In this document: positions 1-64,000 of the stretch, piece after piece
Numbering within the stretch: the first letter of the stretch is position 1
How the letters are laid out: each line of letters begins with the position of its first letter
Assembly (NCBI GenBank): GCA_028821605.1
Contig: JAPPFM010000058.1
Location: 62,280 to 126,279 of the forward strand
Length of the DNA stretch: 64,000 nt
Direction: 5' to 3'
From: Candidatus Poribacteria bacterium
Lineage (GTDB): Bacteria > Poribacteria > WGA-4E > WGA-3G
Notes under the pieces: generated by a model
What the model saw: only the letters and a program-made list of their open reading frames with translations
Told to the model about the DNA's origin: nothing
The model's database searches: none
Made by a program: the position numbers and the translations under genes

Positions 1-510
1 TCATACTCCCCTTTTTCCGCGTATCCCGTGCCTCTGTTTAGGTATGCTTTAGCATCTTCAGGTTCAAGTCTTATGGCTTCGCCATAGTCTGCGATTGCTT
101 TATCATACTCCCCTTTTTCCGCGTATCCCGTGCCTCTGTTTAGGTATGCTTTAGCATGTTCAGGTTCAAGTCTTATGCCTTCGTCGTAGTCTGTGATTGC
201 TTTATCATACTCCCCTTTTTCCGCGTATGCGTATCCTCTGTTTAGGTATGCTTTAGCATGTTCAGGTTCAAGTCTTATGGCTTCGTCATAGTCCGTGATT
301 GCTTTATCATACTCCCCTATTTTCGCGTATGCGTATCCTCTGTTGTAGTAGGCAGTGGCATCTTCAGGTTCAAGTCTTATGGCTTCGTCATAGTCCGTGA
401 TTGCTTTATCATATTCCCCTTTTTCCTCGTATGCATCGCCTCTGTTTATATAAACTTTAGCATCTTCAGGGTTGAGTCGGATGGCTTCGTCTAACTCCTG
501 GATAGTTTGA
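1..510. repeat. 102-bp tandem repeat (TPR-coding minisatellite)
   Basis: The word tcatactcccc or a close variant recurs at 1, 103, 205, 307 and 409, giving a period of exactly 102 bp (34 codons). Units differ by only a few bases, so copies are similar at DNA level and not only in protein. The array continues past the left edge. Confidence 0.92.
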
Positions 511-518
511 TCATTCAT
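1..518 (-). CDS. TPR-repeat protein (3' end beyond window)
   Basis: The reading frame begins at an ATG at 518 and runs off the left edge, so only the N-terminal 172 residues are seen. After a short start (MNDQTIQELDEAIRLNPEDA) the protein is a run of almost identical 34-residue tetratricopeptide units of the form DKAITDYDEAIRLEPE followed by AKAYLNRGYAYAEKGEY. Canonical TPR positions (Tyr/Leu, Gly, Tyr, Ala, Pro) are kept. Such units form a helical solenoid that mediates protein-protein contacts; the partner cannot be told. No signal peptide is present at the visible N-terminus. The coding DNA is itself a minisatellite with a 102-bp period. The TPR assignment is very secure, the biological role unknown. 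Confidence 0.9.
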   Translation of the reverse strand, partial: MNDQTIQELDEAIRLNPEDAKVYINRGDAYEEKGEYDKAITDYDEAIRLEPEDATAYYNRGYAYAKIGEYDKAITDYDEAIRLEPEHAKAYLNRGYAYAEKGEYDKAITDYDEGIRLEPEHAKAYLNRGTGYAEKGEYDKAIADYGEAIRLEPEDAKAYLNRGTGYAEKGEY

Positions 519-602
519 GTATTAACCCCTATTGTCGTTTACGCTTTAACCTTAAATCCCATTATCCTACATTTCACAAAAAAGGTCAAATTTATTCCAT
601 TG

Positions 603-1313
603 TTATCCATCAAGCAACTCAGGCAATTTGGCGAGACTCTGAATCGTCTCATCCCACCTACCGGCTTGGGTACCGTCTCGGTCCAGCAATATGGGACGAA
701 TCCCTACATCTCGCGCCCCGACAATATCCGCCTCGTAAGTATCTCCCACATGGATAACTTCTTCCGCCGAAACACCGACTGCTGCGAGCGCGTAGTTGAA
801 GATATGCGGATCCGGCTTCTCGGATTGGACGCGCGCATCATGCGAAGCGACAATGGCATCAAAATACTTGGCGATACCCAACCGCTCGGTGAGTGGATCC
901 AAGGGTGTATCCCAATTGGAAACAATCGCTAACTTGAAGCCAACGTCCCGCAAATGCTCAAGGGTCGGAACAACATCGTCGTAGAGTGTAGCGTTAGTGA
1001 CACCGAAGAGTGGGTGTCCAGCAAATTGCAACAGTTCCCATGCCATCTGTTCTACATGCTCCTGAACGCCGAGTTCCCTTATAAATTCGCATTCTCGCAT
1101 CATCACGGTTATTGACGATTCCAGCAGAGAATAATCGGTAGGAGGGGCGGGTGCCGATGTGCTGGCAAAGAGGCGTTCCATCGCTGTTTCAAAGCGTTCC
1201 CAATTGATTTCAACGCCATACTGCGCTGCGATTTTCCGTAGGCTCCTTTCAAACGATTGTTCTTCGTGAACAAACAGCGTCTTGTAAAAATCAAAGAAAA
1301 CTGCTTTTATCAT
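603..1313 (-). CDS. HAD-superfamily hydrolase (paralogue 1)
   Basis: A 236-residue HAD-superfamily hydrolase. Motif I is FFDFYKT (nucleophile Asp8), motif II is the Ser in AIVSNWD, motif III the Lys in SEKPDPHIF, and motif IV is HVGDTYEADI. A helical cap lies between motifs I and II (about residues 16-110). The residue two after the nucleophile is Tyr rather than the Asp typical of HAD phosphatases. Tyr there is characteristic of haloacid dehalogenases and also occurs in HDHD3-like proteins, so phosphatase activity should not be assumed. No signal peptide, so probably cytoplasmic. The neighbour at 1386-2081 is a close paralogue in the same orientation. The substrate is unknown. Confidence 0.85.
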   Translation of the reverse strand: MIKAVFFDFYKTLFVHEEQSFERSLRKIAAQYGVEINWERFETAMERLFASTSAPAPPTDYSLLESSITVMMRECEFIRELGVQEHVEQMAWELLQFAGHPLFGVTNATLYDDVVPTLEHLRDVGFKLAIVSNWDTPLDPLTERLGIAKYFDAIVASHDARVQSEKPDPHIFNYALAAVGVSAEEVIHVGDTYEADIVGARDVGIRPILLDRDGTQAGRWDETIQSLAKLPELLDG

Positions 1314-1342
1314 AGTTTCCCTAATGTTCTGTCAAGTATAGA

Positions 1343-1367
1343 GGTCGCGAGCACAGCTCGCTCCTAC
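1343..1367 (-). repeat. REP-like hairpin with GTAG foot
   Basis: On the minus strand this reads GTAG, then GA, then a GCGAGC-TGT-GCTCGC hairpin, then GACC. It lies between the two HAD genes. The unit at 13557-13581 shares the GTAGGAGCG start and CGCGACC end with a different loop. Confidence 0.7.
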
Positions 1368-1385
1368 AAGAAGATAAACAGACAA

Positions 1386-2081
1386 CTAAAGCAATTCCGG
1401 TAATTCAGACAGGCTTTGGATTGTCTCAGTCCATTTGCCGGTTTGGGTGCTGTCTCGGTCAATGAGGATCGGACGAATGCCAGCGTTTTTTGCGCCGATT
1501 ATATCCGCTTCGTAGGTATCCCCTACATGGACGGCTTCCTCTGCTGAAACTCCGACTGCTGCGAGCGTGTAGTTGAAGATGTGTGGATCCGGCTTTGCGG
1601 ATCGGACGCGCGTATCGTGCGAAGCGACGATTATGTCGAAATAGTGCGCAATGCCGAGTCGTTCAGTAAGTGGATCCAGGGGCGTATCCCAATTGGAAAC
1701 AATCGCTAACTTGAAGCCAGCGTCCCGCAAATGCTCAAGGGTTGGGACGGTATCATCGTAAAGCATAGCGGCATTGGCAGCGAAAAGTGAGTGTTCGGAT
1801 TGCAACAGTTCCCACGTCACCTGTTCTACATGTTCTTGCACGCCGAGTTCTCTTAAAAACTCACAATAACTCTCAATGATTTCTTGCATTGTTCCAAGAA
1901 GAGAGTGCGTTGTAGGATCAGAACCTGAAGCGTCCGCATAGAGGTTTTCGCGTGCCGTTGCATAGCGTTCCCAATCAATTTCACAATCATACCGATCTGT
2001 GATTTTTTGAAGTCTGGGTCTAAGTGATTCTCCCCAAACACCTAATGTCTGGTAAAAATCAAAGAAAACTGCCTTTGTCAT
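1386..2081 (-). CDS. HAD-superfamily hydrolase (paralogue 2)
   Basis: A 231-residue HAD hydrolase, closely similar along its length to the product of 603-1313. Both have the FFDFY motif I, the LGVQEHVEQ cap segment, the IVSNWDTPLDPLTERLGIA block, and the HVGDTYEADI motif IV. The start is placed at the ATG at 2081 (MTKAVFFDF). The open frame continues upstream, but that extension overlaps queC and has no counterpart in the paralogue. As in paralogue 1, Tyr stands where phosphatases have the second Asp. The gene begins 19 bp downstream of the queC stop, so it may be translated from the same message. The tandem pair probably arose by local duplication. The substrate is unknown. Confidence 0.85.
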   Translation of the reverse strand: MTKAVFFDFYQTLGVWGESLRPRLQKITDRYDCEIDWERYATARENLYADASGSDPTTHSLLGTMQEIIESYCEFLRELGVQEHVEQVTWELLQSEHSLFAANAAMLYDDTVPTLEHLRDAGFKLAIVSNWDTPLDPLTERLGIAHYFDIIVASHDTRVRSAKPDPHIFNYTLAAVGVSAEEAVHVGDTYEADIIGAKNAGIRPILIDRDSTQTGKWTETIQSLSELPELL

Positions 2082-2100
2082 AATTTTTGAATGCTTCGCT

Positions 2101-2787
2101 TTAGATATAGTGAGTCGGATCGGGAATGCCTGCCTCTTTAAAGCCTCTTCTTCGGAGCAGGCAGCTATCGCAACCACTACACGCTCTGCCTTCCGTATCT
2201 GGATCGTAGCAACTTAAAGTGAGACTATAATCGACACCGAGTGCCGCGCCAATTTGGATGATCTCCGCCTTCGTTTTATCAATCAGTGGGGCGCGGATTG
2301 TCAATTTCGTTTTCCCTTCAACACCAGTTTGTGTCGCAAGGTTCGCCATCGCTTGATAGGCATTTATATATTCGGGACGACAATCCGGATAACCGCTGTA
2401 ATCCATAGCGTTGACACCGATAAAAATGGTATCCGCGCCGAGGACTTCAGCATAAGCGAGGGCGTAGGAAAGAAAAATTGTGTTTCGTGCGGGGACGTAA
2501 GTTATCGGTATGCCATTTTCCATCTCCGCATCAGATCTGTCTTTTGGAACCGCTATATCTGCCGTCAATGCGGATCCTCCGAAGGCACGCAAATCAATGT
2601 CAACAACCGTATACTGCTTTACCCCTAATACCGCTGCAATGTTTTCTGCACACTGTAATTCTACTGCGTGTCGTTGACCATACCGAAAACTCATGGCGTA
2701 GGTGTTGAAACCTTCATCGCGCGCGATGGCGAGTGTTGTTGTTGAATCTAAGCCACCACTCAGTAGGACGACCGCTTTTTTAGGCAC
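2101..2787 (-). CDS. queC: 7-cyano-7-deazaguanine synthase QueC
   Basis: QueC converts 7-carboxy-7-deazaguanine to preQ0 using ATP and ammonia, a step in making queuosine for tRNA. The 228-residue length is normal. The PP-loop ATP motif SGGLDS is at residues 10-15, and the four zinc-binding cysteines are C193, C203, C206 and C209. The core [17 protein letters not shown] is also typical. The start is a GTG at 2787, preceded on the minus strand by an AAGGA-type ribosome-binding site. No other queuosine genes (queD, queE, queF) are adjacent. The leader upstream contains a long nested inverted repeat. Identification is firm. Confidence 0.95.
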
Positions 2788-2809
2788 TGGTTTCCTTCCG
2801 AAAAGAAGG

Positions 2810-2907
2810 GGAAAGTTGACAAGTTTGAAAGTGTTCTAAAGTTTTGCAAGTTATGTTTGATACACAACCCAACTTTAGTTCACTTTAGCTACACTTCACA
2901 ACTTTCC
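2810..2907 (-). promoter_or_regulatory. Nested inverted repeat in the queC leader
   Basis: The gap before queC folds on paper into a nested hairpin. GGAAAGTTG (2810-2818) pairs with CAACTTTCC (2899-2907), AGTGT (2830-2834) with ACACT (2891-2895), and CTAAAGTT (2836-2843) with AACTTTAG (2871-2878). On the minus strand it ends about 22 nt before the queC GTG. It could be a leader regulator, the terminator of the upstream gene, or a palindromic repeat. I do not recognise a known preQ1 riboswitch consensus in it. Confidence 0.45.
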
Positions 2908-2923
2908 ACCTTTTTAATTTTTT

Positions 2924-3451
2924 CTATTCCCGTTCAAACTCTAATTTCGCGAAACGGAGGAAAATACCGCCACCCGGTCTGGCAAGGGGACCGTTGATCG
3001 CCAAGCATGCGAGAACATGTTTCGCACCCGGCTCCGCGCTTTCGGTAACAACGACGCGTTGAGGCGTATTGAAACCGGAGGCAGCACCACGTCCCGATTC
3101 TCCAAAAGCCAAGTCGATTTCGCCATCAACCCAGACCTCACCGTAGTCGTCAATACACGTGTGGAACCACACCTGCGAACCGGCGACTGAAATCCCATCG
3201 ACTTCCTCTGGAAGTGTTACGGTGATACGATACCAACCGAAACAGAGTCCCGATAAGATGATTTCTTGGATATCCTCACAAACAGGCCACCCTGAATCAT
3301 CATAATCAGCGAGGCGGGCAGACACTTCTTCCAACCGATCGACCAAGCCACCGTTCGGTTCACCCGGGACAAGCCCTTCGCCAAAACGCCACTGGGCATC
3401 CGTAAGTTTAAGATGTTCTGCATTTTCCAAATCAAGTTCTGCAATAACCAT
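2924..3451 (-). CDS. Hypothetical protein, galactose-binding-like beta fold
   Basis: A 175-residue protein without signal peptide or membrane segment. The centre (WYRITVTLPEE, then QVWFHTCIDDYGEVWVDGE) resembles the jelly-roll sugar-binding domain found at the N-terminus of GH2 beta-galactosidases, where a DD-x-x-x-VWVNG turn is typical. The C-terminus (HVLACLAINGPLARPGGG) fits the closing strands of that fold. This suggests a cytoplasmic carbohydrate- or ligand-binding protein, but no catalytic residues can be named. It lies between queC and an MFS transporter on the same strand. The fold call is inferred from pattern only. Confidence 0.6.
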   Translation of the reverse strand: MVIAELDLENAEHLKLTDAQWRFGEGLVPGEPNGGLVDRLEEVSARLADYDDSGWPVCEDIQEIILSGLCFGWYRITVTLPEEVDGISVAGSQVWFHTCIDDYGEVWVDGEIDLAFGESGRGAASGFNTPQRVVVTESAEPGAKHVLACLAINGPLARPGGGIFLRFAKLEFERE

Positions 3452-3477
3452 TATACATTCCTTCCTTAGTTTTTAAA

Positions 3478-3500
3478 GTAGCACAAACTGTTAGTTTGTG
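3478..3500 (+). repeat. REP-like hairpin with GTAG foot
   Basis: GTAG at 3478-3481 is followed directly by a perfect 8-bp stem, CACAAACT-GTT-AGTTTGTG. It sits in the 39-bp gap between the MFS gene and the next gene. Confidence 0.7.
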
Positions 3501-4678
3501 GTCCCAATAGTTGTATACCACAGTCTATAGGCAATACCCGTTGAAAAAATCAGAGAAATTCCCGCGACAATAAATGGAACTTGAACAGAGATATTCATCA
3601 GATAGCCGCTTGCGACGTAGCCGAGAAGAAATCCACTACTCCATGCCAAGTGCGTGAGACCAACCCCATGCCCTTTCTCATGCGGTTCAGTAAATTCATT
3701 GATAAACCTCGGAATCGTTGTCGAAAGTGCCCACGCTGCACCTGCGCCGAGGACCCCGAAAACTTCCAGAGCGATTAATGAGTCGTGAAAAAACGCCACG
3801 CCAAAAGCGAGGAGTGTAACGATTGCGTTTGCCACGAGCGCAGGCGCGCGATGTCCAATCCTATCGCATATTCTTCCGACAGCCAATTGGCATCCGAAAG
3901 CGAACAGTAAACTCACCGCGCCGTAATAGCCTGTCGCTTTAATGCCAGCGATACGTGCTATCAAGATCGGCATGAGCAGGTTCACAGAGCCCCAATAATA
4001 AGTCGGGAAAACCCGTAAACCGATCAGCATCTGTATGTTCCGCCGCCGACTTAGATTTAGGTATGCCTCAACATTAAGGGCTGACTTCCATATCCCGCCT
4101 TGCTCCCGTCGCCTATTGGAAGACCGCTGCATCAACCGTGGCAAAAAGAGGCATGCACCCACAAACAACACGCCGGATAGAACGATCGCACAGATCCCGA
4201 AAACCCTATAGTCGATACGGTCAATGACCTCGCCTGCGATGGCACTCCCAACTGCCCCTCCAACAGTCATATTGATAAAGTACAGTGCCGTCGCCACTCC
4301 CAATCGGTTTGATGGCACAACACTGATGAGGTAGGTTTGCCCACCCGCAGTTTTAAACCCGGATGCGATGCCTTCGTAGCAGAGGATACCCCAGATGAAC
4401 AGCGGCGTTTCTGTCGTGAAAAGCGCGCCTATGACAATCGCGCCTGTCATCCCGATGAGTATCGTCGGCTTCCGTCCGAACCGATCACTGAGGGTTCCAC
4501 CGATCAGTGCCGAAATACCACCGAGTCCGATAGGCAAAGCACGTAACAACGCTGCGAAAAGTGCCGTCTCTTCTAAAATCGTCTCCGCATAGACCGGAAA
4601 TAGCATCTGGACCGGTCCTGTTACCAAACCGACAACAAATATAATGGCGCAAAGAAGAATAAATCCGCGAGTCCACAT
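3491..4678 (-). CDS. MFS transporter
   Basis: A 395-residue major facilitator superfamily permease with about twelve hydrophobic segments. The MFS loop 2-3 signature is visible as GGTLSDRFGRKPTIL (about residues 60-75), and a related GRICDRIGHR stands at the equivalent place in the second half, as expected for the two six-helix halves. The substrate cannot be read from the sequence; drug/H+ antiporter-like proteins share this layout. It starts 6 bp after the stop of the NuoE-NuoF fusion, so the two are probably co-transcribed. The 3' end overlaps a REP-like hairpin. Confidence 0.88.
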   Translation of the reverse strand: MWTRGFILLCAIIFVVGLVTGPVQMLFPVYAETILEETALFAALLRALPIGLGGISALIGGTLSDRFGRKPTILIGMTGAIVIGALFTTETPLFIWGILCYEGIASGFKTAGGQTYLISVVPSNRLGVATALYFINMTVGGAVGSAIAGEVIDRIDYRVFGICAIVLSGVLFVGACLFLPRLMQRSSNRRREQGGIWKSALNVEAYLNLSRRRNIQMLIGLRVFPTYYWGSVNLLMPILIARIAGIKATGYYGAVSLLFAFGCQLAVGRICDRIGHRAPALVANAIVTLLAFGVAFFHDSLIALEVFGVLGAGAAWALSTTIPRFINEFTEPHEKGHGVGLTHLAWSSGFLLGYVASGYLMNISVQVPFIVAGISLIFSTGIAYRLWYTTIGTTN

Positions 4679-4684
4679 GCTTTG

Positions 4685-6316
4685 TTAAAAGTAGCGCATC
4701 AAACTGTCTGTAATATTTGGTGCAGCCGTGCCGAGTCCGCAAGCACTCGTTGCTCTCATGACGGCTCCAATCTCCGAGATGAGTGCTTCCGAATTCGGAT
4801 TCAGCGGCGCGGACAAAAGTTCTGTTAATCGATGTGTGCCGATACGACAGGGAAAACATTTCCCGCAAGATTCCTCGGCAAAAAATTCCATTGCGTTGCG
4901 TGCGACATCGAGCATATCTCGCGTGTCATCAAACACCATGATTCCCGCGGCACCAAGCATCGCACCCACCTTTTGGAAACTCGGTTCATCAATAGTAATG
5001 TCAAAGTCAGCTGCAGCGATAAACCCACCAGATAACCCTGCTGTCGTAATCGCTCGAATTTCGCGTCCTCCCGGTGCACCACCTGCCCACTCGTAGAGAA
5101 GCGTCTTCAACGGAAGTCCGAACGGGACCTCGTAATTCCCTGGTCTCTGAATGTCTCCGGAGAGGCTAATAATTTTTGTGCCTGCTAAGTTTTCGTCATA
5201 ACTGAGATTTTTATACCATGCTGCACCGTGGCGTAAGATTTGTACAGCGGCGGCGAGTGTCTCCACGTTGTTTACAGCGGTGGGCAAGTTCTCAAACCCA
5301 TGTGTCACAGGGTAAGGCGGGCGATTCCTTGGAAACGGATGCTTCCCTTCCAGACTGTTCAATAGCGAACCCTCCTCCCCACAAACATAGGCACCAGCAC
5401 CGCGTCGAATATAGATGTGGAAGTTGAAATCCTCACCGAGGATGCCATCACCGAGTAATCCTGCTGTTTCTGCCTCTGCAAGTGCCTGTTCAAGGATATT
5501 TAACGTTTCTGGGTACTCATAGCGGAGATAGATAAAGCCACGTGTGGCACCTGTCGCGTAGGCGGCGAGTGTCATCCCTTCAATGGCAGCGTGTGGCGCG
5601 TAATCGAGAATAACCCGATCCTTGAAACAGCCCGGTTCGCCTTCATCTGCGTTGCAGACGATCGTTTTCGGTTCACCCGGAGCATTCAAAACCGATTCCC
5701 ATTTCATACCCGTTGGAAACCCTGCACCACCCCTACCTGCAAGTTGACTCTCCTTGAGCGTTTCAATCACATCTGTTGGTGCAAGCGTTGTTACCGCACG
5801 TGTCAACGCTTCATAGCCACCGGTACGCCGGTAGCCTGATAGTGTATTGCGTTCGGGTTCGCGGATTTCGGCGAAGATACATTCTTCGCCATCGCCCGGA
5901 TATGGTGGCGGTAAAGGGGAGGGTTGTACAGAGAGGGAGTCCGCTTGCTTCCCAACAAATACTTGATGTCCTCTCAGCACTGGAATGCAATCGTCGCACC
6001 TTCCGGCACACGGCATCTCGGTTGCGCCTTCGTTCTTGAGTGCCTCAAGGATTTCCAAGCCGCCTTGCAACCGGCAAACCGGCCCGGTACAGACGCGCGG
6101 CGCGTCCTGCCCTGGGGTTTCGCGCGCAAAATGGTGGTAAAAGGTTACGGTGCCAAAAAGTTCGGCGAGCGGGATCCGAAGTCCGACTGCGATATCGCGA
6201 AGGACTGCCTCTGAAATAAACCCGTCTCGGTCGTGGAAGGCGTGCAGCAATGACAGCAATGGGGCGGGTTCATCGCGCCACTGGGCAATCACTTCTTGAT
6301 TCGTCGCGGCTGTCAT
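4685..6316 (-). CDS. NuoE-NuoF fusion (NADH-binding diaphorase subunit)
   Basis: A 543-residue fusion of a NuoE-like thioredoxin-fold [2Fe-2S] domain (about 1-125) and a NuoF-like FMN/NADH/[4Fe-4S] domain (about 155-543). The [2Fe-2S] ligands are C76, C81, C103 and C107. The FMN/NADH glycine loop is GRGGAGFPTG (194-203), followed by the NADEGEPGCFKDR motif. The [4Fe-4S] ligands are C484, C487, C490 and C526. The same architecture is used in FdsB, HoxF-like and HndC-like subunits, which pass electrons between NAD(H) and a partner such as complex I, formate dehydrogenase or hydrogenase. None of these partners lies in the window. A downstream MFS gene follows after 6 bp. Cytoplasmic. Confidence 0.9.
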   Translation of the reverse strand: MTAATNQEVIAQWRDEPAPLLSLLHAFHDRDGFISEAVLRDIAVGLRIPLAELFGTVTFYHHFARETPGQDAPRVCTGPVCRLQGGLEILEALKNEGATEMPCAGRCDDCIPVLRGHQVFVGKQADSLSVQPSPLPPPYPGDGEECIFAEIREPERNTLSGYRRTGGYEALTRAVTTLAPTDVIETLKESQLAGRGGAGFPTGMKWESVLNAPGEPKTIVCNADEGEPGCFKDRVILDYAPHAAIEGMTLAAYATGATRGFIYLRYEYPETLNILEQALAEAETAGLLGDGILGEDFNFHIYIRRGAGAYVCGEEGSLLNSLEGKHPFPRNRPPYPVTHGFENLPTAVNNVETLAAAVQILRHGAAWYKNLSYDENLAGTKIISLSGDIQRPGNYEVPFGLPLKTLLYEWAGGAPGGREIRAITTAGLSGGFIAAADFDITIDEPSFQKVGAMLGAAGIMVFDDTRDMLDVARNAMEFFAEESCGKCFPCRIGTHRLTELLSAPLNPNSEALISEIGAVMRATSACGLGTAAPNITDSLMRYF

Positions 6317-6410
6317 CTATTTCTCCAATACAATAAAACAAAACATGAATTCGTTGTGTATTCTATCAACTTTTCAACTTCGCGTCAACGCTTTTTTGAA
6401 GTTTCGCTTG

Positions 6411-6436
6411 GTAGGAGGGATCTCCGAATCCTGATT
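6411..6436 (+). repeat. Degenerate REP-like unit with GTAG foot
   Basis: GTAG at 6411 is followed by an imperfect stem (AGGGAT, loop CTCCGA, ATCCT). It lies in the 170-bp gap between the NuoE-NuoF fusion and the PhyH gene, where no gene is seen. It is weaker than the other members. Confidence 0.45.
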
Positions 6437-6486
6437 CTTAATTGAATGGTTTTAATGCCCTTTTAAAATCCTGTTCGGTAGAATTT

Positions 6487-7305
6487 TCATTCTGGAACGT
6501 CTACTTTAAACGGATCTATGAGTTCATTTAGTGCCTTCCGCTGTCCGTGGTCGCGGCTTTCAAGTTCGTGGAGAGCCTCTGGGATTTCGTCCTTATGTGC
6601 ATCAAACGGAAGCCATCGAGACGAATCGACGTGATGAAACTGCTTCGCATAGACCCAGCGTAAGAACACCGTCATCCGCGGATAAGCTTCGTGATTCCAC
6701 CGCCGTCCAGCATGCCGCGTGTTCGGCAGAAACACGATGAAGTCACCAGCATTTACTGGGATATTGTGAACTGTCGGTGGTGGATCATCCATCGTGATAT
6801 GTTCTGGATACTGGAAGTTGGATTTGTGGCTTCCCGGAATGCAGGCAAACCCGTTGCCGGGTGGCACATCCACTAACGAAACGGAGAGATTGAAGAAACT
6901 CGCGAAGATTTCATCGTTGGCGACTTGGTATTGGTGGTGTGGACTTCTAAACCACCCTTTATGCCCGCCGTGTAGTTCTAAACCGTCTGCATCTGGATAA
7001 CAGATATTCGCGACGACATCGAAAACTCGCGGGTGGTTCCATGTCAATGCCGTTGCGACGCGCAGGATTTCTGGGTTCAAAATGAGCCGTTGGAACGCTT
7101 CATGCCCGTAATGCATGTTATAGACCCACCACGGTTTTCCCTCCGGTGTGTTGATTCGCATAGGATGCTTGAAATTCGCCTCATCCCATTCGTACCACTC
7201 AAACATCTGCGTCTTCATCAGTTCAACATCTACTTTTGGCACAGCGTTGCGCACGACAAAATAACCGAGCAGGTCAAGGTACCACTTTTCTTCCTGTGTT
7301 AGCAT
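6487..7305 (-). CDS. PhyH-like Fe(II)/2-oxoglutarate enzyme with HxG instead of HxD
   Basis: A 272-residue protein of the phytanoyl-CoA dioxygenase (PhyH) family. The family core SLVDVPPGNGFACIPGSHKSNF is split here as SLVDVPPGNGF and CIPGSHK. The distal iron-binding His is H198 and the 2-oxoglutarate Arg is R210 (YPRMTVF). At the proximal site it has L-H112-G113-G114, aligned with L-H128-R129-D130 in the neighbouring paralogue, so the usual carboxylate ligand is absent. HxG or HxA is the signature of non-haem iron halogenases such as SyrB2 and WelO5, but loss of activity or another ligand is also possible. The start overlaps the stop of the upstream PhyH gene by 7 bp, suggesting translational coupling. 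Confidence 0.85.
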   Translation of the reverse strand: MLTQEEKWYLDLLGYFVVRNAVPKVDVELMKTQMFEWYEWDEANFKHPMRINTPEGKPWWVYNMHYGHEAFQRLILNPEILRVATALTWNHPRVFDVVANICYPDADGLELHGGHKGWFRSPHHQYQVANDEIFASFFNLSVSLVDVPPGNGFACIPGSHKSNFQYPEHITMDDPPPTVHNIPVNAGDFIVFLPNTRHAGRRWNHEAYPRMTVFLRWVYAKQFHHVDSSRWLPFDAHKDEIPEALHELESRDHGQRKALNELIDPFKVDVPE

Positions 7306-8171
7306 AGTTCCTCTCCGTTTTCCAGTTTTTTGAGGATCCGTTTGGCAAATCCCTTTTCGCTGCGTTGGATTGATTCCAACTCGTATTGATCATCAGAAAT
7401 GCAGTGGCGGTGTGCTTCTATGGGTAGGTTATAGTTTTCATTGAAGTAGAAGCTGAATTGATACCGATTGAAGACAACTCGACGCGGATAATCAACCTTC
7501 CAAAATTTTGCGCCGTGCATCAGTCGAGACGAGAAAACGAGACAATCTCCCGCCTTTAGCTCAAAGGTGATGGCGGGTGCCAATTCGTTGTCGATATCAA
7601 TCGTCGTAGGGAATTTGATTCTCAATTTGTGCGTGCCGGGGATACACATGAAACCGTTGTCCTTCGGCACATCAACGAGTGTTATGGCGGTATTGACATA
7701 ATTACTATAGATCTGTCCGTTTCCAGCTTGGTAGTCGTTGTGCGGGTTATGGAACCCGTCCGGAAAGTCAAAACCGCTCGTGTCGCGATGAAGTCTCTCC
7801 TGTTCACCGTCAGAAATGGGGCGTTGCTTCTGTAAGACGAGGGCACAGTTGAAGAGCCGTGGACGGTTCCACATTAAACCCATTACAATCCGCATCACCT
7901 TTTCATTGAGCGATAATCGCTCGAAAATCCGATCACCGTACTGAACATTATTTAGCACGCCGCTATACTGGTCTTGGGTGACATTCACCGGTTCAGGTGC
8001 AGCTTCAGGATTCGCAAACCACCCGTTTGCGATCTCAAGCATCTGTTCAACTTCTGCTGGCGACACCACCTGCCGAAGCACGAGATAACCAAACAGATCG
8101 TAATGCCATTTCTCCTCCTCAGTTAAGGTAGACGGAAGATCAATGGCACTATCTTCACCGCGGATTAACAT
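7299..8171 (-). CDS. PhyH-family dioxygenase
   Basis: A 290-residue PhyH-family Fe(II)/2-oxoglutarate dioxygenase, expected to hydroxylate a small organic substrate with release of succinate and CO2. The complete facial triad is visible: H128-x-D130 (LHRD) and H219 (LMHGAKFW), with R230 (YPRRVVF) for 2-oxoglutarate. The TLVDVPKDNGFMCIPGTHK core matches that of the downstream paralogue. It lies 8 bp after the alpha/beta hydrolase gene and overlaps the next PhyH gene by 7 bp, forming a three-gene unit. The substrate is unknown; this family is greatly expanded in some environmental lineages. Confidence 0.9.
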   Translation of the reverse strand: MLIRGEDSAIDLPSTLTEEEKWHYDLFGYLVLRQVVSPAEVEQMLEIANGWFANPEAAPEPVNVTQDQYSGVLNNVQYGDRIFERLSLNEKVMRIVMGLMWNRPRLFNCALVLQKQRPISDGEQERLHRDTSGFDFPDGFHNPHNDYQAGNGQIYSNYVNTAITLVDVPKDNGFMCIPGTHKLRIKFPTTIDIDNELAPAITFELKAGDCLVFSSRLMHGAKFWKVDYPRRVVFNRYQFSFYFNENYNLPIEAHRHCISDDQYELESIQRSEKGFAKRILKKLENGEELC

Positions 8172-8179
8172 ACTGTCTC

Positions 8180-9049
8180 CTACTCGTTAATTGCATAATC
8201 TACGACAAACTGCCGAAGTGCTGTCTTCACTTCATCGGGTTTCTCTACCCAAGGATAGTGTCCTGATTCGGGAATCAACACAAATGTGCTATGAGATAGT
8301 TTAGCAGCAAACGTCTCTATAAAGTGACAAGGACGAGGGTCGCAGGCACCATGAAGAAAAAGAACCGGCATGGATAGATCGTAAACGGATTGCTGAAATT
8401 TTGGATCTGCGGTGTAATTTTTCCAGTCCGCGCCGACTTTTTCATTCGCTTCATGGCTCACAGGATATTCATCAAAACTTGGAAGATTGTCAACTTGATT
8501 TGGGTCAAATACGTCCGTCTTATTACTTAAAGTGCGAAGTCTGTCTATTATCTGCTCCTCATTAGCCCCTTCAGCACGTTCTCTCTGTGAACGCAGACGT
8601 TGATATTCTTCACGCTCTGATTCGCTCAACGCATTTAACCGATTTTCGCGATATTCGCCATGCCATCGCGGATCAATACCTGTGCCTGCGATGTGAAGAA
8701 CGGCTATCGTCCGTGCTGGAAACCTGACTGCATAAGCCAAAGCAAGGCCGGCTCCCCACGAATGTCCCCCAACAATCCAACGTTCAAAGTTGAAATGCTT
8801 TCTCAATCCTTCTAAATCATTGACAAATGTGGACACATTATAGGGACCTACCGCTTGTGAACGCCCACTTCCACGTTGGTCATACCGAACGACTTGGCAC
8901 ACATCAGAAACCGTGTCAGCGATGGCGGAAAGATAATCGTAACCACCAGGACCGCCGTGACAAAGCACCATCGGTATTCCATTGCCTTGAACCGCTGTCC
9001 AAAGCTGAACACCATTAATCTGAAGTACTTGCTCTTGGGACACTTTCAT
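8180..9049 (-). CDS. Alpha/beta hydrolase, proline iminopeptidase-like
   Basis: A 289-residue alpha/beta-hydrolase-fold enzyme. The HGGPGG oxyanion motif (from H31), the DQRGSGRS motif (from D57) and the nucleophile elbow GGHSWGAG (Ser97) are those of the proline iminopeptidase (S33) group. The acid is probably the Asp in HGACDPRP and the base the His in PESGHYPW near the C-terminus. A variable cap domain (about 125-215) is rich in Glu and Arg. No signal peptide. Members of this group are aminopeptidases or small-ester hydrolases, so peptidase activity is only one option. It is the first gene of a unit with two PhyH genes, which may mean a shared small-molecule pathway. Confidence 0.88.
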   Translation of the reverse strand: MKVSQEQVLQINGVQLWTAVQGNGIPMVLCHGGPGGYDYLSAIADTVSDVCQVVRYDQRGSGRSQAVGPYNVSTFVNDLEGLRKHFNFERWIVGGHSWGAGLALAYAVRFPARTIAVLHIAGTGIDPRWHGEYRENRLNALSESEREEYQRLRSQRERAEGANEEQIIDRLRTLSNKTDVFDPNQVDNLPSFDEYPVSHEANEKVGADWKNYTADPKFQQSVYDLSMPVLFLHGACDPRPCHFIETFAAKLSHSTFVLIPESGHYPWVEKPDEVKTALRQFVVDYAINE

Positions 9050-9136
9050 CCCCTGTATCTGATGATATTAATGAGTTGTTATGAGGATACCAGTTTTAGA
9101 CACACAAGTCAATCAAAAATCAGTTTGATTTTTTCA

Positions 9137-9165
9137 TTGACAATCTTCCTCAAATTTGCCATTAT
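9137..9165 (+). promoter_or_regulatory. Candidate sigma70-type promoter for the LamG gene
   Basis: TTGACA at 9137-9142 and CATTAT at 9160-9165 are separated by 17 bp. This is a good match for a housekeeping promoter in the intergenic region just before the LamG gene at 9255. Confidence 0.55.
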
Positions 9166-9254
9166 GGCGACAATCGAAATGTGATAAAAGCGATTCAGAG
9201 GGTATCCGTTAATTTTCCACATCGTATCACTAAACTGGAAAAATGGAGGTTGTC

Positions 9255-10058
9255 ATGAAACCGAAACGTTTAAATTGGCGCGCTATTCAAACTGGTTTTA
9301 CCTTTCTCTGTACTTTCACCTTAATCATTTGGGTGGAGGCTCAAGTCGTCACGGACGGCTTAGTGAGTTATTACACGCTCGACAAAAACGACATCGCCGG
9401 TGATACCGTTAAAGATCTCGTTGGCGGCAAGGACGGAACAATCGTCGGTGAGCCGGAGTCTATCGAAGGTCATCTCGGAGACGCACTCAATTTTGGCGGA
9501 AAACCGGATTGTGTGGAGCTGCCGATCATTTTCAATATCGGGGAGAAACCAGCGTCGTATGAAGCGTGGTTTTTGAAAACCCCTAACAGTCGCATCGGTT
9601 GGCAATATATCCTGACAAATAAAACGAATTTCTTCGATCATTTCTTTCGGTTGGGTTTTAATCAGAATACCGGACAACTCCGATACTATACCGAGCAAGC
9701 CAACAACGTCAGAAAAGCGTGGGTAACCGATGAGGATTACGCCGATGGCAAATGGCACCATGTAGTGGCGACACGCGAAGAGGATAAGGCACAGGTGTAT
9801 GTCGATAGCGTCCTTGTCAAAGAGGAGGAGGCAATGTCCGGCAATTTAGGCGGCGGTGAGACGAACTGGAATATCGCTCAAGATGGTAATACCGATGGGT
9901 ACTTGATAGGCGCGGTGGACGAAGTGCGCATCTATAAGAAAGCACTGACGCTCGAAGAAATCAAGCAGAACTTTGAGTCACAGGGCTTATCAGTCGAACC
10001 TACCGCAAAGTTAAGTCTCACTTGGGGGCGGATTAAAGCCGCGCAATCTTATCGTTAA
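9255..10058 (+). CDS. Secreted LamG-domain protein with VEP/KL/W C-terminal tail
   Basis: A 267-residue exported protein. The start is taken at the ATG at 9255, because GGAGG lies just before it (9246-9250). The N-terminus is basic, then hydrophobic (FTFLCTFTLIIWVEA), giving a signal peptide likely cut near residue 30. Residues about 35-240 form a concanavalin-like LamG domain, with GLVSYYTLD, the DGKWHHVVAT strand and AVDEVRIYKKALTLEEI, all typical of the fold. Such domains bind glycans or cell-surface ligands. The last residues, VEPTAKLSLTWGRIK, match the tails of four other exported proteins in the window. The gene is alone on the plus strand, with its own promoter candidate. Confidence 0.88.
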   Translation: MKPKRLNWRAIQTGFTFLCTFTLIIWVEAQVVTDGLVSYYTLDKNDIAGDTVKDLVGGKDGTIVGEPESIEGHLGDALNFGGKPDCVELPIIFNIGEKPASYEAWFLKTPNSRIGWQYILTNKTNFFDHFFRLGFNQNTGQLRYYTEQANNVRKAWVTDEDYADGKWHHVVATREEDKAQVYVDSVLVKEEEAMSGNLGGGETNWNIAQDGNTDGYLIGAVDEVRIYKKALTLEEIKQNFESQGLSVEPTAKLSLTWGRIKAAQSYR

Positions 10059-10137
10059 TGATTATCAAATTCAAACAACACAACTGGTTCATTTCCTAAC
10101 GGAAATCTGAAATCCAAGGTAACACAGGAACTTTCCA

Positions 10138-11358
10138 ATGAAGGTAGATCCACAACAACTCATTGATGATGGCTACATTGTGCTACGACAGGTTGTTCCG
10201 CCTGATCAGTTGGAAGCGTTAAGGTCGAATTTTGAAATCCTCGTCGAAAAGCAAAAAGTAGTTTGGGAACGGGAGCGGAAACCGGACGAAAAACCGGGAG
10301 GTATTTGGACAACAAGTGCACAACCGAGGGTGTTTTTCGATGAGGTCGTTGACGCAGCAACTGCCAATACCATCGAGTTTTGTCTGCATGAGAACACGCT
10401 TGGCGTGAGTCAACAACTCATGAGAGCACCCGAGGCAGCGATCACACTGATGGCACTGATGTGTAATCCAGTACAAGACCACGGTCCTGCAAGTTGGCAC
10501 CGCGATATTGATCCAACGGGACAGGCACCGCTAAACGGCATGCAGATGGATTATGTTAAAAACGGACCAGGGTATGTCCAATGGAATATCCCGCTTTACG
10601 ACGATAGCGTGTTTTGGCTTGTACCGAGAAGTTATTGCCGTCCAAATACGCCAGAGGAACATCAACACCTATTGACCCGCGCCCAAGAACCAATGCCGGG
10701 TGGGATCCCGATTGAACTTTCAGCAGGAGATGGGGTTGTCTATAGCCACATGGGTTTGCATTGGGGCAGCAACTATAGCACAAAATTGCGGCGGACTGTT
10801 CATCTTGGCTATCGCGCTTTTGGTGGGGATTCATATCCAATTGTTGACCATTTTTATTGGAATCTGGAATTCACCCAACATCTTCCGGCTGAGGCTCGCA
10901 CCCGATTTGAACATTTTTTCCAATTCCATCAGCAGCAATCCGATGTGATTGAGGCAACCTTTCATGCCATCCGTAACAAGGACGCTGACGGTTTTCAAGA
11001 TGGGTTGGCGAAGTTACACCCGGGTGAAGAGGAACGTATGGTCGCGGTCGTATTCCTCTCAAAGTTGGCGGACAAGGTTCGCAAACTCAAAGACCCTGAA
11101 GTCAGCAAACTTCCCATTGAAGAGCGCATCGGGGAAATCTCCGCACATCGTCTCAATTTCCATCTCTATGAGGATTTCGCGGATCGTTTTTCCGCCGAAG
11201 ATGCCGAAAGTATCTGGCAACGGTTCTCAACGCTATACGAGAAAATCGAAACAGAGATTGCCCGGTCTGTTCCCGACAGAACATCCCGTGTGATGCGCTA
11301 TCACCTGACAAACATGCCAGCGAATTTCGAAGTAGAGGACTTCATTCAGAGCTGGTAG
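10138..11358 (+). CDS. PhyH-family dioxygenase (long form)
   Basis: A 406-residue PhyH-family Fe(II)/2-oxoglutarate dioxygenase. The catalytic core is in residues 1-250. The facial triad is H121-x-D123 (SWHRD) and H208 (GLHWGSNYS), with R219 as the probable 2-oxoglutarate ligand (LRRTVHLGY). The C-terminal 150 residues are a helical extension (about 255-400) not seen in the shorter paralogues, possibly for dimerisation or substrate shielding. It follows the LamG gene by 79 bp and precedes a DUF6807 gene. The substrate is unknown. Confidence 0.9.
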   Translation: MKVDPQQLIDDGYIVLRQVVPPDQLEALRSNFEILVEKQKVVWERERKPDEKPGGIWTTSAQPRVFFDEVVDAATANTIEFCLHENTLGVSQQLMRAPEAAITLMALMCNPVQDHGPASWHRDIDPTGQAPLNGMQMDYVKNGPGYVQWNIPLYDDSVFWLVPRSYCRPNTPEEHQHLLTRAQEPMPGGIPIELSAGDGVVYSHMGLHWGSNYSTKLRRTVHLGYRAFGGDSYPIVDHFYWNLEFTQHLPAEARTRFEHFFQFHQQQSDVIEATFHAIRNKDADGFQDGLAKLHPGEEERMVAVVFLSKLADKVRKLKDPEVSKLPIEERIGEISAHRLNFHLYEDFADRFSAEDAESIWQRFSTLYEKIETEIARSVPDRTSRVMRYHLTNMPANFEVEDFIQSW

Positions 11359-11476
11359 AAATGTAAAACAACTTTCAAACGACTTGCGTCAATCAGAGGT
11401 GTCCATCGCACAAGAGGTGTGCGACTGGTGCCGCAAGATTGAACAATTTCACCGTGAAGCGAATAGGAGTTAACCA

Positions 11477-12613
11477 TTGACAGAAAATCGAAGTGTAATT
11501 ATCAAAGTTGAGGCGGGTTCGGTCAATCGGCAGAATGACCTCGTCCGCTTGCGTTTCAAGCCGAAACGTTACTTTCCGGATTGGCAGGAAGGGATCTCTG
11601 TGCTTGCGATGTCCATAACTGATGCAGACGGTCATGCCTCCGGCGAGGATGTCCCATGTCAATTCGAGCCGACGCTACGTGAACTTGCATGGCAGACAGG
11701 TGAACTTCCGGCGGGGACATCAGCACATTACGCGATCCGACAAATCAATGAGCCGTCACCAAAAGCCCGTTATCAAATCGAACAGAAACCGGCGCATCTG
11801 CTCATTTCTGCCGATGACGCGTTATTCGCACGATATAACTTTCTCGGTGTCTGGAAACCTTACTTTTGGCCCATCAATGGGAATCATGGGACTGTGGTCC
11901 GCGGGGCTGGCGGCGAGGATCATCCGCATCACACAGGTCTCTACCTCGCCTATGGGGGGCACGGTGAAGGTGGGTCTGCGAACATCTGGTCTGATTGGGA
12001 TGAGCCACCTTATGGACCCTGCGGGAAGATGTTGCATCAACGCTTTGTCCGAATCACTGAAGGGAATGTCTACGCTGAATTTGTCGAAGACCTGATCCAT
12101 GTCAAGGGAGATGGTGACGTTATCATGACAGAAACGCGGACCGCTCGGGTATGGTATGCGGACGATACGCGACGGTTTCTGGAAATTACGCACGAAACGA
12201 CACCACCACTGGATATCGGTGATCGGCAATTCCTTTGTGTCGCGCGTTTGAATCCGTCAATGGGTATCCCAGAGGAAGGGCACGTTGAAAATTCTGAAGG
12301 ACAGATCGGCAGAACAGCGGTGCATCACCAACGCGCACGGTGGTGCGATTTAGGCGGCACGGTGGGCGATGGCGTGGCTGGTATCGCACTGTTTGATCAT
12401 CCAGAAAACGCCGAACATCCGGGCTTTTTCGGGGAAATCGCTGTACCGGAACAGATGAGCATCCTTCACCATCCACCCGATGAGCTGGAAGATGACCGTT
12501 TCCGTCTGCGATTTGGAGTCTATGTCCACGAAGGTGTTACACCAGCCGCAGATGTCGAACGGCATTATCAGTGCTACGCAAATCCGGTGCAGGCGGAGGT
12601 TTTAGAACTTTAG
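11477..12613 (+). CDS. DUF6807 (PmoA-family) protein
   Basis: A 378-residue protein of the family annotated as PmoA family or DUF6807, despite lacking any real link to methane oxidation. Diagnostic pieces are the HHTGLYLAYG block preceded by GGEDHP, and the C-terminal HPENAEHPGFF and RFRLRFGVYVHEG. The conserved His pair suggests metal or substrate binding, but no reaction is established. The start is a TTG at 11477, with AGGAG seven bases upstream. No signal peptide is seen. In other genomes the family often accompanies Gfo/Idh/MocA dehydrogenases and sugar enzymes, and a Gfo/Idh/MocA gene is close by (13788-14891). Confidence 0.75.
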   Translation: MTENRSVIIKVEAGSVNRQNDLVRLRFKPKRYFPDWQEGISVLAMSITDADGHASGEDVPCQFEPTLRELAWQTGELPAGTSAHYAIRQINEPSPKARYQIEQKPAHLLISADDALFARYNFLGVWKPYFWPINGNHGTVVRGAGGEDHPHHTGLYLAYGGHGEGGSANIWSDWDEPPYGPCGKMLHQRFVRITEGNVYAEFVEDLIHVKGDGDVIMTETRTARVWYADDTRRFLEITHETTPPLDIGDRQFLCVARLNPSMGIPEEGHVENSEGQIGRTAVHHQRARWCDLGGTVGDGVAGIALFDHPENAEHPGFFGEIAVPEQMSILHHPPDELEDDRFRLRFGVYVHEGVTPAADVERHYQCYANPVQAEVLEL

Positions 12614-12626
12614 GCGATGTATTTAA

Positions 12627-12652
12627 CCCCCTAAATCCCCCTTATCAGGGGG
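12627..12652. repeat. CCCCCTAAATCCCCC palindromic repeat / putative bidirectional terminator
   Basis: CCCCC (12627-12631), TAAAT, CCCCC (12637-12641), TTATCA, GGGGG (12648-12652). A 5-bp G+C stem with a 6-base loop lies between two convergent genes, 13 bp after the DUF6807 stop. This word is a familiar dispersed repeat in cyanobacteria and other phyla (from memory). It may also end transcription from both sides. Confidence 0.65.
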
Positions 12653-12710
12653 ACTTGAAATCCGTAAGTCCTGTCACAGTTGCTCCGCTTCATAGCAGAG
12701 TGTCGCCAAT

Positions 12711-13529
12711 TCACTCCGGCCGCTTGCGGTGCTTGACATCCAGTTCGCGAAGGAGTGCCAAAGTATCCTCAAATGACAGTTCACCTGTTGAAGCCGTGTG
12801 TTCGAGGTAGTCACGCGTTTTGTTGTTGAATACACTATAAAAGGCGCGCGCCTCAGGATCCGGATGATCTCGCCAAAGTTCAACAGGTATGATCGAATCC
12901 TCGCTCAAGTACCGACGGTTCGGATGCCCGTAATAGACTTGTACCGTCTTGCGTTCCGCCTGCGTAGGACGGGTCGTAGCGGTATGTAAAACACCGATGT
13001 TGAATAGTATGGCTGTCCCGGCGGGACCGTACAAATCGACAATTCCGCCGCGCGCCAACTGTGCATCTGTTTCGAGAATATCAGCGTCCACCGATTCCGG
13101 TGATAAGGAGAAACAGTGCGTCGTTTCATCAACATCGGTTAGATACAACATCAACTGCATGAACCCGATGCGTAACGGGTGTTCGAGCCAGTGCCTCGGA
13201 CCATCTCGATGCCAGCCGCGATTCAGTTCTCCGTCGTACGGTGCCATGTGTCGGATGCAGACTTCTGAAAAACAAGGGGCATTGCCCATCAGTGTGTGTA
13301 GGCAATCCATGACGATTGGATGCCGAATCACATTGTCGAATTCAGGGGCAGTCAGAAGGGCATCGCAATTCACGGTCTGGTAATGTCCGATACGATACCA
13401 GTGATCTTCAACCTCAGTGCGGTCCCGGTCAAAAGCATGAACAAAATGCTCAACCTCGGCATCGCTCAGAATCTTACCGAGTGAGACATAGCCATTTTCT
13501 TTAAAAAACGCATAATCCGCTGGTTTCAT
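12711..13529 (-). CDS. PhyH-family dioxygenase
   Basis: A 272-residue PhyH-family Fe(II)/2-oxoglutarate dioxygenase. The triad is complete: H107-x-D109 (GWHRDGPRHW) and H182 (GVLHTATTRP), with R193 eleven residues on for 2-oxoglutarate. The QLMLYLTDVDETTHCF strand is typical. It belongs to a different subgroup from the pair at 6487-8171, lacking the VDVPP-GSHK core. The start is an ATG at 13529 preceded by AAGGAGG. It lies convergent to the DUF6807 gene and downstream of the Gfo/Idh/MocA gene, from which it is separated by two REP-like hairpins. The substrate is unknown. Confidence 0.9.
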   Translation of the reverse strand: MKPADYAFFKENGYVSLGKILSDAEVEHFVHAFDRDRTEVEDHWYRIGHYQTVNCDALLTAPEFDNVIRHPIVMDCLHTLMGNAPCFSEVCIRHMAPYDGELNRGWHRDGPRHWLEHPLRIGFMQLMLYLTDVDETTHCFSLSPESVDADILETDAQLARGGIVDLYGPAGTAILFNIGVLHTATTRPTQAERKTVQVYYGHPNRRYLSEDSIIPVELWRDHPDPEARAFYSVFNNKTRDYLEHTASTGELSFEDTLALLRELDVKHRKRPE

Positions 13530-13556
13530 GTAATCCTCCTTGCCTCGATTCCCTAA

Positions 13557-13581
13557 GGTCGCGATCAGGGACCGCTCCTAC
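13557..13581 (-). repeat. REP-like hairpin with GTAG foot
   Basis: On the minus strand this reads GTAG, GA, GCGGTC-CCT-GATCGC, GACC. The stem has one G-T wobble. It is the same family as 1343-1367. Confidence 0.65.
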
Positions 13582-13666
13582 AGCAGTCTGATGAAATCTG
13601 ATAATCAAAAAAGGTAATGTTACAACAGTTACCCAGAAATTTTCAGCACCTAAGCAAAACTCATTA

Positions 13667-13691
13667 GGGCAGCCACAAGGGCTGCCCCTAC
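13667..13691 (-). repeat. REP-like hairpin with GTAG foot
   Basis: On the minus strand this reads GTAG, G, then a perfect 8-bp stem GGGCAGCC...GGCTGCCC overlapping the foot by a base, with loop CTTGT. It shares the 258-bp gap 13530-13787 with another REP-like unit; no gene is seen in that gap. Confidence 0.7.
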
Positions 13692-13787
13692 AGTGCCCCA
13701 AAGATACACTTAGATTTACCAGCTTGAAGGTCAAAACTCATTAGAGTTCATTATTTTACGCATTTTGTAGCGCATCAATGCTTTCTA

Positions 13788-14891
13788 TCAACTCGCTTGT
13801 AACCGTCGAACCCGAGCGGGTGTGTCGTCGCCTTGGATCTCCGAGGAGAGAATTCTAAGACCTCGGTCTTCAACTGGCAACTCAACCTTTACACCACCAC
13901 GGCGATGCGATTCCCGGAGTGCAACCGCTACTTCCAATGCTGCACGCCCATCTTCGCCTGAACACTTCGGAGAGGTTCCGTTCTCAATGGCGTTAATGAG
14001 GTCCTCAACGATTGTGATGCCCATACCTTGCATCCGCACGGGGATCGGGAATGGACATTGTGCAGGTACGCCGCGTCCACGCCGTCCACCGGGGATCACA
14101 CGAATTAGCTCGAACGTTTCGGCGTTGTTGACGGAACGGATACGTCCGGTTGTGCCGATGACATCGACCTCCCACGGTGCAGCACCGCAGGACGTACTTC
14201 GCAGATATGCACGCACGCCGTTATCAAAAACGAGATAACCGTTTCCCTGCAGATCACTTTCACCTGCAGCGGCTTCATCGGACTGCATCTCACCGAAAAC
14301 CCACTCCACATTTCCACCTGCCATGTAGCGTAAAATATCAATGGCGTGGCTGCCGTTGTGCGAAAGTCCGCACTGGGCATAGACTGTAACTTGAAGCACG
14401 TTGCCGATTTCGCCTTCGTCAATGAGTTTTCGAGCCTCACTAAAGAACGGATTCCAGCGTCGCGCACAATTGATCGCCAACGCGACACCTTCTGCTCGAC
14501 AGGTCTCCACCATTTCGTCTGCCTCAGCGAGACTGAGCGAAATCGGTTTTTCTGCCCAGATCGCTCTGACACTCGAGCGCGCCACATCTTGTACGATGGT
14601 CGATCGTATCCGTGCTGTCGTACAGACACTGACGATATCCAGATTTTCCTTCTCCAGCATTTCACGGTAATCGCTATAGATATGTTCAGAACTTAGCCCC
14701 CACCGTTCGCCGAAGATCGCTGCCTGTTCGGCATGTAGATCGGCACCCGCAGCCAGCTCCACATTCGGTGCAGCGTGGTAAGTCGGACCGTGACAATAGG
14801 GCAGAAAGATCGAACCCCCTTGTGTGATTTCGTCGTCGAAGGTGCTGCCCATACGTCCTAAACCAATTACGCCTGCTCGATACGTTGTCAT
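13788..14891 (-). CDS. Gfo/Idh/MocA-family oxidoreductase
   Basis: A 367-residue NAD(P)-dependent sugar or cyclitol dehydrogenase of the Gfo/Idh/MocA family. The N-terminal Rossmann domain starts with GVIGLGRMGS, the catalytic-lysine motif appears as WAEKPISLSL (EKP, around residue 114), and the C-terminal alpha/beta domain carries the SHAIDILRY motif with the expected His and Asp. Length is normal. No signal peptide is visible, so it is probably cytoplasmic. The start is an ATG at 14891 after a GAGGAAAAAAG stretch. The exact substrate cannot be read; neighbours (DUF6807, PhyH) suggest catabolism of unusual sugars or cyclitols. Confidence 0.9.
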   Translation of the reverse strand: MTTYRAGVIGLGRMGSTFDDEITQGGSIFLPYCHGPTYHAAPNVELAAGADLHAEQAAIFGERWGLSSEHIYSDYREMLEKENLDIVSVCTTARIRSTIVQDVARSSVRAIWAEKPISLSLAEADEMVETCRAEGVALAINCARRWNPFFSEARKLIDEGEIGNVLQVTVYAQCGLSHNGSHAIDILRYMAGGNVEWVFGEMQSDEAAAGESDLQGNGYLVFDNGVRAYLRSTSCGAAPWEVDVIGTTGRIRSVNNAETFELIRVIPGGRRGRGVPAQCPFPIPVRMQGMGITIVEDLINAIENGTSPKCSGEDGRAALEVAVALRESHRRGGVKVELPVEDRGLRILSSEIQGDDTPARVRRLQAS

Positions 14892-14956
14892 CTTTTTTCC
14901 TCCAAGAAAGTTGTGTCAAGTAGAACCTATTGCGATGTAAATCCAATTCCAATTGT

Positions 14957-15589
14957 TCAAAGAATTTTCTCGTAGACAAAATCCAACCACTTGTCTTGTG
15001 GTGGTATAATTTCGGGTTTCGGCGAAAGTGGTGTCCAGTACGGCTTGAAAATATGACCCATATCACTCTTTAATTCCCACGCATCCTCCGTTTCCTCTTG
15101 TGCGGACATAAGGAAAAAATGTCTTTTCTTTTGCGCACTTAAGTTTTCATTCGGCACCCAACCCGTAATGTTAGTGTCAATACACGTGGGTTTGTGAAAT
15201 TCGTCATATTGGTACTCAATGTATGAAATATATGTGAAATCCTCCTGTGTGGAACGGTAATCAACTGTAAGCCCTTTGGGTAACTTTCGCTTGTAGGGAA
15301 TCGCCTTTAAGTTGGGTTCGATATAAACCTGCGTTGTTTCCGCTACTATTCTTTGGTTATTTTCCAATTCATTCTCAAAACAACCCAGATAGTTTTCGAT
15401 TTCTACAAGCTGCAAACCTGTTTCTTCATAAGTTTCTCTCTTTACAGCGGTTTCAATGTCTTCACCCTTTTCAACAGTGCCTGCAGGGATTTGAACACCA
15501 GCAGTTGGATGCTTAAATACGAGTAACTCTTTGGCACCACTCCGCTCACGTATTATAAATGCCGTAACCTTTTGGACAACTTTATTCAC
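14957..15589 (-). CDS. Nudix hydrolase
   Basis: A 210-residue Nudix-family pyrophosphohydrolase. The Nudix box fits G-x5-E-x7-R-E-x-x-E-E-x-G-x exactly: GTVEKGE, then DIETAVK, then RETYEETGL. The box glutamates bind the divalent metal that cleaves a nucleoside diphosphate linked to some group X. The C-terminal half (about 100-210) has no clear match and may set substrate choice. The start is placed at a GTG at 15589, 10 bp after the metalloprotease stop, with AGGGGA ahead of it. A longer in-frame start at 15667 would overlap the previous gene by 68 bp and is less likely. The substrate is unknown. Confidence 0.85.
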   Translation of the reverse strand: MNKVVQKVTAFIIRERSGAKELLVFKHPTAGVQIPAGTVEKGEDIETAVKRETYEETGLQLVEIENYLGCFENELENNQRIVAETTQVYIEPNLKAIPYKRKLPKGLTVDYRSTQEDFTYISYIEYQYDEFHKPTCIDTNITGWVPNENLSAQKKRHFFLMSAQEETEDAWELKSDMGHIFKPYWTPLSPKPEIIPPQDKWLDFVYEKIL

Positions 15590-15599
15590 TCTGGTCCCC

Positions 15600-16811
15600 T
15601 TAGTCTGCACTGATAAATGCCCGTCCTGTTTTTTCCTTGGCACGGAATACAGCCAGGTTTTGCCCACTCACATCTTTGATGACCCAGATATGACCGGCAT
15701 ACGTGTGTTGATTGACGAAAGCACCCGGCGCAACCTTACCGTAGGATTTTTCATTGCCTTCATAATCCACCCAATAGTAGGCGATCTCGGTTTTCGTGCC
15801 GTTTACGAAGATGATTGCTGTTTCGGTATCATCATCTCCAGATCTTAGATTTGGCAGCAGACTCGGATCGTGTCCCTCCAAGTCTGTCCATCTGTCACCA
15901 TCCTTGCTGTTTGGATCCTTCAATTGCTGGTGAAACTCTGTTAGTTCTATCAATTCAGGGGGCCACTCAAACTCTGGAGATTCTTCAGGACTGAACCCTT
16001 GGAGATGTACGAGATGCGTACGGGTTATTGCCTGTGTATATCGCCAGTCCATGTCCCCATAAACTTCAGTTAGCAGCGCAGCGAGTGCTGGATCGTATTC
16101 TTTCAGTTTGTCGCGTGTGTCAACATGGTTATGTTGGTCGTCGTTTGCCCGGTTCGTGTCAAACCAAGACTGCGTGCCTTCAGCCCAGTACTCCGCTCTG
16201 TTCGTAATAGCGTATGTGTCTTTCCACAATCCTTTTTCGACTGCATCATCATATAGCACCTTAAGACGGTCATCAAAACTGGAATCCACCGTATTTAATC
16301 CCATCTGGTGAATTGCATGCGCGAATTCGTGGACCAGAATGTTCTCAGTTGAATAAGGGTCACCTGAGTAGTTAAGTAGATTTTCCTCACCACAACTTAC
16401 GGCAGGTCTTGCTGGTGTGGAGCCCAAACCGCGTGCGCGCCGATCCCAATAATAGTTGGGTTGCAGATCACTGTGTTCAGGAATTTGGGTCGTCAGTTCG
16501 TTATGTGCCATCACAGCGAAACGTACGTTATTTTTTGCGAGTGCATGCAACACATCCTGACGGTGCCCAATCATCTGCCGAATGAGCCATACCGCTTCTT
16601 TCACGGCATAAGGGTTCACCTTCGATGATGCGACAACAGGCAATCCTTCTACATCAATCCACTGCTCGTAAAACGGGTCAAGGTTAAAAGTTTCACGAAC
16701 ATCATCTGGCGGAGGGACAGGTTCAGAAATATTGACGCTTTGGGCTGTTACAGTCAGTTGGATTGAAAAAAATAGGATATAGACCGTGAAGATAACAGTT
16801 AAATAAAGCAT
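15600..16811 (-). CDS. Secreted zinc metalloprotease with C-terminal VHL-beta-like domain
   Basis: A 403-residue exported protein. Residues 1-23 are a signal peptide (hydrophobic core, VTA cleavage site). The zinc motif HEFAH is at 161-165, followed by IH. A likely third zinc ligand is E207 or E211 in NRAEYWAEG, as in gluzincin-type peptidases. Residues about 328-403 (FVNGTKTEIAYYWVDYEG, then NQHTYAGHIWVIKD) resemble the beta domain of the von Hippel-Lindau protein, whose hallmark is an N-x-x-Y-x-GH-x-W-x-x-(R/K)-D segment. The fusion would give a periplasmic or extracellular peptidase with a binding module. It is followed by the Nudix gene after 10 bp. Confidence 0.8.
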   Translation of the reverse strand: MLYLTVIFTVYILFFSIQLTVTAQSVNISEPVPPPDDVRETFNLDPFYEQWIDVEGLPVVASSKVNPYAVKEAVWLIRQMIGHRQDVLHALAKNNVRFAVMAHNELTTQIPEHSDLQPNYYWDRRARGLGSTPARPAVSCGEENLLNYSGDPYSTENILVHEFAHAIHQMGLNTVDSSFDDRLKVLYDDAVEKGLWKDTYAITNRAEYWAEGTQSWFDTNRANDDQHNHVDTRDKLKEYDPALAALLTEVYGDMDWRYTQAITRTHLVHLQGFSPEESPEFEWPPELIELTEFHQQLKDPNSKDGDRWTDLEGHDPSLLPNLRSGDDDTETAIIFVNGTKTEIAYYWVDYEGNEKSYGKVAPGAFVNQHTYAGHIWVIKDVSGQNLAVFRAKEKTGRAFISAD

Positions 16812-16843
16812 AGGTTAGTTTCCATTTTGCATCAGAAACTGTC

Positions 16844-17821
16844 TCAGTTTGATTCTCGAAATAGAAGCATCTGAACAGATTCCTGCTTGATTGAATTTAA
16901 GGTGTCTCCCTTTTCGGAAATATAGGCACTGATGCAACGTGCAATGTACTCTGCCTGTTTCACTGGTACAGCATTCCCAATCATCTGCTCCAAATCCGTT
17001 TTCGATCCCATAAAATGAAAATCTTTAGGAAAGGTTTGGAGGTAACTTCTTTCTAAGGTTGTGAGCGGACGAACGCTTTCTGAAATCGGGGCGGTATCTT
17101 TCGGATGCATTTTATAGGTCTTGGGGATTGGACGGTTAACGCCTCTTACTGTTGGACTCGGTTCATCAATGCTAAAGACAGCGCGGCGACTGTAGTTGCG
17201 TGGATGCCGATAATAGTGGGTAACACCAAGACTTTCCCCCAAGTAATCACGCACTGTCATCGGTTTGGTAGTCAGATTGTTATCCAAATAACTCGCTAAG
17301 GCTCTGCTCTCCATAGAGATGGATAATCCCAATTCACCGATGAGAAAAAGTCGTTTCCGTTTTTGGGGAACACCACATTGATTAGCGTCTAAAATCCGCT
17401 GTGTTAGTGAATATCCTGCCTCTCTAAGAATCTGACCTGCTTGCCGATACCGCTGACTTTTCACGGTTCTGTCCACATTTTCCATCACAAACCATTGGGG
17501 TTTTATATGTGCAACAATGCGTGCGAAACTTATGGTCAGATCTGCTCTCCCTAACTCCTCGTTCCGTTTACCTGCATGCGAAAAATCCTGACAGGGTGGA
17601 CCTCCAATAATCATGTCAAACTGATATGCGTTTAACGTCCTTAAGCTTTCTTGCCAATTGCCAAGATCAAGTTTGTGTATGTTATGTGCAAAATTAGCAC
17701 GATAGACCTTGATTGCCGGTTCCCAATTATCAAAAGCAGCAACTGCCTCAAATCCTGCGTTTTGGAATCCGAGTGTCATGCCACCACATCCGGCGAAGAT
17801 ATCAATGAATTTCATAGACAT
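16844..17821 (-). CDS. DNA (cytosine-5) methyltransferase of a type II RM system
   Basis: A 325-residue C5-cytosine methyltransferase. Motif I is FIDIFAGCGGMTLGF, the catalytic Pro-Cys is in GGPPCQDFSHAG (C77), motif VI is ENV (114-116), motif VIII is QKRKRLF, and the closing motif includes QMIGNAVPVKQA. The enzyme flips a cytosine out of DNA and methylates it at C5. The gene starts 16 bp after the HindVP-like endonuclease stop and follows AGGAAAAAC, so the two form a restriction-modification unit. If the partner is a true HindVP homologue, the expected target is GRCGYC; this is an inference. Confidence 0.93.
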   Translation of the reverse strand: MSMKFIDIFAGCGGMTLGFQNAGFEAVAAFDNWEPAIKVYRANFAHNIHKLDLGNWQESLRTLNAYQFDMIIGGPPCQDFSHAGKRNEELGRADLTISFARIVAHIKPQWFVMENVDRTVKSQRYRQAGQILREAGYSLTQRILDANQCGVPQKRKRLFLIGELGLSISMESRALASYLDNNLTTKPMTVRDYLGESLGVTHYYRHPRNYSRRAVFSIDEPSPTVRGVNRPIPKTYKMHPKDTAPISESVRPLTTLERSYLQTFPKDFHFMGSKTDLEQMIGNAVPVKQAEYIARCISAYISEKGDTLNSIKQESVQMLLFRESN

Positions 17822-17837
17822 TTGTTTTTCCTACTTT

Positions 17838-18938
17838 TTACGTAAAAAGTTCGGGAGAATTAACTAGAATCGCATCAAATCGCCTTTCTGGACTTAGCAA
17901 TTTTTCTCCCTGTCCCAAGATGATGTTTTTGATTTGGGTTTTTCTAATCCTTGGCCGTAAAAGTTCTGCACAAGACATATAAGGATGAGTCTTTCTTCCA
18001 CTCAATGCAAAGGCTTTATCTGTTTGTCTCGTAAATCCGACACTAACGGTCTGCGGGTCAATTTTTCCATCTGTAGCAAAATCAGATAGCATCTTCACAA
18101 TCCATAAAACTGCTCGCTTCGCTCGTGAAAATTCTCTGGCACGTCCTTGTTCAACTGTATCTAAAAGCAGTTTCGTAAAAGCAAATGTACTCCAAACGAA
18201 AACATCTAAGCAGTTCTCATGAAGTCGAGAGGATTTCCCAATAGTTTTCCAAATAGGTTGTATAACTAATGGAGTCTGATCGTCTATTTTCGCAAGTAAC
18301 AGAGTTTTGATAGTTTGGGTAATATGGGGTATTTTCTCTAGCATGCTATCTTCTGATTCCCAGTCAAAGTTATTCTGAAAAATAGGGCTTAGACTGCCTA
18401 AAAGTTCGGTCCGATGTTCGGCGTACTGACTAACAATCTCAAGTGTTAAATGGATAATCGTATTGGGACGCACCACAAGTTCACACCCGTACTCTTCTTC
18501 AGAAAAACCACAGGTTGAATTATCAGGCAAAGCTGTCAATTTAATTTCCAATGCCCGTAGCCAAGGACTTTCAGAATTAGAATTATCCATTACCACTAAA
18601 TCAATACGAGGTAAAGTCCCTTTAACAAATTGCTGATTTTGTCCATAAGTATACTCGAAGGCAAAGTAAATATCTTCAGAGTCATACGCATGCCCAAATA
18701 CAGAATTCACATCAATTTTCTCAGGAATGACATTCCAATTCCCATCTAAAGCCAAGTAAACAGGAGCGATCTTTTGACTTTGCATATAACATAATAAGGC
18801 AATAGGGAAACAGTTATTAAAGCTGTTCTTTCCCCATGCTTTAGCTTGGCTGAAGTCCTTGTTTGTGTTAGATTGATTTAACCCAAATAAGGCAGGCGCA
18901 CTATCCATTGATGTGAATCCTATTGAACTGACCATCAT
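17838..18938 (-). CDS. HindVP-type type II restriction endonuclease
   Basis: A 366-residue protein resembling the HindVP restriction endonuclease family. Visible hallmarks are the N-terminal ALFGLNQSNTNKDFSQAKAWG segment with NSFNNCFPIALLCYM, a PD-(D/E)xK-like core with D113 (LPRIDLVVMD) and E131-x-K133 (RALEIKL), and the C-terminal FDAILVNSPELF. The gene lies just ahead of a C5 methyltransferase, the expected partner. Base composition is lower in G+C than the flanking GH32 genes, as is usual for mobile RM systems. Two adjacent ATG codons give the start at 18938. No control (C) protein gene is seen. Confidence 0.82.
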   Translation of the reverse strand: MMVSSIGFTSMDSAPALFGLNQSNTNKDFSQAKAWGKNSFNNCFPIALLCYMQSQKIAPVYLALDGNWNVIPEKIDVNSVFGHAYDSEDIYFAFEYTYGQNQQFVKGTLPRIDLVVMDNSNSESPWLRALEIKLTALPDNSTCGFSEEEYGCELVVRPNTIIHLTLEIVSQYAEHRTELLGSLSPIFQNNFDWESEDSMLEKIPHITQTIKTLLLAKIDDQTPLVIQPIWKTIGKSSRLHENCLDVFVWSTFAFTKLLLDTVEQGRAREFSRAKRAVLWIVKMLSDFATDGKIDPQTVSVGFTRQTDKAFALSGRKTHPYMSCAELLRPRIRKTQIKNIILGQGEKLLSPERRFDAILVNSPELFT

Positions 18939-18989
18939 TCTTGAAAACTGTAGAAGTGATTTATCCGGTTGTTTTCTATTGTGAAGGGT

Positions 18990-20612
18990 TTATTGACCTT
19001 CCCGATACTTTAACTCTTGCCAGATTGAACGCATCTGCCACACATCCATCGAAACAACCTTTGCCTCGCCGCCGATGGCGAAAAGCGAAATGCCGTTACT
19101 CTCCTCTTGCAGCGGATAGGCACGTGCAACAGCACACTGTCGTGAAAACAGCGGGAAGAGTTTGTCGATACCCTTTCTCGGAAACGCCCATTCTGAGAAG
19201 CATTCCCCGTTATCGGCGAAGACCTCAATGAGGCTACGGTCAAGGAAAATACGGAGTCGGACTTTACCATCGCTACTCAAGCGGAACGGTGCGGTCTCAG
19301 GGGGTTTACCAACAAGGTCTGTACGTAAAGAGGAATAGGAGGTGTCAATTTGTAGCGTATCGTTGGTTTTGCCGTGCCTGTGGTTGTAGATCGAGATTTT
19401 TGTCCGTTCATCTCCGTTTGGTGATCGGAAGACGTATAACCCAGCCTCCCGTGCAGTTCCCATCTCTAAGGTGAGGTCAATTTCAATTGCTTTGCCTTTT
19501 ACCTCATCAAGTATACATTCCTCATTGGCTGACAAAGCGATGTCCGTGAGGCGGGTATGCGTATTTCGCAGACTTTTTATCTCCTCAACCGGTTCTATCG
19601 CCAGCACGTTGTCCGCTTTCAGCGTGAGGTGCCATGGGAGGGTCATACACAGACCCGACGCGGCTTGTTCGTTCTGCCTTCCGTCCGAGCAGTTTAAGAT
19701 GGCGATGAGACGACCGCGAGAATCTATCGTCGCGGAGGGACAGGAGACCATCCCACCACCGAAGGTGCCATGGTTGATTCTGCCGTGATATTCAGGCGTA
19801 AATTTGTGGGTACCGCGATCGTATTCACCGATGTAATAGCGCGCTGAACGTTTATGACTGAAGAGAAGTAAGATATGCTTACCGTTTCCGATAGGCAGGA
19901 AATTAGGCACCGCCCCATCTTCACCGAGATCGCAGAACACATCGTCAATCAGCAGCGGATGGAGATATTTCCAGTACGTTAAGTCTTTTGAGTAAAAGAG
20001 GTGAGAGGCAGATCTACGTCGCTCACGGATCCAGCCGTTGGCTGATGTTCCTGAAATAGAATAATACCCATCCTCTTCTTTCCAGATACACGGGTCAAAG
20101 ACATTATAGGGCTGCTCGTAGGCATTGGTCTCAACATTCGGCATGACGGGATTATTCGGATGCTTCTTCCAGTTGAGTAGGAGCGGATCGCTTGCAGTAG
20201 CGATACTATTTCCCGACATTTTGCCGTGATAGACAGCGACAACTCGCTCATCTTCCACGAGACACTGACCGCTGAAGCAGTGTAGTTCAGTATCAGGATA
20301 CAGTGCAGGCGGCAAATCTTGCCAATGCACCAAATCTTCGCTATAGCAGTGTCCCCAATGAACTCGATCGACATCTGGTGGACCGAACTGATAAAAGAGA
20401 TGATACCTGCCCTGCCATTCGCAGAATCCGTTTGCATCGCCCATGCCGTAGAGAGAAGATATATGATAGATGGGACGGTAAGGATCCGATGCCCACGCTT
20501 CTCTCCGTTTCTTGTAGTCGCGTAATGTCTCATCCGTCTCAAGGGCAGCGAACTGTTCCGCCTCCGTATCAGGATAGGTTTTACCTCGGAGTTCTTCCCA
20601 TGTATCTGCCAT
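18990..20612 (-). CDS. GH32-like protein with divergent catalytic motifs
   Basis: A 540-residue protein with the five-bladed propeller and C-terminal beta-sandwich of glycoside hydrolase family 32 (fructan and sucrose hydrolases). The nucleophile motif, usually NDPNG, is GDANG here (D59 kept). The RDP transition-state motif is FDP (D173 kept). The ECP acid/base motif is replaced by GAVP (A234), with a Glu-Asp pair three residues before. The beta-sandwich ends with LRIFLDRSLIEVFADNGE, typical of GH32. No signal peptide is present, so it is probably intracellular. The divergent motifs mean that activity is uncertain. It follows the 232-residue unknown gene by 13 bp in an operon with a second GH32 gene. 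Confidence 0.85.
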   Translation of the reverse strand: MADTWEELRGKTYPDTEAEQFAALETDETLRDYKKRREAWASDPYRPIYHISSLYGMGDANGFCEWQGRYHLFYQFGPPDVDRVHWGHCYSEDLVHWQDLPPALYPDTELHCFSGQCLVEDERVVAVYHGKMSGNSIATASDPLLLNWKKHPNNPVMPNVETNAYEQPYNVFDPCIWKEEDGYYSISGTSANGWIRERRRSASHLFYSKDLTYWKYLHPLLIDDVFCDLGEDGAVPNFLPIGNGKHILLLFSHKRSARYYIGEYDRGTHKFTPEYHGRINHGTFGGGMVSCPSATIDSRGRLIAILNCSDGRQNEQAASGLCMTLPWHLTLKADNVLAIEPVEEIKSLRNTHTRLTDIALSANEECILDEVKGKAIEIDLTLEMGTAREAGLYVFRSPNGDERTKISIYNHRHGKTNDTLQIDTSYSSLRTDLVGKPPETAPFRLSSDGKVRLRIFLDRSLIEVFADNGECFSEWAFPRKGIDKLFPLFSRQCAVARAYPLQEESNGISLFAIGGEAKVVSMDVWQMRSIWQELKYREGQ

Positions 20613-20625
20613 ATCAGGTTATCCG

Positions 20626-21324
20626 TTATTCAGAAATCTTTTTGTAAGTCTTCGATCTTGCGTGGCGGGAATTGCTTCTCAAACACCATACGCTGCCAAC
20701 AAAATTGCTGTCAATAAGTTGTTGAAAAATTCGATGACGCGCTGACGGTTTGATTTCAAACTGATCTGTTTCGGGTGAAAACGGATAAATTTCGGTTTCA
20801 CCTGCCAGCACAGCGAAGAATTTACCGCGGTTATTTGGAAGAAAAATAGGACCTTTCCATTCCAAATATTCAACTATGGGTCGTATGCTCGGGATAGACA
20901 TTCTCGCGTGGAGGAGAACTTCTGTCTTGTTCTGCAACTTGATGGAAGCGGGGAGTTTGTTTTCGAGTCGGACGTTACCGTGAAAATATGGGGTACGAAA
21001 GAACACCCTCTCTGAGAAAACTAAGAATTTGGACGAATTAAATGCGTGCGGTAGATAGTATCCATCCAAACTCATTCTATTTTCATCAAGGCAAATTCCA
21101 ACAGCAATAACAAACTCTTTAAACCTGAATCCCCTCCATTTTGCCTCTATCGCACTGAGCAAGAGGACTGCTTTACCTCCTTCGTGGTATGGAAAAAGGT
21201 TTTCCTTGTGCAGCACCGTCTCCCAGAACGATAAGTCTGCTGTGCCGTGGAGGGTAACCTCTCTGACATTATAAAGGTCCGCGGTGTATTTTATTGATTT
21301 ATTCGGTTCCAAACGCTTACTCAT
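20626..21324 (-). CDS. Hypothetical protein between two GH32 genes
   Basis: A 232-residue protein that I do not recognise with confidence. The start is placed at the ATG at 21324, giving an 8-bp overlap with the upstream GH32 stop. The middle (GGKAVLLLSAIEAKWRGFRF, then KEFVIAVGICLDE) and the C-terminal WCLRSNSRHARSKTY faintly recall acetoacetate-decarboxylase-like beta barrels, which bind small acids. This is a weak pattern match only. It has no signal peptide and no membrane segment. Its place inside a GH32 operon suggests a role in the same sugar pathway. Confidence 0.6.
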   Translation of the reverse strand: MSKRLEPNKSIKYTADLYNVREVTLHGTADLSFWETVLHKENLFPYHEGGKAVLLLSAIEAKWRGFRFKEFVIAVGICLDENRMSLDGYYLPHAFNSSKFLVFSERVFFRTPYFHGNVRLENKLPASIKLQNKTEVLLHARMSIPSIRPIVEYLEWKGPIFLPNNRGKFFAVLAGETEIYPFSPETDQFEIKPSARHRIFQQLIDSNFVGSVWCLRSNSRHARSKTYKKISE

Positions 21325-22876
21325 AGATGTTCTGCATCTGCCAAGCATCTAAGGATTTGAGTTCACACGCTTGCCCTTGTGAACGCAACGACACACCGAC
21401 GCTTTCTTCTTTGTCCGGATAGACACGCATCGCGACGCACTGCTTTCCATTCGCGAACACCTCCACAACGCTCTTGTCAACAAACACCCGTAATTTGAGA
21501 GTCTCGTCCTGGGCAATGGAGATCGCTCCGGTTTCAGGTGCGCGTGAGAGGACATCCGATGCAATTGATGAATACGATGAATCGATTGTTAGCAGACTAT
21601 CGCGCACGTTAACGTCGGCATTCAGGTTACGCATGCCGCGTTCTCTGAAGAAGGCAATGCGGGTAAACTCCTCTTTCTGCGGTGAACGGAGGACGTTCAA
21701 TTCAACCATCGGTGCCGATTTCGGATCAATTTCGAGTTCAAGTTCCATCGCATTGCCATTTATACCTTCCAGCACAACTTCTTCGTTTGCGGGGAGTGTC
21801 ATCGCATTGACATGCTGATGATCATACCGCAGCGATTCAATATCACCTGCTGGCTCAATCCCGATTTCATCTCTGGAGAGGAGTGTTAAGCGGCGCGGCA
21901 GTGTCATAATCTGATTCCAACCTTTGGTAGGCTTCGCTGGATTCATATTATAGATAACAATGAGACCGCCGTTGCCGTCAGGTGTTGCTGAGGGTGCGTG
22001 GACACCCGCAGGGGATGCCGCTCCGAAATTGTTTTTCGCACCTGCTGTTACGACGAACTTGTCTCGTTCAGTGTCATAATCGCCGAGCAGATACTGTCCA
22101 CCACTCATGTGGCTGAAGAAAAGAAGCATATGTCGATCACCGATGGGCCAAAAATAAGGACACGCGCCATCATCACCGACCAACGTGAACATATCATCTT
22201 CAACGAACGGGTGCAGGTAGACCCAGTTTGCGAGGTCCGCTGAACGGAGCAGGAAATTGGCACGAATCGGTTTACCACCGGGTCCGTGTGGAAGTGTCCC
22301 ACCGGAAAGCGAATAATACATATCGTCTTTTTTCCAGATGCACGGGTCAAAAACGCGGTAGACTGGGGTTGTACCGTCTGCGTGCTGCGCTGGGATAACC
22401 GCTTTACCAGAAACCTTCTCCCAATTCAGAAGAAGCGGGTCGCTTGATACTGCTACCATGTTTCCGACAACGGTGCCATGATACATCGCAATCACGCGAT
22501 CTTCCTCAACGAGCGTTGCGCCGGAGAAACAGCATCTTTCCGGGTTCGGATAAATCGCATAAGGCAGGTCGCGCCAATGGATGAGGTCATCACTGATTGC
22601 GTGTCCCCAGTGCTGCCGCGTATCTTCAGGTGGATACGCCTGATAAAAGAGATGCCATCGTCCCTGCCAAAAGCAGAGACCGTTTGGATCATTGAGCATC
22701 GCTTCGGGGTTGATATAGTGATAAATCGGACGGTGCGGATCGCCTTGATATGTTTTCCGATAAGCGTTGAGACGTTGCATCAGTGGATTCGTTTCCAACT
22801 GTGCTTCCTGCTCTTCCAATGTATCTGCGAACGTATGATGCGGTACACGTGAAGTATAATCTTCTGTAGCCATCAT
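21317..22876 (-). CDS. GH32-family glycoside hydrolase
   Basis: A 519-residue GH32-family protein (fructosidase/invertase type). The nucleophile motif is canonical, MLNDPNG (D63), and D177 is present in the FDP version of the RDP motif. The usual ECP acid/base motif reads GACP (A238), with two Asp just before it, so the general acid is not obvious. The C-terminal beta-sandwich ends in LRVFVDKSVVEVFANGKQ, typical of GH32. No signal peptide is visible, so it likely acts on sucrose, fructo-oligosaccharides or a related imported sugar inside the cell. It heads a three-gene unit with an unknown gene and a second GH32 gene. Confidence 0.88.
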   Translation of the reverse strand: MMATEDYTSRVPHHTFADTLEEQEAQLETNPLMQRLNAYRKTYQGDPHRPIYHYINPEAMLNDPNGLCFWQGRWHLFYQAYPPEDTRQHWGHAISDDLIHWRDLPYAIYPNPERCCFSGATLVEEDRVIAMYHGTVVGNMVAVSSDPLLLNWEKVSGKAVIPAQHADGTTPVYRVFDPCIWKKDDMYYSLSGGTLPHGPGGKPIRANFLLRSADLANWVYLHPFVEDDMFTLVGDDGACPYFWPIGDRHMLLFFSHMSGGQYLLGDYDTERDKFVVTAGAKNNFGAASPAGVHAPSATPDGNGGLIVIYNMNPAKPTKGWNQIMTLPRRLTLLSRDEIGIEPAGDIESLRYDHQHVNAMTLPANEEVVLEGINGNAMELELEIDPKSAPMVELNVLRSPQKEEFTRIAFFRERGMRNLNADVNVRDSLLTIDSSYSSIASDVLSRAPETGAISIAQDETLKLRVFVDKSVVEVFANGKQCVAMRVYPDKEESVGVSLRSQGQACELKSLDAWQMQNIYE

Positions 22877-22966
22877 TTCTCCTCTATTGTGTAATCGCTA
22901 TGAAATTCTGTGGCTTTTAGCATAGCATGAAGCGGATCAAATGTCCAGAAATTTTCTGTTTTTGAA

Positions 22967-22995
22967 TTGACTCAGTTTTTTAAGTGTGCTATAAT
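22967..22995 (+). promoter_or_regulatory. Strong sigma70-type promoter
   Basis: TTGACT (22967-22972), a 17-bp spacer and a perfect TATAAT (22990-22995). It points to the gene at 23060, and shows that the in-frame codons between 22967 and 23059 are 5' leader and not coding. Confidence 0.75.
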
Positions 22996-23059
22996 GCGTG
23001 GATACCATCTTAAGTCCGAACAGTTTAGCATATTCAATTGTCATAAGGAGAACGAAACG

Positions 23060-24058
23060 ATGGATAGACCTGAGACGCAATCCGGCAAAAAAGCGGAGAT
23101 GCACGTCGGTGTTCAAGGCATCGGGACATCTCCCAAAGAGTTGACATTCCTCGTGCGTCACGGTGTAACGCATATGGATACTACGCCCGAAGACACTGAA
23201 ACCGAAACGCTGATTCGACATAAGGAAGAAGCAGCGGAAGCGGGTGTCAGTCTTGAGATGATTCATATCGGAATGCCGAGGAGCATTACGCTTGCGCAAG
23301 ATCCGCAGCGCGACAAAGATATTGAGGAAGTTTGTAAGATAATTGAGAATGCTGCGGCAGCAGGTTTACGAGGTTTGAACTATAACTTTTGCATCCTGCA
23401 AAATCAACGAACCGAGAGCACATTCGGACGTGGCGGTTCAAGCTACAGCACTTTCGATTTCTCCAAGTATGATAATGAAACACTTTCAGAAGCAGGTGAG
23501 GTAAGTCGCGAAGAGGCGTTTGATCGGATCGCTTATTTCCTTGAGCGTATAATTCCAGTCGCTGAAGAAAACAAAATCCAGATGGCATGTCATCCGAACG
23601 ATCCACCCGCGCCTATTTTGAGAGGTGTCGAACGCTGGAACTACCCCGTTTTTGATGGCATGAAACGTTATGTTGAAATTGCGGATAGCCCCTACCACGG
23701 ATTTAACTTCTGCTGTGGCACTGTGTCGGAGGGTTTAGATGATCCCGGCACTGAATTTTATGAGATTATCCAGTATTTCGGCGAACGCAAGAAACTTTTT
23801 AACATTCATTTTCGTAACATTCGCGGTGGACTGCACAATTTCCAAGAGGTGTGGCCCGATGAGGGACACCTTGACATGCACAAAGTTGCGCAGACCCTCC
23901 GAGATGTAGAATACCCCTACATGTTAATGCCTGACCATGCCCCGGGGCATCCAGACGATCCATCGCCACTGGGTGTTTCTGGTAGAGTTAGACAGGCGTG
24001 GGCATTCCAGTTCGGATACATCATCGCCCTGATTCAGGCGGTAAATTCGGAACAGTAG
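23060..24058 (+). CDS. Mannonate dehydratase-like TIM-barrel enzyme (UxuA family)
   Basis: A 332-residue TIM-barrel enzyme of the UxuA type. Family marks are HPNDPPAPILRGVERW (UxuA usually HPDDPP), FCCGTVSEG, NIHFRNIRGG and LMPDHAPGHP, which carry the metal-binding His, Cys and Asp residues. UxuA removes water from D-mannonate to give 2-keto-3-deoxygluconate in hexuronate breakdown. The start is taken at 23060, because AAGGAG precedes it and a consensus promoter overlaps the longer frame. Length is slightly below E. coli UxuA, so a related aldonate is possible. No uxuB or kdgK is in the window. Confidence 0.8.
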   Translation: MDRPETQSGKKAEMHVGVQGIGTSPKELTFLVRHGVTHMDTTPEDTETETLIRHKEEAAEAGVSLEMIHIGMPRSITLAQDPQRDKDIEEVCKIIENAAAAGLRGLNYNFCILQNQRTESTFGRGGSSYSTFDFSKYDNETLSEAGEVSREEAFDRIAYFLERIIPVAEENKIQMACHPNDPPAPILRGVERWNYPVFDGMKRYVEIADSPYHGFNFCCGTVSEGLDDPGTEFYEIIQYFGERKKLFNIHFRNIRGGLHNFQEVWPDEGHLDMHKVAQTLRDVEYPYMLMPDHAPGHPDDPSPLGVSGRVRQAWAFQFGYIIALIQAVNSEQ

Positions 24059-24137
24059 GTTGATTGGTTTTAGTTAGATTAACACATTTCGTCAAAACAT
24101 ATTTTACTTAATGGTAAATTAACCTTTGGGAGGTAAA

Positions 24138-24920
24138 ATGAAATCCATTATAGCTTGTTTAGCGATCATTACTATCAGTCTGACCTTCACAGTACATACT
24201 TATGCGGAGATTGACCTTGGAACCGCAAGGGGAATTTGGCTCCTCGACGAAGGTGAGGGCAATGTTATCACCGATATGTCTGGCAACGAAAATCACGGTG
24301 AACTTCAAGGCGGCGAATGGGTCGAAGGTCCGGGGGGTCCTGCCCTAAGTTTAAATGGACAAAATGATCGGGTTATCATTGCCGACTCCGACAGCCTATA
24401 TCTGGAGAAGGCATGGACGATCACTGCATGGACTTTTGTGAACACAACCGAGAACGGTTTTGGACATATCCTTGGCAAAAGACCCGCATCTGGAACGGTG
24501 GCTAATTACGCCTTCAGGACAAGCGGCAATGGTACCGGCTGGGAAGCATACTATTCGCGAGGCGGCTGGAAAGGTGCTTGGAATCAAGGAAGCGTGAAGA
24601 AAGATGTCTGGTTGTACATGACCGCAACGTATGATGGAGAAGACACCATCAAAATCTATGAAAATGGTGCTGAAATCGGTTCTGTTAGCGGGATGGGTGG
24701 ACCAGCACCTCGAAATGACACCGATGTCAACATCGGCGGTTGGACCAACAACACTTCAGAGACCCTTGACGGTATGCTTTATGAGGTCGCGCTTTTCGAT
24801 GTCGCGCTGGCGGAAGCAGACATAAACGATCTGATGGAGGATGGACTACCATCCCTACTCACTGCCGTTGAACCTTCTGGCAAACTCGCAACTACATGGG
24901 CAAGCCTTAAATCTCAATAA
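24138..24920 (+). CDS. Secreted LamG-domain protein with C-terminal tail (tandem copy 1)
   Basis: A 260-residue exported protein. The start is the ATG at 24138 after GGGAGG. The signal peptide is MKSIIACLAIITISLTFTVHT cut after YA near residue 23 (written here in part only: core IIACLAIITISLTF). A LamG/concanavalin-like domain follows (about 28-240), with RGIWLLDEGEG, YLEKAWTITAWTF, WLYMTATYDGED and MLYEVALFDVAL. It ends with VEPSGKLATTWASLK, the shared tail. The next gene is a near copy, including the leader sequence with GGTAAATT. Likely role: glycan or surface binding outside the cell. Confidence 0.88.
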   Translation: MKSIIACLAIITISLTFTVHTYAEIDLGTARGIWLLDEGEGNVITDMSGNENHGELQGGEWVEGPGGPALSLNGQNDRVIIADSDSLYLEKAWTITAWTFVNTTENGFGHILGKRPASGTVANYAFRTSGNGTGWEAYYSRGGWKGAWNQGSVKKDVWLYMTATYDGEDTIKIYENGAEIGSVSGMGGPAPRNDTDVNIGGWTNNTSETLDGMLYEVALFDVALAEADINDLMEDGLPSLLTAVEPSGKLATTWASLKSQ

Positions 24921-24987
24921 TAGATGAAGCAAGCCAGTTCGGTCAAAATGCATCTTATATGGTAAATTCAACCTTTTGGAGGTAACA

Positions 24988-25770
24988 ATGAAATCCATTA
25001 TAGTTTGCTTAGCGATTATCGCCATTAGTCTGACCTTCACAACTCAAACTTATGCGGAGATCGACTTTGAAACCGCAAGAGGTATTTGGCTACTCGACGA
25101 AGGTAAAGGCGATAAAATCGAGGATATTTCTGGAAACAAGAACCACGGTGAACTTCAGGGTGGAAAATGGGTCAAAGGACCGGATGGGTCTGCCCTAAGT
25201 TTAAACGGGCAAAATGATCGAGTCATCATTCCTGACTCCGACAGCATGTATCTGGAAAAGGCGTGGTCAATCACTTCATGGGTATATGTCAACAAATCCG
25301 AGAACGGTTATGGGCATATTCTCGGCAAAAGACCTGCGAATGGCACAGTGGCAAATTACGCATTCAGGACAAGCTCCAGCGGCACCGGCTGGGAAGCATA
25401 CTTTGCGCGAGACGGTTGGAAAGGTGCCTGGAATCAAGGAAATGTCAAGAAAGATGTTTGGTTGTACATGACTGCAACTTACGACGCAAAGGACACCATC
25501 AAGATCTACGAAAACGGTGAGGAAATCGCTTCTGTTGGCGGGATGGGTAAACCGGGTCCCCAGAATGACACTGATGTTAACATCGGTGGTTGGACCAACA
25601 ACACCTCAGAAACACTTGATGGTATGCTCTATGAGGTCGCAATTTTCGCTTCCGTACTGGAAGCAGAGGATATAAAGGACTTGATGGACAAGGGACTCGT
25701 AACACTACTGCCCGTTGAGCCTTCTGCTAAACTTGCCACTACATGGGCAAGCATCAAATCTGGGCAATAG
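24988..25770 (+). CDS. Secreted LamG-domain protein with C-terminal tail (tandem copy 2)
   Basis: A 260-residue protein of the same length and layout as its upstream neighbour: signal peptide (core IIVCLAIIAISLTF), LamG domain with RGIWLLDEGKGD and WLYMTATYDAKD, and the terminal VEPSAKLATTWASIK. The two proteins are identical over most of their length. Changes are concentrated in charged surface positions. The ATG at 24988 follows GGAGG. About 40 bp of leader is also duplicated, so the copy event included regulatory DNA. A hairpin that may end transcription follows at 25783. Confidence 0.88.
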   Translation: MKSIIVCLAIIAISLTFTTQTYAEIDFETARGIWLLDEGKGDKIEDISGNKNHGELQGGKWVKGPDGSALSLNGQNDRVIIPDSDSMYLEKAWSITSWVYVNKSENGYGHILGKRPANGTVANYAFRTSSSGTGWEAYFARDGWKGAWNQGNVKKDVWLYMTATYDAKDTIKIYENGEEIASVGGMGKPGPQNDTDVNIGGWTNNTSETLDGMLYEVAIFASVLEAEDIKDLMDKGLVTLLPVEPSAKLATTWASIKSGQ

Positions 25771-25782
25771 ATAAGATAAACC

Positions 25783-25827
25783 GAGTGCAGCCGGTGTGTT
25801 ACGCGAATCACTGGCTGCATTCATTTT
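25783..25827 (+). terminator. Putative terminator after the LamG pair
   Basis: GAGTGCAGCCGGTG (25783-25796) can pair with CACTGGCTGCATTC (25809-25822) with two mismatches, followed by ATTTTG. The T-run is short, so efficiency is uncertain. Confidence 0.5.
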
Positions 25828-25854
25828 GTGGATCGTTGCTGTAAGGAAGACAGC

Positions 25855-27003
25855 ATGACTGAGCATATTGAGCGTGCACGAGAACTAAATCGTCAGGCGT
25901 ATGACGATATTGATCATGGAAGGCTTGAGGAAGCAAAAGTTGCCCTAAATAAAGCAATTCGCCTTGCACCCGATCTGGCAGCACCACACACCAATTTGGG
26001 TGCTTTGCGCTGTTGGGAAGGCGAGTTGGAGGAAGCGATCATCTTACATCTCAAAGCTCGTCACCTTGATCCAAATCTTTCAGCACCTCATATTAATCTC
26101 GGGGTCGCTTATGCGTGGCAAGGACAACTTGAAGAAGCACTTCAATCGCTTGAGACGGCACTACAGTGCAACCCTAATTCTGCTGAAGCATACACAAACT
26201 TAGGGTTCGTCTACATCGCCCAAGGAAAACTGGACGCTGCTATAACAGCATCAGAAAAGGCGATTCAACTCGGTGATGGCGGAGAAGCGAAACTGAATCT
26301 CGGATTGATTTATAGTTGGCAAGGACGGTTTGATGAGGCAATTGAACTTTATCAAAAAGCACTTGAAACCGATCCAACCCTCGCGGAACCCCACAACAAC
26401 CTCGGACTTGTTTATCTCTTTCAAGGAAAACTTAAGCGTGCTATTGATGCGTTCAAGACTTCAATTGAAAACGACGGTGGTGAAGAACCGCATACAAACC
26501 TTGGACTGGTCTATAGTTGGCAGGGAAAACATGATGAAGCGATAGCATTGCACAAGGAAGCACTTGATATGGCACCGGATTCAGCGGAAGTACAAATCAA
26601 TCTCGCTTTCGTCTACATCAGCCAAAATAGACTTGATGAAGCAAAGGTCTTGTTAGAAGGGGCACTTCGCAGTGCTTCAGACTCCCCAGAGGCAAACACG
26701 AATCTCGGAATTATCCACTTCCACCAAGATAGGATTGAAAAGGCTATTGCTGCACACAAAAAGGCGGGAGCAATGGCTGAAGCACGCAACAATCTGGGGA
26801 TCGCCTACTATCAACAAGGCAAACGCAATGCTGCAATCGCAGAATTCAAAGCGGCGATTGAAGCAGAAAACCTACCAGAGGCACATACCAATCTGTCGAT
26901 ATTAACCGATAGTTTGGAGAACATAGATGCAGCAGAACTCCAAGCTTCGCCTATTGGCGCGCCAATAGGTGTTCCTGCTGCATGGTGTGAGTTCGTGAAT
27001 TGA
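25855..27003 (+). CDS. TPR-repeat protein
   Basis: A 382-residue protein made almost wholly of about ten tetratricopeptide units of 34 residues, of the type EAHTNLGFVYIAQGKLDAAI. The start is the ATG at 25855 after GGAAG. No signal peptide or catalytic domain is seen, so a cytoplasmic scaffold or co-chaperone role is likely. The last 30 residues (ELQASPIGAPIGVPAAWCEF) are not TPR, and their codons contain a perfect 20-bp palindrome. It stands 40 bp before the sulfatase gene and may be co-transcribed with it. The units are much less alike at DNA level than those of the TPR gene at the left edge. Confidence 0.9.
   Translation: MTEHIERARELNRQAYDDIDHGRLEEAKVALNKAIRLAPDLAAPHTNLGALRCWEGELEEAIILHLKARHLDPNLSAPHINLGVAYAWQGQLEEALQSLETALQCNPNSAEAYTNLGFVYIAQGKLDAAITASEKAIQLGDGGEAKLNLGLIYSWQGRFDEAIELYQKALETDPTLAEPHNNLGLVYLFQGKLKRAIDAFKTSIENDGGEEPHTNLGLVYSWQGKHDEAIALHKEALDMAPDSAEVQINLAFVYISQNRLDEAKVLLEGALRSASDSPEANTNLGIIHFHQDRIEKAIAAHKKAGAMAEARNNLGIAYYQQGKRNAAIAEFKAAIEAENLPEAHTNLSILTDSLENIDAAELQASPIGAPIGVPAAWCEFVN
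26950..26969. repeat. Perfect 20-bp palindrome inside TPR gene
   Basis: CCTATTGGCGCGCCAATAGG is a perfect palindrome in the last codons of the TPR gene. It is flanked by GCAGCAGAAC on the left and GTTCCTGCTGC on the right, which extend the inverted symmetry imperfectly. Confidence 0.85.
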
Positions 27004-27043
27004 AACTATGCACTCCACACCATAATATACTTAGGGAAAAACG

Positions 27044-28324
27044 ATGACAAAATTGCCTAACGTTTTGCTAATTCTGGCGGACGATCACGGCTATGGCGAT
27101 ATTTCGGCACACGGTGGTCCATCAATTCAAACCCCAAATATTGATAGGATTGCTGCAGAGGGGACGCGATTCACTAAATTTTATGCAAATTCTTCTGTCT
27201 GCTCCCCGAGCAGAGCCTCCCTTATGACCGGACGCTACCCGGACAGAGTCGGCGTGCCAGGGGTAATCCGCACGCACCCAGAAAACAGTTGGGGCTACTT
27301 TCGACAAGACACTGCTACACTCCCTTCAGTTTTGAAACAGAAGGATTATCGGACTGCGCTCATTGGCAAATGGCACCTCGGACTTGAACCGGAGAACCAC
27401 CCGTGCAAACGCGGATTTGATCATTTTCACGGTTTTCTCGGCGATATGATGGACGACTACTATACACACCTCCGACACAATATAAATTACATGCGGCAAG
27501 GTTTTGATTCCATTGATCCAAGAGGACACGCCACAAACCTTTTTACAGAATGGAGTATGGACTTCATTCGCGCGCAAGCCCAATCGTCCGAACCTTTTTT
27601 TCTCTATCTTGCCTACAACGCACCACATACGCCCATACAACCGCCTGACGAATGGATTGCGCGGGTGCAAGAACGTGAGCCGGATATATCACCACAACGC
27701 GCAAAATACATCGCCCTCGTTGAACACATGGATGCTGGCATTGGACATGTGCTTGATACGCTTGCAGAGACCGATCAACTATCTAACACACTTGTTATTT
27801 ACACCTCCGATAACGGCGGCTCAATGGATGTCGGGGCACACAACGGCCCGCTGCGTGGGCAAAAGGGAGAAATGTATGAAGGCGGCATCCGAGTCCCAAC
27901 ATGCGCGATGTGGCCCGGACATATTCCTGAAGGGCACATTACCGATCAGGTCGCGTTGCTCATGGATTTCTTCCCGACAGTGTGTGAGGTGGCTGGCGCG
28001 CCGATTCCAGACGATATTGAAGGACGCTCAATCTGGCAGACCCTCCAAGGAAAACAGCAGGATTTCTCGGAGCGTATCCTTTACTGGCTGCGAAGGGAAG
28101 GCGGTCAAAGGTTTCTCGGAGAATCTCAACACGCCGTCCGGCGCGGGGACACCAAGTTGTTACACAACAGCCCCTTTGAACCTTTAGAACTCTACGATTT
28201 ATCAAGTGATCCGCTGGAAACAACGAACGGGGCATCAACACAAGGGGACCTTTTTAGAGAGATGGGTCAACTATTTCAGGCGGAAACCCAGAAGGCAGGC
28301 AGTATTCCATGGCAAAGGTTGTAG
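27044..28324 (+). CDS. Arylsulfatase A-type sulfatase (S1 family)
   Basis: A 426-residue type I sulfatase. The metal-binding Asp pair is in ILADDHGYGD (D13, D14). The active-site signature C-S-P-S-R (C53-R57) in SVCSPSRASLMTGRYP requires oxidation of Cys53 to formylglycine by a maturase not found in this window. Later metal and sulfate residues appear in GKWHLG and YTSDNGG. No signal peptide is seen, which is unusual for sulfatases acting on polymers and suggests a small imported sulfated sugar. It lies near a GH95 fucosidase, consistent with breakdown of sulfated fucose-containing glycans. Confidence 0.93.
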   Translation: MTKLPNVLLILADDHGYGDISAHGGPSIQTPNIDRIAAEGTRFTKFYANSSVCSPSRASLMTGRYPDRVGVPGVIRTHPENSWGYFRQDTATLPSVLKQKDYRTALIGKWHLGLEPENHPCKRGFDHFHGFLGDMMDDYYTHLRHNINYMRQGFDSIDPRGHATNLFTEWSMDFIRAQAQSSEPFFLYLAYNAPHTPIQPPDEWIARVQEREPDISPQRAKYIALVEHMDAGIGHVLDTLAETDQLSNTLVIYTSDNGGSMDVGAHNGPLRGQKGEMYEGGIRVPTCAMWPGHIPEGHITDQVALLMDFFPTVCEVAGAPIPDDIEGRSIWQTLQGKQQDFSERILYWLRREGGQRFLGESQHAVRRGDTKLLHNSPFEPLELYDLSSDPLETTNGASTQGDLFREMGQLFQAETQKAGSIPWQRL

Positions 28325-28459
28325 TATCTTTGTACGGTATATGTTATACTTATAGCAAAATTAAAAAAAACATATAGGCATTTTTCGTTAGGTGTGCTTG
28401 GTCAGCACGACGGTTAAGTTAATGACAGAATCCTACGTTAAAAAAAGGAGGTTGCTATT

Positions 28460-29434
28460 GTGTGTAAGCAAGAAGATGTATCTGATACGTCGAAATCTGG
28501 AATCACAGTTGACAAACCCCCCGATTCGCGTCCAGAAGATCGCGATAAGGTTGTAGCGGGGACTTCAGGAACAGGGACGGAAACTAAATTCGATTCGTCA
28601 ATGTCCAAACAGGTTGTAAGGACTGTCAATCGGGTGGCGAAATCCGGTTACACTTCGCTGCATGATGCAGCGCGAGACAATGCTTTTGAAGCAGTAGCAG
28701 CGTTACTGGAAGATGGTGCTGATGTCAACGCCAGGGACAAGTATGGTTATCCCGCCCTGCACTGGGCGGCGTGGCACAATGCTTCTGAAGCAGCAGTGGT
28801 GCTATTAGAAAATGGTGCTGATATCAACGCCAAGAACGATAAGGACTTTACCCCCTTACATTGGGCAGCATGGAATAATGGGCATGAGACAGCAGCCGTG
28901 TTGTTAGAAAATGGTGCTGATGTCAACGCCAAGAATGAAGATGGCGATACACCTCTGCACTGGGCAGCATGGCGCAACGTCTATGAAGCGGAAGGAACAT
29001 CACTGGAAGACAAAACGGAAGTCAACCCGAGGAGTAAATCTGGTTATACCCTCCTGCATTGGGCGGTGTGGCGTAACGCTTATGAGACAGCGGTGGCACT
29101 ACTGGGAAGTGGTGCTGATGCCAACGCGAAGAACAATAATGGTCATACGCCCTTGCATATTACGGCGGAGGATGATACTTTTGAAGTAGCCGTGGTGTTG
29201 TTAGAAAATGGTGCTGACGTTAACACGAAAGACAAAAAGGACGATACGCCTCTGCATATTGCGGCGCAGCATAATGCATACGAGACAGCAGTCGTGTTGT
29301 TAGAGAACGGTGCTGATACCAGTGCGGAAAATGATAAAGGTCATACCCCCTTACATATTGCAGCAGAGAAAAAAGCACATGAGACAGTGAAGGTCCTATG
29401 CGGTCACCGAGAGCGAAGAGGGTGGGTATGGTAA
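28460..29434 (+). CDS. Ankyrin-repeat protein
   Basis: A 324-residue protein. A low-complexity, charged N-terminus (about 1-60) is followed by eight ankyrin units of 33 residues, such as GDTPLHWAAWRN plus LLENGADVNAKN. The repeats are regular except for the fifth (EAEGTSLEDKTEVNPRSKSG), which is degenerate. The start is a GTG at 28460 with GGAGG eight bases upstream. No signal peptide. The last unit breaks off (KVLCGHRERRGWVW) in a way unlike an ankyrin cap. An overlapping +1 frame continues with a protein-like tail to a stop at 29489, so a frameshift near the end is possible. The binding partner is unknown. Confidence 0.88.
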   Translation: MCKQEDVSDTSKSGITVDKPPDSRPEDRDKVVAGTSGTGTETKFDSSMSKQVVRTVNRVAKSGYTSLHDAARDNAFEAVAALLEDGADVNARDKYGYPALHWAAWHNASEAAVVLLENGADINAKNDKDFTPLHWAAWNNGHETAAVLLENGADVNAKNEDGDTPLHWAAWRNVYEAEGTSLEDKTEVNPRSKSGYTLLHWAVWRNAYETAVALLGSGADANAKNNNGHTPLHITAEDDTFEVAVVLLENGADVNTKDKKDDTPLHIAAQHNAYETAVVLLENGADTSAENDKGHTPLHIAAEKKAHETVKVLCGHRERRGWVW

Positions 29435-29652
29435 CAGCCTTTCCATCCAGATAGTAGACGGTATTACACCGTCAGAGCAGGAAAAATAGCGTAACTCTTA
29501 GAATACGCAGAGATGCTATAAGCGATAAATAACATCAACGCGCTAAACTTTAGACCCGCTATCATTCCTGAACTGAACAAGGTTTACCTCTCATGTGGTT
29601 TTTCACTTTTGTGAGAGATGACAACCATTTTTCTTAACACAATGGAGGGTCA

Positions 29653-31986
29653 ATGACAAGCACAACCGTAAATAATCTTGTTTTATGGTATCAGAAACCA
29701 GCCCAAGAATGGACAGACGCACTACCCGTCGGAAATGGACGGCTCGGTGCTATGGTATTTGGTGGTGTTAAACAAGAACGTATCCAACTTAACGAGGAAA
29801 CCCTTTGGGACGGTGGTCCTCGTGATACCAACAACCCGAAGGCTTTAGAAGCACTCCCGAAAGTCCAGCAACTGCTTTTTGACGATAAAAACGAAGAAGC
29901 GACTCAGCTTGCTGGCGAGACGATGCTCGGCGTACCAGAACGTATCAAATCCTATCAATCCTTGGGCGATCTGTTTTTGGAATTCGAGCATGATGGCGAC
30001 CCTACTGAATACCGTCGAGAATTAGATTTAGACACTGGCATCGCTCGGACGACCTATCGTCACGGCACTGTCAATTTTAGCAGAGAAGTTTTCGTAACGG
30101 CAGTGGACAATCTTATTGTTATAAGAATTGAATCCGATACGGTAGGACAACTCACTTTCGACGTGACGATGACACGAGAACAGGATGCCACCGTCGAAGC
30201 AATTGCTGCGAATATCCTTCGGCTTGACGGGCAGTGCGGCGACAACGGCATGCACTTTTCGGCTTATCTACAGATGTATTTTGAGAGTGGAGAAGAGCAA
30301 TCGGAAGGCGATCGGCTTTCTGTGCGAGGTGCAAACGCTGTAACACTCTTGCTCGCCGCTGCGACGAGTTACGTAAACCAGACAGATGCGAGTGGAAACC
30401 CGCACGCACTTTGTGAAAATTATCTTGCAGATATTGAGACCAAGTCTTACGCTACAATTCGAGCAGACCATATTGCTGAGCATCAATCCCTCTTCCAACG
30501 CGTAGATCTCGATCTCGGCTCTACCGACGCGGCAAACCTCCCCACTGACGAACGCTTAGAGGCAGTAAAAGCGGGCGCATCAGATCCAGCACTCATCACA
30601 CTTTATTTCCAATACGGACGCTACTTGATGATGGGAAGCTCGCGTCCAGGATGTCTGCCTGCAAATTTGCAAGGCATCTGGAATGAGCACATGAACGCGC
30701 CTTGGAACAGCGATTTCCATACCAACATCAACCTTCAGATGAACTATTGGGTTCCGGAAGTCTGTAACCTCTCAGAATGCCACCTACCACTGTTCGATTA
30801 CATGGACACGCTCGTTGAACCGGGGAACCGGACAGCAAAAATCCATTACGGTGCTGATGGCTGGGTCGTTCACCACCTCTCCGACATTTGGGGTTTCACA
30901 ACGCCTGCTGATGGTATTTGGGGTATTTCGCCTGTGGGCGCTGCGTGGTTATGTGAACATGTATGGGAACACTACCTTTTCGGTGGTGATAAGGACTTTC
31001 TTATTGAACAAGGCTATCCACTCATGAAAGGTGCAGCCCGTTTCATGCTCGACTTCCTTATTGAAGCACCCGAAGGCACGCCTTTTGCTGGAAAACTCGT
31101 CACGAATCCGTCACACTCACCAGAAAACAGCTTCCTGAAACCTGACGGCACGCGTTCTCTCTTTACTTATGCCGCCACCATAGATCTCGAAATTATCCAT
31201 GAACTTTTCACCAACTGCATCGCCTGCATCGATGTCCTCGGCGGAGATGCTGAATTCCGTTCTGAGTTGGTTTCCGCGCTAGACCAGCTCGCGCCGCTTC
31301 AGATTAGCGAGAAAACGGGACGGTTACAGGAGTGGGTGTTTGACTACGACGAACCGGAACCGGGGCACCGACACATGTCCCACATGTATGCTCTCCATCC
31401 GAGCTGCCAGATTACGCTGCGTGGAACACCAGAGTTGGCGGCAGCAGCAAGAAAATCGTTAGAATATCGGTTGGCACACGGGGGTGGACATACAGGATGG
31501 AGCCGTGCGTGGCTTGTCAACTTCTGGGCACGACTTGAGGATGCTGAGGAGGCATATACCCACCTCCAAGCACTTCTGGCGAAATGCACTTTGACGAACC
31601 TGTTCGATACGCATCCGCCCTTCCAGATTGACGGCAATTTCGGAGGCACCTCCGGCATCGCGGAGATGTTGCTTCAAAGCCATGCAGGAGAGGTTCACCT
31701 GCTGCCCGCACTTCCAAAGGCGTGGGACACTGGAAGCGTCAAAGGGTTGCGCGCTCGCGGTGGTTTTGAGGTGGAGATGACATGGGAAAATGGGCAACTC
31801 ACCGAAGCGAAACTTCATTCCTCGCTCGGGCGAGACTGCACCCTACGAACAGATGGAACTGTTTCGGTAACGTGTGATGGCGCACAGGTTGATACAGAAC
31901 AATCGGACTCGGTTGTGAGGTTTAAAACCGAAGCAGGGAAAAGGTATGCAATTTTAGTTCTTTCGTCTTCCACCCAGGCTCGGTAG
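29653..31986 (+). CDS. GH95 alpha-L-fucosidase
   Basis: A 777-residue glycoside hydrolase family 95 protein, matching the usual length. The family removes alpha-1,2-linked L-fucose (or L-galactose) by an inverting mechanism. Conserved catalytic residues are seen: N358 and N360 in NINLQMNYW, the general acid E491 in [10 protein letters not shown], and D660 in [12 protein letters not shown]. The N-terminal beta domain begins with [28 protein letters not shown], the family's opening motif. No signal peptide, so it likely acts on imported oligosaccharides. The start at 29653 follows GGAGGG. With the sulfatase it fits sulfated fucan or host-glycan use. Confidence 0.93.
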
Positions 31987-32005
31987 GTGCGGTCTCCTAA
32001 CCGCA
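31983..32005 (+). repeat. REP-like hairpin with GTAG foot
   Basis: GTAG (31983-31986), G, then TGCGGT-CTCCTA-ACCGCA. It overlaps the GH95 stop codon and sits between two convergent genes. Confidence 0.6.
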
Positions 32006-32023
32006 ACGGACTTCGCGAATAAA

Positions 32024-32959
32024 TTAAACTGGTAAACGCGGCTGATCGGTATATTGCTGGATCCGCTCGTTTGCCAGTTTTATATATTTCTCTTCAATGT
32101 CGTATCCGATATAGTGCCTCCCCGATTTCAATGCACTCAAGCACGTTGTACCGCTTCCACAGAACGGATCCAAGACGACATCCCCTACAAAGGTATAGAG
32201 TTGAATTAACCGGTGTGGCAGTTCTTCGGGAAAAGGGGCGGGATGACCGATGCGTTTGGCTGAGACGGCAGGAAAATCCCAAACGCTTTTTGTCCACTCC
32301 AAGAAATCCTCTTTGCGAATAGAATTCTCTTTACCGTTGCGTTTTCGAGAGAACGAGCCCTTGGAGAAGACGAGGATATATTCATGAACGTCCCTCAACA
32401 CTGGGTTTGCCGCCGATAACCAACTCCCCCACGCCGTTGAGCTCCCTGCACTTGAGGCTTTATCCCAGATAATTTCACCTCGCATGTAGTAACCTATCGC
32501 TAACATGTCCTCTATGATGTAACTATGTAATGGAATATAGGGTTTCCTCCCTAAGTTGGCGATATTAATACACGCCCTGCCGCCGGTAACCAATTTTTTG
32601 TAGGTTTCGGCAAAGACCGCATAGAGGAGTTCCCTATATTCTTCGAGCGAAAGATCGTCGTCGTATTCCTTTTTGGCATTGTAAGGGGGTGATGTAACCA
32701 TTAGATGGACGCTTGCGTCCGGGATTTCGGACATCTGTGCGCTGGACGCACAGTAAAGTCGATCAAGGTTTCCAGCAGGGATAGGGTTTTCAATCCATTC
32801 ATCAGGCTCCGGAGGCTCCTGATCAGCGTAAAGCTTGCTCCCATAAAATTCACCGGCATCGTGATTGATTCTGCCAGATGTTCCAAACGCGCTCGTTTGC
32901 GTGCCACCTTTTCGAGACGCGGAATTGTTTTTACTCGTCCTTTCCATCCTTCTAACCAT
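32024..32959 (-). CDS. Solitary beta-class DNA methyltransferase (N4-cytosine or N6-adenine)
   Basis: A 311-residue amino-methyltransferase of beta order: the catalytic motif TSPPYN (S90-Y93) comes first and the AdoMet-binding DPFCGSGTT (264-272) near the C-terminus. SPPY is most typical of N4-cytosine enzymes but is also found in some N6-adenine ones. A charged, disordered-looking N-terminus precedes the domain. No endonuclease gene is adjacent (neighbours are GH95, cupin and GNAT), so it may be an orphan regulatory or anti-restriction methyltransferase. The ATG at 32959 is used as start; a second ATG at 32947 is possible. Confidence 0.88.
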   Translation of the reverse strand: MVRRMERTSKNNSASRKGGTQTSAFGTSGRINHDAGEFYGSKLYADQEPPEPDEWIENPIPAGNLDRLYCASSAQMSEIPDASVHLMVTSPPYNAKKEYDDDLSLEEYRELLYAVFAETYKKLVTGGRACINIANLGRKPYIPLHSYIIEDMLAIGYYMRGEIIWDKASSAGSSTAWGSWLSAANPVLRDVHEYILVFSKGSFSRKRNGKENSIRKEDFLEWTKSVWDFPAVSAKRIGHPAPFPEELPHRLIQLYTFVGDVVLDPFCGSGTTCLSALKSGRHYIGYDIEEKYIKLANERIQQYTDQPRLPV

Positions 32960-33002
32960 CCAGGGGTATCTGTCCTATCTTAACTGTTCCGTTGTGTGAT
33001 AC

Positions 33003-33386
33003 CTAACTGTTTCCGCCAATCACAATGAGGAACGCACTATCTTCAGTAGCATAAACACTGTGAAGGATATCGTCTGTGAAGGTAACACCGTCCCCTTGTT
33101 CCAGCGTTATTTTATCAGCACTTGTTGTAAATATGATGCTTCCGCTAAGCGTAACGACGGCAGCAGCGGCGGGTGCCGAGTGCTCCTCAAGCGTAGTTCC
33201 GGCTTTCAAAACAACCAGAACAACAGTCAGTTCATCCCCACGGGCGAGTGTCAGCGAGGATCTACCTGACGTAGCGAATGCGGCTTCTTCCATGAGTTTT
33301 TCAGCCATTGACACAAGTGGAAATGACTTCGTCAATGATGTATTTAGATCTACAGGTCTATAAGGTCTTTCAAATGATGTATTCAT
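33003..33386 (-). CDS. Cupin-domain protein
   Basis: A 127-residue single-domain cupin. The barrel is seen in LTVVLVVLKAGTTLEEHSAPAAA (cupin motif 1, here with one His) and ITLEQGDGVTFTDDILHSVYA (motif 2, with GD and His). Fewer metal ligands than in classic cupins are present, so it may be a binding or regulatory protein rather than an enzyme. It lies 15 bp downstream of the GNAT gene on the same strand and is probably co-transcribed with it. Cytoplasmic; ligand unknown. Confidence 0.8.
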   Translation of the reverse strand: MNTSFERPYRPVDLNTSLTKSFPLVSMAEKLMEEAAFATSGRSSLTLARGDELTVVLVVLKAGTTLEEHSAPAAAAVVTLSGSIIFTTSADKITLEQGDGVTFTDDILHSVYATEDSAFLIVIGGNS

Positions 33387-33401
33387 TTTTTCCTCATTTT
33401 T

Positions 33402-34634
33402 TCAATACTGGTCTGGAGCCCAGAAGATGACATCGCGTTTGGGAAACAGCATCTCTAAGAACGCCGAGATTTCTGGAGAGACCAAAGCGTCAGGGCTTAC
33501 CTGCTCCCACCCTATTTCGCCGAATAGGAGTTGCCAGAAATCTGCTTCGGATAGATTGACACCCAAGTCAACTGCGTCGGCATCTCCAGGAACAATTTGC
33601 AGCGTGCCATCGGCATTGTGTCGTAGCACTATCTGCTGGTTATTGAAAACTGGCAGTTTGACGGCAAGCGGTGGAAATGTCTCTTCAGCATCCGCAATTC
33701 GCGATTCCCACCCGACGACAAGGCGGCGCAAAAGCACTGGCAAGTTCACAGCATAGAGCATCATCGCAGTGTATTCCGTCGGGGTTACCTGACCGTTGCA
33801 TCTTGCTATTAGGCGTTCTGCAAACGGATGCTGAGAAGGGAATCTACCACCTATTTCCTCAACCCCTTGTGCTTCACACGTCTGCAAAAAATGGGATACA
33901 AGTGCATCCAAAACCAGCGGATTATCGGGTGCGTATCCGACTTCGCGCACCTCAACACGCTTTCCTTCTATTTCATAGTTGAGATACCCACCGATATGTC
34001 CATTTTGATGTGCAATGACGGTGGGAAGAACGCCACGGATGCGTGAGGGTGCCATATCCCAATAGGCGCGTGTCCGGGCAATAGTTCCGCTCTGTTCGGC
34101 GTTGGTGAGATCGTACAGTGCTGCAACCGCGTCCAAATCCGTTTCTGAGTTAAAATCGGTTACCTGCCACCCCGATGAATCTGTCTCGCGCGTTGAGGTG
34201 TTGTACGTTATATTGAAGCCGTGTAGCGGCAAAGATGTCCATCCCAATCGCTGGTAAAATGTCTCTGGAATAATCGTAAACAGCACACCAAGATCACATC
34301 CTGTGGTCCGTAGATAGTCAACCGTATCGCGCATGAGAGCAGACGCGTAGCCGACACCGCGATAACCCGGATGCGTGCAGACACCGCCAATACCGCCCAT
34401 AGTTACAAGGGATGCACCGACCCGCATCCGTCGTTCCCAGACACGCAAGGTCGATACAACCGTGTCGTTCACCACAACGACACGGGTCTGTGGAAGTCTG
34501 TAGCTGCTATCGCCTTGGACATACTGCCAATAGCGTTCATGTCCATCGGGGTTAAATGATATGCAGCAAAGTTCAACAACCTGCTCTAACTCTGATTCAC
34601 GCGCACCTCTAATTTCCATATTCCGAATAATCAC
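33402..34634 (-). CDS. Eis-like GNAT N-acetyltransferase
   Basis: A 410-residue protein of the Eis type. The N-terminal GNAT domain has the acetyl-CoA pyrophosphate loop in GGVCTHPGYRGVGYAS. A second GNAT-like domain (about 155-290) and a C-terminal SCP2-like fold (about 300-405) follow. Eis-type enzymes acetylate amines, including aminoglycosides and lysine residues. The natural substrate here is unknown. The start is uncertain, since a second in-frame ATG lies five codons on. It precedes the cupin gene and follows a REP-like hairpin. Confidence 0.82.
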   Translation of the reverse strand: MIIRNMEIRGARESELEQVVELCCISFNPDGHERYWQYVQGDSSYRLPQTRVVVVNDTVVSTLRVWERRMRVGASLVTMGGIGGVCTHPGYRGVGYASALMRDTVDYLRTTGCDLGVLFTIIPETFYQRLGWTSLPLHGFNITYNTSTRETDSSGWQVTDFNSETDLDAVAALYDLTNAEQSGTIARTRAYWDMAPSRIRGVLPTVIAHQNGHIGGYLNYEIEGKRVEVREVGYAPDNPLVLDALVSHFLQTCEAQGVEEIGGRFPSQHPFAERLIARCNGQVTPTEYTAMMLYAVNLPVLLRRLVVGWESRIADAEETFPPLAVKLPVFNNQQIVLRHNADGTLQIVPGDADAVDLGVNLSEADFWQLLFGEIGWEQVSPDALVSPEISAFLEMLFPKRDVIFWAPDQY

Positions 34635-34658
34635 CTTTCATTAACAAAAAATCCGTTC

Positions 34659-34681
34659 GTAGTGGCGCAATTCATTGCGCC
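34659..34681 (+). repeat. REP-like hairpin with GTAG foot
   Basis: GTAG (34659-34662), T within the foot-stem junction, then a perfect 8-bp stem GGCGCAAT-TC-ATTGCGCC. It is in the 111-bp gap between the GNAT and dehydrogenase genes. Confidence 0.7.
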
Positions 34682-34745
34682 TTGGACATGCGGCATTCAT
34701 AAGCGTTTCAAAATCTCTGAAATGCGATTTTTTTCAGATTTGGTA

Positions 34746-35792
34746 TTACATTGAGAAGACGACACCTAACGCCTCGTTTGGCGTTTGGATTAATTTTTCA
34801 CATGCCTCAGCGGCTTGGTCAATTGGTACAATATCTGTAATCAAAGGATTCACCTGAATTTTGCCCTCCGACATCAGCCGCAGTGATAATTCCAAGTTGC
34901 GTTGTGTTGGCCACGGGACGAACACCGGTGGATAATCCGCGCCGTGTTCATAATCCTCATCGTGGTAGCCGGGTCCGGTACGTGCAGCACTGATAACGTC
35001 TACATTCCCTAGTCCTGCAGCGAAACCGTGTGTAATGTTCGCCCCACCGACGATAACAATCCGCCCCACCTTGTGTGTATCCGGTGCTGTCTTCAGCATC
35101 GCACGAATCTGCTGAAACGCGCTTGTCGCATCACCACCGAAGGCGATAATTCCGCAATCCATGCCGTAGCCGTTGGTGAATTCCGTTGAGATGGGAGTCG
35201 GGTCCGTTTCAGATACGTTTATCGCGCGGTGTACACCGGCTTTCTCAGCAATGCTTAACCGCAACGGTAACTGGTCTAAACCGATAACGTAAGCACCCGC
35301 GGTTTTGGCGATCTGGCACGCAAATTGCCCAACGATACCCAGTCCAGCGACGACAACGTTTTCACCGATACGGATACGCCCGCGTTGCACGGCGTGCAAC
35401 GCGGTTGCAGCAAGATGAATAGAAGCGGCTTCCGTATCAGTGACAGCATCGGGGACCTTCGCGCATAAGTTGTGTGGCACACAAGCGTACGTGGCGTGGA
35501 GTGCGTATCCACCACCCATACCAGCCACCCTATCGCCGATCTCAAATTCGTCGCAATCACCTTCTTTACCAACAACGACACCAGCGTTAGTATACCCAAA
35601 TGGCCGCTGTCGCGCTTCGGAACCTGGAGTCTCGCGCCGTCGTTTGACACCACCGAGTTCCGTCCCAGGACTTACCATCGAGGCGCGAACTTCAATCAAC
35701 AACTGTCCGGGTTTCGGTGCAGGTGTTTCCTGCTCCTCTGTCCAGATACGTCCTGCCTCATTCATCATCACAACTTTTCTTGTTTTGCTCAT
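34746..35792 (-). CDS. MDR-family zinc-type alcohol dehydrogenase-like oxidoreductase
   Basis: A 348-residue medium-chain dehydrogenase/reductase. The catalytic domain carries the SMVSPGTELGG start seen in BchC-like and bi-domain oxidoreductases, and the nucleotide-binding domain has VVVAGLGIVGQFACQIAK. The classical zinc Cys-His ligands of alcohol dehydrogenases are not all obvious, so zinc dependence is uncertain. The family often acts on sugar derivatives together with Gfo/Idh/MocA enzymes. It starts 23 bp upstream of nothing else on this strand but lies just after the methyltransferase-HNH gene. Cytoplasmic. Confidence 0.85.
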   Translation of the reverse strand: MSKTRKVVMMNEAGRIWTEEQETPAPKPGQLLIEVRASMVSPGTELGGVKRRRETPGSEARQRPFGYTNAGVVVGKEGDCDEFEIGDRVAGMGGGYALHATYACVPHNLCAKVPDAVTDTEAASIHLAATALHAVQRGRIRIGENVVVAGLGIVGQFACQIAKTAGAYVIGLDQLPLRLSIAEKAGVHRAINVSETDPTPISTEFTNGYGMDCGIIAFGGDATSAFQQIRAMLKTAPDTHKVGRIVIVGGANITHGFAAGLGNVDVISAARTGPGYHDEDYEHGADYPPVFVPWPTQRNLELSLRLMSEGKIQVNPLITDIVPIDQAAEACEKLIQTPNEALGVVFSM

Positions 35793-35815
35793 AAATAGTT
35801 CTCCGCGTTTTTGAA

Positions 35816-37195
35816 TTAGAGAATCCCTTGTTCTTGTAGTTTCGCCAGCAATTCTACTTGTGTCCCTGTGCCTTTGGTTGAGTTACATGCACCACACAGC
35901 AACTGCAAGTTATCAAGAGCGTCAGTGCCGCCGTGCTTACGGGGTATGATATGGTCAACAGTCATGTTGCGAAACGGAAACTGTGTTTGGCAGCCATTAC
36001 ACAAACCTTCCTGTTTACCATATAACGCATGCTTATGTGTTTGATAATTCGGCAGTTTTTCACTGCGTTTCGGGATATCAGTGCGATGGATGACAGCACC
36101 CAAAAGCCCGACCTCCTTCTCCAAGCGCATCCGCACCAAGTCAACCGCCTTTTTTGAAATATCAATGCCGATCCACTGCCTCCCAAGTCGCTCTGCTGCA
36201 ACACATGTTGTCGCACACCCACAGAACGGATCAAGGACAACATCTGTTTCGTTGCTGCTCGCCTTGATGATACGTTCAAGCAAAGCAAGAGGCTTCTGGG
36301 TAGGGTAGCCAGTGCGTTCCTCTTTTGCAGGCGGGAGCACGTCGTCCCAGATATTACCGTAAGACGCACCTTTATAGTCTTTGAGGTATTTCCGCCGCTC
36401 CAGTTTGCCATCAGCCCGAATAACGATATTTCCTTTTTCATACTCCTCTTCCAAACGTTCTTTGCTCAACCGCCACCCGGAAGGATGCGGATTTACAAAC
36501 CCGCGCCATTCATAGCATAAGTTCGGCCGCGCGCCCATATTTGGAGAACTCCAAATGTGGGCGGAGTCGTTGTAATACCGTTGTCCATTCTCATCAATAT
36601 GTTTAAATTTCTTTAAGATTTCAGTTTCTGTTAGTTCTCTTTCTGGGCGTAATGCTGTTGATGACGATGCCACATAATACAAGAGTATATCAGCATTGTT
36701 GCCCCACCGTGTGCTACGATGCTGCGACCCTTTTTGCGTAGATGTTGCGCGTCTCCATGTGATCTCAGACCTGAAGTTGTTTTTTCCGAAGATGCTATCC
36801 ATTATTACCTTCAAATAGTGGCTGGCAGTTGGATCACAATGTAGATAGAGACTGCCGGACTTTTTCAAGACGCGTTTCATCTCCAATAAACGCACTGCCA
36901 TCATAATCAGATAAGACTTCATGCTTTTCCCGTGCGTCAACTCGGCAGCGTGTATCGTTTGGTAAAGCGGAGGTTCGCGCTCTGCAATTTCACCGTGCCA
37001 TGCATTATCTACATCTGAGAGTGTCCACGTGTCTTTAAAGGCGGCACCTGCCGCTTGGCTCCCGATAGGTGCGGCGTATGTCCGATTGGAATTGAAGGGC
37101 GGGTCCAGATAGATCAAATCTATTGACTCGCTGTCCATACCGCGCAGCACAAATAAATTGTCATTCTCAAATATCGTTCGGTTTTTAATGTTCAT
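35816..37195 (-). CDS. DNA methyltransferase fused to HNH endonuclease
   Basis: A 459-residue fusion. Residues 1-370 are an amino-methyltransferase with catalytic DPPF (31-34 in IYLDPPFNSNRTY) and the AdoMet motif DPFCGCATT (322-330) in beta order. DPPF suggests N6-adenine (or N4-cytosine) modification. Residues 385-445 are an HNH nuclease: zinc-type cysteines C399, C402, C434 and C437 frame DHIIPRKHGG (D414, H415) and DNLQLLC with the final N438. One chain could therefore modify and cut DNA. No separate specificity subunit is present. It lies 82 bp downstream of an AT-rich gene for a membrane-anchored protein, with which it may form a defence unit. Confidence 0.9.
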   Translation of the reverse strand: MNIKNRTIFENDNLFVLRGMDSESIDLIYLDPPFNSNRTYAAPIGSQAAGAAFKDTWTLSDVDNAWHGEIAEREPPLYQTIHAAELTHGKSMKSYLIMMAVRLLEMKRVLKKSGSLYLHCDPTASHYLKVIMDSIFGKNNFRSEITWRRATSTQKGSQHRSTRWGNNADILLYYVASSSTALRPERELTETEILKKFKHIDENGQRYYNDSAHIWSSPNMGARPNLCYEWRGFVNPHPSGWRLSKERLEEEYEKGNIVIRADGKLERRKYLKDYKGASYGNIWDDVLPPAKEERTGYPTQKPLALLERIIKASSNETDVVLDPFCGCATTCVAAERLGRQWIGIDISKKAVDLVRMRLEKEVGLLGAVIHRTDIPKRSEKLPNYQTHKHALYGKQEGLCNGCQTQFPFRNMTVDHIIPRKHGGTDALDNLQLLCGACNSTKGTGTQVELLAKLQEQGIL

Positions 37196-37277
37196 CTCAA
37201 AATCTGCCTTTTAACACGCCCCTGTGTTATGGAACAACTCAGAGTGTCCTCGGTATTTTCAGTGTTTCAATAAATGA

Positions 37278-38516
37278 TTAATTAATCAGATATTTTTGAA
37301 AAAGTTCCTGGAACCAAGTGATAACCTTGTCCCAATTTGAAATAGGTGCCTGGAAGAAAGCAGTAACAATGGCTAAAAAGGTATAACCTATTCCTACTCG
37401 TATCCACTCGCTTTCTCGTATAGATCGGCGAATTTTGCTCCAACGTTTACACAAATTTTCCCAAAACCATTTTGGTATATTTTTAATAAATGATATAAAA
37501 TTGCCAAATAAATTATATATTTTGGCTGTTAGTCGCCTGCTTCTGAAATAGAAACTGTTTTTACTTGACGATATAAGAGTTTCATTATCATACCAATCAT
37601 TTGAAAAGTTCCTGAGTTCACCCGAAATTATCTCTTCCGCTTTTTTAATATTTTCTTTTTCTGCTTCTCGTTCTCTATATTCACTAAGCATTTGAGAATT
37701 AAACCTATTATAACGTACATGATCTCGCCATTGTAAATATAAACAAGCATCTGCCCTAACATACTCATTGATTGCTCTTATTAAGTCCATAGTCCTTATT
37801 TCCATATTAATAAGTGATATGATGTCTTCATTTTTGTATGGTTTAAAGAAAATTTCTTTGATGTTGATATCCATAATGTCCTTCAAAGTATGTAATTTTT
37901 CTGCTACGACGTTCTTGTGTTCTTGAAATTGTTTCAGATCAACATTGTATGTGACAAAAAATGGATTTTTATGTTCTGTAGGACTATTATTCTGTTTGAC
38001 TCGATCTTGTATCCTTCCAAATTCATAAGGAAAAAAATCAGTAAAAAACTTTATCAGAACCTCCTTCATATTATTTACCAAGTAATTGTTGATTTGCGTT
38101 TGATTTGTTAATCTTCTATCGAAAACATATTTTTGTATCTCTATTATATCCTCTGAGTTCGTGTTTGTTTTAGAAATAGTAACGCTTTTTTGCCTATCCA
38201 TAGCATCGTTGGATTCTGATACATCAGGAATTCCTATTTTATAAGTAGAGCTGTTCTCATAATCAATCAAACTAAAGTACTTATATCCAGATAGTCTACT
38301 ATAGCGAAAAAAATGATCCACCTTATAATTTTCAGATTCGCTCTGATATTCTCTTTCAGTCTTATCACTGATAAAAACCCATTTATCAGAAATTTCATAA
38401 GGTAAATTATCAAATAATTTCTGCAATTCGTTTGTGTTTGATTCATCAAAATTTTCTTTCAATAGTAAATTAAACAGTTTCTCATCAACAGAGTAAGCTT
38501 TTCTTTCCATTTTCAA
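37278..38516 (-). CDS. AT-rich hypothetical protein with C-terminal membrane segment
   Basis: A 412-residue protein that I do not recognise. It is rich in Asn, Lys, Ile and Glu, and its DNA is strikingly poorer in G+C than all its neighbours, which points to horizontal acquisition. The N-terminal 290 residues look soluble and helical, with a probable coiled-coil stretch (SEYREREAEKENIKKAEEII). A basic region (about 325-375) comes before a hydrophobic helix near the C-terminus (VGIGYTFLAIVTAFFQAPIS), so it may be a tail-anchored inner-membrane protein. It lies upstream of and in line with the methyltransferase-HNH gene; a BIME-like repeat is directly ahead of it. An effector or sensor role in defence is only a guess. 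Confidence 0.75.
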   Translation of the reverse strand: MKMERKAYSVDEKLFNLLLKENFDESNTNELQKLFDNLPYEISDKWVFISDKTEREYQSESENYKVDHFFRYSRLSGYKYFSLIDYENSSTYKIGIPDVSESNDAMDRQKSVTISKTNTNSEDIIEIQKYVFDRRLTNQTQINNYLVNNMKEVLIKFFTDFFPYEFGRIQDRVKQNNSPTEHKNPFFVTYNVDLKQFQEHKNVVAEKLHTLKDIMDINIKEIFFKPYKNEDIISLINMEIRTMDLIRAINEYVRADACLYLQWRDHVRYNRFNSQMLSEYREREAEKENIKKAEEIISGELRNFSNDWYDNETLISSSKNSFYFRSRRLTAKIYNLFGNFISFIKNIPKWFWENLCKRWSKIRRSIRESEWIRVGIGYTFLAIVTAFFQAPISNWDKVITWFQELFQKYLIN

Positions 38517-38567
38517 GTTTTCCTCTTATGGCTAACGGGAGTTCAATAATAAAAATCGAATGCAACG

Positions 38568-38786
38568 GTAGATTGGGTTGAACAGGGACGTACCCAAGAA
38601 TCACCGAGAGCAACTGATTTGAAGAACTCAGGACCAAAAAACCGAGTGAAACCCAACACGTTCTTACACCGAAAGCGATTGGAGCGTTGGGTTTCGCTAT
38701 ATTTCTCTACATCCTGACACGCTGAAAAGCAGGACTTCTGTAGAAAACCCGTGAGGCTTTGTCTTTTGCCGCTCAACCCAATCTAC
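38568..38786. repeat. BIME/MITE-like element with GTAG-ended inverted repeats
   Basis: GTAGATTGGGTTGA (38568-38581) is perfectly repeated in inverse at 38773-38786. Inside lie AGTGAAACCCAACA (38645-38658) and the inverse of AGCGAAACCCAACG (38685-38698). The TTGGGTT and AACCCAA words let each half fold as its own hairpin, so the element is two head-to-head units of about 90 bp. It fills most of the 316-bp gap 38517-38832. No convincing coding sequence is present there. Confidence 0.8.
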
Positions 38787-38832
38787 AAGAACCATATCCT
38801 AACACCAAATTCACATTATGATTAGGGAATCT

Positions 38833-39798
38833 CTACCGATAAGGCTCCAGGTCAATCCCCGGATATGCCTGTTCAAGACGGGTAAGGGCTTCCGGTGTAT
38901 AGTAGGCATCGCCAAGGTCGGGCCACCCTAAAACACGTCGCACAGCAGGTGTTGTTTGCGCGACAAATTTCATGTAATTTGGGCTGCCCCAACCGGGCAC
39001 TGGGCGCGTTGTTTTGCACCAATCGTCATTGTCAGCACGGTGGAAGTGGAACCCCATCCATCCACGTTGTCTACGCTTGTTCTCAAACGGTTGTGCCGCG
39101 TGAACCAAGTAACTTGAGCGGAACGACACACTCCCCGCTTTCGCCGTAAGCGGAACCGGATCCGCGAGTTCTTCTTTAAACTCACGCAGATCAGGAATAC
39201 CCATTCCGCCCGCTCTGCCCGGATACTTCGCCCATATTTTATCCAACTGGTTCTGTGAACCTGGACAGACGAGCATCGGCGCGCCGTCCAATTCGATGTC
39301 GTGTACAAAGATAGCGGTCAGAACATATCCGTAGCGTTGCCAATCAGGGTGTGGTGGTAAGGGTGAGTTCGTCGCATTGTCAATGTGGTAACCCTGCCAC
39401 GGATGTTCACTATGACGACTATCGGTGAGGCCTTCGCGAAAGAAGATTTGCCCATAACCGAGCCGAATTTCTTCCGTATCTAACAGCTGCTTTGCAATCG
39501 CTAAATATGCTTCATTTTCAATCAGCTTATCCACGGCTTCCAAGCCCGTCGGGAAATGCACTGCCTTTCCAAAAGGCCCCGCAAGTCGTTGCATATCACT
39601 GTTCTTTTGATATGCACTTTTCAGTGCGTCTGGCTGCAGACCCCATTTCGCTTGATATTCGGTGTAAGTTAATCCATCATAAGCATTCCGTTCAATATCT
39701 TCTAACGCGGGCGCAATTATTTCCGGTGAAAATACGTTGGGCACCACGATGATTCCATCTCGCTCCCATGTTGCCAGCTGTTCCGTTGTCAGTTGCAT
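38833..39798 (-). CDS. PhyH-family dioxygenase
   Basis: A 321-residue PhyH-family Fe(II)/2-oxoglutarate dioxygenase. The start is placed at the ATG at 39798, because GGAGG precedes it on the minus strand and the upstream gene ends only 5 bp before; a frame-open ATG at 39828 would overlap rmlB. The triad is H138-x-D140 (QGYHIDNATN) and H233 (YLVHAAQPF), with an Arg-rich stretch (NKRRQRGW) offering the 2-oxoglutarate Arg. The motif IFVHDIELDGAPMLVCPGSQ is family-typical. It is downstream of an rmlB-like gene, so a sugar-linked substrate is possible. Confidence 0.88.
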   Translation of the reverse strand: MQLTTEQLATWERDGIIVVPNVFSPEIIAPALEDIERNAYDGLTYTEYQAKWGLQPDALKSAYQKNSDMQRLAGPFGKAVHFPTGLEAVDKLIENEAYLAIAKQLLDTEEIRLGYGQIFFREGLTDSRHSEHPWQGYHIDNATNSPLPPHPDWQRYGYVLTAIFVHDIELDGAPMLVCPGSQNQLDKIWAKYPGRAGGMGIPDLREFKEELADPVPLTAKAGSVSFRSSYLVHAAQPFENKRRQRGWMGFHFHRADNDDWCKTTRPVPGWGSPNYMKFVAQTTPAVRRVLGWPDLGDAYYTPEALTRLEQAYPGIDLEPYR

Positions 39799-39803
39799 CA
39801 GGT

Positions 39804-40838
39804 CTACCTCCGTGTGAACGTTTCCCATTTATCCTCTTGAACCATTTCACTGTCTGCCTTCTGTTGAATCGTCTGCCACCATTCCTTATTTTCGACGTAC
39901 CACTGAATCGTCTCGCGCATGCCATCCTCAAATGCGATAGCTGGTTCCCACCCGACATCACGGGCGATCTTTTCTGAATCTAAGAGATACCGACAATCGT
40001 GTCCCGGTCTGTCAGGAACGTAAGTTTTCAACGTCTGTGGCTTGTTGAGAACATCCAAGATGAAATCGCTAATTTCTTCAATACTCTTTTCCACACCGCT
40101 CCCAACGTTATAAGTCTCACCGATTTTTCCGTGCTTGAGAACCGAGGCGATTGCGGCGCAATGGTCCTCGACATGCAGCCACTCACGTCGGTTATGACTG
40201 CTCCGATAGAGCGTTAAAGGTAAATCTTGGATCGCATTCGTTGTAAAGAGTGGAATCAACTTCTCCGGGTGCTGGTATGGACCGTAGTTGTTCGCACAAT
40301 TGGAAATCGTTATCGGCGTGCCGAAACTATGATAGTAGGCGTTCACGAGATGATCTGCTGCGGCTTTAGAGGCATTATAGGGGGTCTGTGGACGATATGG
40401 CGAGGCTTCACTAAATTTATTGGGCGAATTTAAAGGAAGTTCCCCGTAAACCTCACAGGTAGAAATATGATGGAACCGTTGGACATCGTACTTCCGAGCC
40501 GCGTCCAGTAATACCTGCGTACCCATCACGTTCGTCTCAAAGAAACGCCGTGGATGCAGAATTGCACGACTGTTGTGTGACTCCGCAGCGAAATTGACGA
40601 TCGTATCCGGACGCTCCCCTTTCAAAACACTTTCGACAAAAGTGGAATCCAGAATATCCCCCTGTGCAAACTTGTACCGTTCTGGGTAGTGTGCCGCTAT
40701 ATCCGTTAGATTGGAGAGATCTCCAGCGTACGTCAGTAGGTCAAGGTTAACGATGGCATCGTTTGTGTGGTGTTGCAACCAGTATCGGATGAAGTTGGTT
40801 CCGATAAATCCCGCACCACCAGTGACCAGTAATTTCAT
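39804..40838 (-). CDS. dTDP-glucose 4,6-dehydratase-like protein (RmlB family)
   Basis: A 344-residue short-chain dehydrogenase of the RmlB type, which converts dTDP-glucose to dTDP-4-keto-6-deoxyglucose. The NAD-binding motif is TGGAGFIGTNF, the active-site pair is Y154-x-x-x-K158 (YNASK), and the family core NCANNYGPYQHPEKLIPL and NRREWLHVEDH is present. The catalytic TDE triplet is T127-C128-E129 (ISTCEVYG), so the acid Asp is replaced by Cys. The AAESHVDRS segment is also altered to AAESHNSRA. It may use another nucleotide-sugar or be a functional variant. No rmlA, rmlC or rmlD is adjacent; the next gene is a PhyH dioxygenase. Confidence 0.85.
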   Translation of the reverse strand: MKLLVTGGAGFIGTNFIRYWLQHHTNDAIVNLDLLTYAGDLSNLTDIAAHYPERYKFAQGDILDSTFVESVLKGERPDTIVNFAAESHNSRAILHPRRFFETNVMGTQVLLDAARKYDVQRFHHISTCEVYGELPLNSPNKFSEASPYRPQTPYNASKAAADHLVNAYYHSFGTPITISNCANNYGPYQHPEKLIPLFTTNAIQDLPLTLYRSSHNRREWLHVEDHCAAIASVLKHGKIGETYNVGSGVEKSIEEISDFILDVLNKPQTLKTYVPDRPGHDCRYLLDSEKIARDVGWEPAIAFEDGMRETIQWYVENKEWWQTIQQKADSEMVQEDKWETFTRR

Positions 40839-40963
40839 TAATAATGAGTTCCCTTCCGCGGAGTCAAACGCATAACTATATCTTATCAGAAAGAGACATC
40901 ACCTGTCAATTCAAATTCGTCCTCGGATGGAGAGATCAAAGCTACGGAAAAATTAAATATCGC

Positions 40964-40992
40964 TTGACAAATAATTGTAAATGTCGTAAGAT
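40964..40992 (+). promoter_or_regulatory. Sigma70-type promoter for the aldo/keto reductase gene
   Basis: TTGACA (40964-40969), a 17-bp spacer, TAAGAT (40987-40992). It lies in the divergent region between the rmlB-like gene and the gene at 41067. Confidence 0.65.
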
Positions 40993-41066
40993 AGTAAATA
41001 GATTCAAATCGTGGCATTTTCCAAACTCAGGGATTTGTGCCTTGCGATCTTGTGAGAGGAAAAACA

Positions 41067-42005
41067 GTGCGCAAACGCGAATTAGGGAGCACAGGATTAA
41101 CCGTCTCTGAAATCGGCATGGGAACATGGGAGCTCGGTGGACGCGAATGGGGTGACATCGGTGAGACCGATGCCGTTGATCTCCTTCGATACGCCTTTGA
41201 GAGCGGTGTTACCTATTACGATACGGCAGACCAATATGGTGGCGGACGCGCAGAACGCCTACTCGGCGAGGCTTTCTCAGCACTCGGTGACAGGGTCGTT
41301 ATCGCGACGAAACTCGGCTATGAATTGGACTCTGACGGGTGGATCAGCCAAGGATGGGAACGTCCGTCGTTCAATGTTTCACCCGATTATATCCGGTCAG
41401 CAGTTGAAGGCAGCCTCACACGGTTGAAGCGGGATGTTATAGACCTCTATCAATTCCACGGACCACCCCCAGTATCCGAATGGGACGACGCGTTCGGAAC
41501 GATGGAAAACCTCAAAGCCGAAGGCAAAATCCGATTCTACGGGATGGGTCTCGGCAGTGAGACGGAGGCTCTAAAGGCGATGGAAGAAACCGGTATCTCT
41601 TCGCTGATGCTCACCTATAATATCCTTGCACAAGAGATGGCGGCTCCCGTGATGGAAACTGCTGCCGCAAGGGGCATCGCTGTCGTTGTCCGACAACCGT
41701 TGTCATCAGGTTTACTCTCTGGACAACTCGGACCTGATACTGTCTTTGCGGAAAACGATTACCGCAAGACATGGTCGCGTGAGAAATTCCTCGCCGATCT
41801 GGAACGGGTGGAACAGGTTAAGTCAATCATCGGTAATAAAGCGCGCAGTCTTCCACAAGCCGCCCTCAACTTTATCTTGGCACACCCCGCAGTCTCCTGT
41901 GTTGTGCCAGGGATGATGACACCGGCACAAGTTGATGATGGCGTAGCGACATCGGATGCGGCATCTCTATCCGCTAACGTTTTGGAACAATTACGCGGTA
42001 ATTGA
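41067..42005 (+). CDS. Aldo/keto reductase
   Basis: A 312-residue NADPH-dependent aldo/keto reductase. The TIM-barrel opening RELGSTGLTVSEIGMGTW is typical. The catalytic tetrad is visible as Asp and Tyr in YYDTADQYGGG, Lys in IATKLGY and His in YQFHGPP. The start is taken at a GTG at 41067, preceded by GAGAGGA; a TTG ten codons upstream is less likely. The gene has its own promoter and is followed after 9 bp by a small thiamine-binding-like gene. Substrate unknown; sugars and small aldehydes are usual. Confidence 0.9.
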   Translation: MRKRELGSTGLTVSEIGMGTWELGGREWGDIGETDAVDLLRYAFESGVTYYDTADQYGGGRAERLLGEAFSALGDRVVIATKLGYELDSDGWISQGWERPSFNVSPDYIRSAVEGSLTRLKRDVIDLYQFHGPPPVSEWDDAFGTMENLKAEGKIRFYGMGLGSETEALKAMEETGISSLMLTYNILAQEMAAPVMETAAARGIAVVVRQPLSSGLLSGQLGPDTVFAENDYRKTWSREKFLADLERVEQVKSIIGNKARSLPQAALNFILAHPAVSCVVPGMMTPAQVDDGVATSDAASLSANVLEQLRGN

Positions 42006-42014
42006 GGGGGTTAC

Positions 42015-42320
42015 ATGAAAGTTATCGCGGATCTCTGTGTTGTTCCGATGGGTGTAGGTGTATCGGTCTCCAAATACGTTACTGCGTGTGAGCAGGTGCT
42101 AAAAGAGGCAGGTTTGGAAACGAAACTGCATGCTTATGGCACCAATATTGAAGGTGAGTGGGACGTTGTGTTTGCGGCAATTCGACGGTGCCACGAGGTC
42201 GTCCATGAAATGGGCGCGCCCCGAATCACAACGACACTCAAGTTTGGGACTCGAATTGACAGAACCCAAACAATGAACGATAAGGTTGCCAGTGTCCAAA
42301 ATCAGTTAGAGATAGAATAA
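42015..42320 (+). CDS. MTH1187/YkoF-like thiamine-binding protein
   Basis: A 101-residue protein of the MTH1187 family, related to the thiamine/HMP-binding domain of YkoF. Characteristic parts are DLCVVPMGVGVSVSKYVTAC, LKEAGLETKLHAYGTNIEGEWD and the closing RITTTLKFGTRID. These small ferredoxin-like proteins form dimers or tetramers and bind thiamine or a related ligand; their cellular role is not settled. It lies 9 bp after the aldo/keto reductase gene and is probably in the same transcript. No THI-box riboswitch is apparent ahead of the pair. Confidence 0.82.
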   Translation: MKVIADLCVVPMGVGVSVSKYVTACEQVLKEAGLETKLHAYGTNIEGEWDVVFAAIRRCHEVVHEMGAPRITTTLKFGTRIDRTQTMNDKVASVQNQLEIE

Positions 42321-42363
42321 CTGATAGACGTTTTTCAAATTTAATTTTAATTGAAAAATTAAT

Positions 42364-42390
42364 TTGACATTTTTGGTAACTTGTGATAAT
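42364..42390 (+). promoter_or_regulatory. Candidate promoter for the secreted-protein gene at 42431
   Basis: TTGACA (42364-42369) and GATAAT (42385-42390) with a 15-bp spacer and an upstream TG that may act as an extended -10. The spacer is short. Confidence 0.5.
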
Positions 42391-42430
42391 CTATCACGTT
42401 AGTTGAATATTAAGGAGGTTAAACTCAAAA

Positions 42431-43123
42431 ATGAAAAGCAGATATGTATTTCTGGCAGTGTGTGCTATCGGATTCCTTCTTACGGCACAATTTGCCACTG
42501 CCTTAGACAAAATTGAAGGTCCTTGGATGTGGATGATCACCGAAAGCCCCGCCGGTGGAGGTGGTGCCGCCGTAACAGATGTCGACGGTATCAAAGACGC
42601 AACAAAGGGTAAACTAACCGAGGAAGATGTTGCCAAAGAAGGAATTACCGATAAAGTTCTGAAGGTCAAATTTGCTGAAAATTACGAATGGACCGAGGGA
42701 GAAATCTCTGCAGTCGGTGGTAACAATATCAACGACACGCTCCTAAAGATTAAGTTGGGTCCCGGTGGCGATATCAATGACCACTGCTCCTACGCCGTGA
42801 TCAACGCTGTATCAAAGGTTACAAAAAAAGGCGTTGAAGCCCGCGTCGGTAGCGATGACTCCGTTAAGGTCTGGATGAATGGCAAAGAGGTTCACAAAAA
42901 CCCTGTCAACCGCGGTGCTGGTGATTTTCAGGACACATTTGACGTGGACTTGAAAAAAGGCGATAACGTTTTCATGGTTAAAGTGTGCGAGCGCGGCGGC
43001 GGCTGGAGTATGTTCGCCGGTATCGACGCAGATTTGGACTACAATCTGAAGTTCAAAGGACTTCCTGTGGAACCCGCTGGCAAGTTAGCGACAAAGTGGT
43101 CAGAAGTTAAAAGTTCTTACTAA
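42431..43123 (+). CDS. Secreted one-module protein with C-terminal VEP/KL/W tail
   Basis: A 230-residue exported protein. Residues 1-25 form a signal peptide (core YVFLAVCAIGFLLTAQFATA). The rest is one copy of a module that also appears twice in the next gene: it opens with DKIEGPWMWMI, then GEISAVGGNNINDT, and closes with VGSDDSVKVWMNGKEVH, VNRGAGDFQDTFDVDL and ERGGGWSMFAGI. The closing half resembles galactose-binding jelly-roll domains (DD-x-VKVWLNG turn), hence probable carbohydrate binding. I do not know a named family for the whole module. It ends with VEPAGKLATKWSEVK, the tail shared with the LamG proteins. GGAGG is 12 bases ahead of the ATG. Confidence 0.85.
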   Translation: MKSRYVFLAVCAIGFLLTAQFATALDKIEGPWMWMITESPAGGGGAAVTDVDGIKDATKGKLTEEDVAKEGITDKVLKVKFAENYEWTEGEISAVGGNNINDTLLKIKLGPGGDINDHCSYAVINAVSKVTKKGVEARVGSDDSVKVWMNGKEVHKNPVNRGAGDFQDTFDVDLKKGDNVFMVKVCERGGGWSMFAGIDADLDYNLKFKGLPVEPAGKLATKWSEVKSSY

Positions 43124-43129
43124 GTTGGT

Positions 43130-43209
43130 GTTTTAACCGGTATTACCGTTCCGAGGTTCTTAACCCGGAATTGTTTTTATCGGTTAAAACCGCACAAAAT
43201 TTTTTGTGC
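43130..43209. terminator. Nested inverted repeats between the two module-family genes
   Basis: GTTTTAACCG (43130-43139) pairs with CGGTTAAAAC (43181-43190). Inside is TTCCGAGG...CCCGGAA, and directly after is GCACAAAA-TT-TTTTGTGC (43192-43209). Placed right after the stop at 43123, this is a probable transcription end. Confidence 0.55.
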
Positions 43210-43239
43210 TTGATTTAATTGTGGTATATTTTATATACT
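43210..43239 (+). promoter_or_regulatory. Candidate promoter for the two-module secreted-protein gene
   Basis: TTGATT (43210-43215), an 18-bp spacer, TATACT (43234-43239). It follows the putative terminator directly and serves the gene at 43388. Confidence 0.55.
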
Positions 43240-43387
43240 ACTCTAAAGAAGTTGTCCTATCTTTGTAAACACCAACACAATATTGCAGCCGTGATCTCCT
43301 AATCAAGGCGCAACCGGATACACAAGAATGGACAACACTAATTCACTCTGTTTGATTTATAAAGTAAAAATTGATTGGAGGATTTCC

Positions 43388-44614
43388 ATGTATAGGAAAC
43401 TATTCACAATAGGGTTGGCATGTCTCATAGCACTTTTCGCCATGACGATGACCGCTAATGCCCAAGACAAAATTACCGGTCCGTGGCTTTGGATGATTGC
43501 TCCAACTACAGCGGGCCAAGGCGGCGCAGCTGCCACCGATGTGGATTCACTCGCTGAAGCCAGTGGTGGTGAAGTCACTGAACAGATGGTCGCAGAAAAC
43601 GGGGCAAACGCAGGCGACAAAGTCGGTGATCTGGAATGGACAGAAGGTGAGATTTCAGCAACCGGCGGTAACAACGTCAACGATCTCGTCAATGAGATCG
43701 GCTTAGGTGAAGGTGATGTCAATGACCATTCGTCTTATGGACTTATCACGCTTGTATCCGATTCTGATCAGAACGGCGTAGATATGAGAGTTGGCAGTGA
43801 TGACTCTGTCAAAGTCTGGCTCAACGGTGAGGTGGTTCACAAAAACGCTGTCAACCGCGGTGCTGGTGATTTCCAAGACACATTTCAGGTTGATATAAAG
43901 CAAGGTGATAACCTCTTACTCGTGAAGGTCAGTGAGCGTGGTGGTGGTTGGAGTATGTTCGCCGGTGTTGATGCCGATGTGGAAACTGCCATAAGACCCG
44001 CTGTTCTCGGTGTGGCTGGAAAAATCACCGGTCCATGGCTGTGGATGATTGCCGCAACTCCATCTGGTCAAGGCGGCGCGGCTTCCACCGATGTGGATTC
44101 ACTCGCTGAAGCCAGTGGTGGTGAGGTTACTGAAGAGATGATCGCAGCAAACGGCGCCAGCGAAGGCGATGCTGTCGGTGATTTGGAATGGACGATCGGT
44201 GAGATTTCAGCAACCGGTGGTAACAACGTCAACGATCTCGTCAACGATATTGGCTTGGGTGAAGGCGATGTCAACGACCATTCGTCTTACGCGCTCATCA
44301 TTCTTGACGCCCCTGAAGCTCAGGATGGCGTTCCGGCGAAAGTCGGTAGTGATGACTCTGTCAAAGTCTGGCTCAACGGTGAGGTTGTCCATAACAACCC
44401 AGTCAACCGTGGTGCTGGCGATTTCCAAGATGATTTCAAAGTTAACCTGATCGCAGGAAAAAATATTCTGTTGGTGAAGGTGAGTGAACGCGGTGGTGGC
44501 TGGAGTATGTTCGCCGGTGTCGGTGGTTCGTGGGAAATTTACACCGGTGGATTTGTTTCTGTCGAACCTGCTGGTAAACTCTTCACCACTTGGGGAAGTT
44601 TGAAAGCCAGATAA
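43388..44614 (+). CDS. Secreted two-module protein with C-terminal VEP/KL/W tail
   Basis: A 408-residue exported protein. The start is the ATG at 43388 after GGAGG; an upstream in-frame ATG at 43328 lacks a site. Signal peptide: MYRKLFTIGLACLIALFA and TANA, cut near residue 25. Two copies of one module follow (about 26-200 and 210-385). Each has ITGPWLWMIA, ATDVDSLAEASGGEVTE or its variant, GEISATGGNNVNDLVN, VNDHSSY, GSDDSVKVWLNGEVVH and VNRGAGDFQD. The copies are very similar in DNA too, so the duplication is recent or homogenised. The end is VEPAGKLFTTWGSLK. The acidic, Asn/Gly-rich surface suggests a structural or carbohydrate-binding extracellular protein. Confidence 0.87.
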   Translation: MYRKLFTIGLACLIALFAMTMTANAQDKITGPWLWMIAPTTAGQGGAAATDVDSLAEASGGEVTEQMVAENGANAGDKVGDLEWTEGEISATGGNNVNDLVNEIGLGEGDVNDHSSYGLITLVSDSDQNGVDMRVGSDDSVKVWLNGEVVHKNAVNRGAGDFQDTFQVDIKQGDNLLLVKVSERGGGWSMFAGVDADVETAIRPAVLGVAGKITGPWLWMIAATPSGQGGAASTDVDSLAEASGGEVTEEMIAANGASEGDAVGDLEWTIGEISATGGNNVNDLVNDIGLGEGDVNDHSSYALIILDAPEAQDGVPAKVGSDDSVKVWLNGEVVHNNPVNRGAGDFQDDFKVNLIAGKNILLVKVSERGGGWSMFAGVGGSWEIYTGGFVSVEPAGKLFTTWGSLKAR

Positions 44615-44639
44615 TAGGTCTTTGTACCTTAGAATAAAT

Positions 44640-44686
44640 AAAGGACGCAGTCTGTATATCACATATTGACTGCGTCCTTTTTCTTT
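44640..44686. terminator. Rho-independent terminator, probably bidirectional
   Basis: AAAGGACGCAGTC (44640-44652) pairs perfectly with GACTGCGTCCTTT (44668-44680), followed by TTCTTTT. It lies between two convergent genes (ends at 44614 and 44709). Confidence 0.88.
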
Positions 44687-44708
44687 TCGGGTCAGCTGCT
44701 AATGCAGG

Positions 44709-45560
44709 TTACTTACCCATAAGTTCCATAAAGACAGGTAACGACTCCCTAAATCCATCTTCGCGCGTGCCACCCTCTGGTGTATAGACACTCTCCAAAG
44801 AGATCGCGCCGTCATATCCATCCCGTTTCAACGCGTCCACAATGTCATTGTAGTAAGGGTCCATCTGCCCTTGACGCATCGCACAGAAATCGAAGGTTGC
44901 CGCTGGGAGATTCACAACACCGTCCTTGAGATGGACATGTGCGAGAGCGTCGCGGATCATTTCGTAGCCGTCCGGATAGGGGACTTCGGTACAATAGAGG
45001 GAGCTGCACGGATCCCAGAGGACCTTCAGATGTGGGACATCCAATTCATCAATCAGTTTCCTTGCAAGGTATGCCGATGTCACATTCCCAGAGATTGCCG
45101 TCTCAATGACAAGTGTAATGCCTGCAGCATCAGCGATTCGCAAAGGTTCTTCTAACCGATTCAGAAGAGTTGTCCACGCATCTTCAGAAATAATGGGTTC
45201 TGCCCCAAAAAGGACCATCTCTTTCCGAAAACTGAAAATCCGCACCAGATTTGTGCCGAGTGCTTGTGCAACGTCGATACACCGCTGCAATGTTTCAATG
45301 TGGGCACGATACGCAGGTGCATCAACCGCTGTGTCCACAGGAAGTGCCGAGAGATTATGGTGTGAGATACACGATACCTTTAAATCCCGATCATTAATTA
45401 ATCCTTTGACCCGCTCGATATCTGTATCCGTCAGATCGCCGACCTGTTTTTCCCAAAGGTACTGTAATTCGACGTATTCCAAGCCGGTTTCTACCATTGT
45501 GTCAAGTGCGTACTCAAAATCCCTACTAATTCCATCCGTGATTGTCCCCAGTTTGAACAT
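44709..45560 (-). CDS. Sugar phosphate isomerase/epimerase (TIM barrel)
   Basis: A 283-residue protein of the xylose-isomerase-like / AP-endonuclease-2 TIM-barrel family. The barrel strands carry the expected metal ligands: the Glu in LVIETAISGN, the Asp in KVLWDPCSS, the His in HVHLKDG and the Glu in AISLESVYTP. Such enzymes isomerise or epimerise sugars and inositol derivatives (IolE, IolI, hydroxypyruvate isomerase are relatives). No signal peptide. The next gene on this strand is an NAD(P)-dependent dehydrogenase 125 bp upstream; the two may act in one sugar pathway. Confidence 0.87.
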   Translation of the reverse strand: MFKLGTITDGISRDFEYALDTMVETGLEYVELQYLWEKQVGDLTDTDIERVKGLINDRDLKVSCISHHNLSALPVDTAVDAPAYRAHIETLQRCIDVAQALGTNLVRIFSFRKEMVLFGAEPIISEDAWTTLLNRLEEPLRIADAAGITLVIETAISGNVTSAYLARKLIDELDVPHLKVLWDPCSSLYCTEVPYPDGYEMIRDALAHVHLKDGVVNLPAATFDFCAMRQGQMDPYYNDIVDALKRDGYDGAISLESVYTPEGGTREDGFRESLPVFMELMGK

Positions 45561-45685
45561 TCAATTCCCTTTCAATTTCTTTCGTTTGAACAAATAACGG
45601 AAGTTCCTCTCTTCCTATGCTGGAAAGATTGGAAGATTGGATGTCCGCTGATCCTTCCATCCCTCCATTCTTCCGTTTTTCGGTT

Positions 45686-46582
45686 TCATTCTTCCGTTTT
45701 TTTGATCTCAATATCTGCGATATTTTCGAGGATTTTGATAATCGTCCAGTTATCCTCATCAGGATTTACCGCCTTTCCTGCTTGAAAAAGTTCAAAGGCA
45801 GCACTCGCTGCGAAAAGAGGTACACCACATTCACTCGCCATATTTTTCGCTAAGGTGAGGTCTTTATACATCGTACCGATATTGCTCTGTCCCTTGAAGT
45901 TCCGATCCAAGATATTTTGTGTCGTATCTCTGAAGAGGAAATTCCCGACGACGCTTGTGCTGACCACATCACGAAGTGTTTCCGGTGCTACACCTGCCTT
46001 CACTGCGAGTGTTAGTGCCTCAAAGATACCCGCGTATGTGGTACCTATCAGTACTGCAAGTGCGGATTTGACGGTTTGTCCCATGCCAATTTCTTCCCCG
46101 ACATGGTAGATGTCCCGTCCGACTGCTTCAAGCACCGGTTTTGATGCTTCAAACGTCTCGGTTAGTGCCGACACCATCATTGTGAGTGTACCCGCAGCCG
46201 CGCCCGGTGCGCCCCCACTAACAGGCGCGTCAATGATATTGATTCCTTCCGCTGTCACCAGTTCGGCAACCTCCATCACCTGTGAGCGTCCGATAGTCGC
46301 TGTACAAATGACTGTAGAGCCTGGTTTGAGGCCTGCCAGCAGCCCGTCTTCTGTGAGTAATGCTGCTTTAACTTGTTCGACATTCAGTACCATGATAAAG
46401 ACGGCATCCGCGGCGGCACCCACTTCACGCGGCGATGCGGCGGCGTTTGCCCCTTCTTGTGCAAGTGTTTCCAACGGCTCTGGGCGGACATCGTATACCG
46501 TCAGTTCATGTCCAGCTTTCAAGATATTTCTCGACATCCCCATACCCATGTTGCCGACCCCGATGAGTCCAACTTTTGCCAT
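45686..46582 (-). CDS. 3-hydroxyisobutyrate dehydrogenase-family oxidoreductase
   Basis: A 298-residue beta-hydroxyacid dehydrogenase. The NAD(P) motif is GLIGVGNMGMGMSRNI, the substrate motif is DAPVSGGAPGAAAGTLT, and the catalytic Lys is in GMGQTVKSALAV (Lys about 172). The Asn that normally follows this Lys by three or four positions is missing, so the substrate may differ from 3-hydroxyisobutyrate, tartronate semialdehyde or gluconate. Length is normal. It is upstream of a sugar isomerase gene on the same strand. The 125-bp gap between them is rich in GGAAG/ATTGG words but has no clear gene. Confidence 0.88.
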   Translation of the reverse strand: MAKVGLIGVGNMGMGMSRNILKAGHELTVYDVRPEPLETLAQEGANAAASPREVGAAADAVFIMVLNVEQVKAALLTEDGLLAGLKPGSTVICTATIGRSQVMEVAELVTAEGINIIDAPVSGGAPGAAAGTLTMMVSALTETFEASKPVLEAVGRDIYHVGEEIGMGQTVKSALAVLIGTTYAGIFEALTLAVKAGVAPETLRDVVSTSVVGNFLFRDTTQNILDRNFKGQSNIGTMYKDLTLAKNMASECGVPLFAASAAFELFQAGKAVNPDEDNWTIIKILENIADIEIKKTEE

Positions 46583-46750
46583 AAATTACCTCAAAACGTC
46601 TCCTGAATAAAATAGGATACAGCGTATACGCAGGTTGTTTTGTTTTTAGTGCACAGACTGCAACTACGCCAACACATATTGGTAAAGTCTATCATAAATC
46701 TTCGGGCATGTCAATCGTTTTCCTGATTCGGACGCGGAATCTGAAAATGC

Positions 46751-46779
46751 TTGATTTATTTGGAGAAAGATGGTAAATT
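46751..46779 (+). promoter_or_regulatory. Candidate extended -10 promoter
   Basis: TTGATT (46751-46756), a 17-bp spacer, TGGTAAATT with TAAATT at 46774-46779. The TGGTAAATT word also lies ahead of both tandem LamG genes (24112-24120 and 24960-24968). Confidence 0.5.
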
Positions 46780-46820
46780 AACTTTAAATTAGATTGATTT
46801 GGACGCTAAGGAGTCTTCTT

Positions 46821-47411
46821 ATGGATGTAACATACACATCAGCAATCGCTGAAGCTATCGAAAAATTAGAAGCAGGGAACCCACTCCCGACACTCGTTCC
46901 ACAGAAAGCGTGGAGCAGTGAATTGACGGATGCCTTAGAATCAGCATCCCTTGATGATCTTTTTGACGGAGAATCGCTGAAAAATACGACCTTTGCGGAA
47001 GCCATCAAAAGCGGTTTACTCTTATGGAACGACGCACTGGATGAATCCCATAATATCTCGCAAGGATTAGGAAATCAGACGGGCAGCTACTGGCACGGCA
47101 TTATGCATCGCCGTGAACCGGACTACAGCAACTCCAAGTATTGGTTCGGCAGAGTTGGTATGCACCCAATTTTCCCAGCACTTCGTGAACGCGCACTCGA
47201 ACTTTTCGAGGAAATACCGAATCCATCGGACGCGCTCACAGACATCGGACAGACTATTGCGGCGCAAGCGGAGTGGGACGCTTATCAGTTTATCGATTGG
47301 TGTCAAGCTGCCGAAGGTGACGCTGATTCGGATGTAACCCGTTTCTTGCAACAAGTGCAGGCGGAAGAGATTAGGTTGTTATTGGCGTATTCCTACCGAA
47401 ACGCCGTTTAA
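46821..47411 (+). CDS. Conserved hypothetical protein
   Basis: A 196-residue protein. The start is the ATG at 46821 with AAGGAG ahead; a longer frame upstream overlaps the promoter. I recognise no named domain. The centre (QTGSYWHGIMHRREPDYSNS, then KYWFGRVGMHPIF) is rich in His, Tyr, Trp and Arg and looks like an active or ligand site, since such clusters are usually conserved. The C-terminus is helical (AAQAEWDAYQFIDWCQ and LQQVQAEEIRLLLAY). No signal peptide. It lies 58 bp before the twin-thioredoxin gene. Confidence 0.75.
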   Translation: MDVTYTSAIAEAIEKLEAGNPLPTLVPQKAWSSELTDALESASLDDLFDGESLKNTTFAEAIKSGLLLWNDALDESHNISQGLGNQTGSYWHGIMHRREPDYSNSKYWFGRVGMHPIFPALRERALELFEEIPNPSDALTDIGQTIAAQAEWDAYQFIDWCQAAEGDADSDVTRFLQQVQAEEIRLLLAYSYRNAV

Positions 47412-47469
47412 CACACGCCAATTTGTCTGATAGATTCAAAGAGATCTGACAAATCTGAGGAGGTCGACG

Positions 47470-49755
47470 ATGTACTCCCGATATGAAAGACATTCACAAC
47501 AAAGCGGAAATAGAGGCTTCCGTGCGCATCTCGTTTGCGCACTCATAAGCCTTGTGCTAATAGGTTTTTGTGCGAACTTCGCTGATGCAGCTTCGATAAA
47601 AGCAGCTTACAAGTATCAGGAAATTAAGGCAATTTCTAAAAGTCTTAAAAAGCAGAAGACACAGGAAGAGTTAGAGCGATTGATTGAGAAGTCGAGAGAT
47701 TTTGTTGCGGCACATCCAGAATACAAACGGGTGGATGAGGTCTATCATCTCCTCGGTAACGCCTTAGTGCAGTTGGGGCAGATTGAAGAAGGCATTGAAG
47801 CCTTTGAAAAAGTCGTCACGGATTATTCAGAGGCTCGTTATGTTGAACGTTGCCTGTTAGATTTAGGATTGGCGTACGATAAACTTGGCAATCACGACGC
47901 AGCAGACAGTGCCTACCAGAAATTGATAGATCACCCGAAGTATGGTAAACGATCGCAAGCGAAATTTGCGAAGCGACTCCTCGAACAGGATAAAGCCGAT
48001 CGAACGGGTGAATTACCGAAACCGCCTGGGGCAAGCCCAGGACCGGGAATGACCTCCAGTGAGTGGATCGGTAAACCAGCACTTGACTTTCAGGTGACGG
48101 ATCTGAAAGGCGAAGAACTCTCGTTGGAAAAATATCGAGGGCAAGTTGTGCTGCTGGATTTCTGGGCAACGTGGTGTGGACCCTGCATCGCAGAGATACC
48201 GAACGTTAAGCGGACCTATGAAAAGTATAAAGATCAGAAGTTTCAGATTATTGGTATTAGTCTGGACAGGTCCATAACGCCCCTTGAGGAATACATTGAA
48301 CAAAAAGAACTCGGATGGGTTCACTATTGGGACAACAGCGGCAAGGTTAGTAATATGTATAAGGTGCGAGGGATTCCATCTACCTTCCTGATTGACGGTG
48401 AGGGTACCATCCGCAAGACGAATCTCCGTGGACACGCGCTTGAACATGCCGTCGAGGATTTGGTGAAGGAAAATCTTGCGAAACCTGCCAAAACATCTGA
48501 GACTAGTTCGCAATCACAGTCGATACCTGCGACAAAGCTCCTTAAACCGGACACAACGTCTGAAAAAGATGAACCAATTAAGCCTGCCAGGACAAACCCG
48601 AGTGAGTGGGTCGGTAAACCTGCCCCAGACTTTCAGGTAACGAATTTGAAAGGTGAAGAACTTTCTTTGAAAGACTATCGTGGGCAGGTTGTGCTGCTTG
48701 ACTTCTGGGCAACATGGTGTGGACCCTGCATTGCTGAGATGCCGAAAGTGAAGCGGACTTATGAAGCATACAAGGATCAGAATTTCCAAATCATCGGCAT
48801 CAGCTTGGATAGGTCAAAGCAACCACTTGAGGAATATATAAAAAAAGAAGGACTTGGATGGATTCACTACTGGGATGAAAGTCGAGAGTTAAGGACGCTA
48901 TACGGGGTGTGGGGAATCCCATCAGCTTTTTTGATTGACAGTGAAGGAATTATCCGAAAGGCGAGCCTCGGCGGTTTTGATGTTGAATCTGCTGTCGCTG
49001 AGTTGGTGGAGGAAAACCTGGCGAAGCCCGTTGATGCCCCCGCCATCCCTTCTTCCAATTCTCCTGATGGTGCGCAAAATGTAGAACCTAACGTCAAAGA
49101 AATCATTGATATGGCTATCGCTGCGCACGGCGGACTTGAGAAACTTGCAGCAGTGAAAAGTATTGTGATGGAATCCGAGAGTTTTGAACACCTTCCAGAC
49201 GGAACTATGCAGGATGAGGGACCGGCGAAAACATACTTTGATGCTAAGAGAGTCCGCAGCGATTGGGGTATCCACGCCCAAAAGGATAACCACCTAATCT
49301 TTGATGGAGAATCGGTGTTTATAATAGCAGCCGGAGAGGTCAAACCTGTTTCACCTGAGGAAACTAAGTCCTATGTTAACTTCTTTAAGGATGGTCTTTT
49401 CCGAGAACCTATATGGCTTTTGGCAACCCTCTCCAAAGATGATATTCCTGTTCAATACATAGGAACAGAGGATGTAAAGGGTGAACCTACATCCGTTCTC
49501 CTCGTTACGCAGCCTTCTGGGAAAAAATTGAAAGTCTTCATTAGTGAAGAAACCCACTACGTAATCCAGTTCAGTTATGACGTTGAGATAGGCGGAGGCG
49601 TGGAAAACGTGGTAGCGTTCCTTGACGATTATCGGGATGTAGATGGCATTAAAATCCCGCATTATCGTACGACAAAGAACGGGGAATACCGACGAGTTTT
49701 TATCACCGACATCACGTTGAACACTGAAATTGACGAAGCACTGTTTCGTCCCTGA
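47470..49755 (+). CDS. Exported protein with TPR-like region, two TlpA-type thioredoxin domains and a C-terminal beta domain
   Basis: A 761-residue exported protein. A signal peptide (hydrophobic 20-35, cut near ADA at 40) is followed by a TPR-like helical region (about 65-175), two thioredoxin-like TlpA/ResA domains (about 197-338 and 378-520) with WCGPC active sites (C236/C239 and C417/C420), Pro-rich linkers, and a C-terminal domain (about 555-761) resembling outer-membrane lipoprotein-sorting proteins (IIDMAIAAHGGLEKLAAVKS). The two thioredoxin domains are nearly identical, a tandem duplication with a 181-residue period. Likely a periplasmic disulfide reductase. The ATG at 47470 follows GAGGAGG. 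Confidence 0.88.
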   Translation: MYSRYERHSQQSGNRGFRAHLVCALISLVLIGFCANFADAASIKAAYKYQEIKAISKSLKKQKTQEELERLIEKSRDFVAAHPEYKRVDEVYHLLGNALVQLGQIEEGIEAFEKVVTDYSEARYVERCLLDLGLAYDKLGNHDAADSAYQKLIDHPKYGKRSQAKFAKRLLEQDKADRTGELPKPPGASPGPGMTSSEWIGKPALDFQVTDLKGEELSLEKYRGQVVLLDFWATWCGPCIAEIPNVKRTYEKYKDQKFQIIGISLDRSITPLEEYIEQKELGWVHYWDNSGKVSNMYKVRGIPSTFLIDGEGTIRKTNLRGHALEHAVEDLVKENLAKPAKTSETSSQSQSIPATKLLKPDTTSEKDEPIKPARTNPSEWVGKPAPDFQVTNLKGEELSLKDYRGQVVLLDFWATWCGPCIAEMPKVKRTYEAYKDQNFQIIGISLDRSKQPLEEYIKKEGLGWIHYWDESRELRTLYGVWGIPSAFLIDSEGIIRKASLGGFDVESAVAELVEENLAKPVDAPAIPSSNSPDGAQNVEPNVKEIIDMAIAAHGGLEKLAAVKSIVMESESFEHLPDGTMQDEGPAKTYFDAKRVRSDWGIHAQKDNHLIFDGESVFIIAAGEVKPVSPEETKSYVNFFKDGLFREPIWLLATLSKDDIPVQYIGTEDVKGEPTSVLLVTQPSGKKLKVFISEETHYVIQFSYDVEIGGGVENVVAFLDDYRDVDGIKIPHYRTTKNGEYRRVFITDITLNTEIDEALFRP

Positions 49756-49794
49756 GAATAAATGCGGACGTAACGCTGTTCCTCATACCTTGCT

Positions 49795-49818
49795 GGCGGG
49801 ATTTGAAATCCCGCCTAT
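49795..49818 (-). repeat. REP-like hairpin, ATAG foot
   Basis: On the minus strand this reads ATAG, then a 10-bp perfect stem GGCGGGATTT-C-AAATCCCGCC sharing the last G of the foot. It lies 40 bp after the twin-thioredoxin gene and may also act as its terminator. The foot is ATAG rather than GTAG. Confidence 0.6.
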
Positions 49819-49844
49819 TTGCAGCACCTCATTAACACAGAATT

Positions 49845-50948
49845 ATGGCACACCTTACCTTGAAAGATGTCACCAAAATTTACGACGGTGATGTTCTTGC
49901 AGTCGAACAGGCGGATTTTCAGATTCCAGATGAGTCGTTTACGGTGCTTGTCGGTCCGTCGGGTTGCGGCAAATCGACAATCTTACGGATGATTGCCGGA
50001 TTGGAAGAGATAACGGAAGGCGATATTTACATCGACGAAGAACGAATCAACGATATTCCACCTAAAGACAGGGACATCGCCATGGTCTTCCAAAACTATG
50101 CCCTTTATCCACACATGACGGTGTATAAAAACATGGCGTTTGGGTTGAAACTTCGTAAATACTCGAAACAGGAGATTGACGAGCGCGTTAAAGAGGCGGC
50201 GGAGATTCTAAGCATCTCACATCTCTTGAACCGCAAACCGAAGCATCTCTCTGGGGGAGAACGCCAACGCGTCGCTGTCGGCAGAGCAATCGTTCGACAC
50301 CCGAAGGTCTTCCTGTTCGATGAGCCCTTGAGCAACCTCGATGCAAAACTACGTGTGCAGATGCGGATGGAAATCAGTCGGCTGCACGACCGACTCAATG
50401 CTACCATCGTCTACGTCACACATGACCAAGTCGAAGCGATGACGATGGGAGACCAAATCGTGGTGCTCAATGAGGGAAAAATCCAGCAGATTGCCGATCC
50501 GGGAACGCTCTATCACAAACCCGCGAATCAATTCGTTGGAGGCTTTATCGGCACGCCACCGATGAACTTCATAGAGACACAGATCGTGAACAACGGTGGT
50601 GCCCCAACCCTCAAATTTGAAAACTTCAAAGTGGAATTGAACGCGCAACTCCAATCGGCACTGAACAAAGTTTCAGGCGATTCGGTGACACTCGGTATCC
50701 GTCCAGAGGACATCCACGTGGGTGAAAACGGGGAGAACAGTGTTGGTACACAGGTGGAATTGGTTGAGCCGCTCGGAAATCATGCGCTTTTATATCTGCG
50801 GACAGAGAAGAACAACTTCGTTGCCCAATCGGATCTCATCAATGTGCCGCAACACAACGCTCAAGTAACGGTCAACTTCAACATGGACAAAGCGCACCTG
50901 TTTCACCCAGAGACAGGCAAATCGTTAACAGCTCCCGCACGCCATTGA
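49845..50948 (+). CDS. ABC transporter ATP-binding protein, MalK/UgpC type
   Basis: A 367-residue ATPase of sugar importers. Walker A is GPSGCGKST (37-45), the Q-loop is VFQNYALYP, the signature is LSGGERQR, Walker B is VFLFDEPLSNLD, and the H-loop is YVTHDQ. The C-terminal TOBE/OB domain (about 235-360, with LGIRPEDIHV) is that of MalK and UgpC, so it should serve carbohydrate ABC importers. No permease or binding-protein gene is next to it, so it may power several importers encoded elsewhere, as MsmK does. It stands alone, with ATGG at 49845 as start. Confidence 0.93.
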   Translation: MAHLTLKDVTKIYDGDVLAVEQADFQIPDESFTVLVGPSGCGKSTILRMIAGLEEITEGDIYIDEERINDIPPKDRDIAMVFQNYALYPHMTVYKNMAFGLKLRKYSKQEIDERVKEAAEILSISHLLNRKPKHLSGGERQRVAVGRAIVRHPKVFLFDEPLSNLDAKLRVQMRMEISRLHDRLNATIVYVTHDQVEAMTMGDQIVVLNEGKIQQIADPGTLYHKPANQFVGGFIGTPPMNFIETQIVNNGGAPTLKFENFKVELNAQLQSALNKVSGDSVTLGIRPEDIHVGENGENSVGTQVELVEPLGNHALLYLRTEKNNFVAQSDLINVPQHNAQVTVNFNMDKAHLFHPETGKSLTAPARH

Positions 50949-51010
50949 AAAGATTGAAAAGAGCGTAGGCACAGCCAACGGACTGGGAAACCGGATACAT
51001 CCTTCCTAAA

Positions 51011-51043
51011 AACCACCTCAACGAACCGCAAGGAAAATTAAAA
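51011..51043. repeat. Dispersed repeat (AACGAACCRCAAGGAA type), copy 1
   Basis: AACGAACCGCAAGGAAAATT and a preceding ACCACCTC block also occur at 61281-61316 with few changes. It overlaps the end of the dehydrogenase gene at 51038. Confidence 0.6.
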
Positions 51044-52060
51044 AAAAGTTTGAATTTGTGCCCATGTTTCCGCGTCTATCGGAATACCTTCCCGTTCCCG
51101 TCTGCGTTGCTCTTCCCAACCGCGTTCGCCAGGCATCCGAATTGCGTCAACGCCAGCAGCATGCTTCGCTGATTTGAGATACTCGATAAAACGTTCTATC
51201 TCTGCACTGAACCCTGGAAACGCCCTAAAACTCGCAATGTTAATTACCAGCACGAACAATCCATTGCCGACGCGGGCATCCTCACTCTTGCTACACCCCG
51301 CTCCCGTAAGTGCTCCCGACAAGATGTCAACAATGACACTCAACCCGAATCCTTTGTGCGCAGCAATCCCACCGAACGGCAATATGGAGGCGGGTGGCGT
51401 GCCATAGAAGTCGCCAGCATCAATGGTTGACTCACCACCTGCGTTAATCAACCACCCGTGCGGTACTGCTTCGTTCCGATGCTGTTTGACCCGAATCTTC
51501 CCCGACGCAACAACACTCGTGGACATATCCAACACAATCGGATCTTGCCCTTCAATCGGCACTGCACATGCGATCGGATTTGTAGAGAGTCTGCCTTCAA
51601 CGCCGCCGTGCGGCGTGACACACGTCCCACCCCCATGGTCGTTCGCCATGAGCAACCCAATCATCTCCGCATCTGTAGCGAGGCACGCGTACCCACCTAA
51701 CCTACCCACCTCATTGCACCGTGAAACAGCGACGGAACTTATATCCGTCTGCTTTGCCTTCTGAATTGCCAATTCAACGGCGCAGGTTGCGATTACGGGA
51801 CCGAATCCCCAATTCCCATCTAACACCGCGATGGATGCAGATTCGTGTAGCGTCTCTGTTGGAGCACCGGGCTGGATTAATCCCTCCTCCAATTCACGGA
51901 CATATTTTAGGAGGTGGATAACGCCGTGTGAATCGTGTCCGACGCGGTTGGCATCCACCATGGAGCGGGTCACGATTTCGGCTTCGGCTGCCGGGATATT
52001 TAATTCTTGAAAGACGTTGCGGCAAATAGAGGTGAGTTCTTCTGCTGTAAAGTTCGGCAC
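51038..52060 (-). CDS. Malate/L-lactate dehydrogenase-family protein (Ldh_2)
   Basis: A 340-residue NAD(P)-dependent dehydrogenase of the Ldh_2 family (malate, L-sulfolactate, ureidoglycolate and 2,3-diketogulonate reductases). Typical segments are NRVGHDSHGVIHLLKYV (catalytic His in DSHG), GRLGGYACLATD, TPHGGVEGRLSTNPIACAVP and PFGGIAAHKGFGLSVIVDILSGALTGAG, shown here in parts. The substrate cannot be fixed. It starts 24 bp after an epimerase gene that overlaps the DUF4435 gene, so it may end a long operon. Cytoplasmic. Confidence 0.88.
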   Translation of the reverse strand: MPNFTAEELTSICRNVFQELNIPAAEAEIVTRSMVDANRVGHDSHGVIHLLKYVRELEEGLIQPGAPTETLHESASIAVLDGNWGFGPVIATCAVELAIQKAKQTDISSVAVSRCNEVGRLGGYACLATDAEMIGLLMANDHGGGTCVTPHGGVEGRLSTNPIACAVPIEGQDPIVLDMSTSVVASGKIRVKQHRNEAVPHGWLINAGGESTIDAGDFYGTPPASILPFGGIAAHKGFGLSVIVDILSGALTGAGCSKSEDARVGNGLFVLVINIASFRAFPGFSAEIERFIEYLKSAKHAAGVDAIRMPGERGWEEQRRREREGIPIDAETWAQIQTFF

Positions 52061-52084
52061 GGGAAGGATCCTTAAAGGAAGGGG

Positions 52085-52912
52085 CTATACCCCTTTCGCC
52101 TGCTCTAACAATTCTGCTAACCGATCAGCAAAGCGGAGTTGGCTGTCGTCCTCTGGCGCATAACCTATTACTTTTCGGGCGTTGGCGATGCTCCAAAACT
52201 TATGTGAGTTGTCGCTGATGCCGTAGAAAATCTGGAACGGAATCCCGTTTTCGTCGTCTATGTTTTCCGTCTCAATGCTCTTGACGAAAAGTTGCACCTG
52301 ATCTCGGACGCTCAAATACGCGCCGAGTCCTCGGTGCATCGCCTTCAAATCGTCTGCTGAAGAATTCGCCATATCTGTCTCGCGCGGTCCACCGATACGC
52401 AATTGGACATTCTGAAGTTTCTTACCCTCAACATGTCCAGTGGCGAACACAAAGCCGAGGTGCTCATACGCCTCTTTTGCCCACCCGTAGAAGTTATCGG
52501 AGAGCGGACGCATTTCCGGTGTCACCACATCCCACTTATCTGCCCAGATAAGACGTTCGTAATAGTCGGCGGCGTGGTTGGAACTACAAACGACAACACG
52601 ACGGACATCGGTTTCAACGCAGGTTTGGTAGAGATTGTATGCCATTTGAACGTTGGCAAGCTCGTTCTCAAAACTGCCGCCCTTAAAGGCACAATGAACG
52701 ACTGCGTCAATGCCTTCAAAATGGTGACGGTATGCGTCTCGGTCGGGATCCGTGAGCTCGGCAATCTGAACCCCTTCGACTTCCTCTCCGTGTCGATTTG
52801 TGGCTTTCACATCCAGCAGTCCGAGTTCGTAACGTTGGCGAAATTCTGGGAGCATCCGCCCGGCGATATAGCCTGATGCCCCGGTGATAAGGACTTTTCT
52901 GCGGTTTTTCAT
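52085..52912 (-). CDS. NAD-dependent epimerase/dehydratase
   Basis: A 275-residue short-chain dehydrogenase of the extended type. The N-terminus KVLITGASGYIAGRM binds NAD, VVVCSSNHAADYY takes the place of the catalytic Ser motif, and Tyr-x-x-x-Lys is represented by Y-G-W-A-K (FYGWAKEAYEHLG). The family includes uronate dehydrogenases and sugar epimerases; this protein is most like uronate dehydrogenase-type members by its SSNH and YGWAK motifs. The start ATG overlaps the stop of the DUF4435 gene by four bases (ATGA), so it is translationally coupled to a defence-like gene, an unusual pairing. Confidence 0.85.
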   Translation of the reverse strand: MKNRRKVLITGASGYIAGRMLPEFRQRYELGLLDVKATNRHGEEVEGVQIAELTDPDRDAYRHHFEGIDAVVHCAFKGGSFENELANVQMAYNLYQTCVETDVRRVVVCSSNHAADYYERLIWADKWDVVTPEMRPLSDNFYGWAKEAYEHLGFVFATGHVEGKKLQNVQLRIGGPRETDMANSSADDLKAMHRGLGAYLSVRDQVQLFVKSIETENIDDENGIPFQIFYGISDNSHKFWSIANARKVIGYAPEDDSQLRFADRLAELLEQAKGV

Positions 52913-53697
52913 TGGGTAAGCCTCTGTTTTTGATCGGATAATTTTCTCTCTACCTCGTGTATTAATCTATTGAATAATTGACTTGAAACCGGTCTATCTA
53001 ACGCGATTGCAAATAGTCCATGGTGCGTCGTTTGAAACCTCAATTCACGATCAGCGGCATTTAGGAAGCGGAGCAATGTTTGGAAAAGCAGTTTGCCACG
53101 AAGTTGTAAACCATAAGCTTCCCTTATCTGTTGATAGCGTTCCTCTTGAGGAGGCAGAAATCCTCGACGTTTGAGAAATGCATCATCCAATTCAGTTTTG
53201 CCCCGCGGAACGATTTCGTCAAGTCCCTCCGCAACATAAGCTGCATCACCCTTTAGAAACGCTTCAACCTCAAAGGCAAACCATCTGCAAACAGCATTTA
53301 GGATTTGCTGATGAGTCTCATGCTGATGTGTTTCAAGGAAACTTTCAAGTTCAGCACTGACATACAAATCATTTTCAATACTATAGCCTTGTGTCCAAAT
53401 AACATCGGCATAGTCTTCAGGAATACCTGAGAACAACCACATGTCGCGGTCGGCGATAAAAGCGACAGGGACATGCCTGAAGTCCCCCAAACTTTCATAT
53501 TGAGAAAGTTCCTCATAAAGACGAAGTAGCGTATTTTTAGAACTCGCACTGAAAAAACCTACATCAAATCTTCCTAAACGCTCCACCAATGTCCTATAGA
53601 TGATTTCATCATCTTTACCTTCAACAATAATGTTTGACTTGTTAGAAAGACGTAGAGCAGTAACTAAATTCTCCACAGTAGGGGCGGGCAGTGACAT
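52909..53697 (-). CDS. DUF4435 TOPRIM-like protein (AriB-like, PARIS)
   Basis: A 262-residue DUF4435 protein. The TOPRIM-like acidic residues are seen as E26 in IIVEGKDDE and D83-x-D85 in FIADRDMW, followed by the family's GYSIEND segment (E108, N109). In PARIS (phage anti-restriction-induced system), AriB is such a TOPRIM nuclease, held by the ATPase AriA and released when a phage anti-restriction protein is sensed; it then cuts tRNA. Here the gene follows an ATPase gene by 24 bp, in the AriA-AriB order. DUF4435 also occurs in other ATPase-linked systems, so PARIS is a strong but unproven call. Its stop overlaps the start of an epimerase gene. Confidence 0.78.
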   Translation of the reverse strand: MSLPAPTVENLVTALRLSNKSNIIVEGKDDEIIYRTLVERLGRFDVGFFSASSKNTLLRLYEELSQYESLGDFRHVPVAFIADRDMWLFSGIPEDYADVIWTQGYSIENDLYVSAELESFLETHQHETHQQILNAVCRWFAFEVEAFLKGDAAYVAEGLDEIVPRGKTELDDAFLKRRGFLPPQEERYQQIREAYGLQLRGKLLFQTLLRFLNAADRELRFQTTHHGLFAIALDRPVSSQLFNRLIHEVERKLSDQKQRLTQ

Positions 53698-53721
53698 TCA
53701 GGTATCTTTTCCTTTATCTGT

Positions 53722-54882
53722 TTAATTACTTTTCAGTGGAATCTCTTTATGCTGATACCCAGAAAAGATGAAAGGTGAGTGCGTTGCAATGAAAAACTGA
53801 TTCCCAGTGCTTTGATCGAGGAGTGTTGGTAGAAGTAGTCTTTGCCAATCAATGTGCAGGCTTAACTCCGGTTCATCAATGAAGATAGGCATATTATTAT
53901 GAAAAGCGTTGTAAGAAAGAAAACTCAGCATCTGCTTTTCACCAGAAGAGAGTTTGTCAGAGGAAATAGCATCTTTTGCTTTTCCAACAGTAATTCCATC
54001 GTCTTCTTCTCCCAAAGTAATCCCGTCAATAGTTTCCCCACGAACAACCCGCCCAGTAACATGTATCGCTTCATATCGTAGAATCTTCCGAGATAACTCA
54101 GACAACACAGAAAACGGCTTACTCAATTGTTCCCGTTCCTTATTGACTTTCTGGATAGCGTCCAGAAGGGCGGAAGCATCTTGAGGAATCTCAGCAACTT
54201 TGTCCTTATCTGGATTGTTTTGTATCTTTTTTGAAATCTCTTCTAATACCTGTGCCTGGCGTGTGGTGATTTCCTCATAAATATCAGCGTATTTCCGCGT
54301 GAGTAGTTCACGAAGATCCTCTGTTGAGATCGAAGCAATGAACTTGTGTTCGTTGATTGACACCTCATCGGAAAATCTCAACATTGAATCTTGAAGCATT
54401 TCTGGCGCGGAAGCGCGAAATCTTATCACTGAATCGTCAGTGCCCGTTGCAACTCGCGAAAAACTACCCTCAATTCTTCTAAAGGTTGGAAAGAATAGAC
54501 TTTGCTTGGTCGTTCGCGCGATCCGTTTTTCAAGTGCATTTACCCAACCCACATCCTTCCGGGCGATCCTTCCGGTCTCCGCATCAATGACAATAAATTC
54601 ATACGTGCCTTCTTCTTCACCGAACCTGTAATCAAGTGTAACTTGGTCGGGTTTAACTCGTTCCATGCCCACAGCGAACAGTTCTGTTTGAATTGCAATG
54701 GAATGAAACGGAATTTCAGTAAGGATTTGCTCAAGGTGTCCACTGATGAGATACCACAGCAGTTTAAGGATCGTCGTCTTGCCTGAGCCGTTAGGTCCAG
54801 TAAAAATGTTTAAGTCCTCATTGAACTCAAATTCATTACCAAGCCGCTTATTGAGCCCCTTAACCTTAAGATATCGTATCAT
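53722..54882 (-). CDS. ABC/SMC-type AAA ATPase (AriA-like, PARIS)
   Basis: A 386-residue ATPase of the AAA_15/AAA_21 group. Walker A is GPNGSGKTT (29-37), the signature motif is LSSGEKQML, Walker B is FIDEPELSLH, and the switch His is in IATHSPFIF. The middle (about 150-270) is a helical insert with a coiled-coil-like part (ITTRQAQVLEEISKKIQ). There is no fused TOPRIM domain; instead a separate DUF4435 gene follows. This layout matches AriA of PARIS, though the protein is somewhat shorter than the E. coli version. The ATG at 54882 follows GTGAGG. An unrecognised 560-residue protein is encoded 44 bp upstream. Confidence 0.8.
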   Translation of the reverse strand: MIRYLKVKGLNKRLGNEFEFNEDLNIFTGPNGSGKTTILKLLWYLISGHLEQILTEIPFHSIAIQTELFAVGMERVKPDQVTLDYRFGEEEGTYEFIVIDAETGRIARKDVGWVNALEKRIARTTKQSLFFPTFRRIEGSFSRVATGTDDSVIRFRASAPEMLQDSMLRFSDEVSINEHKFIASISTEDLRELLTRKYADIYEEITTRQAQVLEEISKKIQNNPDKDKVAEIPQDASALLDAIQKVNKEREQLSKPFSVLSELSRKILRYEAIHVTGRVVRGETIDGITLGEEDDGITVGKAKDAISSDKLSSGEKQMLSFLSYNAFHNNMPIFIDEPELSLHIDWQRLLLPTLLDQSTGNQFFIATHSPFIFSGYQHKEIPLKSN

Positions 54883-54926
54883 CTGTTTACCTCACAGAGA
54901 TAGTTCCCAACGTAAAATCTGAATGC

Positions 54927-56609
54927 CTATGGAATCTCCAGCTTTTCCCTACAGTACCGCGCAAGCGTTTTTATTTCTGTGAGGACCTGTGCCTCGGTTT
55001 GGATCAACTGACTGAAGAGCGGCGATACAGGTTGTCTACTGAAAAGTCTGTCAAAGAAACCCTGTTGGACATAAGCCGGTACCCCAAAACGTGAAACCCC
55101 AACACGAATAGGATCTACACCGAGGTATTCAATTGAGAGATAATGCGCGACATCCTCTTTCGTAATCTTGCTCTCATGGATGCTGCCTGTATTTCTTCGT
55201 CCGTAACTCACCATATAGACCCTACCACTCATCTGGTTGAGGACAGTATAGCCACCCATATCAATTGCTTCATTCCAACATTTCTCAAATCCGTTTGTCG
55301 GGAGACGTTCGCGGAGCTCCTCAGCAGAACGGACGACAAACTTGTTTTGGTGCGGCGTTTTGATAATAAGAAACCCATCATCTCTCTCCTCTAAAGCGGA
55401 TTGTCCTATAGATAGGTCTACAGAATCTAAAGTCCAGACAATCCCATCTCGGATGCCCTTCGCCATGTTATGATGTCTCTCAACAAATTCACCATTCAGC
55501 GGATGGAGGCGATAAGCACCGCCGCCGTTAAATGTCTGGCGCAATTTCCTGCGGTGTTCTATGACAGAAAACCGTTTTTGAGAAACAGATATTTCAAGTC
55601 GGAGTGTATATCCAGTGTGTAAATCGGTTGTCAGATTCAGCTGAGATTGGCGAAGTTCAGCCAAACGTGTCAAGGCAGTCTGGCTTTTGGATAAGACGCG
55701 CCCAATTAGGTACTCGCGGCGAAGTCTTGGGATCTCCGTTGCGAGACGATCAAGCGTTGGAGCATCTAACTGCTCCAGCATAATCTTGTGTTCCCATCGT
55801 GTCCCGCGTTCATGCATCAAAATTTGGAACTGCTGCGTATCACCAGCAGCAGTTCGGATATATCCGAGTGCCGTCCAGGGGTCGAATGTTGCCCGGTAAT
55901 TCCCGCTGGTCTCCTCGTCCCCATTCGCCAAGATGCAATCTCGTCGTTCATATCGAGAATATAGCCCGAATTGAAACTCAAAATCCTCGTAGGGTGCCAA
56001 AGCCTCCCGCAAATCGCGTGCGAATTCACTTCCTTTTGCAAATCGCTTGAAAATTTGCTCGGTGCGTTTCGGCTGATTTAGGGCATCAAGAAACGTTCCA
56101 ATACGGATGCCGCCCTCCTCAATTCCTTCGTCTTCGCTTTTTCCAAAAACCTTAGTCTTGGTTTTGAAAGGCGGATTTCGGAGCGACACATCGCGCTGTG
56201 AGACGAGGTGCAACGCTGGATCATTCGTTACGTCCTTGAGTGCAGGCGCGTCACCGAGGATCTCCGCGAGTTTGACATCGTCAATCTTTTCCGTCAAGTC
56301 AACACCCCGTTTTAGTTCAGCAAAGTGGATGATGTCGTCAAGGCTGTACCGGATCGGTGCGCTTGAAGAGAGATTATCGTAGTTAGAGCGGTGGAAGCGG
56401 ATGCGCGGCTTGATACGAAAGACAGGTGTGAGGCCGTAATCCTTTAGTAATACATACAGCGTGACGGTATAGGAATCCGCGTGAACCTTTTGTGCAAGGA
56501 TTCCTTCCCGCTTTGCGTTGCTTTCCACGATTAATTGATCTTGGACGAGACGACTATCGTTGCCGAAAATCATCATCCGATGTTCTTCCCTATTATCATC
56601 TACTAACAT
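54927..56609 (-). CDS. Unrecognised 560-residue protein upstream of the PARIS-like pair
   Basis: A 560-residue soluble protein without signal peptide. I do not recognise its family. One stretch (FGLYSRYERRDCIL, RATFDPWTALGY, HERGTRWEHKIMLEQLDA; about 235-310) has the alternating Arg, Lys and Glu pattern of VTC/CYTH triphosphate-tunnel enzymes, but only faintly. The rest is mixed alpha/beta, with an Arg-rich helical part (about 310-345). GGAGG is eight bases before the ATG at 56609. It is the first gene of a tight run with the ATPase and DUF4435 genes (44 and 24 bp gaps), so it may be a third component or a passenger. It also neighbours ROK and CHAD genes, but with its own site. Confidence 0.65.
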   Translation of the reverse strand: MLVDDNREEHRMMIFGNDSRLVQDQLIVESNAKREGILAQKVHADSYTVTLYVLLKDYGLTPVFRIKPRIRFHRSNYDNLSSSAPIRYSLDDIIHFAELKRGVDLTEKIDDVKLAEILGDAPALKDVTNDPALHLVSQRDVSLRNPPFKTKTKVFGKSEDEGIEEGGIRIGTFLDALNQPKRTEQIFKRFAKGSEFARDLREALAPYEDFEFQFGLYSRYERRDCILANGDEETSGNYRATFDPWTALGYIRTAAGDTQQFQILMHERGTRWEHKIMLEQLDAPTLDRLATEIPRLRREYLIGRVLSKSQTALTRLAELRQSQLNLTTDLHTGYTLRLEISVSQKRFSVIEHRRKLRQTFNGGGAYRLHPLNGEFVERHHNMAKGIRDGIVWTLDSVDLSIGQSALEERDDGFLIIKTPHQNKFVVRSAEELRERLPTNGFEKCWNEAIDMGGYTVLNQMSGRVYMVSYGRRNTGSIHESKITKEDVAHYLSIEYLGVDPIRVGVSRFGVPAYVQQGFFDRLFSRQPVSPLFSQLIQTEAQVLTEIKTLARYCREKLEIP

Positions 56610-56659
56610 GGATGTACCCTCCTCGACTTATAAAACGATACCGTAGCGTCTGGGTTACC

Positions 56660-57634
56660 CTATCCGGTTTGGGACCGCTGTCGTGCCAGTGCTGCGGCTC
56701 CAAGGATACCGGAATTGTCCCCCAGTTTTGCCGGTACAATCTGGACCCCATTCAGCGTGTTAGGCAGTGCATATTTTTCCGCAGCTGCGCGGATATCGTC
56801 CAAAAACGTATCGTCCAGTGCTTCAACGACACCACCGCCGAGTATAATCATCTCTGGATTCAAGAAATTTACAATAGAACCAATACCGATGCCGAGGTAT
56901 TTTGTTGCTTTTTTGATAACTTTCAAGGTTAATTTATCATTTGCGCGAATCGCCTTTGCCAACACCCCACTCCGAATCGCCCGTAAGTCACCACCAGTGA
57001 GTTCGGAGATCACGCTTTTTTTTCCCTGTTTTAGAATCGCTTTCTGAAACTGTTTTGCCATTGCAGTGCGGCTCGCAAGTGCCTCTAAGCAGCCACGAGT
57101 ACCGCATCCACACCGCGGTCCCCCTGCTTTGACAATGATATGCCCGATTTCGCCAGCTGTTTTACTTGCGCCATGGAAAAGTTCGCCCTGCAAGATAATT
57201 CCGCCACCAATGCCAGTCCCTACAAAAATCCCGACGACGTTCTGAAAACCTTTCCCTGCCCCGAATACGTGTTCACCGAGCGTGCCAACGTTCACATCAT
57301 TGTCAACGAATGTCGGAATATTGACGCGCGCTTCTAATTCCTCCTTGAGTCGGACATCCTTCCAACGGAGGTTGGGTGCGAAAATAACAACGCCTGTGGC
57401 TGGGTCAAGTGGTCCCGGCGCACCAATTCCGACAGCCTGAATTGAGGCCGCGGCAACGCCTGACTTATCAACAGCCCTTTGGATAGATTCCGCGATCCGA
57501 TCAATTACAATGGATGGACCTTTATCTGCTTTGGTTGGGACTTTGGCGGTACTTAAGATATTCCCTTCTGAATCAATGACCGCCGATAGAATCTTAGTGC
57601 CACCCATATCTACACCGATAACATTCGTGCTCAT
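56660..57634 (-). CDS. ROK-family sugar kinase (glucokinase-like)
   Basis: A 324-residue ROK protein, most like bacterial glucokinases. The phosphate motif is GVDMGGTKILSAV at the N-terminus, the sugar site includes FVDNDVNVGTLGE, the catalytic region is GIFVGTGIGGGII, and the zinc motif is CGCGTRGCLEA preceded by GEIGHIIV. The start is the ATG at 57634 with GGGGAG nine bases ahead; a longer frame to 57673 has no site. It is downstream of two CHAD half genes. Some ROK kinases use polyphosphate, and CHAD binds polyphosphate, but no feature here proves that choice over ATP. Confidence 0.88.
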   Translation of the reverse strand: MSTNVIGVDMGGTKILSAVIDSEGNILSTAKVPTKADKGPSIVIDRIAESIQRAVDKSGVAAASIQAVGIGAPGPLDPATGVVIFAPNLRWKDVRLKEELEARVNIPTFVDNDVNVGTLGEHVFGAGKGFQNVVGIFVGTGIGGGIILQGELFHGASKTAGEIGHIIVKAGGPRCGCGTRGCLEALASRTAMAKQFQKAILKQGKKSVISELTGGDLRAIRSGVLAKAIRANDKLTLKVIKKATKYLGIGIGSIVNFLNPEMIILGGGVVEALDDTFLDDIRAAAEKYALPNTLNGVQIVPAKLGDNSGILGAAALARQRSQTG

Positions 57635-57688
57635 TATAGTAGTCTCCCCTATGCGCACCTGCCACGAACGCACTTTAACAATTAGTCG

Positions 57689-58186
57689 TTATGATGCCAA
57701 GAATGACAGCAACTTTTGTTTGAAATTCATCATGGACAGTTGTTCCCATTTTTCTAAAAATATTTTGTAATCTGCTTCACGGGCTTCCTTCGTCCGATCA
57801 ATAAGCGTAGCAACACCTTGTGCCGAAGTTTCACATCCCGACTGGTATGCATAATCGGTTAAGACTTCCAAAACGACATCAGAATCGTGAATATCACCGA
57901 GGATCTCTTGCAAATCAACGATCAGTCTAAGAAGTTCGTTGTAAGTTGCTGAAACCTCTTTAGCATACGTCTTCGGTAACCGATAAGCAGCACGAAAAAT
58001 TTCCATCGTATACCGGAGGCGTTTAATCGAAATCCGCATGTTGTGGAGTTCTTCGCGCCGCGCTTCATCGCGGATGAACGGTTCCCACGTGTAGACCTCC
58101 TCTACCTTTTGTGGGAGAATGACGCGTGCATTCTCGTGATAACTCTGCTTCGGCACAACACCGATGACTTTGTGCACTTTTGCCAT
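57689..58186 (-). CDS. CHAD-domain protein, C-terminal half type
   Basis: A 165-residue helical protein corresponding to the second half of a CHAD domain. The HNMRISIKRLRYTMEIF motif (conserved His, Arg, Lys) and LQEILGDIHDSDVVLEVL match the C-terminal repeat of typical CHAD proteins. CHAD binds inorganic polyphosphate through its basic helices. The upstream gene (58260-58724) supplies the N-terminal half type, 73 bp away, so the pair would make one full domain by assembly. No CYTH domain is attached. The downstream ROK kinase begins 54 bp after this stop. Confidence 0.82.
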   Translation of the reverse strand: MAKVHKVIGVVPKQSYHENARVILPQKVEEVYTWEPFIRDEARREELHNMRISIKRLRYTMEIFRAAYRLPKTYAKEVSATYNELLRLIVDLQEILGDIHDSDVVLEVLTDYAYQSGCETSAQGVATLIDRTKEAREADYKIFLEKWEQLSMMNFKQKLLSFLAS

Positions 58187-58259
58187 TTTTTAATTATACC
58201 TTGCGGTTCGATGCGGTCGGTTAGAGACTTCCAAGTTTCTCTCCGTATACCCTTCTCCA

Positions 58260-58724
58260 TTACATAAAGAATTCCAAAAACTTGGTTTCAAAATCGGTTT
58301 CTTCCAGTTTGGCAAAGAGCATCAGCATTGGTTTCCGAGCATCCTCCCGTTCCTGCTGTAAATGTTCGATTAATCCTCGAATGTCCGCCTGTTCCGCTTC
58401 AGTCAGAGTAACCAATTCTTGCTGAAAACGGGCGATAAGAACATCTAAATCGCGCACAGCTCCCATCGTCTGAGTTATCGCTTTTACCTTTTTGTAGTAT
58501 TTCTTGAAAGGTTTTTCTGGAAAGCAGTCCACGAAATTGTCCATGGCAGCGCGCAAGCGACGCGATGTAACGCGCATTTCGTGGACAAACTCAATATCCG
58601 TTCCCTCCTTGGCACCCTCCTTGTAAGACATCATCTTTTGAAAATAACTCACAATCACCTGCCGAGCCCAAGCTTCCAATGTATTGTCAGGCGAGATCTT
58701 TTCGATTTCCAAGGCTGTCGTCAT
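58260..58724 (-). CDS. CHAD-domain protein, N-terminal half type
   Basis: A 154-residue helical protein corresponding to the first half of a CHAD domain. The motif FVHEMRVTSRRLRAAMDNF and the GAVRDLDVLIARF helix are those of the N-terminal CHAD repeat. It stops where a full-length CHAD protein would continue into the second repeat, which is encoded separately just downstream. The two stop codons and separate starts are clear, and the gap between them is 73 bp, so this is not a single frameshift. The product is likely cytoplasmic and polyphosphate-binding. Confidence 0.82.
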   Translation of the reverse strand: MTTALEIEKISPDNTLEAWARQVIVSYFQKMMSYKEGAKEGTDIEFVHEMRVTSRRLRAAMDNFVDCFPEKPFKKYYKKVKAITQTMGAVRDLDVLIARFQQELVTLTEAEQADIRGLIEHLQQEREDARKPMLMLFAKLEETDFETKFLEFFM

Positions 58725-58840
58725 TTTTCCAGCATCCTCTATCTTAAGGACCCTCTTACCATCAATTTACTCGAAAAGCAGAACTTTCGCCAACAAAAAA
58801 TAGGCGAAAATACCCACGACATCTTGGCAACCTTCAACTA

Positions 58841-59926
58841 TCAAGATTTGGAACGATGACGAAGCAAATGATCTGTGAGGACAAGTGCCGCCATCGCCTC
58901 CACAATCGCGGGCGCGCGCACCAGCACACACGGATCGTGTCGTCCGCTCGCCTCTAACGTCACCTCGTTTCCGTCCACATCAACGGTCTCTTGTGGCTTC
59001 CCAATTGTCGCTGTCGGCTTGAAAGCGACTTGAAACAGAATATTTTCGCCGTTTGAAATGCCCCCTTGTGTGCCGCCAGAATTATTTGTACGCGTCCGAA
59101 TTCGCTCCGTTTCGCTGTCCTTTTGGAGATAAAAAGGATCGTTATGTTCAGACCCTGTCATCGTAATACCGCCAAAGCCGGAACCGATTTGGAAACCCAT
59201 CGTTGCGGGAAGAGACATCATCGCTTTTGCCAAATCCGCTTTGAGTTTGTCGAATACCGGCTCACCAAGTCCCACAGGAACATTACGAGCAACCGATTCA
59301 ATTATACCACCGAGAGAATCAAGGTCACGCCGCGCCTGATCAATGCGTTCTGCCATTTTTGGACCAACAATCGGGTCGGGACACCGGACAGGACTCGCTT
59401 CTATCTCTTCAAGCGTCACCGTGTCCGCATCCACTTCGGCTTCCAATGTATGAATCTGTTTGACATAAGCAAGTGTTTCGGTTCCGGACATCTCATGCAA
59501 AACCTGCTTGGCAATTGCTCCTGCGGCGACGCGCCCGATGGTTTCCCGGGCACTCGCTCTACCCCCACCTTGCCAGTTTCGGATACCGTACTTCTGCTGA
59601 TATGTAAAATCGGCGTGTGAAGGTCTATAAAGGTCTTTCAGGTGTTCATAGGCTGAGGGACGCGCGTCCTTATTCCACACCAGCATAGAGATAGGCGTTC
59701 CAAGCGTTTTGCCCTCAAAGACACCGGAAAGTATTTCAACGGCATCAACTTCCTGACGCGATGTTGTGAGATGGCTTTGACCCGGTCTCCGGCGATCAAG
59801 TTCAAATTGTATCGCGGATTCGTCCAAGTCAATTTGCGGTGGACATCCATCAACCACAACACCGACAGCACCGCCGTGCGACTCGCCCCACGTCGTAATC
59901 CGAAAAAGGTGACCGAATGTATTCAT
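58841..59926 (-). CDS. aroC: Chorismate synthase AroC
   Basis: A 361-residue chorismate synthase, which converts EPSP to chorismate with reduced FMN, the last step of the shikimate pathway. The signatures [34 protein letters not shown], and [12 protein letters not shown] are all present (each only partly quoted here), and the length is typical. No other shikimate gene is adjacent. It is 116 bp upstream of the CHAD pair and divergent from the membrane protease-like gene at 60152. Confidence 0.97.
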
Positions 59927-59973
59927 TTAGTTCTACAGGCACGTTTTGTAAGCGCGCACCTTTACTTTTAGAA

Positions 59974-60003
59974 TTGTATATTTTGGACATTTTGTGATAT
60001 AAT
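59974..60003 (+). promoter_or_regulatory. Candidate extended -10 promoter
   Basis: TTGTAT (59974-59979), an 18-bp spacer and TGATATAAT with TATAAT at 59998-60003. It lies in the divergent region between aroC and the gene at 60152. Confidence 0.6.
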
Positions 60004-60151
60004 ATAACAGATTCTTTCGCAAAACGCAAGTAATTTAAAAGATTCTTAACTGTGGGGTTTTTGCTCTGCCTTCCACAGAGAGTCAAGACCTGTGGCACGT
60101 GAAAACGATTGCAATCACCACACGTCTTAACCGATAACCGACAACTATTCT

Positions 60152-60859
60152 ATGCTATCAATCTTTAAACGTTACATCGCACTGCTCCTAATTTTCATAG
60201 CCATTGGGTTTTTATGGAACACGCTGTTCGTATATCCACTCAAAATTTTCGTTGTGTTCATGCATGAGGTGAGCCATGGACTTGCGGCAGTCGCAACCGG
60301 AGGTCGTATTCTCGAAATTCAGATTAACCCACAACAAGGCGGGCACGCGCTCACACAAGGTGGATCTCGGTTTTGGACATTAACAGCCGGCTATCTTGGA
60401 AGCCTGTTGTGGGGCGGAGTCATTCTGCTTTTGGCAGCGAGAACACGTTTTGATAAAGCAATTAGTATCCTGATCGGCTTCGGTATGGTGGCTATCTCCA
60501 TTGGCTTCGGTGAGAGTACATTTACCTATCTGTTCGGCATCGGCTTTGGCGTTGCACTGATCGCCATCGGCTTTTATCTTCCAGAGGCTGTCAACGATTG
60601 GGTGTTACGTATTATCGGTGTGACGAGTTGTCTCTACGCGATCCTTGACATCAAGAGCGATGTCTTAGACAGATCCAACCTTCGTTCGGATGCGCGGATG
60701 CTCTCGGAGGTGACAGGCATTGCAACTGAGATTTGGGGTGCTTTGTGGATTCTCATCGCAATTGCACTTACGATATGGTTTCTCTACCTCTCAGGGAAGA
60801 CCCCGACTGTCCAACAAACATCTACCGAGGAAAACACCGAGGAAGGCTCTAATTTATAG
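60152..60859 (+). CDS. M50B-like membrane metalloprotease-family protein
   Basis: A 235-residue polytopic membrane protein. The zinc-type HEVSH motif is at 38-42 inside the second hydrophobic region, followed by GLAAVATGGRILEIQI and GGHALTQGG. This layout, and a later Asp in AILDIKSDVL, match the M50B-like peptidase family, related to site-2 proteases. About six hydrophobic segments are seen, and the C-terminus is an acidic soluble tail. These proteins cleave membrane-bound substrates or may be inactive relatives; the substrate is unknown. The gene has its own promoter candidate. Confidence 0.82.
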   Translation: MLSIFKRYIALLLIFIAIGFLWNTLFVYPLKIFVVFMHEVSHGLAAVATGGRILEIQINPQQGGHALTQGGSRFWTLTAGYLGSLLWGGVILLLAARTRFDKAISILIGFGMVAISIGFGESTFTYLFGIGFGVALIAIGFYLPEAVNDWVLRIIGVTSCLYAILDIKSDVLDRSNLRSDARMLSEVTGIATEIWGALWILIAIALTIWFLYLSGKTPTVQQTSTEENTEEGSNL

Positions 60860-60902
60860 GCACGCTGATAGTTGACTTGCTCGTCGTTTCAGGAAGCCCA
60901 CA

Positions 60903-61124
60903 TTAACCAAACGGGCTAAAGCTTCCCGACGATATCCCACTGAAGTGGAGAAACCACACGCAGAGACCTAATAGAAAAAGTGGAACACAGATAAGTACGA
61001 TGAGGACGAAAAATCCCCATATCCATGAACGTTTGGATTTGGCAACTGTTGCCAGACGCGCAAGCAACACGCCACCACCTATCATAATTATAACAATAAA
61101 ACCGAATACCGCCGCTATCATCAT
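60903..61124 (-). CDS. Small two-helix membrane protein
   Basis: A 73-residue protein with two hydrophobic helices (AAVFGFIVIIMIGGGVLLA and FFVLIVLICVPLFLLGLCVW) joined by a basic loop (TVAKSKRSW), suggesting the loop faces the cytoplasm. A GGGA is about eight bases before the start. I do not recognise a family. It is convergent with the M50B-like gene. Confidence 0.5.
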   Translation of the reverse strand: MMIAAVFGFIVIIMIGGGVLLARLATVAKSKRSWIWGFFVLIVLICVPLFLLGLCVWFLHFSGISSGSFSPFG

Positions 61125-61425
61125 TTTAATTTCCCGGCTCCTGAGCTGCCTTCCACTTCATTGCAGGCAGGTTTTTTGGGTGCATTGAGCGTAATTAAGG
61201 AACTGTCCGGTTTTTTTAAAGATTTTATCCGTACATCCTCTCCTAAGCTTACACATCATTATCTGGCTTAACCGTTCCTCGAAAACCCACCTAAACGAAC
61301 CACAAGGAAGTTAAAATAAGTAATCACCAAAGCACGTAGCCCGAAATGAAATGGAGGGCGACTCTTCGTAAAAGCACGTTGAAGTCCTAACCCACGTTGT
61401 TTAACCGCAAGGAAAGTTAAAAAGT
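61125..61425. other. Intergenic region with two copies of a dispersed repeat
   Basis: About 300 bp without a gene. It carries two versions of a repeat: AACGAACCACAAGGAAGTTA at 61281-61316 (with its left flank) and TTTAACCGCAAGGAAAGTTA near 61401-61424. Between them is GTAGCCC...GGGC around 61335-61357, a weak hairpin. The last repeat ends just before the ATG at 61426 and supplies its AAGGA ribosome-binding site. Confidence 0.6.
61281..61316. repeat. Dispersed repeat, copy 2
   Basis: Matches 51011-51043 across the ACCTMAACGAACCRCAAGGAA core. A shorter relative follows at 61401-61424. Confidence 0.6.
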
Positions 61426-63369
61426 ATGAAACATCCTTCAAAAAGCCCTATTACGCTACGTGCAACGCTGATTGGTATTTTCCTCATCCCTTTTAATAGT
61501 TACTGGGTTCTACATCTCAGTTATATCTGGGACTCCAACCGCCCCACGAGTTTAGCGTTGCTGTTCAATGTCCTGTTCACGCTGCTCGTTCTTATCGGAC
61601 TCAGCGTGGTCCTACGCCGCTTGCACCCAACGTTAGCGTTCACGCAGAGCGAATTGCTAACGATCTATGCGATGCTGTGCCAAGCCTCCGTTTTCGCTGG
61701 ACGCGACATGCTACAAGTCCTGGTGCCATTGATGGGCAACGGTTTTTGGTACGCAACTACCGAAAACGAATGGGCACAACTTTTTCATCAACATCTCCCG
61801 GAATGGCTTGTCGTTGGAAAACAGGAGATATTACAAGGTTTCTACAAAGGCGAATCCACGTTCTATCTTCAGACCAACATACAAGCGTGGCTGCTGCCAA
61901 CACTGATATGGGTAGGTTTTTGCCTCGTCATCGGGGTGACGATGCTCTGTATCAATGTGCTTATACGCAAGCAGTGGCAGGAACATGAACGGCTCACCTA
62001 CCCGATCGCACAACTCCCTTACGAAATCACACGAGCGGCGACAAATGCCGGAAACCACCTGCGGACTGCGTCCCATCTGTTTTTCAATAGACGGATGATG
62101 ACCGTCGGTTTATGCATCGCTGCCGTTCTGAATCTTCTCTATAGTTTACACCAAATCGATCCTGTTTTCCCGACAATTCCGCTCTATCACGGATTTCGAC
62201 TCGGTGAAAAGCCGTGGAGTGCGATGAATAATCCCGGTTTTCGCATTAGCTTCTTTCCGTTTGCGATTGGGGTCGGTTTCCTGATCCCACTCGATTTGGG
62301 GTTCTCCTGCTGGTTTTTTCACCTGTTTTGGCACTTTGAACGGATTATTGGTGAGATGTTCGGTTGGCGAGGGGCTGTCGGATTTCCGCGAGAAATGGCA
62401 CAAATTCGAGGGGTCTGGATAGCCCTATTTCTCTGGACTCTGTGGATGGGGCGTTCACATGTTAAGGTGGTGCTGCAGACGATTTTCAACAACCGCGCGC
62501 CCACCACGAATGACGAAGGCGAAGCGTTACGTTATAGAACAGCAGGCATCGGCGCGCTCATCGGATTTATCTTGATTCTGGCGTTTTGTCTGAAGGCGGG
62601 AATGTCGCTCTGGTTTGCAGCCTTATTTTTCGCGCTCTATTTCGCGATGTCGGTGACAATCACCCGTATCCGTGCCGAACTGGGACCGCCCGCGCACGAC
62701 CTCTACAATGCTGGTCCAGATTTACTCCTGACAGACGCGCTTGGCACACGTCGTATCGGCAACCGGAACCTCTCGGTGATGTCGCTCTTTTTCTGGTTGA
62801 ACCATCTCTCGTATCGCGCGCATCCAATGCCACATCAATTGGAGGGATTGAAACTCGCACATCAAACCCGTTTCAATCCGACGCAACTGCTGTGGGTATT
62901 GGCGATTGCCATCTTCGTGGGTGCACTCTCTGCAGCGTGGGGACACTTGCACCTCTCATACCAAGTCGGTTTAGAACAAGCGCGCTCGTGGTATGCTCGC
63001 GCAGCTTTCAACAGACTCGCGGGATGGCTCTATAACCCCAGCGAAACGAGTATCAGTGGCATGCTCTATACCGCTGGTGGATTTGGGTTCTCGGTTAGCC
63101 TCCTGCTCCTACGATGGCGATTTATCCAGTGGCCCCTGCATCCTGTTGGATACGTCGTTTCAAGTTGGTGGACCTTTACCGGACTGTGGTTTCCGCTCTT
63201 AATCAGTTGGATCATTAAAAGGATATTGCTCTCGACAGGCGGTGTTCGGTTATATCGGCGTTCAATCCCATTTTTCATCGGGTTGGTTATCGGCGATGTG
63301 ATCGTCGCATCCATAATTAGTATTTTGGGATTGATTTTCGATTTTCGCGTCGTTTACCTGAGTTGGTAA
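61426..63369 (+). CDS. DUF6785/DUF6784-type polytopic membrane protein
   Basis: A 647-residue integral membrane protein with about fourteen to sixteen hydrophobic helices. The ITRIRAELGPPAHDLYNAGPD block and FFWLNHLSYRAHPMPHQLEG are hallmarks of a family annotated as DUF6785/DUF6784 in planctomycete-like and related bacteria. By its size and helix count it resembles oligopeptide (OPT) transporters, but transport has not been shown. The start ATG is at 61426, with AAGGA twelve bases upstream inside a dispersed repeat. No partner gene is obvious. Confidence 0.78.
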   Translation: MKHPSKSPITLRATLIGIFLIPFNSYWVLHLSYIWDSNRPTSLALLFNVLFTLLVLIGLSVVLRRLHPTLAFTQSELLTIYAMLCQASVFAGRDMLQVLVPLMGNGFWYATTENEWAQLFHQHLPEWLVVGKQEILQGFYKGESTFYLQTNIQAWLLPTLIWVGFCLVIGVTMLCINVLIRKQWQEHERLTYPIAQLPYEITRAATNAGNHLRTASHLFFNRRMMTVGLCIAAVLNLLYSLHQIDPVFPTIPLYHGFRLGEKPWSAMNNPGFRISFFPFAIGVGFLIPLDLGFSCWFFHLFWHFERIIGEMFGWRGAVGFPREMAQIRGVWIALFLWTLWMGRSHVKVVLQTIFNNRAPTTNDEGEALRYRTAGIGALIGFILILAFCLKAGMSLWFAALFFALYFAMSVTITRIRAELGPPAHDLYNAGPDLLLTDALGTRRIGNRNLSVMSLFFWLNHLSYRAHPMPHQLEGLKLAHQTRFNPTQLLWVLAIAIFVGALSAAWGHLHLSYQVGLEQARSWYARAAFNRLAGWLYNPSETSISGMLYTAGGFGFSVSLLLLRWRFIQWPLHPVGYVVSSWWTFTGLWFPLLISWIIKRILLSTGGVRLYRRSIPFFIGLVIGDVIVASIISILGLIFDFRVVYLSW

Positions 63370-63399
63370 ACCTCTTACGAAAAAGAATGGGAAAATTGC

Positions 63400-63429
63400 T
63401 TGACATCTGAGATATATTGGTGCTAAACT
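63400..63429 (+). promoter_or_regulatory. Promoter for the small membrane protein and pyrD
   Basis: TTGACA (63400-63405), an 18-bp spacer and TGCTAAACT (TAAACT at 63424-63429, extended -10). Confidence 0.6.
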
Positions 63430-63495
63430 TTTCACGAAGAACAGAAAGCTTAATTTTATAACACATCTCAAAACACGTCATACGGAGACCCTTTC

Positions 63496-63765
63496 ATGAA
63501 AAGGCACCATATTGTTGGTATTATCGCTGGAATATGTGGGATAGGCTTCACAGTACACAGTGCCCTTTCGGCAGACATCATCGACGCACTCATAAACTTC
63601 ATCCTATTCTCTGTTTTAGCCGTTTCGACCTTTTTTAAGGACAAATTACCTTCAAAATGGTCCCAACCGATATTACCATCTTGGGTACATATCGTTTTAA
63701 TTTGCATTTCATTGCTTGGGTTACTTTTTCTCAATAGAATAGCAAAACTACCCTCATTTAGATAA
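63496..63765 (+). CDS. Small membrane protein upstream of pyrD
   Basis: An 89-residue protein with three hydrophobic stretches ([54 protein letters not shown]). The start ATG at 63496 follows GGAG. I do not recognise a family. It ends 1 bp before the pyrD start, so the two are tightly co-translated. Confidence 0.65.
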
Positions 63766-63766
63766 A

Positions 63767-64000
63767 ATGGACACAACAGACTTACCGCTCAGTATAAATA
63801 TCGGCGGGATACAGATGCGAAATCCCGTCATGACGGCATCCGGCACCTTCGGCTACGGCAGTGAATACGTGGATTTCGTGGATCTGAACCGACTCGGTGC
63901 GGTCGTCGTTAAAGGTATCACAAGCGTGCCGTGGCCAGGCAATCCGATGCAACGCATCATGGAAACCCCCTCCGGTATGCTCAATGCGATTGGACTACAA
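63767..64000 (+). CDS. pyrD: Dihydroorotate dehydrogenase PyrD, class 1 (5' part)
   Basis: The first 78 residues of a dihydroorotate dehydrogenase, cut by the right edge. The N-terminus ([51 protein letters not shown]) is typical of class 1B enzymes, which use FMN and pass electrons to NAD through PyrK. The enzyme oxidises dihydroorotate to orotate in pyrimidine synthesis. Sharing a transcript with a small membrane protein is unusual. Confidence 0.93.

Follow-up and report, generated by a model that had tools for sequence, protein, structure and literature searches.

WelO5 and BesD carry HxA/G in place of HxD/E, and human AspH belongs to another 2-oxoglutarate (2OG) oxygenase family than PhyH. 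For HygX, the abstract of a 2015 PNAS paper reportedly mentions variation in metal coordination, and we know of no HxD partner paired with this enzyme. PDB titles of HygX structures name iron, Ni together with 2OG, or Ni together with both 2OG and hygromycin B as ligands; a review describes HygX as a non-heme iron, 2OG-dependent oxygenase whose structure is compatible with abstraction of a hydrogen from its substrate (PMC8234114). A high number of PhyH proteins per Poribacteria genome is likewise already on record in the excerpted text of an earlier study (PMC3909097). A literature search returned no paper on PhyH proteins without the triad, nor on HygX together with the facial triad.

The window analyzed here, the whole stretch of 64,000 nucleotides, belongs to a Poribacteria MAG (6.0 Mb, 60 contigs), and the source of the gene under study is a bacterial sponge symbiont. 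Two overlapping PhyH-family genes, called LHGG and HRD below after their motifs, and the gene just upstream of them have the following features:

6487..7305, reverse strand: LHGG gene (272 aa), PhyH-family, a probable Fe(II)/2OG oxygenase lacking the carboxylate of the triad (ORF, PF05721, orthologues)
6964..6972, reverse strand: codons of H112-G113-G114, HxG replacing HxD (sequence, translation, invariant in 31/31)
6712..6714, reverse strand: codon of the distal His198, second iron ligand by homology (alignment, invariant in 31/31)
6676..6678, reverse strand: codon of Arg210, 2OG-binding Arg by homology (alignment, invariant in 31/31)
7299..8171, reverse strand: HRD gene (290 aa), PhyH paralogue with a complete HxD...H...R (ORF, PF05721, pairing in 37/37 genomes)
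7782..7790, reverse strand: codons of H128-R129-D130 of the HRD partner (sequence, translation; HRD in 29/29 partners)
7299..7305, reverse strand: 7-nt overlap ATGCTAA, the LHGG start codon lying within the end of the HRD gene
8180..9049, reverse strand: alpha/beta hydrolase, just upstream of the pair (Pfam, synteny of 31 loci)

Both proteins exceeded the PF05721 (PhyH) gathering cut-off of 22 bits, with scores of 30.3 bits for LHGG (scanned minus its start Met) and 67.2 bits for HRD. The residue numbers assigned in the first-pass annotation (H112, G114, H198 and R210; H128, D130, H219 and R230) all proved correct on translation, and its placement of LHGG opposite LHRD, with a distal His and an Arg in both genes, was upheld by an 18-sequence alignment, in which the first His, the distal His, and the Arg are invariant. 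The canonical PhyH HxD/E...H triad is incomplete in LHGG, which has Gly114 for Asp and keeps both His. The window holds three more PhyH genes (10138-11358, 12711-13529, and 39073-39768, the last being a Pfam match span), all of them HxD. It also holds two adjacent genes (603-1313 and 1386-2177), HAD-type hydrolases by eye, whose C-terminal halves nearly duplicate each other.

To the extent that LHGG could be followed across loci, its site did not vary: H112, G113, G114, H198, and R210 were invariant in 31 of 31 full-length orthologues (one from the window and 30 from other loci, after dropping L039, which a contig end truncates), so the HxG is neither chance nor a sequencing error. Record titles of the 31 loci with close relatives named Poribacteria in 30 cases and Gammaproteobacteria in one (L034). 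Values of dN/dS for LHGG ranged from 0.02 to 0.055 across the 26 pairs with an estimable dS; the four most distant pairs were saturated and gave no estimate. Constraint on the HRD partner was similar (0.022-0.059 over 25 pairs, omitting L033-L036), and the HRD motif was present in 29 of 29 partners (omitting L014 and L022). The first-pass suggestion that LHGG may have lost catalysis is contradicted by these invariant ligands and strong purifying selection, and because of both, such a loss appears unlikely.

With profiles of LHGG and HRD, we searched 84 genomes from the phylum, many of them draft assemblies, scoring at most 30 and 28 candidates per genome, respectively; the pair threshold was set at E <1e-170, the next matches lying at ∼1e-70 for LHGG and ∼1e-85 for HRD. 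Strong matches numbered 36 for LHGG, plus one 104-residue match (G077), and 37 for HRD. At these thresholds, 37 genomes had both genes, 47 had neither, and none of the 84 had one alone. In all 37 genomes the two genes were on the same contig and the same strand, and they overlapped by 4 coding nucleotides in 36, with a 52-nt gap in the remaining one (G058). The LHGG start codon lay in a stop-containing 7-mer (ATGCTAA, ATGCTGA or GTG forms) at 31 of 31 loci; at L014, the 52-nt case, the 7-mer was present, yet the partner match ended 52 nt earlier. We infer that the overlap couples the translation of HRD and LHGG, and we infer from gene order and co-occurrence that the two proteins act jointly.

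The surroundings of the pair were less stable. At L033-L036, three of which are on short contigs, the pair was present and six other window neighbors were not found at identities of at least 45%. The alpha/beta hydrolase at 8180-9049 was matched only piecewise in L017, L018, L019, L023, and L031, where the pair was whole; it is a variable neighbor, fragmented or not found in several relatives, and stands outside the conserved unit. Other neighbors of the pair, named by eye only, are an NADH-dehydrogenase-like gene and an MFS-type transporter. Since neighbors change or decay while the pair stays, they give no hint of a substrate. The unusual part of the locus is the co-retention of the pair and not the HxG itself, as a census of the genome's PhyH proteins made clear.

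In total, 143 PhyH proteins (PF05721 matches, extracted and aligned) were recovered from the genome, the first domain of a 583-aa fusion described below not being counted as its own row. The carboxylate place was occupied by Asp in 116, Gly in 15, Ala in five, Ser in three, His in three, Val in one, and Glu in none. All 27 non-Asp proteins kept the distal His and the Arg, so carboxylate loss is common here and uncoupled from loss of the other site residues. Among the 116 Asp proteins, the Arg was absent from two, and one more was cut by a contig end. The pair C54:73910 and C54:86683, which lack the Arg, are related to each other and have HxD and the distal His, with Ala or Ser at the aligned 2OG place.

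A quick phylogeny (FastTree, 158 rows: 142 own-genome and 16 other-genome, one own PhyH fragment of <120 residues being omitted) placed 25 of the 27 non-Asp own-genome proteins in one clade with local support of 96. That clade also took in three own-genome HxD proteins (the window HRD, a relative encoded on contig C55, and a protein reading HAD), and outside it lay two proteins with HxH (C41:158733 and C59:320660). In two careful 58-row trees, built from 44 clade rows and 14 hand-picked HxD outgroup rows with few or more motif columns removed and not covering those two HxH proteins, the split between clade and outgroup was supported at 100/98, and 29 of 55 inner branches were starred in each. 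Also inside the clade (98/99), apart from the HxD outgroup, was a protein of Streptomyces sp. SAT1 that is nearly identical to HygX (257-residue match, E 1e-167); it sat on a long branch joined to another long branch, in a tree of 61 rows, one of which was out of register at the motif His. The first-pass annotation had allowed that LHGG may be common in an uncharacterized PhyH subgroup; the grouping of nearly all the non-Asp proteins, together with this HygX-like protein, bears that out.

The closest subfamily (100/100) holds LHGG, FHGG, FHAS, and HRD groups. Within it the HRD proteins grouped together (97/98 and 100/97), LHGG fell outside them, and the FHGG and FHAS groups lay around. This topology rules out a recent origin of LHGG as a mutated duplicate of its neighbor, since HRD clusters with other HRD proteins. 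A single clade of all HxD rows was likewise rejected (log-likelihood 119 lower, p-AU 2.2e-42), in a test selected only after the first tree had been seen. On these trees, HxG is the usual state of the clade with HRD nested within it, and the neighbor does not appear to be the parental form. Rooted on the outgroup, the distribution of HxD cost three changes (one loss and two regains), against 10 losses without regain. The plainest reading of the nested HRD lineage is that Asp was lost at the base of the clade and was likely regained twice, once by the HRD lineage and once by the HAD protein. The outgroup was all HxD by choice. Since GAY and GGY codons are one base apart, repeated loss is possible too, regain being the more frugal reading.

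Two further groups of relatives were seen alongside. The FHAS subfamily comprises single-copy HxS proteins with a shortened loop after the motif in several Poribacteria genera (L042, L108, L110, L111, L114, L117, and L118). Kinship beyond Poribacteria was sampled via plasmids only: a plasmid search with the LHGG sequence gave no match. On Cupriavidus necator plasmids, N-1 (L188) reads LHHE with a GAG codon and C39 (L189) reads LHHG with a GGC codon; the two are homologues with 78% identity over the tree columns, and the C39 frame ends earlier.

Of solved structures in the PDB, the subfamily profile matched HygX best (E 1.4e-15), followed by EctD (6.8e-11), SnoN, human PhyH, and SyrB2 (4.8e-4, C-terminal part). 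The single LHGG sequence reached HygX at E 0.12 only (phmmer), and another clade member matched it at E 2.2e-12. In the profile alignment the HxD place of HygX itself reads LHGG. A single-chain AlphaFold model of the LHGG protein had a pLDDT of 87.1, its least sure part being the loop 116-122 right after HGG (pLDDT <50). Foldseek with this model placed HygX at ranks 1-14, and VIA-align gave Z scores of 21.7 for FtmOx1, 21.4 for HygX, and 21.3 for OkaE, so that HygX ties with the other two and fold alone cannot single it out. With the HRD model (pLDDT 85.9), Foldseek listed HygX first with SnoN interspersed. By profile searches, HygX is the nearest solved relative found for the LHGG clade.

Two explanations of the missing Asp concern what fills its space. 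If LHGG were a halogenase, chloride or bromide would sit in that space, as happens in SyrB2 or WelO5, and the enzyme would act on a small molecule of the symbiont. The HGG site is strongly selected, HxG/A is the motif used to mine such halogenases, and nucleotide halogenases were found by it among relatives of a known one, as the excerpted texts relate (PMC11186838, PMC12871659); the second of these also warns, in its excerpted text, that HXA/G mining gives false positives (PMC12871659). The clade's occupants of the place (Gly, Ala, Ser, His, and Val) are broader than the Gly/Ala of the mining motif, and SyrB2 was weak and far behind HygX against the subfamily profile. LHGG was not among the genome's 90 matches to TIGR01762 at E ≤10, none of which reached the 226.3-bit cut-off and the best of which (87 bits) is an HxD protein; this search had no positive control, as none of 14 control genomes passed the cut-off. 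When seven proteins (six clade members and the HxE relative from Cupriavidus) were scanned against NCBIfam, only FHAS touched TIGR01762 (E 0.094, first 29 residues), and LHGG matched no family at E ≤0.001, its one weak match being at 0.15. WelO5, BesD, and AdaV were not named among the PDB matches listed, an absence that carries no weight in capped or thresholded lists. A natural HxG...H site can also serve hydroxylation, as AspH does with two iron ligands according to the excerpted text of its report (PMC10947486), and D414G and D414A variants of P4H had, in a source likewise seen in part, no halogenase activity and also no hydroxylase activity (PMC2767507). In this genome the HxG/A mining filter passed 20 of 143 PhyH proteins, all 20 in one clade; since the nearest solved relative found for that clade, HygX, is described as an oxygenase, the bare motif is an unsafe guide for PhyH proteins. 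Halogenation by LHGG, which the first-pass annotation had suggested as a possibility, is therefore not supported by the sequences, which offer nothing positive beyond a motif that by itself makes no chlorinating enzyme, and we hold the explanation to be improbable. Equally doubtful is a 2-His-1-carboxylate site of unusual geometry in which a different acid, for which D107 is the best candidate, extends to the iron. Located five residues N-terminal to H112, D107 is invariant in 31 of 31 orthologues, and in the 18-sequence alignment its place is D/E in the single-copy FHGG group, D in four FHAS rows, and non-acidic in the HRD rows. Against it, the own-genome FHAS protein has Asn there, and no acid is constant in the variable stretch preceding the His across the 28 clade members of this genome. 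As a stand-in carboxylate within the close subfamily, D107 is possible.

The main rival to two live sites is a heterodimer in which LHGG is catalytically silent and serves as an auxiliary subunit that shapes the HRD active site, in the way that TlxI shapes that of TlxJ. The occurrence of the overlapping pair in all 37 genomes, with none of 84 having one gene alone, would follow from such an arrangement; TlxI-J is a heterodimer of 2OG oxygenases of this fold in the excerpted texts (PMC12141560, PMC11880133), and Foldseek listed 7vbq chains at ranks 30 and 43. The clade even contains a pseudo-domain of its own, fused to an HxG domain: a 583-aa two-PhyH-domain fusion (L192 and L054; in the source genome on C56, 107900-109639, reverse strand), which was matched 66 times across 58 of the 84 genomes (E ≤1e-100). 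Among the 20 best-scoring copies, which were those read, domain 1 had its first His replaced by V, G, E, I or T in all 20, and Gln stood at the distal His in the 18 copies where the text pattern matched. Domain 2 read LHDG in 19 of 20 by text pattern, and its distal His pattern matched in 18 of 20. The fusion thus looks like an enzyme joined to its own pseudo-enzyme. This same pattern of decay weighs against silence in LHGG: the clade's real pseudo-domain loses its first His, TlxI is without the 2OG-binding Arg in the excerpted text, and LHGG shows no such decay, R210, both His, and HGG being invariant in 31 of 31. LHGG thus does not look dead, and the silent-subunit explanation, the foremost of the alternatives, is rather unlikely.

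We favor two live sites, working in one complex or in sequence. Most probably, although with only moderate confidence, LHGG is catalytically active as a HygX-type two-His Fe(II)/2OG oxygenase and forms an obligate unit with its HRD paralogue. Judging from the sequences, LHGG presumably binds iron and 2OG, and oxygenation would be expected over halogenation. Iron would be held by H112 and H198 plus 2OG, R210 would anchor the 2OG, and water or substrate would lie near the place of the missing Asp, as in the HygX branch. The LHGG and HRD proteins would form a heteromeric complex, or would catalyze successive steps on the same substrate. Bolder is the proposal of an obligate heteromeric 2OG oxygenase with live HxG and HxD sites, in which the HxD would be derived: the HRD lineage, descending from a non-Asp ancestor, would have regained it before the genes became inseparable; this we offer as a tentative possibility. 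If true, the contribution of the carboxylate could be examined in a natural pair of live sites, one of them with a regained HxD. The clade is a large natural set for studying carboxylate-less iron sites, and the HxG/HxD pair is a compact, cloneable system for asking why both kinds of site are kept side by side.

Compared with the PhyH expansion described for Poribacteria, the locus agrees in PhyH abundance, and the missing carboxylate and the pair are unmentioned in the excerpted text of that study (PMC3909097). SyrB2, as a TIGR01762 enzyme, and AdaV share with LHGG the HxA/G for HxD/E; TIGR01762 enzymes differ from it in that LHGG has no family-level match and the SyrB2 match is weak. AspH, the human aspartate/asparagine hydroxylase, resembles LHGG in its HxG...H with two iron ligands, but acts on EGF-like domains. 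HygX of Streptomyces hygroscopicus (PDB 4xc9, 4xca, 4xcb, and 4zpi) is like LHGG in its LHGG motif, distal His, and PhyH fold, but shares 17-20% identity with it and belongs to hygromycin B biosynthesis. The TlxI-TlxJ system of fungal meroterpenoid formation (7vbq), again from partial texts, is like the present pair in having two paralogues of the same fold, one of them altered, in one cluster and jointly needed; however, TlxI has lost its 2OG-binding Arg, whereas LHGG retains that Arg and both His.

What the first reader, a model, noticed from the sequence alone, without database searches (positions are those of the whole stretch)
52909..56609. PARIS-like ATPase/TOPRIM pair with an unrecognised 560-residue gene at its head, inside a metabolic operon
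Seen: an ABC-type ATPase (53722-54882) and a DUF4435 TOPRIM-like protein (52909-53697) in AriA-AriB order. They are preceded after 44 bp by a 560-residue unknown and followed by an epimerase gene sharing the ATGA overlap. Known: PARIS senses phage anti-restriction proteins and, through AriB, blocks translation by tRNA cleavage. Restriction-modification genes are present in the same window, the setting in which PARIS would be useful. The third gene is not part of described PARIS systems.
Basis: partly seen in the sequence, partly recalled or inferred. Interest (0 to 1): 0.6.

Follow-up and report, generated by a model that had tools for sequence, protein, structure and literature searches.

The report
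PARIS defence pair beside core gene
A two-gene phage-defence cassette of the known PARIS type sits in a fixed chromosomal slot in sponge-symbiont bacteria (Poribacteria) and comes, goes and swaps its toxin gene there, while the unknown gene in front of it is an ordinary core gene of these bacteria, probably for polyphosphate metabolism, and not a third defence component.

Summary
The window is from a Candidatus Poribacteria genome. In detail: AriA (53722-54882) and AriB (52909-53697) are adjacent, follow a 560-residue gene after 44 bp and overlap the next gene (ATGA). The pair passes the published PARIS detection rule, its nearest solved structures are E. coli AriA and AriB, and catalytic residues (AriA Walker A/B, signature, H-loop; AriB E26, D83, D85, GYSxEN) are conserved across about 30 alleles. 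The 560-residue gene is a single-copy gene in 71 of 85 phylum genomes, is present in at least 37 without an adjacent pair, and other AriA-AriB pairs lack it. Its C-terminal half has a predicted triphosphate-tunnel fold (best match E. coli ygiF, Z 10.7), and its neighbours are CHAD, CYTH or histidine-phosphatase genes, so it is probably a polyphosphate/triphosphate enzyme. The slot between it and the epimerase holds either a short spacer or AriA/AriB-type genes, nothing else. Presence changes at least 12 times in one bacterial family, fossils remain, and AriA and AriB alleles reassort. Defence itself was not tested. New member of a known kind. A side lead of more interest: the gene never co-occurs with polyphosphate kinase PPK1.

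The parts
52909..53697 (-). AriB-like DUF4435/TOPRIM protein, 262 aa, predicted nuclease effector; E26, D83, D85 and GYSIEN motif
   Evidence: DUF4435 33.8 bits; PADLOC AriB 1.1e-11; profile's only PDB hits are E. coli AriB 8ux9/8v46, E26 aligned on E26; residues invariant in 27 alleles
53722..54882 (-). AriA-like ABC ATPase, 386 aa, predicted sensor
   Evidence: AAA_21 78.5 and AAA_15 74.4 bits; PADLOC AriA 8e-26; best PDB hit E. coli AriA 8ux9
54883..54926 (-). 44-bp spacer between the core gene and AriA; a similar leader precedes AriA in other alleles, and AriA starts 46-53 bp from the matched end of the core gene in most
54927..56609 (-). 560-aa core gene (U560), passenger beside the pair; predicted triphosphate-tunnel protein, possibly with two tunnel domains
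   Evidence: 71 of 85 phylum genomes; fold match; neighbours
54930..55619 (-). U560 residues 331-560: predicted triphosphate tunnel (TTM) fold
   Evidence: AlphaFold2 model, VIA-align best 5a60 ygiF Z 10.7, rmsd 3.0, 155 aligned
55620..56609 (-). U560 residues 1-330: most conserved half; possible VTC-like second tunnel domain (weak)
   Evidence: low-confidence model; VTC4 3g3q Z 5.3 and VTC complex 7ytj Z 5.5 among the top rows
52085..52912 (-). epimerase-like / Azf-like NAD-binding protein; right border of the slot
56660..57673 (-). ROK-family glucokinase, conserved neighbour on the other side
   Evidence: TIGR00744 269.6 bits, above cut-off; conserved next to U560 in family f1
57689..58186 (-). 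CHAD-domain protein 1
   Evidence: PF05235 6.8e-17
58260..58724 (-). CHAD-like protein 2 (paralogue of CHAD 1 by tblastn cross-hits; not itself scanned)
   Evidence: about 22% cross-matches between the two in relatives

Best explanation
The pair is a two-gene PARIS-family anti-phage system (AriA sensor ATPase, AriB TOPRIM nuclease) that occupies a fixed, polymorphic slot between a core gene (U560) and an NAD-binding-protein gene in one family of Poribacteria. By analogy with E. coli PARIS, AriA would hold AriB inactive until a phage anti-restriction protein binds, and the released AriB would then cut host tRNA and stop translation; this step is inferred. The slot alternates between empty and occupied alleles, most simply by homologous recombination in the conserved flanking genes together with deletion, and AriB types are exchanged under related AriA types. 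U560 is not part of the system. It is a core protein with a triphosphate-tunnel fold, probably of polyphosphate or triphosphate metabolism.
For: Published PARIS rule (AAA_15 >= 32 or AAA_21 >= 27, plus DUF4435 >= 27; PMC9122126) is met: 74.4, 78.5, 33.8. E. coli AriA is the best PDB hit of AriA (1e-17 single sequence, 1.6e-28 profile), ahead of PtuA and GajA; the AriB profile hits only E. coli AriB, with E26 on E26. Motifs are conserved in 34 AriA and 27 AriB sequences, dN/dS 0.14-0.33. In family f1, 30 of 58 U560 genomes carry AriA/AriB sequence in the slot, AriA usually 46-53 bp from U560; where both borders are seen, the rest have a 31-474 bp spacer. L033 and L034 are 96% identical across the locus and differ by the pair. 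A 401-bp fossil in L031/L139 keeps both ends of AriA. At least 12 state changes on the U560 tree. G076, the nearest genome: AriA 84%, AriB 48%; window AriB groups with L052, L066, L078 (0.999) while its AriA groups with L038, L039. U560 occurs without the pair and pairs occur without U560.
Against: No trigger, defence activity or tRNA cleavage is shown. AriA is shorter than E. coli AriA (386 against 464 aa) and identity to E. coli PARIS is low; the AriB profile match is modest (E 0.0033). Strict adjacency to U560 in family f1 could hide a functional link. Some slot alleles are decayed, so the system is not always active. Genomes are metagenome bins and may mix strains (G053 shows both slot states).
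Confidence: 0.83

Rival explanations
1. Three-gene system: U560 is an accessory or guarded protein of this PARIS clade, for example a host factor whose loss or binding by phage triggers AriA, which would explain why the pair is nearly always placed right behind it.
For: In family f1 nearly all alleles of this subfamily sit directly behind U560 at a near-constant distance; nothing but AriA/AriB-type genes was seen in the slot.
Against: U560 is kept without the pair in 24 f1 genomes and 13 genomes of other families, at normal conservation. A same-subfamily pair in G020 (L124) lies on another contig, with no U560 near; other DUF4435-ATPase pairs (L125, L126, L128, Lichenicola plasmid) have no U560. 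AriA and AriB alleles reassort while U560 follows the species.
Confidence: 0.05
2. The pair belongs to another ATPase-TOPRIM defence kind (Septu/retron PtuA, Gabija GajA, OLD) rather than PARIS.
For: AriA also matches PtuA and GajA profiles and structures.
Against: AriA profiles and E. coli AriA score best; the partner is DUF4435/AriB, and the AriB profile's only PDB hits are E. coli AriB. All 18 AriB-like members scanned match PADLOC AriB.
Confidence: 0.07
3. The pair has been kept by vertical descent since the family ancestor and merely lost repeatedly, without exchange between lineages.
For: AriA and U560 distances correlate (Mantel r 0.48); fossils and AriB-decayed copies show loss.
Against: AriA and AriB trees disagree with each other; AriB-U560 correlation is weak (r 0.21); pairs of genomes at 93-96% U560 identity have AriB at 48-58%.
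Confidence: 0.15

Closest known systems
PARIS (AriA-AriB) of E. coli B185 / P4 satellites
   Same: ATPase plus DUF4435/TOPRIM protein as adjacent genes in AriA-AriB order; catalytic motifs; AriB E26 in the same position; best sequence match in the PDB.
   Different: AriA is shorter (386 against 464 aa); low overall identity; lies in a chromosomal slot between metabolic genes, whereas the described hotspots are in prophages and satellites (PMC9122126); effector alleles reassort in place.
Septu/retron PtuA and Gabija GajA ATPases
   Same: Same ABC-ATPase superfamily, ATPase-TOPRIM logic in GajA.
   Different: Lower scores than AriA; different partner genes.
Triphosphate tunnel metalloenzymes (ygiF, SaTTM, VTC4), for U560
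   Same: Predicted fold of residues 331-560 matches ygiF Z 10.7, SaTTM Z 10.0; CHAD genes nearby, CYTH gene next door in G007 and G008.
   Different: No CYTH or VTC profile match by sequence; about twice the length; N-terminal half without a confident fold.

Membership tests
PARIS | ATPase scoring at least 32 (AAA_15) or 27 (AAA_21) | tested here: met
   74.4 and 78.5 bits (thresholds from PMC9122126)
PARIS | Adjacent DUF4435 protein scoring at least 27 | tested here: met
   33.8 bits, 24 bp downstream of AriA
PARIS | AriA ATPase motifs intact (Walker A, signature, Walker B, H-loop) | tested here: met
   G29-x-N31-G32..K35-T36, L311-S312-x-G314-E315, D336-E337, H368 conserved in at least 94% of 34 alleles
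PARIS | AriB TOPRIM catalytic glutamate (E26 in E. coli) and acidic pair | tested here: met
   E26, D83, D85 conserved in all 27 sequences listed; E26 aligns on E. coli E26; E. coli has D-R-E where the window has D-R-D
PARIS | Nearest solved relatives are AriA and AriB | tested here: met
   8ux9, 8v45, 8v46
PARIS | Activation by phage anti-restriction proteins (Ocr, Ptr) | not testable with these tools
   needs an infection or co-expression assay
PARIS | tRNA cleavage by released AriB dimer | not testable with these tools
   needs biochemistry
Three-gene PARIS variant with U560 | U560 found mainly with AriA-AriB pairs and pairs mainly with U560 | tested here: not met
   30 of 71 U560 genomes have AriA/AriB sequence behind U560 (including decayed copies); pairs without U560 in L124-L126, L128, L187
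Triphosphate tunnel metalloenzyme (U560) | Tunnel fold | tested here: met
   residues 331-560 of the AlphaFold2 model; ygiF Z 10.7, most of the top 50 rows tunnel-fold proteins; prediction only
CYTH family (U560) | Match to Pfam CYTH profile | tested here: not met
   no Pfam hit for U560 or its members at E <= 1 other than unrelated weak ones
VTC polyphosphate polymerase (U560 N-half) | VTC tunnel domain with basic tunnel residues | tested here: inconclusive
   VTC4 Z 5.3 over 184 residues on a low-confidence model; hhalign not significant, and a CYTH-VTC control of true relatives also failed

The most novel reading that the evidence does not exclude
U560 is an unrecognised, two-tunnel polyphosphate-making or polyphosphate-handling enzyme that replaces PPK1 in most Poribacteria. 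Its C-terminal half has the triphosphate-tunnel fold, its N-terminal half weakly resembles VTC4, CHAD, CYTH or histidine-phosphatase genes lie near it, and no genome searched has both U560 and PPK1.
Probability: 0.25. Interest if true: 0.65.

Novelty: new member of a known kind. Interest (0 to 1): 0.4.

Why it matters
It shows a PARIS family living in a stable chromosomal address of uncultured sponge symbionts, with presence/absence alleles and effector exchange at one site. That makes the sensor-effector compatibility of PARIS testable by natural chimeras. It also removes a false third gene from the PARIS picture and gives a fold and a pathway lead to an unannotated core protein of Poribacteria.

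Tried and rejected
U560 as third component: rejected on distribution. U560 in plasmids: no match; viral contigs: pattern hits but no relative. AriB in phage records: no match at 1e-3. AriB single sequence against the PDB: none at E <= 0.1, only the profile finds E. coli AriB. Sequence-profile comparison of U560 halves with CYTH, with VTC and with each other: not significant, and the positive control failed, so uninformative. U560 N-half fold: mean pLDDT 44.7, Foldseek nothing below E 2.5, only the second aligner puts VTC near the top. I could not sample U560 outside the phylum beyond one genome-contig scan with close-relative patterns, which returned only Poribacteria.

Full report
Observation. 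The window is contig C58 of a 6.0-Mb genome. Its closest named relatives, including a 95% and a 93% match to the 560-aa protein, are Candidatus Poribacteria metagenome assemblies, many of them from sponges (the sponge link is general knowledge of the phylum).

The pair. The ATPase and the DUF4435 protein exceed the score thresholds with which PARIS was defined. PADLOC AriA (8e-26) and AriB (1.1e-11) are their best defence matches. Among solved structures E. coli AriA is first for AriA, ahead of PtuA and GajA, and an AriB profile finds only E. coli AriB, placing window E26 on the catalytic E26 (E26A is inactive in PMC12409363). Across 34 AriA and 27 AriB sequences the catalytic motifs are conserved, and dN/dS is 0.14-0.33 in twelve comparisons. 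The pair is therefore a PARIS-family member at the level of sequence. Trigger and substrate were not tested.

The third gene. It is present once in 71 of 85 Poribacteria genomes, with identity that follows kinship: 82-96% in the genus, 73-76% in the family, 53-58% beyond. It is present without an adjacent pair in 24 genomes of family f1 where the state could be read and in all 13 genomes of other families. AriA-AriB pairs elsewhere in the phylum (L124, L125, L126, L128) and on a Lichenicola plasmid have no such gene beside them.

What the third gene is. No profile library knows it. The predicted structure of residues 331-560 matches triphosphate tunnel enzymes: ygiF Z 10.7 (rmsd 3.0, 155 aligned), the mimivirus RNA triphosphatase 10.5, SaTTM 10.0, with most of the top 50 rows of this fold class; the rest of the model is low confidence. 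The first 330 residues modelled alone stay uncertain (mean pLDDT 44.7), yet the aligner lists VTC polyphosphate polymerase structures at Z 5.3-5.5 over 184-198 residues. By eye the blocks RIKPRIRF, FAELK, YSRYERRDC, YRATFD and RWEHK follow the order of tunnel motifs in VTC proteins found in G025, G026 and G012; that is a lead, not a test. Two CHAD-type genes lie next to the ROK kinase gene in the window; CHAD is a polyphosphate-binding module, and stand-alone CHAD genes are often in polyphosphate operons (PMC6537752). In G007 and G008 the gene directly upstream is CYTH; in L119 a histidine phosphatase gene precedes it.

The slot. In family f1 the space between U560 and the epimerase-like gene holds either a short spacer (31-474 bp) or AriA/AriB-type genes, sometimes in tandem (L066, L078/L144), and I saw nothing else there. 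AriA starts 46-53 bp from the end of the U560 match in most genomes. Two 96%-identical loci, L033 and L034, differ by the pair. G068 (L031/L139) retains a 401-bp fossil with both ends of AriA. In G038, G049, G058 and G060 AriA is full length but AriB is fragmentary or broken, while G035 has a broken AriA and a shortened AriB; this bias is what a costly effector would produce, but the numbers are small. On the U560 tree the occupied/empty state needs at least 12 changes among 54 genomes.

Reassortment. AriA and AriB distances are only partly correlated (Mantel r 0.55), AriB and U560 hardly (0.21). The window and G076 share 96% of U560 and 84% of AriA but 48% of AriB. The window AriB groups with L052, L066 and L078 with support 0.999, while its AriA groups with L038 and L039, which carry a different AriB type. 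I infer exchange between alleles at the same address, by homologous recombination in conserved flanks and between AriA genes; the mechanism is not shown.

Side lead. PPK1 occurs in five of 83 genomes and in none of the 69 with U560; Fisher p = 7e-5 without correction for kinship, and within family f7 the pattern is four against two. PPK2 is present in 23 of 25 genomes tested. U560 as a replacement polyphosphate enzyme is therefore worth a bench test, but it rests on a predicted fold, neighbours and a confounded distribution.

Verdict. An ordinary member of a known defence family in an unusual, well-documented chromosomal slot; the proposed third gene is not part of it.

Noticed in passing
window 54927-56609 and genomes G006, G009-G012: PPK1 and the 560-aa gene never occur in the same Poribacteria genome (PPK1 in 0 of 69 genomes with the gene, 5 of 14 without), suggesting replacement of one by the other; not corrected for kinship.
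   Followed up: partly
L126:4838-7014 and L128:3644-5760: A second DUF4435-ATPase pair in two genomes (G036, G038) sits at one shared address beside a carboxyltransferase-domain gene and a topoisomerase-like gene, so fixed addresses for such pairs may be common in this phylum.
   Followed up: partly
L035:2713-7096, L171:3676-9376, L183:7251-9157, L135, L138: The space between the epimerase-like gene and Ldh2 is also variable, with inserts of 2-6 kb carrying sigma-factor-like, ATPase-like or secreted-protein-like ORFs.
   Followed up: no
L007 and L123 (genome G053): One metagenome bin shows both an empty slot and a contig with AriB next to the epimerase gene: strain mixture or duplication.
   Followed up: no
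window 17838-18938: HindVP-type restriction endonuclease (3.8e-128) next to a GH32 gene.
   Followed up: no
window 35816-37195: N6/N4 DNA methylase domain followed by an HNH endonuclease domain in one protein.
   Followed up: no
L130:7542-11821 (genome G034): Slot with two diverged AriA-like ORFs, an AriB-like ORF and a 754-aa ORF that contains two AriB-like stretches.
   Followed up: no
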